Below, piece by piece: positions 1 to 15,884 of a stretch of 15,884 bases of DNA. The DNA comes from Chrysochromulina parva (taxonomy: Eukaryota > Haptophyta > Prymnesiales > Chrysochromulinaceae). The position numbers and the translations under genes are program-made. The DNA lies in assembly GCA_002887195.1 (NCBI GenBank), contig PJAB01001264.1:1-15884 (forward strand), in the 5' to 3' direction. The notes under the pieces are model-generated. The model had not been told where the DNA came from. It saw only the letters and a program-made list of their open reading frames with translations, and did no database searches. How positions within the stretch are numbered: the stretch's first letter is position 1; every line of letters begins with the position of its first letter.

Positions 1-2
1 TC

Positions 3-1901
3 CCCGAGTTCGCGCTGTTCTGGGACTTTGCGAGCCTGCACCAGCCGCCGCGCACCGACGCCGAGGCGAAGCTCTTCCCCAAGGGCCTGCAGAACTCCAA
101 TGTGTGGTATGGCCACGCGCAAACCGTCGTGTGGATGCAGAGTGAGCTGCCCGAGGGGTTTGCGGAGCGGATGCGGGCGAGCGAGCCGCCCCTCGCGGAG
201 ACGTACGAGGACTCGGGCTGGTGCTACGTCGAGGCCGCCATCAGCGCCGCCATCAAGCCCAGCTTCCTGCGCCTCGACCTCGCCAAGCGTACGGAGCGGG
301 CGATGGCGTGCGCCTACGGGCCCGATGGGGAGTTGCTTCCCGACTACATGCTCGCGCGCGTGTGCGCGCGGCGTCGGCCGCCGCCGCCGTTGCCGGAAAC
401 GGTCCGGCGCCTGCTGCAGACGGAGAAGCGCTTCACCAACTCGTCCGACGTGAGCGAGGTCGCGGACCTGTACGCGACCTTCTTCGGCAAGGTCACCGAC
501 GTTGGCACGCTCATGTTCCGAGGGCTCAAGTGGGACGATGCCGACGTCGTCGAGCTGTGCGAGGTGCTGCCCCGCTTTGTGGCCGTGAGGACGCTCGACC
601 TCTCCGATAACAAGATCGGTCTGGAGGGCGCATCAGCACTCGGCGAGGCGCTCAAGGTCAACGCAGTCCTGACCATCCTGCAGTTGGACAGAAACCGCAT
701 CGGTGACGACGGTGCCAAGGCGATCGCGAAGGCGCAGAAGGTCAACGCGGTGCTGACCGAGCTCTGGCTCGGGGACAACAAGATCGGCGACGAGGGTGCC
801 AAAGCCGTCGCCGATGCCCTCAAGTCGGGCACGGCGGTCCTGACCATCCTGGACTTGAGGCTCAACCTCATCGGCGATGACGGTGCCAAGGCGATCGCGG
901 AGGCGCTGCAGGTCAATGCGGTCTTGACCACCCTGCATCTGAACCTGAACGAGATTGGTGCGGAGGGCGCCCAGGCGATCGCGGAGGCGCTGAAGGTCAA
1001 CGGCGTGCTGACGAGCATCGACCTGTCCTCAAATCACCTCACCAACTACGGCAAAGACATGATGGGCATCAAGGAGCTTGCCGCCGCTCTTGGTGCCAAC
1101 GGCGCGCTGACGGCCCTGAATTTGTCCTCTAACCGCCTCAAGGATGAGGGCGTAAGCGCAGTCTGCGAGACCATCCAGAGCAACAAGGAGACCAAGCTTG
1201 CGTCGCTCAACTTCGGGAACAATGGTATCGGTCCAGTTGGAGCAAACGCTGTGGCGGCTATGGTAGCCGTCACAGGCGGGCTGACGAGCATCGACCTCTC
1301 CCGAAACCAGCTGTGTGGCATCTGGGCTGACAGGGAAGGAGTAGGATACCAACATGGCACCTACACCGCAGAGGGCATCACGGCAATCGCCGACGCCCTG
1401 CACGTCAATGGCGCATTGACGTCCCTTGAGCTCAGGGGCAACTACCTCAGGGACAAGGGCTGGGGCGCCATCTTTGCCGCCATTTGCGGCAACAAGGACA
1501 GCAAGATCATGTCTTTGGACGCGGTCAACGAGAGCATCAGCCCTGCAGGTGTCAAGCTGATCGCCGAGGCGCTCCGCACAAGCGTCACAGGCTCGCTGAC
1601 AGTGACCAACCTCCTGGGCAATCAGCTCATTACGAAGTCCGCCGAGATGCTCGCTGAGGTCGCCAAGCAGAAGGGTATCTCGCTCTGCGGCATCAAGCGC
1701 GACCAGACCACCGCTGACTTCTCCAAGAAGAGACTCCAGCCGCCCGATGCGATCTTGCTGGCGTCGGACCTGTCACAGGCAGTTGTCACAGGCGTCCTGA
1801 CCAAGCTCAACCTAAAGTCCAACAGCTGTATGGGAGATGCAGGGAAACAAGCAATGCGAGACGCAGTGAAAGACCGGAGTAGATTTGAGTTGGAGCTGTA
1901 G
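3..1901 (+). CDS. HET/TIR-like domain plus leucine-rich-repeat protein, 5' truncated by window edge
   Basis: The frame is open from base 3, so the true start lies upstream; it ends with TAG at 1899-1901. Residues about 1-100 (counted from base 3) contain FWDFASLHQ, RTDAE, a WYGHAQTVVWM strand and SGWCYVE. The order 'D-x-SL-x-Q / R-E / Y-x-H/A-x-T-V-W / GW-x-E' resembles the core of HET (heterokaryon incompatibility) and related TIR-like domains; this is inference from motif order only. From about residue 170 to the end there are about 13 leucine-rich repeats of about 28 residues with consensus LxxLxLxxNxIGdeGAkAIAeALkvN, the ribonuclease-inhibitor/NLRC3 subtype. The last repeats are degenerate. 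No NB-ARC or NACHT ATPase and no transmembrane segment is visible, so a cytosolic ligand-sensing or scaffold role is likely. There is no intron in the visible 1.9 kb. The LRR call is secure; the effector-like call is tentative. Confidence 0.8.
   Translation, partial: PEFALFWDFASLHQPPRTDAEAKLFPKGLQNSNVWYGHAQTVVWMQSELPEGFAERMRASEPPLAETYEDSGWCYVEAAISAAIKPSFLRLDLAKRTERAMACAYGPDGELLPDYMLARVCARRRPPPPLPETVRRLLQTEKRFTNSSDVSEVADLYATFFGKVTDVGTLMFRGLKWDDADVVELCEVLPRFVAVRTLDLSDNKIGLEGASALGEALKVNAVLTILQLDRNRIGDDGAKAIAKAQKVNAVLTELWLGDNKIGDEGAKAVADALKSGTAVLTILDLRLNLIGDDGAKAIAEALQVNAVLTTLHLNLNEIGAEGAQAIAEALKVNGVLTSIDLSSNHLTNYGKDMMGIKELAAALGANGALTALNLSSNRLKDEGVSAVCETIQSNKETKLASLNFGNNGIGPVGANAVAAMVAVTGGLTSIDLSRNQLCGIWADREGVGYQHGTYTAEGITAIADALHVNGALTSLELRGNYLRDKGWGAIFAAICGNKDSKIMSLDAVNESISPAGVKLIAEALRTSVTGSLTVTNLLGNQLITKSAEMLAEVAKQKGISLCGIKRDQTTADFSKKRLQPPDAILLASDLSQAVVTGVLTKLNLKSNSCMGDAGKQAMRDAVKDRSRFELEL
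588..1030 (+). repeat. 84-bp coding repeats of the LRR array
   Basis: Consecutive 84-bp units (one of 87 bp) encode 28-residue LRRs that are still similar at DNA level, with recurring GGTGCCAAGGCGATCGCG and GTCAACGCGGTGCTGACC-like blocks. This points to recent expansion by in-frame tandem duplication. Repeats after about 1030 have diverged and vary in length. The long open frame on the opposite strand here is a by-product of the repeats. Confidence 0.8.
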
Positions 1902-2441
1902 ACGTGTTTTCGTGCGAGTGCTGACCTGTCAGAACTCGCGGTGGATTCGCTACGCTGTTGTGTCGTGTCGTGTGTTCTGTGGAAGGGTTTTCCTAATTTG
2001 GAAGCTGCGTTTCTGATTAGGCGCGCTTTCCAATTTCCATGTTTCCAAATAAGGGTACTGAAACCATTTACGCAAAGCGAAGCGAAGCAAGCGCGCACTT
2101 CCAGTGACACCCGACACAGTCGAGCGTGTGTTGAGAGAAGCGCTCGCGCGACCGCTGTGCACGAGAAATCAGAACGAAATCGGAAATGCTCGCCGTGCCC
2201 GTGGCGAGCCCTTGCCAAAGACATCCGCTTCCAGACATCCGCGGCTCTCACACACACACAGAGGTCTCTCATGCTCGCAGCTCATGTCAAAAATATCAAC
2301 GACGACGCCAATGGCACCCTCAGAGTCACCCTCGAAAGTCCCAAGCCGTTGCCAAGCCCGGACTCGAGCTGTGACCTTTGCTGCTTGGCCATCTGGTGAA
2401 CACAAGTCGTAGCTGCGGCCTTTGTGTCAAGAAGCATTGGG
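1902..2441. other. Convergent intergenic region, no gene seen
   Basis: 540 bp between the stop of the LRR gene and the stop of the oppositely oriented ATP-grasp gene, so it holds both 3' UTRs. It is lower in GC than the flanks between about 1975 and 2060. It contains small simple repeats (TGTCGTGTCGTGTG near 1960, GCGAAGCGAAGC near 2080, a CACACACACA run near 2251). No convincing coding frame, tRNA or conserved motif was found. Confidence 0.6.
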
Positions 2442-4269
2442 TCAGCCAACAGCTGCAGCAGGCCGCTGCATGATGGTACCCCATGCTTCGCTGCTTTGCG
2501 AGGCTCTTTGAAGCCGAACGGCCTCACCCCGAGCGGAGTCCACCTCAACGACCGCCACGAACATGCTCGCCACCTGGGGGTCGGTCAAGTATACGAGGTT
2601 GGGGCGTTCGGCCGCCTCGGAGACACGCAACACCTCAAAGCGCACCGCGCGCGGCACGCGGCGCTGGGCGGCCAGCGCGTAGTGCGAGAACGTCGTGCGC
2701 GCATTGAGCTCGAGGATCTTGACCTGTGGGGAAAGGGGAGGACGCGCCGTGGTGAGCACTTGCATGCGCGCATTGAGCTCGAGAATCTTGACCTGCAGCG
2801 CGCCAAGATCAAGGGCAATCAAGGGCAATCAAGGGCAATCAAGGGCAATCAAGAGCTCGAGGATCTTGACCTGCAGCGCGCCAAGATCAAGGGCAATCAA
2901 GGGCAATCAAGGGCAATCAAGGGCAATCAAGGGCAATCAAGGGCAATCAAGGGCAATCAAGGGCAATCAAGGGAGATCGCACCTGCAGCGCGCCAGTCGT
3001 GTGATCTCGAACCACAGCGACGTCGAGCCCGCATGTGGGCACCCCGCACGTGCCTGTGACGAACCACGAGTCGATGTGACGAAACTTGTCGATGTGACGA
3101 ACCACGAGTCGAGGTGACGAGCCCGCATGTGCCTCGATGACATGCGGCAGGTCATCGCTGTGGTTCGTCTCGAGCCCGCATGTGCCTGGCAATCCGTGGC
3201 CATCAGAGGCCATCAGTGGCCCGCACGTGCCTGGCACGTCGAGGGGCGCGAGTGCTGCTTCGATTTGTCGCTCCTCGAAGACGAAACGGACCACCTCCGA
3301 CGAGTATCGCTCTGCGGGTGAGCCCAGCCATTGGCCCATCCATCGGCGGTGCTCGACGATGGGCATCGAGATGCCGCACCTGAGGAGAGCAGACGCCCAA
3401 CATGACGCGGGCGATCGGACGCGAAGAGAGGTCATCAGAGGCCCTCAGAGGCCATCAGAGGCCATCAGAGGCCATCAGAGGCCATCAGAGGCCATCAGAG
3501 GCCATCAGTGTCCCCATCAACGCCGATGCTCATTGTAACGGCTCCTCAGCCAGCGTCATGTTGGGAAAGGCGCACCGCACCAGTCAAGTCAAGTCAAGTC
3601 ATGTCATGTTGGGAAAGGCGCACCGCACCAGGACCCTTCCCAATACTCCGCTGTGAACTCGGCGACTATGTCTAGCCACGGCTCGACGAGCAACGCGCCG
3701 TCGCGGGCGATGCAGTTCGCCGCCCAGCGCGCCAGCTCAGAGCCCTCCGCTGCAATCGGGGTCGCGCCGTCCTGGGCGCCTTCGCACACGCGCACGCCCA
3801 GACCAGAGGAGGAAAACTCGGCCTTGAGTACCGCGCGCTCGTCGGGCTGCTCCGCCACGGCTGCACGCACTGCCTCCACCGAGTGGCATACGACGCCGTG
3901 CTCACGATAGCGCCCGACGAGCGAGCGGCGCAGGTGAGGGCCCACGACGCCGTACGGACGGTGGCCTGTGATCGGCACAGAGGACGGCAGCTGCTCCAAG
4001 CTCGCACAAAACTGGCACATGCCGCTCACCCCAGCGGCCTGCAGGGCGGCGAGGAAGTCTGGGAGTGGCGGCGGCGCGATCACGAGGTCGGCCTCGGTCG
4101 CAAGGAGCCACGGTAACACCGCAAGGTCGCGACGGAGCGCCTGGAAGGATTTTGGGACAGCGCGCCCGGCCGCCTCCGCCTCGACGCCCACATTGCATGT
4201 GTATACCCACGCACCCGCGGTAGCGGGAATGGAGCCCTCGGCGGAAGTGGAGCCCTCGTCAGGTGCCAT
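2442..4269 (-). CDS. ATP-grasp ligase-like protein, four exons
   Basis: Proposed exons, in transcript order: 4269-3635, 3379-3231, 3053-2983, 2723-2442. Spliced length is 1137 nt, 378 residues plus TGA, with all phases matching. Residues 21-110 look like a pre-ATP-grasp domain (WVYTCNVGVE; DLVIAPPPLPDFLAALQAAGV). VLKAEFSSSGLG (147-158) fits the ATP-binding glycine-rich loop. EPWLDIVAEF (196-205) and ELNAR (290-294, E and N as Mg ligands) are typical of ATP-grasp enzymes, which form amide or peptide bonds through acyl-phosphates. The C terminus carries YLTDP and FVAVVEV. The substrate is unknown. The family is mainly bacterial, so transfer is plausible. The start is uncertain: ATG at 4269 is the first in-frame Met, but the frame stays open to 4413 and a TTTTCACAG acceptor near 4375 could join an upstream exon. 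The middle intron needs a GC donor, so exon 3 edges are less sure. Confidence 0.68.
2696..2898 (-). repeat. Three copies of an ATP-grasp exon boundary
   Basis: The sequence encoding VKILEL(NAR) occurs at the true exon (2723 downward) and again at 2792 and 2870 inside the intron. Copies 2696-2726 and 2765-2795 match over 31 nt with one mismatch (ATC/ATT). Copies 2775-2820 and 2853-2898 match over 46 nt with the same single mismatch, and include GGCGCGCTGCAG, which is the end of the upstream exon. The intron therefore contains uninterrupted exon-exon junctions. Confidence 0.93.
2724..2767 (-). mobile_element. Introner-like element, copy A
   Basis: Read on the minus strand, the 44 nt from 2767 to 2724 start GCATGCAAGTGCTCACC and end CTTTCCCCACAG, forming the 3' end of the intron. 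The first 24 nt are identical to, and the rest closely match, the 3' end of the second ThrRS intron (13841-13881). It is flanked by direct copies of exon sequence (31 nt, one mismatch). That matches the behaviour expected of introners. No terminal inverted repeats or coding capacity were seen. Confidence 0.55.
2811..2978. repeat. 10-bp minisatellite AAGGGCAATC in two blocks
   Basis: Four exact copies of AAGGGCAATC occupy 2811-2850 and eight exact copies 2889-2968, followed by a variant AAGGGAGATC (2969-2978). The blocks are separated by a copy of the exon junction (2853-2888). The array lies wholly within intron 3 of the ATP-grasp gene. Confidence 0.97.
3023..3234. repeat. Dispersed copies of the exon 2/3 junction of the ATP-grasp gene
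   Basis: A motif close to GAGCCCGCAYGTGCC occurs at 3025-3037 (exon 3), 3041-3056, 3119-3133, 3172-3186 and 3219-3232 (exon 2 edge). In the gene's orientation it reads GGCAYGTGCGGGCTC and encodes GTCGL. The spacers also repeat GACGAACCACGAGTCGA (near 3058 and 3097). Confidence 0.75.
3054..3230 (-). other. Intron 2 of the ATP-grasp gene, probable GC-AG type
   Basis: Exon 2 ends CCAG at 3231; the intron would start GCACGTGC and end GTCACAG at 3054, and exon 3 again starts GCACGTGCGGGG. Only this pairing keeps the frame (phase 1), giving DVPG-TCGVPTCGLDVAVV. No GT donor gives a good fit. Several copies of the junction sequence lie inside the intron, so the exact boundary is ambiguous by one repeat unit. 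Confidence 0.5.
3431..3510. repeat. 10-bp minisatellite GCCATCAGAG
   Basis: Eight tandem units from 3431 to 3510; the first two and the last carry single-base variants. It sits inside intron 1 of the ATP-grasp gene. One and a half similar units recur in intron 2 (about 3199-3220), showing movement or common origin of the unit between introns. Confidence 0.95.
3583..3608. repeat. Short TCAAG/TCATG pentanucleotide repeat
   Basis: GTCAAGTCAAGTCAAGTCATG followed by TCATG forms about five 5-bp units between the two copies of the 25-nt segment in intron 1 of the ATP-grasp gene. Confidence 0.85.
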
Positions 4270-4662
4270 AGTCTGCGAGTCGCCCGTGTCGAGCGCGCCC
4301 GTGTCACTTCGCTCGAGCACGTTGTCCGTCTTCGAGGGAGAAGAGTGTGAAATGGTTCTCGTGTACTGTGAAAATTCGGCCACCTTCTCGGAATGTAGAT
4401 ATGGCGTACAGGATTAAGCGTTGAGGAGGGGCTTCGAGTGTGTGTGGAACAGGTGTGTGGAATTTGTGTGCATTGAGGTCGTCGTCATCGAAAGCCCGCG
4501 TCACGAAATTTGACTGTTGATACTCGGCATGGCCAGTGTGTGAATTGGCTGTTAATACTCGACGGGGAGGAGACACACACGACAACGCGTCGCGTGCGTG
4601 TGAATGCAAAGCGGCTCGCTGGTTTGGTTGGAAGCACGTTCATTAAATGGGAAAAGTCCAGA
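4270..4662. other. Spacer upstream of the ATP-grasp gene
   Basis: This stretch lies between the stop of the glycosyltransferase gene (4663) and the chosen ATP-grasp start (4269), both on the minus strand. It holds the glycosyltransferase 3' UTR and the ATP-grasp promoter or 5' UTR. The ATP-grasp frame remains open back to 4413 without a Met, so an unseen first exon is possible. Similar segments TGTTGATACTCG (near 4513) and TGTTAATACTCG (near 4549) form an imperfect direct repeat. Nothing else was recognised. Confidence 0.5.
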
Positions 4663-6225
4663 TCATCCCACCTCACGAGCACCGCTTGCCTCACACGCTG
4701 CTTGCCACTGCTTGACCTCATCTGCGTGATGATCTTCCACTGCTTCAGTTCCTCGAGGCAAGCGTTGGCAAGTACCACTGTCCCGGCATGCTTGCCACCT
4801 ACTCGCCTCGGTCTGGGCTGCGAGCGCGCTCTTCCCCCCCTCGCGCGCTCTGACCTCGCTTGGAGAGATCAAATGATCCGGCGGTGCACAACGAAACGGC
4901 GATCCACCCAGCGGGCAAAATCCCTTGCCCCCGAGAGAATAGAGAGGTGGCGCTTGACCGAGACGTGCCACCATGCGCAGCATGATGAGCTCAGTGATGC
5001 CGGCGGTCAGGTCCCCTACAAGGGCCGTGCAGCGGCTAGCCGCCTCGATGTCCGTGATCGCGTCGACAATTGGAGTGAAGTTTGCCCGGGACGGCGTTCC
5101 TTGCTGCTGGTCCTGTTGGCGCTGCTGCAGCTTGTGCTCCACCCAGTCATACTGGTCGAACCTGCTCACGTTGCTGTTATTCCTCTCCACTGCCAGCCAT
5201 GAGCGATCTATGCGCTGGTGGAGCACTTCGACCCATGGCTCTGGCACCATGGCTCCGGCACGATGCTCGCGAGCCTGACCGGTGGAAAGGGGGGGAGTCC
5301 CCTTACCGGTGGAAAGGGGGGAAGTCCCCTTACCGGTGGCGACGAGTTCGTCCACAACGGACTGCTCGTCGGTGGCGATGAACAGTCGCCGTAGGCCGTA
5401 CCGTCGCGCGAGATGGCGCGCGGGTACCAGATATTCCTCGAGGGGCGGGCAGCGTCTCCATGGCGTAATGCATGCGTCGCCGCGGCGCACGTGCACTGCG
5501 ACACACGACCACTCAGCAGCGCCGCCACGAAAAATCTCTTTCAGCCGCGCATCGACCAATGAGCGTAGAGCCTCCGACGGACGCCACCACACGTCGAGGA
5601 GCGCAGCTCCGAGTACTAGGCTGCCCCATCGATCCTCAAAGGTGCTCCGATATCGCTCGCGCCAGTACTGAACTCTCTCGTTGATTGTGGTGGTGCGGGA
5701 GTCGTTGTGCACCAAACGCACCGGAAGTTTCAGATTGGTCCACAGGGCGTACGCTCTAGTCGAGTTCGCACTCGAATTTGAATTTGCACACACGGTGTGC
5801 AGATGCTGCCAGTAGCATCCGTACCAGGTGCGGCATTCAAGCGAAGTGTCAGCGGCTGCCCACAACAACCTATCGCTCGATTCTTCTGTCCAAACGGCGG
5901 GCATTACGGCCGGGCCGCGCCCATCTGCATCCTTGGGTACTATCCACACTGGGAGCAGTGAGTTCAAATGTGCGATAATCGTGGTTCCCAACCCGCGCAT
6001 GGTCCAAGGCACGCGGTACCATCGAGATGCTTCACATCCAAGCTGCCGCGACCAGATTGATGAGGCCAGAAGCGCGTCTTGGTCATGGCGCCACGGTGCA
6101 GGGCGCGGTGTAATTTGCGAGGACGCAGGCAAGTAGCACGAGCACACGCGAACGTTCGACTTGTTGAGTCCGGATTCGGGGCATCTGTCAACCACCCAGC
6201 CGACGCGCTCGCGCATCGTGGTCAT
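4663..6225 (-). CDS. GT23/fucosyltransferase-like glycosyltransferase
   Basis: A single open frame of 520 residues. CVAVHVRRGD (241-250) and LFIATDEQSVVDE (281-293) match the donor-binding motifs of alpha-1,6-fucosyltransferases (FUT8/NodZ, GT23) and the wider GT-B fucosyltransferase group. DIEAASRCTALVGDLTAGITELI (392-413, here split by function: acidic D-I, then S-x-C, then VG) matches their C-terminal GDP-fucose region. RGLGTTIIAHLNSLLPVWIV (77-96) fits the N-terminal 'G-G-x-x' glycan-binding strand. Such enzymes transfer fucose from GDP-fucose to N-glycans in the Golgi. Two nearby Met codons (6225, 6216) follow an in-frame stop at 6238-6240. No signal anchor is visible, so a 5' exon may be missing or the protein may lie outside the Golgi. 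An in-frame 9-residue duplication (298-315) sits in a loop. The acceptor is unknown; a POFUT-like enzyme is the alternative. Confidence 0.72.
   Translation of the reverse strand: MTTMRERVGWVVDRCPESGLNKSNVRVCSCYLPASSQITPRPAPWRHDQDALLASSIWSRQLGCEASRWYRVPWTMRGLGTTIIAHLNSLLPVWIVPKDADGRGPAVMPAVWTEESSDRLLWAAADTSLECRTWYGCYWQHLHTVCANSNSSANSTRAYALWTNLKLPVRLVHNDSRTTTINERVQYWRERYRSTFEDRWGSLVLGAALLDVWWRPSEALRSLVDARLKEIFRGGAAEWSCVAVHVRRGDACITPWRRCPPLEEYLVPARHLARRYGLRRLFIATDEQSVVDELVATGKGTSPLSTGKGTPPLSTGQAREHRAGAMVPEPWVEVLHQRIDRSWLAVERNNSNVSRFDQYDWVEHKLQQRQQDQQQGTPSRANFTPIVDAITDIEAASRCTALVGDLTAGITELIMLRMVARLGQAPPLYSLGGKGFCPLGGSPFRCAPPDHLISPSEVRAREGGKSALAAQTEASRWQACRDSGTCQRLPRGTEAVEDHHADEVKQWQAACEASGAREVG
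5278..5338. repeat. 27-bp tandem repeat within the glycosyltransferase CDS
   Basis: Two full 27-bp copies (5278-5304 and 5305-5331) plus an 8-bp partial copy starting ACCGGTGG. In the gene they encode TGKGTSPLS and TGKGTPPLS. The length is a multiple of three, so the frame is preserved; the near-identity of the copies suggests a recent duplication. Confidence 0.93.
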
Positions 6226-6650
6226 CCTTCCACTCGCTCACTCGCGGGCTTTCGTGTGAATGGGCTGTTACTTGTTTCCGGCATGAAAACAACTGGGAGC
6301 CGGGACACAGACGGACACACGAGGCACACTTGTTACCGGTACCCTCGGAGTTCGTCGGTGTGATTTCCGTTCGACGATAGTGCAGTTCTGCAGAGTCGCG
6401 TCGAGGCGCGTTGGAGATGCATGTTAAGTTGCATGAGATCCGACGTCGCGCTTTCGAGAGAACGTGAACGCGACCAGAACACAGAGAGTCACTGGTGCGC
6501 AGATAGAAGTCAGAGCGGAGAGATGTGCGCGCAGCAGACCAGGGGCTGGGGCAAAGAGCGGCAAGGGGTACCTTCCTAAGAGACGACAGACGTAACGAGA
6601 GATCTCTTTTTTTCATCGTGGCTCTGACTCTCTTACACACATTCCTACCC
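6226..6650. other. Spacer between glycosyltransferase and Derlin genes
   Basis: 425 bp, upstream of the glycosyltransferase and downstream of Derlin (both minus). It should contain the Derlin 3' UTR and the promoter or 5' UTR, possibly a first exon, of the glycosyltransferase. Open frames across it have no recognisable protein features. No repeat, tRNA or motif stands out. Confidence 0.5.
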
Positions 6651-7604
6651 TCATTTGTCTGGGGATGCCGCTTGCCCGGCCTCCGCGGCCTCCGGCGCCT
6701 CGCCGTCGTCCGCCGGCTCCGCCGCCGACGACCCATCCTCCACCACCGCCTCGTCCTTCTTGGCAGCTGGCGTCTCGAGTGCCTCGTCGGCCGCGCCGAG
6801 ATGCTTGCCGCGGAGCACGAGGTTGAGCACATCGTCGAGCGTGACGCGCTCGGGCAGCAGCAGACGCGAGCGCACCTCCATCAGGTAAAAGTACGTGTGT
6901 CCGGAGACGAGTCCAAGCAGATTGGGGCCAATGTCACCTGCCTGCAGCAGGTCCTGCAGCATCTGCGCAAAGGGCAGCCAGCCGCACCGGATCTGGAAGA
7001 AGCCGAGCAGGTTCATCACCTGCACCTCGTACTCGCGCGAGTACATGTACACAAACGCCATCACCATCGGGGAGCCTAGAAAGATCATCGCAGGGAAGAA
7101 CTGCTTGAGAAGCAGCAGAAAGCAGGCGTTGCACACGATCATCTTGATGAAGTCGCCGGGCTCCCAGCGGTACTTGACGAGCTCGAGCACCTTCAGGCAC
7201 TCCCAGAAGTGGTGCAGCTGGAACCAGAAGAAGACCGACTTCACCGCGTCGCCCATGTAGAAGAAGTTGACCAGCAGCCGCCACCATTCGCCATGTTGCA
7301 TGACGGCACGCTCGCTGAAGCACACGCTGCGCAGGTCAAGGACCTTGGACGACGAGAGCACGGCCATAAGCACGCTCAGCGACACCCATGACCGCGTGAT
7401 CGGTGGCGCCTCGCTGAAGAGCTTGAGTGGCGGCATCACGGCACGGCGAACGCCCTCGAGCAGCGGATTCGGCCGCCTCGGCAGCGGCGGCGGCGCGTCC
7501 GGCGTGCCGGCGCCGCTGGGCCTACCGCTCACTGGCGGTGGTGCGTCTAGCGCGGCGCATGGCGATGCAAGCAGCAGGAGTAGAGGCAGACCTCTGATAG
7601 GCAT
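6651..7604 (-). CDS. Derlin (Der1-like) protein with N-terminal presequence, candidate symbiont-type Derlin
   Basis: 317 residues, intronless; the ATG at 7604 is preceded by an in-frame TGA, so the start is firm unless there is an upstream exon. Residues 1-19 (MPIRGLPLLLLLASPCAAL) look like a signal peptide, followed by a Pro/Ala/Arg-rich stretch to about 60. The Derlin core runs from about 66 to 245: APPITRSW, then EWWRLLVNFFYMG with the conserved WR at 108-109, hydrophobic segments at about 152-190, YMYSREYEVQVMNLLGFF, and GLVSGHTYFYL with the GxxxG at 231-235. Derlins are rhomboid pseudoproteases that form retrotranslocation channels in ER-associated degradation. A cleavable presequence is unusual for an ER Derlin; in algae with red complex plastids it is seen in SELMA Derlins of the second outermost plastid membrane. 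The C-terminal tail is acidic and Ala/Glu-rich. Family assignment is strong; plastid location is inferred. Confidence 0.85.
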   Translation of the reverse strand: MPIRGLPLLLLLASPCAALDAPPPVSGRPSGAGTPDAPPPLPRRPNPLLEGVRRAVMPPLKLFSEAPPITRSWVSLSVLMAVLSSSKVLDLRSVCFSERAVMQHGEWWRLLVNFFYMGDAVKSVFFWFQLHHFWECLKVLELVKYRWEPGDFIKMIVCNACFLLLLKQFFPAMIFLGSPMVMAFVYMYSREYEVQVMNLLGFFQIRCGWLPFAQMLQDLLQAGDIGPNLLGLVSGHTYFYLMEVRSRLLLPERVTLDDVLNLVLRGKHLGAADEALETPAAKKDEAVVEDGSSAAEPADDGEAPEAAEAGQAASPDK

Positions 7605-7898
7605 TGATCACGCCACCGAGGTCGAACTTCCGCGATTTCGGTGGCGACACTCATGATTTCGGGGGGTTGGTGCATCACCGAAAGCACATTGTGTGATCCA
7701 GCGTTGCGTTCCGTGAATCTTTCCCAAAAAGTTCTCGTGCTCAGGATTCCTAGGGCTTGCCGAAATGGGGTCGCGAGCCAGACGGTCGCGAAGCCGCGCC
7801 TTCGCCGATCCGATCCCCCATCGTAAGCGTCGAGAAGCTCACCACCTCGAGGTGTTGCCGAAATGGGATCTTGCCCACAGTCTCGCTTGCTCTCCCAC
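7605..7898. promoter_or_regulatory. Divergent promoter region between Derlin and surface-protein genes
   Basis: 294 bp separating two oppositely transcribed genes, so both promoters must lie here. The core ATTTCGG/CCGAAAT occurs at 7635-7641, 7656-7662, 7760-7766 and 7858-7864, plus a CCGAAAG near 7678. A 13-bp exact repeat TTGCCGAAATGGG occurs at 7757-7769 and 7855-7867. No TATA box is evident. Promoter function is inferred from position. Confidence 0.5.
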
Positions 7899-10800
7899 AT
7901 GAAGTTCTTGTTCGCGGCACTTTTCCAGCTGGTCACGGCTCAGGAGGCGACCATCGGCGTCCTCACCTCTGATGCAGGCTGTCCAAGCGGATGTGGGGCG
8001 GCGACTACCGTCGTCGGCACACAGGTGGCTGCCGCCTCCTACCCGCCATCGGTCAACTCGTATGCGGGCGGCTCCACCTGCAGCAGCGGCAACAACATTT
8101 GCTCGTGCGATTGGCCCGGCACGTGGGGGAACGGCGCGCCACGGTACCCGAGCGCCTCCAACCCGAATCAGGCAGGGGGCGTCCAGATCACTGTGTACTT
8201 TACCGCAACAGGCGCATGCTCCAACAGTTCGGGCGCGGCATCGTGGGGCTACAGCGCGTGCACTGACGCCGACGTGGCCAACCGGCTCCTGAAGAATACG
8301 GCCGATGCGACGCGCTGCCGCGAGGCATGCCGCAACGCAAGCAGCTCCGGCGTGGGTGGCTGCAACTTTGCATTCTTCGGCTTCTGGGCAGGCTTCTGTC
8401 ACATTTTCTCATGGGATGCTTCGTACCTAGCGGGCGGCGGCTCGTGCCCGCGCACAAGCCATTGGGTGGGCTCCAGTACATCGGGCGGGATGCAGGGGGG
8501 CGTCACTTTCGTCAAGGGCGTGCTCATGCCGCCTCCCTCGCCGCCGCCTCCCTCGCCCCCGCCGCCGTTGCCCCCGCAAGCGCTCACGATGAGCGTGCTG
8601 ACCGACTCCACGGGCTGCGCCTCAAACTGCAATGTGAGTGGCGTGGTCGCGAGCACTGTTGACAGCTTCCCAGCGTACAGCGGCGGTGCGAGCTGCGGCT
8701 CCGGTGGCAACAACATCTGCACATGCGACTGGCCAGGCTCGCACACGGGAGCGGGCTCGCACGTCACCGTCTACTTTCTTCCCAGCGGCGCGCAGACGAG
8801 CACGGGTGATTCGGGCGTCCTTCGGGGCGAAACGCCGCGAGCGGGGACGCCGAACCCGTGGCTGTGCCGTGAGGCATGCCGCACGTCGGCCACGTGTTCC
8901 TACGCCTTCTTTGGGTACTGGAACGGCATCTGTCACCTCTTCTCGTATTCGTATGCGTACAGCAGACCGACCGGCAACTGCCCGAAACAGACCATGTGGG
9001 TGGGCACCGGCGCCCGCTGGCTCGGCGGTGTGACGTGGGCGAAGCAGGTGCCCGCGCCACCGCCTCCGCCGCCCTCGCCTCCGCTCTCACCGCCGCTCTG
9101 GCCGCCTCAATCCCTATTGGTCGACCCGGGAGAGGATGTGTGGCCGGTGGCCTGGTTTGGCAACTTTTCGTGTTTCGGAAGGGAGGCGGGGGAGGCGGCT
9201 TACTTCAACGGGTGCACGCCTGCCGAGGCGGGAAAGACGTATGAGCACGTGGAGCCAGACCCATGGCGCGACGAGCCCAATACCACGGTGCTTGGGTATG
9301 ACTGGGGCCTGCCGCCCAACACGATGCCCTCGCCGACAGGGCTCCTGGCGATGCAGCGCTCCTTTAACTACGTGCCGACGCCGCCCAGGCTCTTTCACAA
9401 CTCTTACCCCGACACGGCCCTGCCCTTTGGCGGCCCGTCAGCCATGGTGCTGCCAGAAGCGTCTCGGATGCTCTTCAGGTCGACGCCCGTCTACTCTATC
9501 TGGGCGACGTGGCTGCAGCTCGAGCCGACCGAGGGGACGTACAACTTCGCACCGCTCCATGCCAACGTCGCCGAGGCCGCACGGCGCGGCTGGAAGGTGT
9601 GTCTGCGCATCCTGACCTCACACATCGGGTCGGCGCCAACGTACTTGGCCGGCCGGAATATCAGCACACGCTATACCGACGCGGCCAACGCGGAGGCGGG
9701 CGGCTCGTACGACCCCATCGACCCACAGTTCCACGCACGCTACCTCGCCTTCCTCGTCGCGCTCGGTGCCAGCCGCCTCTGCCAAAACGAGACCGTCGTC
9801 ATGATGTACGCTGGCTACGCGTCCGCGTCGTACGGCGACGAGTACATCGGGCCGAAACACCCGAATGCGACCTCTGGGACTGCGTACGACCCAAACTATG
9901 ACCCCGCGGCCCTCTTTCCGCACGTGCGCGAGCGCCTCAATGCGTGGGCGAGTGTGTGCACGGGCGTTCCGTCCAAGGTGCTCATGGGTGGCGAGTCGAA
10001 CTACGGACTCTCCCTCGGCTTTGGCTCGCGCAACGGCTTCGTCGAGCACTACTGGTACCAAATCCCGCACATGCCGAGCGGGCAGGGCTTCGAGAGCTTT
10101 TGGGCGCGCGAGTACGTCTTCGTCAACGAGTCGGCACCGATCCTCTCGAGCGGCGGGCTGCTGGGCGACGAGAACGAAGAGTACGAAGGGAATTGGGCCA
10201 GCGAGTACATGACCTTCTCCCCTGGGGAGCGCGGCGGCCGTTGGAACGCTTCGGCGCCGATGCTCAACGGCACTGCGCGCTGGGGCTTGATCGCCTCGTT
10301 CCCTTACCGGTACCTGATGAGCTCGATGCGCTTGCTCCAGATGCGCGTCTCGTACTTGCTCGCTTCCTCCACCATCGTCAACCCCGCACTGTTCGCCTAT
10401 GTGGCGCTCGAGCTCGGGCGCACCGCCGCGACCTCCCCGGACGCGTGGTGCTTCCTTGCCTCGACGCAATTTGAATGGGTGCCTCACCTCGCGAGGCCCG
10501 CCGAGGTGGCCCATATGGAGCGATGGCTGTACCAGCGCGACGAGCCGCCCTCGACGCTCGGTGGCGTCGTCACCTTCCGAGACGCAAGGATCACGCAGAC
10601 ACCCTCCGGTTTCTCGACGCCATTTTGGGGCACCGACGGCGACGGCGGCGCTCTCTACGATTGGATCGCGCGTACGGCGCCGCGGGGGGTGATCGGCTTC
10701 ACTCTCAGCCGCACCTTTGCCCTCGCCCCCCAGCGCCCGCTGCTCGGCGCCGTAATCAAGGTGAGCCTCTTCGACGTCTTCGCCGGCTCAGTACGCCTCA

Positions 10801-11699
10801 CCCAGGCACACACCGCCGCCGCGGGTAGCGCGCCCACGCTCGTCGGCTTCCCGATCCGCACGGTGGGCGACGGTCAGCTCAAGACGGTCACCTTTGTGAC
10901 CGAACGGCTACCGGTACGGCCGTTGGGCTCTTCGAGCACCTTCGACTTCGAAGTGCGAGCGTTCGACCTGTCGGGCAATCCGCAGCCTCTAGTCCTCTCA
11001 ATGGTGCGCGTCATCAAGCACGGCGTCGCGGGCGCCCTCGTGCAGCAGGTGAGGGTCGCCATGACCGCCTCCGGCAACGTGCAGGATTTCGGCCCCTCCC
11101 AACGCGCCGACATTGCCGGCCGCTTCGCGACGCTCGCCCGTGTCGACCCCACCGCCGTTGCGGTCGAGGTCACGAGCGCGTCCGTGCTCATCACCGTCGC
11201 CATCACCGTGCCTGATGCGAGCGCGGCGGCCGCAACCCAAAGCTCCATAACCACCACCCTCACGTCCCCCGCTGCCGCCTCGAGCTTCACCGGACTGGCG
11301 ATCACCTCCGCCCCCGTCGTCGCCGTCGTCACCGAAGTCGTGACCATGAGCCCGTCGCCGCCACCCGCGCCGCCTGATGCGCCGCCGCCACCGCCCGCCA
11401 CCGACGACAGTTTGAGCGTCAAGGGACCGCAGCTCCTCGGACTTCTTGGCCTTCTGGGCCTCATCCCCCTTTGCCTCTGCTGCTGCGTGTATAGATGCAT
11501 GTACTGCAATGCCGAGTTGGAAAGTCAGGCCGGCCATCCCAAGCCGCGAGCCGCGAAAACGTCGATGCCCGACGCAGCAAGGCCAACTACACAGGCGAGC
11601 GCTGTGGCGAGCAAAGCCAATTGCACCCAAGCCACACCCAAGGCCACACCCAAAACGACACCCAAGAACGGCCCCAGAGCCAAGGCCCGGATCGTGTGA
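7899..11699 (+). CDS. Modular type I membrane protein: two Cys-rich modules, glycosidase-like domain, membrane anchor
   Basis: 1266 residues in one exon. I chose ATG 7899 over 7863 because it gives a textbook signal peptide, MKFLFAALFQLVTAQ. Two homologous Cys-rich modules follow (about 18-209 and 228-385), sharing NNIC-CDWPG, CREACR, FAFFG/YAFFG, CH-FS and WVG; they recall PAN/apple- or WSC-like lectin modules. Each ends in a proline hinge (SPPPPSPPPP; PPPPPPSPPLSPP) as in algal pherophorins and extensins. Residues about 405-1040 contain WLQLEPTEGTYNF (about 532) followed by AARRGWKVCLRI, the entry of a clan-A glycoside-hydrolase TIM barrel, with YGDEY as a possible acid/base site; the exact family is unknown. 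A small beta/alpha domain (1047-1148) of the type repeated in algal surface proteins, a short Pro linker, a membrane span (LLGLLGLLGLIPLCLCCC, about 1178) and a basic Lys/Thr/Pro-rich tail complete it. It is likely cell-surface and carbohydrate-binding. Confidence 0.8.
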   Translation: MKFLFAALFQLVTAQEATIGVLTSDAGCPSGCGAATTVVGTQVAAASYPPSVNSYAGGSTCSSGNNICSCDWPGTWGNGAPRYPSASNPNQAGGVQITVYFTATGACSNSSGAASWGYSACTDADVANRLLKNTADATRCREACRNASSSGVGGCNFAFFGFWAGFCHIFSWDASYLAGGGSCPRTSHWVGSSTSGGMQGGVTFVKGVLMPPPSPPPPSPPPPLPPQALTMSVLTDSTGCASNCNVSGVVASTVDSFPAYSGGASCGSGGNNICTCDWPGSHTGAGSHVTVYFLPSGAQTSTGDSGVLRGETPRAGTPNPWLCREACRTSATCSYAFFGYWNGICHLFSYSYAYSRPTGNCPKQTMWVGTGARWLGGVTWAKQVPAPPPPPPSPPLSPPLWPPQSLLVDPGEDVWPVAWFGNFSCFGREAGEAAYFNGCTPAEAGKTYEHVEPDPWRDEPNTTVLGYDWGLPPNTMPSPTGLLAMQRSFNYVPTPPRLFHNSYPDTALPFGGPSAMVLPEASRMLFRSTPVYSIWATWLQLEPTEGTYNFAPLHANVAEAARRGWKVCLRILTSHIGSAPTYLAGRNISTRYTDAANAEAGGSYDPIDPQFHARYLAFLVALGASRLCQNETVVMMYAGYASASYGDEYIGPKHPNATSGTAYDPNYDPAALFPHVRERLNAWASVCTGVPSKVLMGGESNYGLSLGFGSRNGFVEHYWYQIPHMPSGQGFESFWAREYVFVNESAPILSSGGLLGDENEEYEGNWASEYMTFSPGERGGRWNASAPMLNGTARWGLIASFPYRYLMSSMRLLQMRVSYLLASSTIVNPALFAYVALELGRTAATSPDAWCFLASTQFEWVPHLARPAEVAHMERWLYQRDEPPSTLGGVVTFRDARITQTPSGFSTPFWGTDGDGGALYDWIARTAPRGVIGFTLSRTFALAPQRPLLGAVIKVSLFDVFAGSVRLTQAHTAAAGSAPTLVGFPIRTVGDGQLKTVTFVTERLPVRPLGSSSTFDFEVRAFDLSGNPQPLVLSMVRVIKHGVAGALVQQVRVAMTASGNVQDFGPSQRADIAGRFATLARVDPTAVAVEVTSASVLITVAITVPDASAAAATQSSITTTLTSPAAASSFTGLAITSAPVVAVVTEVVTMSPSPPPAPPDAPPPPPATDDSLSVKGPQLLGLLGLLGLIPLCLCCCVYRCMYCNAELESQAGHPKPRAAKTSMPDAARPTTQASAVASKANCTQATPKATPKTTPKNGPRAKARIV

Positions 11700-12246
11700 G
11701 GACACCGGCGCGGTGCCTTTGATTCCCCCTTGATATGATGCATCGTCTGCGAGATAGCATGCACGTCAGCATGCACGCAGTCAAGACATCATGACTTGAC
11801 TCCATCATCCATGGAGAAGAGTCGAGGAGAAGAGAATACTGTAAGTGAGTTACATGTAGCTGTCAGATGAACCCGCCACCGCTGTGCGCGCATGCTGGCC
11901 AACGCAGAGGCCGAAGGGCAGTCGATTGGCGCCCAGGAGAGCAGGAGGCGGTGATAGTGCGGCTTTGGCCTTTGCTGCGCTGTGCCAAGAACGAAGGGAT
12001 GGACCGGTGGAAGGGACCGTTGACACGGTGACCGTCGTTCACGGTGTTTGTCTGCGCCTTCCACGGTGTGTCTCCTCGGGACCGGTGGTTGCGCGTCTTG
12101 CCGTGGTGGCAATTGACGTGAACGGTGTAGTGAAGCGCGCGCGGGGGGTCCGTGACGACCTGACTGACGTGAATGTGAACCAAAGAAAATTCACGAGACT
12201 TGAATCTCAAGCAGCGAGGACCTCCGCCCGCGACGATCGGCTCGAA
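11700..12246. other. Intergenic region upstream of the ThrRS gene
   Basis: 547 bp holding the 3' UTR of the surface-protein gene and the promoter or 5' UTR of ThrRS. The ThrRS frame stays open back to 11884 but has no ATG before 12247 and no conserved sequence, so I treat it as untranslated. Small features are a direct repeat AGCATGCACG (11756-11765 and 11768-11777) and an inverted repeat (11779-11801). No other gene or RNA was seen. Confidence 0.5.
11779..11801. repeat. Short inverted repeat after the surface-protein gene
   Basis: AGTCAAG and its complement CTTGACT form a perfect 7-bp stem around a 9-nt loop, 80 bp downstream of the stop codon. It could be a UTR hairpin; it is too short to interpret further. 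Confidence 0.5.
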
Positions 12247-14721
12247 ATGGTGGCACGATGGGCTCGAGCTTTGCGCACCGTGTCAATCGCCTCGCTGGTG
12301 GCGGCGTATCAGCCAAGCGGGGCTCCCGCTGCATCGCGGCTCGCCGCCGCGCGGCAGATCGTCGCGCGCCGCCTTCATGCGAGCTCTGTCGTCATGCAAG
12401 CCGTGGAGACGCCTGAGGCCACCGCTGACGTGCCCGCGCTTATCGAGGCGGTGAAGCCCATGGTCCTGCCGAGCAATGAGGAGAGCGACACGCTGCTGCG
12501 CATCCGGCACACGAGCGCGCACGTGATGGCCATGGCCGTGCAGCGCCTCTTCAAGGATGCCAAGGTGACCATCGGCCCGTGGATCGAGAATGGCTTCTAC
12601 TACGACTTCGACTACAAGGAGGCCTTCCTCGAGACCGACCTGCGGCGCATCAAGAAGGAGATGGACAAGATCATCTCGATGAAGCTGCCGCTCGTGCGCG
12701 AGGAGGTCTCCGCCGACGAGGCACGCCGGCGCATCTTGGAAATCAACGAGCCATACAAGCTTGAGATTCTCGACTCGATCGTGGCTCGCGACCCGACGGC
12801 ACTGATCACGATCTACCACATCGGCGACGAGAACTCAAAGACGAAGTGGTGGGATCTGTGCGCGGGCCCGCACGTCGCGCATACGGGCATGCTCCCCGCG
12901 GACGCCATCTCTCTCGACTCGATCGCGGGCGCGTACTGGCGCGGCGACGAGACCAAACCCATGCTGCAGCGCATCTACGGATCGGCCTGGGAGAATAAGG
13001 AGCAGCTCGCAGAGTACGCGCGGCTGCAGGCGGAGGCGAAGCGGCGTGACCACCGCATGCTGGGCAAGCAGCTCGACCTCTTCTCGATTCAGCAGGACGC
13101 GGGCGGCGGCCTTGTCTTTTGGCACCCCAAGGGTGCGCGCATGCGCAACGCCATCGAGACGTTCTGGAAGGATGTGCACATCAACGGCCCCAAGCCGTAC
13201 GAGCTGCTGTACACGCCCCACATGGCGTCGCTGGACCTGTGGAAGACGAGCGGCCACTTCGACTTCTACAAGGACGGAATGTTCGACCAGGTGAGCGTAC
13301 CCTCTGCTGCAGCCCGCGGTGCAACCCGCTGCGGGCCACCATACTGGCCGCCTAACTGGCCGCCTAACTGGCCGCCGTGCTGGCCGCCGTGCAGGCCCCT
13401 TCTATATGCCCACGAGCCCGCCGACCCCCCCTCTCTTCTGACCTTCTGACCCCGTGCGTGCTCGCCCTGCGTCGTCCCGGGCGCCCACTACGGCGCGCAC
13501 AGATGGAGGTCGAGGGCGCGGAGTACCAGATTCGACCGATGAACTGCCCCTTCCACGTGCTCGTCTACAAGGACAGCCCGCGCTCGTACCGCGACCTCCC
13601 CTTGCGATGGGCCGAGCTCGGGACTGTCTACCGGTACGAGCGCTCGGGCACGCTGCACGGCCTCTTCCGCGTGCGGGGCTTCACGCAGGACGACGCTCAC
13701 ATCTTCTGCCTGCCCGAGCAACTCTCTGACGAGATCCTCGGAGTGCTCGACCTGACGGAGACCATCCTTTCCAAATTTGGGTTCACCGACTACAAGGTGA
13801 TGCTCTCGACGCGCCCTGCTGCTCGGCGCGCTCGTCCTCGGCATGCAAGTGCTCACCACGGCGCCCTCCTCTTCCCCACAGGTGATGCTCTCCACACGCC
13901 CGGAGAAGAGCGTCGGCTCCGATGCCATCTGGGACAAGGCCACGACCGCGCTCACGGACGCCCTCGACCGGAAGGGTTGGACGTACGACGTGGACGAGGG
14001 CGGCGGCGCCTTTTACGGCCCGAAGATCGACGTCAAGATTCGCGACGCCATCGGACGGATGTGGCAGTGCTCGACGATCCAGTGCGACTTCAACCTACCC
14101 GACCGTTTCGGACTCGAGTACATCGCCTCCTCGGGCAAGGTGGAGCAACCGATCATGGTGCACCGCGCGATCTTTGGCTCGATGGAGCGCTTCTTCGGAG
14201 TACTGACCGAGTCGACCGCGGGTGACTTCCCATTCTGGCTCGCACCCACGCAGCTGCGCCTGCTGCCCGTGTCGGATGACTTCAAGCCCTATTGCGAGGA
14301 GGTGGTGAAGGCGTGCAAGCGCGCGGGCGTGCGCGCTGAGGTCGACATTGGCGGCCGCTCGCTCGGCAAGCAGATCAAGATTTCAAACCAAGAGAAGATC
14401 CCCATGTACGCGGTCGTCGGCGCCGCAGAGGTCGAGGGTCGCTCCCTCGCACTCACTTCGAGGCGAGGAGGCGACCTGGGCTCGTTGCCCCTCGCTGTCG
14501 CCATCGAGCGGATGGCAGTCGCGCACGAGACGAACATCGAGCCGCACGAGGTGGGCGCGGGCGCTGTCTCCTCTGCCACCGCTGCCGCGCCCGCCGCCGC
14601 CGCTGCTGCTGCTGCTCATGCTCCCGCAACGGCTGCGGAGCTTGCGCGACAGGCAGCGGCTGCGGCGAGGGCTGCCGCGGTCAGCGCGAGGGAAGCGGCG
14701 GCCAAGGCGCGCGCCGAGTGA
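12247..14721 (+). CDS. thrS: Threonyl-tRNA synthetase, organellar (cyanobacterial-type), three exons
   Basis: Exons 12247-13290, 13503-13796 and 13882-14721 give 725 residues; both junctions are phase 0 and restore [18 protein letters not shown] and [14 protein letters not shown]. The enzyme charges tRNA-Thr. The editing domain is intact (HTSAH 88-92; WDLCAGPH 202-209). Class II motif 2 includes [17 protein letters not shown]. The Zn ligands C363, H414 and H540 have the same 51- and 126-residue spacing as E. coli C334, H385 and H511. The N-terminal TGS domain is absent, as in cyanobacterial and plastid enzymes; instead the first about 55 residues ([20 protein letters not shown], then Arg/Ala-rich) look like an organelle presequence, probably plastid and perhaps also mitochondrial. 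A C-terminal extension of about 50 residues after VGAGAVSS is almost pure Ala/Arg/Glu and probably helical. ATG 12247 is the first in-frame Met. Confidence 0.93.
13291..13502 (+). other. Intron 1 of the ThrRS gene
   Basis: Donor GTGAGCG after GACCAG and acceptor GCGCACAG before ATGGAGGTC; 212 nt. The protein alignment to the ThrRS family is continuous across it (MFDQ-MEVE). It contains a 12-bp tandem repeat and a pyrimidine-rich tract near 13430. Confidence 0.9.
13344..13391. repeat. 12-bp tandem repeat in ThrRS intron 1
   Basis: Four units: CTGGCCGCCTAA twice, then CTGGCCGCCGTG twice. The pairwise arrangement suggests one unit mutated and each variant was then duplicated. Confidence 0.93.
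13797..13881 (+). other. Intron 2 of the ThrRS gene, created next to a duplicated exon start
   Basis: 85 nt, donor GTGATGCT after TACAAG, acceptor CTTCCCCACAG. The first 20 nt of the intron copy the first 20 nt of the following exon (2 mismatches), so the donor GT is a former Val codon. Retention would shift the frame, since 85 is not a multiple of three. Confidence 0.92.
13841..13881 (+). mobile_element. Introner-like element, copy B
   Basis: The 41-nt 3' half of ThrRS intron 2 begins GCATGCAAGTGCTCACC and ends CTCTTCCCCACAG. Its first 24 nt are identical to the end of ATP-grasp intron 3 (2767 downward), and the pyrimidine tract and acceptor are also alike. As in copy A, it is bracketed by direct copies of the downstream exon's start (13795-13816 and 13880-13901). 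Two unrelated genes sharing intron sequence argues for a dispersed family. Confidence 0.55.
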
Positions 14722-15520
14722 GGAACGCGCCGTGAGGACAGCTGACAGCGCCGGCGGCGGCTGAGTTGGCGGCGATCCCGCGCGCATGCAACACGGCTAT
14801 CGAGGAGACGCTCTTGCCACGTCATCATCTAATAAGGGGACGAGGCTCCACAGGCGAGGCGCGCCGTCTCGTTTTGCGGCCGCTGGCGCGCGGCAGCTCC
14901 AGCATGTTCATGTACAGACAATCGGAGTCTGCGCGACTCGGAGATCGGCACGCGAGTCGAAGGTTTGTTGGGGGTGATGTGTTCGTCGTTGGAGCGTGCC
15001 GGGTGGAGTCTGGAGATGACGCCGCGTCACTAAATTTGAAATCAGGTAGTTCCGGATAGACAGTGTGTGACAGCGCGAGATATACAAAGTTGATAACATA
15101 AATGGTGCGGTGACAGCGAGATACAAAGGTGTGTGACAGCGAGATTACAAAGGTGGTGGGGAAATCCGGAGACTGCGCGAGACAACATTGTTTACCGTGA
15201 TGTGAGTACCTGACCATCAACAGACCTCAGACGCGGAAGTATTGGAACACATTCAGGATCATAATGGGATACACATGCCCGATACATGCGAGGCATCGCC
15301 ATCGGTTGCTCACGCGTGTGCCAGTGCGTTTGCATGGTGATCATAAGTGCCTGATCAGCGAGAGGTTGTGAATTCTCAATGGGCCCCGTTTACCACATGC
15401 ATGCTTCAAATGCGTCTGTAACCGAAATTTCCTTTTTGAGCAACCTCTCCTCCGAATCTGAAGTCGGCAGACCGTTCTGACCTTCAACCAAGAGCGGAGC
15501 CTCGCTTGACTTGGCGGCTG
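14722..15520. other. Intergenic region between ThrRS and permease genes
   Basis: About 800 bp with the ThrRS 3' UTR and the permease promoter or 5' UTR; GC falls after about 15020. It contains three imperfect copies of a 20-bp repeat (15067-15152). The permease frame is open back to a TGA at 15437-15439 but lacks an earlier ATG. No other coding frame or RNA gene was recognised. Confidence 0.55.
15067..15152. repeat. Three imperfect copies of GTGACAGCGAGATACAAAG
   Basis: Copies at 15067-15089 (with small insertions), 15110-15128 and 15133-15152 (one insertion). Spacing is irregular (20 nt, then 4 nt), so this is a decaying short repeat rather than an array. Confidence 0.8.
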
Positions 15521-15884
15521 ATGGTGGGGATACTCAATAGATTCATCGGCGACAAGCCGCGAGAACGAGAGGACGTTGACGGCTTTGATGAAGATGGAAA
15601 AGAAATTGAAGTGGATGACTCCCACAAATTCACTTTCACGCAGGCGTGCGCGCTCAACACGATGATGATGTTCGGCACAGGCCCCTTTGTCTCAATGCCC
15701 TACTGCATCGCGTCGACGGACCCGCCCGGTCCGCACGCCATGATCGGCTACTCAATTGCCGCACTAGCATGCTTTTGCGACTCGTGGATCTGGGGAGAGC
15801 TTGGCTCACGCTTCCCATACTCGGGCGGCACGTACGTGTACCTACGCGAGTGCTTTGGGGTGGGCAAGTGGGGCGATCTGGCGG
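15521..15884 (+). CDS. APC-superfamily amino-acid permease, N-terminal part
   Basis: 121 codons are visible from ATG 15521 to the window end without a stop; the gene continues beyond. The first about 40 residues are hydrophilic and acidic (DVDGFDEDGKEIEVDD), as in the cytosolic N terminus of these carriers. Next come TFTQACALNTMMMFGTGPFVSMPYCIAS (helix 1 with the broken-helix GTGPF substrate/ion-binding motif), a loop STDPPGP, and helix 2 with ELGSRFPYSGGTYVYLRECFG. The E-x-x-x-x-P-x-S-G-G-x-Y motif is diagnostic of the amino acid-polyamine-organocation family. Substrate specificity cannot be told from this part; plasma or internal membrane is expected. It is the only Met after the in-frame stop at 15437. 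Confidence 0.85.
   Translation, partial: MVGILNRFIGDKPREREDVDGFDEDGKEIEVDDSHKFTFTQACALNTMMMFGTGPFVSMPYCIASTDPPGPHAMIGYSIAALACFCDSWIWGELGSRFPYSGGTYVYLRECFGVGKWGDLA

What the first reader, a model, noticed from the sequence alone, without database searches (positions are those of the whole stretch)
2724..2795. Introner-like element shared by introns of two unrelated genes
The 3' end of ATP-grasp intron 3 (2767-2724, minus) and of ThrRS intron 2 (13841-13881, plus) share 24 identical nt at the start, then a similar C/T tract ending CCCCACAG. The genes are unrelated and on opposite strands, so this cannot be homologous exon or gene duplication. In both, a copy of the downstream exon start sits directly upstream of the element. 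That is the signature reported for introners in algae such as Micromonas and Aureococcus: insertion with target duplication that supplies a splice site. The duplicated targets here (31 and 22 nt) are much longer than typical transposon-type target site duplications, so the mechanism may differ.
Basis: partly seen in the sequence, partly recalled or inferred. Interest (0 to 1): 0.86.

Follow-up and report, generated by a model that had tools for sequence, protein, structure and literature searches.

The report
Tiny introns spreading with long duplications
A very short piece of intron has been copied into well over a thousand places in an alga's genome, usually duplicating a stretch of the gene it enters so that the insertion can be spliced out as a new intron, which bears on how genomes gain introns in bulk.

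Summary
The 24-nt sequence shared by the two genes belongs to a family with 408 exact and 1,829 near copies of its first 21 nt (0 and 1 control hits) in this 45-Mb genome, a haptophyte practically identical to Chrysochromulina parva in the one gene compared. Of 142 copies read, 106 are flanked by a duplicated target, typically 17-40 nt (cross-pairing control 1-2%). In the main class the duplication supplies the 5' splice site and the insert supplies branch site, pyrimidine tract and AG (82 of 142 splice-ready; 62 with the duplication). In a small class the insert carries GT and the duplication supplies AG. Insertion length is free modulo 3 in splice-capable copies (29 of 89 divisible) but mostly in frame in the others (19 of 28), as expected if only the first are spliced. 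Two genes show filled and apparently empty sites in environmental proteins. Copies in one gene resemble each other. This is an introner family of unusual architecture: no inverted repeats, variable ends, long variable duplications. The copying machinery is unknown.

The parts
12247..13290 (+). ThrRS exon 1
   Evidence: Spliced model of 725 aa aligns to ThrRS chain 1qf6_A over residues 66-657
13291..13502 (+). ThrRS intron 1 (no copy of the core found at up to 4 mismatches)
   Evidence: Splicing restores FDQ|MEVEG, also uninterrupted in P0001; core scan
13503..13796 (+). ThrRS exon 2
13797..13881 (+). ThrRS intron 2: introner-derived intron, 85 nt
   Evidence: Not a multiple of 3; removal restores [21 protein letters not shown], aligned without a gap to 1qf6_A; frame uninterrupted in P0001
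13797..13816 (+). left copy of the duplicated target; supplies the 5' splice site GT
   Evidence: D17
13817..13840 (+). 5' extension of the insert, not duplicated
13841..13864 (+). 24-nt core; probable branch site TGCTCAC with A at 13855 (motif reading recalled, not from a call)
   Evidence: 408 exact and 1,829 near copies of its first 21 nt in the genome; 1,007 copies of the 24-mer with up to 1 mismatch
13865..13881 (+). pyrimidine tract and 3' splice site CCCCACAG
13882..14721 (+). ThrRS exon 3; 13882-13901 is the right copy of the duplicated target
2724..2767 (-). core (2767-2744) plus pyrimidine tail and CCCCACAG (2743-2724)
2768..2792 (-). left copy of the duplicated target (starts GTCAAGATT)
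2699..2723 (-). right copy of the duplicated target = exon start (GTCAAGATCC)
2793..2804 (-). copy of the upstream end GGCGCGCTGCAG, ending in AG
2805..2852 (-). 10-nt repeat array (TTGATTGCCC)
2853..2870 (-). third copy of the exon start, truncated
2871..2882 (-). copy of the upstream end GGCGCGCTGCAG
2883..2982 (-). older intron: GTGCGATCTCCC plus a 10-nt repeat array
2983..2994 (-). upstream end GGCGCGCTGCAG (taken as the original copy)

Best explanation
The finding is one family of introners, intron-making mobile sequences, in a Chrysochromulina. SHOWN in the copies read: the shared unit is a 24-nt core holding the probable branch site, in 98 of 142 copies followed by a pyrimidine tail (mostly 16-25 nt) ending in YAG. 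It has been inserted at many unrelated places, mostly with a duplication of roughly 10-50 nt of the target. When the duplicated target starts with GT, the left copy can serve as 5' splice site and the insert supplies branch site and AG, so an intron of about 77 nt arises and the reading frame is kept. In a small class the insert keeps its own GT end and the duplicated target supplies AG. Insertions without a usable splice signal are mostly in frame. SHOWN statistically: copies on one contig tend to be each other's relatives. INFERRED: a new copy is made by copying part of an existing intron, often a neighbour's, into a broken or nicked target. Annealing of a few matching bases would start the copying, and re-synthesis of the target between two distant nicks or template jumps would leave the long duplication. 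Whether the template is intron RNA (reverse transcription) or intron DNA (template switching, end joining) is open. Selection for splicing would then fix the spacing from 5' splice site to core at about 34 nt.
For: Family: 408 exact and 1,829 near copies against 0 and 1 control hits. Duplication: score 13 or more in 106 of 142 copies; 14 or more in 100 of 142 against 0.87% of 1,500 cross-contig pairings; GT-anchored in 62 of 82 splice-ready copies against 0.19% of 1,594 pairings. Splicing, indirect: removing five insertions from one gene gives one 517-aa frame with a TLDc domain (E 3.5e-26), identical by eye to a C. parva gene model but for 10 aa at the fifth junction (P0121); ThrRS as above. 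Frame test: 29 of 89 splice-capable copies divisible by 3 against 19 of 28 others (Fisher P = 0.0017); 18 of 21 after removing seven array copies, 17 of 20 if L048, which by eye has splice signals, is also taken out. Filled and empty sites: P0124-P0126 read uninterrupted through the site of introners 1/2 of the TLDc gene but run into introner 3, P0126 being listed with a 54,864-base contig; P0141/P0142 read through introner 1 of a Sec1-like gene, P0143 runs into it. Spacing: GT to core 34.4 +/- 7.1 nt; duplication against 5' extension Spearman -0.70 (n = 59 of 62). Local descent: nearest relative on the same contig for 16 of 67 copies, 1.0 expected; 0 of 2,000 shuffles reach the observed similarity; without C1413 still 1.210 against 1.060. 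No terminal inverted repeat in a composite element (2 of 12 positions). A 5'-truncated copy without GCATGCAA beside an intact one (L068).
Against: 36 of 142 copies show no clear duplication; some look decayed by eye, others are not explained. The sample is biased to good matches (97 of 142 exact). No RNA reads were seen; transcript evidence is indirect. P0126's DNA was not seen, only its listed contig length; the other apparently empty alleles lie on contigs (2,048-6,546 bases) that could be partly spliced transcripts. For most copies read the insert's 5' end lies near GCATGC, more regular than free copying predicts, though this is partly a result of how copies were searched. In the frame test some copies are not independent (two L052 copies form one array; two lie in L085), the seven-copy removal was done after seeing the data, three copies break the rule (L040, L097, L106), and two in-frame ones (L016 at 909, L063) have no open frame across them. 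The microhomology argument is thin: 6 of 21 copies against a 4.6% background for CGC. No copying enzyme was sought.
Confidence: 0.62

Rival explanations
1. Target-primed reverse transcription: a LINE-type or other reverse transcriptase copies excised or nascent intron RNA into nicked DNA. Variable target duplications and 5' truncation are expected; locality would come from nascent transcripts.
For: Duplications of variable length, regular 3' end and variable 5' end in the main class; the base before the intron is G in 50 of 62 copies, matching the intron's AG end.
Against: The small second class has the 5' half but ends just after the core, which needs priming inside the RNA. Three exonic copies lie antisense to the best long frame by a crude measure (L050, 666 codons; two in L052, 505 codons), which a purely nascent-RNA model does not predict. 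No poly-A or fixed 3' tail seen.
Confidence: 0.27
2. Non-autonomous DNA transposon (MITE-like introner) moved by a transposase, as in Micromonas and Aureococcus.
For: Insertion with target duplication and splice-site co-option; dispersed copies, some in both orientations to the reading frame.
Against: No terminal inverted repeats in the composite; duplication length varies from about 10 to 50 nt, while transposases cut with a fixed stagger (recalled); both insert ends vary; gene-specific subfamilies.
Confidence: 0.06
3. Plain tandem duplication of exon segments holding AGGT, with the core merely a strongly conserved branch-site motif.
For: Duplicated exon segments with AG|GT borders; direct repeats of this spacing without the core also occur (13 in 75,904 bases of 20 sampled stretches plus the window, against 0 in one shuffled control; 2 with core; several are simple arrays).
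Against: The inserted core is not part of the duplicated exon and is absent from the apparently empty alleles. It also sits in unspliceable, mostly in-frame copies, where a branch site has no use. Similarity covers 24 nt, more than a branch site needs (recalled).
Confidence: 0.04
4. Assembly artefact: collapsed or mis-joined repeats imitate insertions.
For: Tandem arrays exist (for example C94, C333).
Against: Independent environmental proteins read through the same junctions, core included (P0124-P0127, P0141-P0143), and the mod-3 contrast has no evident technical cause.
Confidence: 0.01

Closest known systems
Introners as defined by Gozashti et al. 2022 (PMC9860276; abstract, Results and two Methods sections read, passages of others)
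   Same: Many similar intron-making insertions in coding sequence; target duplication in part of the families; splice site co-opted from the duplication (either side); aquatic alga.
   Different: There, similarity is required to reach near both splice sites, duplications cited are 3-9 bp, and inverted repeats are common (72 of 177 families), though families without either are known. Here only the 3' part or the middle is shared, duplications are about 10-50 nt, and no inverted repeats were found.
Chrysochromulina sp. introner family 5, TARA MAG (PMC9860276, Fig. 2C legend)
   Same: Same genus label; carries its 5' splice site and takes the 3' one from the target, as our smaller class does.
   Different: 4-bp duplication reported; sequences not compared (none is held here).
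Introner elements of Amoebophrya (PMC7789003, passages)
   Same: Intron-borne repeats with direct repeats at the exon borders.
   Different: Direct repeats of 3-5 nt, inverted repeats of 8-20 nt, non-canonical splice sites.
Tandem genomic duplication of AGGT segments (review PMC3443670, passages)
   Same: A duplicated exon stretch provides splice sites.
   Different: No shared inserted element; not a repeat family.
Stwintrons of Hypoxylaceae and Xylariaceae (PMC12403724, passages)
   Same: Sequence-similar introns spread to new sites.
   Different: No target duplication and no splice-site co-option reported there.

Membership tests
Introner (broad sense: repeat family that creates spliceosomal introns) | Many similar copies in introns of unrelated genes | tested here: met
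   1,829 near copies; 82 of 142 copies read have tail and YAG|GT
Introner (broad sense: repeat family that creates spliceosomal introns) | Insertion creates the intron; empty sites exist | tested here: met
   P0126, listed contig 54,864 bases; P0141/P0142 against P0143, contig type unknown for these
Introner (broad sense: repeat family that creates spliceosomal introns) | Copies are spliced out | tested here: inconclusive
   Indirect: restored frames, mod-3 contrast, P0001 and P0122 uninterrupted; no RNA reads available
Introner (strict pipeline of PMC9860276) | Similarity extends to near both splice boundaries | tested here: not met
   In the main class the first ~34 nt of the intron are largely target-derived and differ between copies
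DNA-transposon introner (Micromonas/Aureococcus type) | Short, fixed target duplication (3-9 bp) | tested here: not met
   10-45 nt from GT in 62 copies
DNA-transposon introner (Micromonas/Aureococcus type) | Terminal inverted repeats | tested here: not met
   2 of 12 end positions complementary in a composite element
DNA-transposon introner (Micromonas/Aureococcus type) | Insertion in nucleosome linkers | not tested
   No chromatin data
LINE/SINE-type retroelement | Target duplications of variable length and 5' truncation | tested here: met
   Variable length; variable 5' end and one truncated copy:
LINE/SINE-type retroelement | Constant 3' end (tail) | tested here: not met
   Two kinds of 3' end: AG, or just after the core
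LINE/SINE-type retroelement | Partner reverse transcriptase | not tested
   Not searched
Fungal introner-like elements | Stable RNA fold | tested here: not met
   Six sequences, z-scores -0.51 to 0.52

The most novel reading that the evidence does not exclude
Introns of this alga multiply without any transposon of their own. A generic host process (microhomology-primed template switching or RNA-templated repair) copies a piece of an existing intron into a nearby exon and duplicates 10-50 nt of target. Splicing then acts as the filter that lets these insertions survive, so the family's spread and its intron size are products of selection on a mutation process. A 10-nt-repeat intron type in the same genome may spread in the same way.
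Probability: 0.4. Interest if true: 0.92.

Novelty: new variant of a known kind. Interest (0 to 1): 0.82.

Why it matters
How introns arise in bulk is a long-standing question, and most known introner families are taken to be DNA transposons (PMC9860276). This family does not fit that: ends vary, duplications are long and variable, and donors often seem to be in the same gene. It offers a natural experiment, since spliceable copies are free in length modulo 3 while unspliceable ones are mostly in frame, and filled and apparently empty alleles occur in nature, so the mechanism can be tested directly. Screens that require similarity near both splice sites could miss such families.

Tried and rejected
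Transfer by viruses: the exact 21-mer is in one IMG/VR contig in that scan (L127), within its last 60 bases and after 10-nt repeats of the algal kind, on an otherwise phage-like contig; read as a likely chimera. The tool warns that records of this genome may be left out. Relatives in prokaryote genomes: 12 stretches with an 18-mer, none with the GCATGC part; read as chance. RNA structure: none beyond shuffles. Rfam on the window: nothing at gathering thresholds. 18S identification: the search gave no answer twice, so the organism was named from proteins. Pfam on the ATP-grasp model: no match at E up to 1, but that model joined two stretches by guess. The first null for duplications was spoiled by neighbouring copies and replaced. 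The first frame count was 16 of 23, then 19 of 28 with more copies. The 18 of 21 figure drops seven copies after inspection, because their duplication contains CACAGGT or pieces of the second class's 5' half; it still holds L048, which by eye is spliceable (17 of 20 without it). Three type-A rows with a gap of 40 nt or more were dropped, and two with short left flanks from its open-frame count. An early automatic class count (49 A, 6 B, 51 unassigned) was too strict and was not used. Published parallels were sought. Only CC-licensed papers are held and no supplements could be read, so a listing of this species in the tables of PMC9860276 cannot be excluded.
Full report
What was checked. The two stretches share 24 identical nt (2744-2767 minus, 13841-13864 plus) and each follows a copy of the downstream exon start. 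The window is a whole contig (C1264, 15,884 bases) of a 45,074,565-base assembly in 2,199 contigs.

Family size. GCATGCAAGTGCTCACCACGG occurs 408 times exactly (reversed-pattern control 0) and 1,829 times with up to 3 mismatches (control 1). The 24-mer with up to one mismatch occurs 1,007 times (control 0), and its last 16 nt 689 times (control 1). A 30-nt 5' half that goes with the second class (GTACGTTGATTGCC...) occurs 114 times with up to 3 mismatches (control 0). Where these copies lie in genes is known only for those read.

Organism. The gene with five copies on C1413, spliced as predicted, equals a protein of the JGI Chrysochromulina_OHIO_Genome (label Chrpa1) except for 10 extra residues at the fifth junction (P0121, 98% over 100%; compared by eye). 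I read Chrpa1 as C. parva (recalled). For ThrRS the best listed hit with a species name is Prymnesium parvum at 71% (120 rows listed). The assembly is therefore C. parva or something very near it; this rests on one gene.

Structure of the copies. I read 142 distinct copies in the loci at hand (97 exact; the sample favours good matches). In 106 the left and right flanks share a gap-free duplication of score 13 or more. At 14 or more it is 100 of 142, against 0.87% of 1,500 pairings between contigs (2.3% at 12 or more). Lengths have median 27 (10th-90th percentile 17-40, range 13-68). In 98 of 142 the core is followed by a pyrimidine-rich tail ending YAG, in 82 of them directly before GT. In 62 of these 82 the exon start is found again upstream starting with GT (0.19% in 1,594 control pairings). 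These introns are 57-138 nt long, 59 of 62 being 95 nt or less, median 77. A second class has GTACGTTGATT... before the core and a duplication ending in AG, so the target supplies the 3' splice site (six rows: L034, L035, L040, L043, L082, L105). The insert ends are not fixed: 5' extensions are 0-34 nt in 59 of 62 copies, and one copy lacks GCATGCAA beside an intact one (L068). Of the 20 stretches then fetched for 16-mer matches outside the exact 21-mer set, many still show a GCATGC-like start and a flanking duplication.

Evidence of splicing. ThrRS: removing 13291-13502 and 13797-13881 gives 725 aa that align to ThrRS chain 1qf6_A (E 2.8e-152) through both junctions. P0001, an uninterrupted 724-aa frame on a contig listed at 2,535 bases, matches it with two substitutions and one alanine fewer, by eye. 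The TLDc gene: five insertions removed give one frame of 517 aa with Pfam TLD at 3.5e-26. Of 60 joined flanks, 54 are open in at least one frame; in GC-rich DNA this is weak alone.

The frame test. Taking 172 copies (16-mer-only copies included), 117 have a duplication and no second core inside it. Those with a usable splice signal (89) have insertion lengths 29/30/30 for remainders 0/1/2. Those without (28) have 19/6/3 (binomial P = 0.0002; Fisher against the first group P = 0.0017). Removing seven copies that belong to arrays of spliced or second-class units leaves 18 of 21, a step taken after seeing the data. L048, still among the 18, has splice signals by eye (17 of 20 without it). The exceptions are L040 (68), L097 (46) and L106 (65). 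Some copies are not independent (two in one L052 array, two in L085). Of the 19 in-frame copies, 17 are open across; L016 at 909 and L063 are not. Three lie antisense to the best long frame by a crude base-composition measure (L050, 666 codons; two copies in L052, 505 codons). So insertion seems not to be limited to sites that can splice, and selection seems to remove the frame-breaking ones unless they are spliced.

Filled and empty sites. Three proteins (P0124-P0126) read ...HHADGYAGPTLLLVLTDAAEVFG..., without introners 1 and 2 of the TLDc gene, and then run into the translated core of introner 3. P0126 is listed with a 54,864-base contig, too long for a transcript; its DNA was not seen. In the Sec1-like gene on C82, P0141 and P0142 pass the site of introner 1 and end in introner 2, while P0143 ends in introner 1. 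For these three the contigs (2,488-3,988 bases) could be transcripts, so this second case is weaker.

Spacing. The distance from GT to the core is 34.4 +/- 7.1 nt. Duplication length and 5' extension compensate (Spearman -0.70, n = 59, three rows with gap 40 or more dropped; variance of the sum 51 against 144 if independent). I infer that the splicing machinery sets this distance. The long duplication itself does not come from that selection alone, because unspliceable copies have it too (16-68 nt).

Local descent. Among 113 copies with a tail, pairs on one contig (53, tandem pairs removed) are more alike in tail and adjacent 10 nt than pairs overall (1.258 against 1.057 on a scale to 2; 0 of 2,000 shuffles; without C1413 1.210 against 1.060). 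The nearest relative is on the same contig for 16 of 67 copies (1.0 expected), so for 51 it is not. Clear gene-specific sets are C1413, C970 (L025), C55 (L156, L157) and C82. In C970 all four copies carry CCCCTCG(C/T) before the core. One of them carries ACTCGCCTCCCCTC upstream and another its first 12 nt; the same 14 nt stand in the exon beside the copy at 172 (read by eye), as if a piece of the donor's target had travelled along.

Mechanism. Variable ends, variable long duplications, no inverted repeats in a composite, no special fold in six sequences and local donors speak against a transposase and for copying. In 6 of 21 unspliceable copies the target itself begins CGC where the insert continues CGC (background 4.6%), which hints at microhomology. 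RNA or DNA as template is undecided; no enzyme was searched for.

In the window. The minus-strand intron is layered: an older intron 2883-2982 bounded by a 12-nt duplication GGCGCGCTGCAG; a further array with a third exon copy (2805-2870); and finally the core insertion (2724-2792). Its 69-nt unit is in frame and open, so it may be spliced, used as an alternative 3' site, or translated; this is not decided.

Literature. PMC9860276 (abstract, Results, Methods on TSDs and on Fig. 2 examples, passages): duplications of 3-9 bp cited for earlier families, similarity required near both splice sites, a Chrysochromulina MAG family with 4-bp duplications. PMC7789003 (passages): direct repeats of 3-5 nt. 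PMC3443670 (passages): the tandem-duplication model. PMC12403724 (passages): no duplications in stwintrons. PMC4580454 (passages): C. tobin has on average one intron per gene. Two held papers contain both introner and Chrysochromulina, PMC9860276 and PMC4815162 (the latter seen only in the listing), and three contain both introner and target site duplication. The Micromonas/Aureococcus transposon model is recalled and seen through passages of PMC12403724 and PMC7789003.

Verdict. A real, large introner family with an unusual insertion signature: a new variant of a known kind. That it is an introner family I hold at about 0.93; the copying model at about 0.6 with its RNA and DNA forms together.

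Noticed in passing
window 2805-2982 (minus); also L125 from 2126, L112 from 1037, L118 from 2092: A second intron type built of 10-nt repeats (TTGATTGCCC and variants, some ending TGATTGCCTCCCTCATCAG) also sits between duplicated flanks; L125 has a perfect 27-nt duplication around a 52-nt array. It may spread in the same way.
   Followed up: partly
window 3555-3631: A perfect 29-nt direct duplication separated by a 19-nt insert (tcaagtcaagtcaagtcat), with no core, near the first copy.
   Followed up: partly
P0127 (TLDc gene relative): A reading frame that joins introner 1 directly to the exon after introner 3: either a deletion between two introners by recombination or an exon-skipping transcript.
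   Followed up: no
P0121 against spliced model of C1413: The C. parva gene model includes 10 residues of the left target copy at introner 5, while P0122 does not; probably a mis-annotated splice site, or imprecise splicing.
   Followed up: no
L127 4300-4554: A phage-like IMG/VR contig ends in algal-type repeats and an introner copy; looks like a chimeric contig end.
   Followed up: partly
L060 and L081 (C82, C184): A tail variant ending CCTAATTAG instead of CCCCACAG, shared by two copies in one gene and by one in another.
   Followed up: no
window 5274-5337 (minus gene 4663-6225): A 27-nt tandem repeat inside a 520-aa frame gives a repeated STGKGTxPL peptide.
   Followed up: no
C184:2984-9680: Seven exact 16-mer cores lie within 7 kb of one contig on one strand. 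The flank of a further, degenerate copy in L081 reads like a myosin motor domain (recalled), so this may be one gene with many introners.
   Followed up: partly
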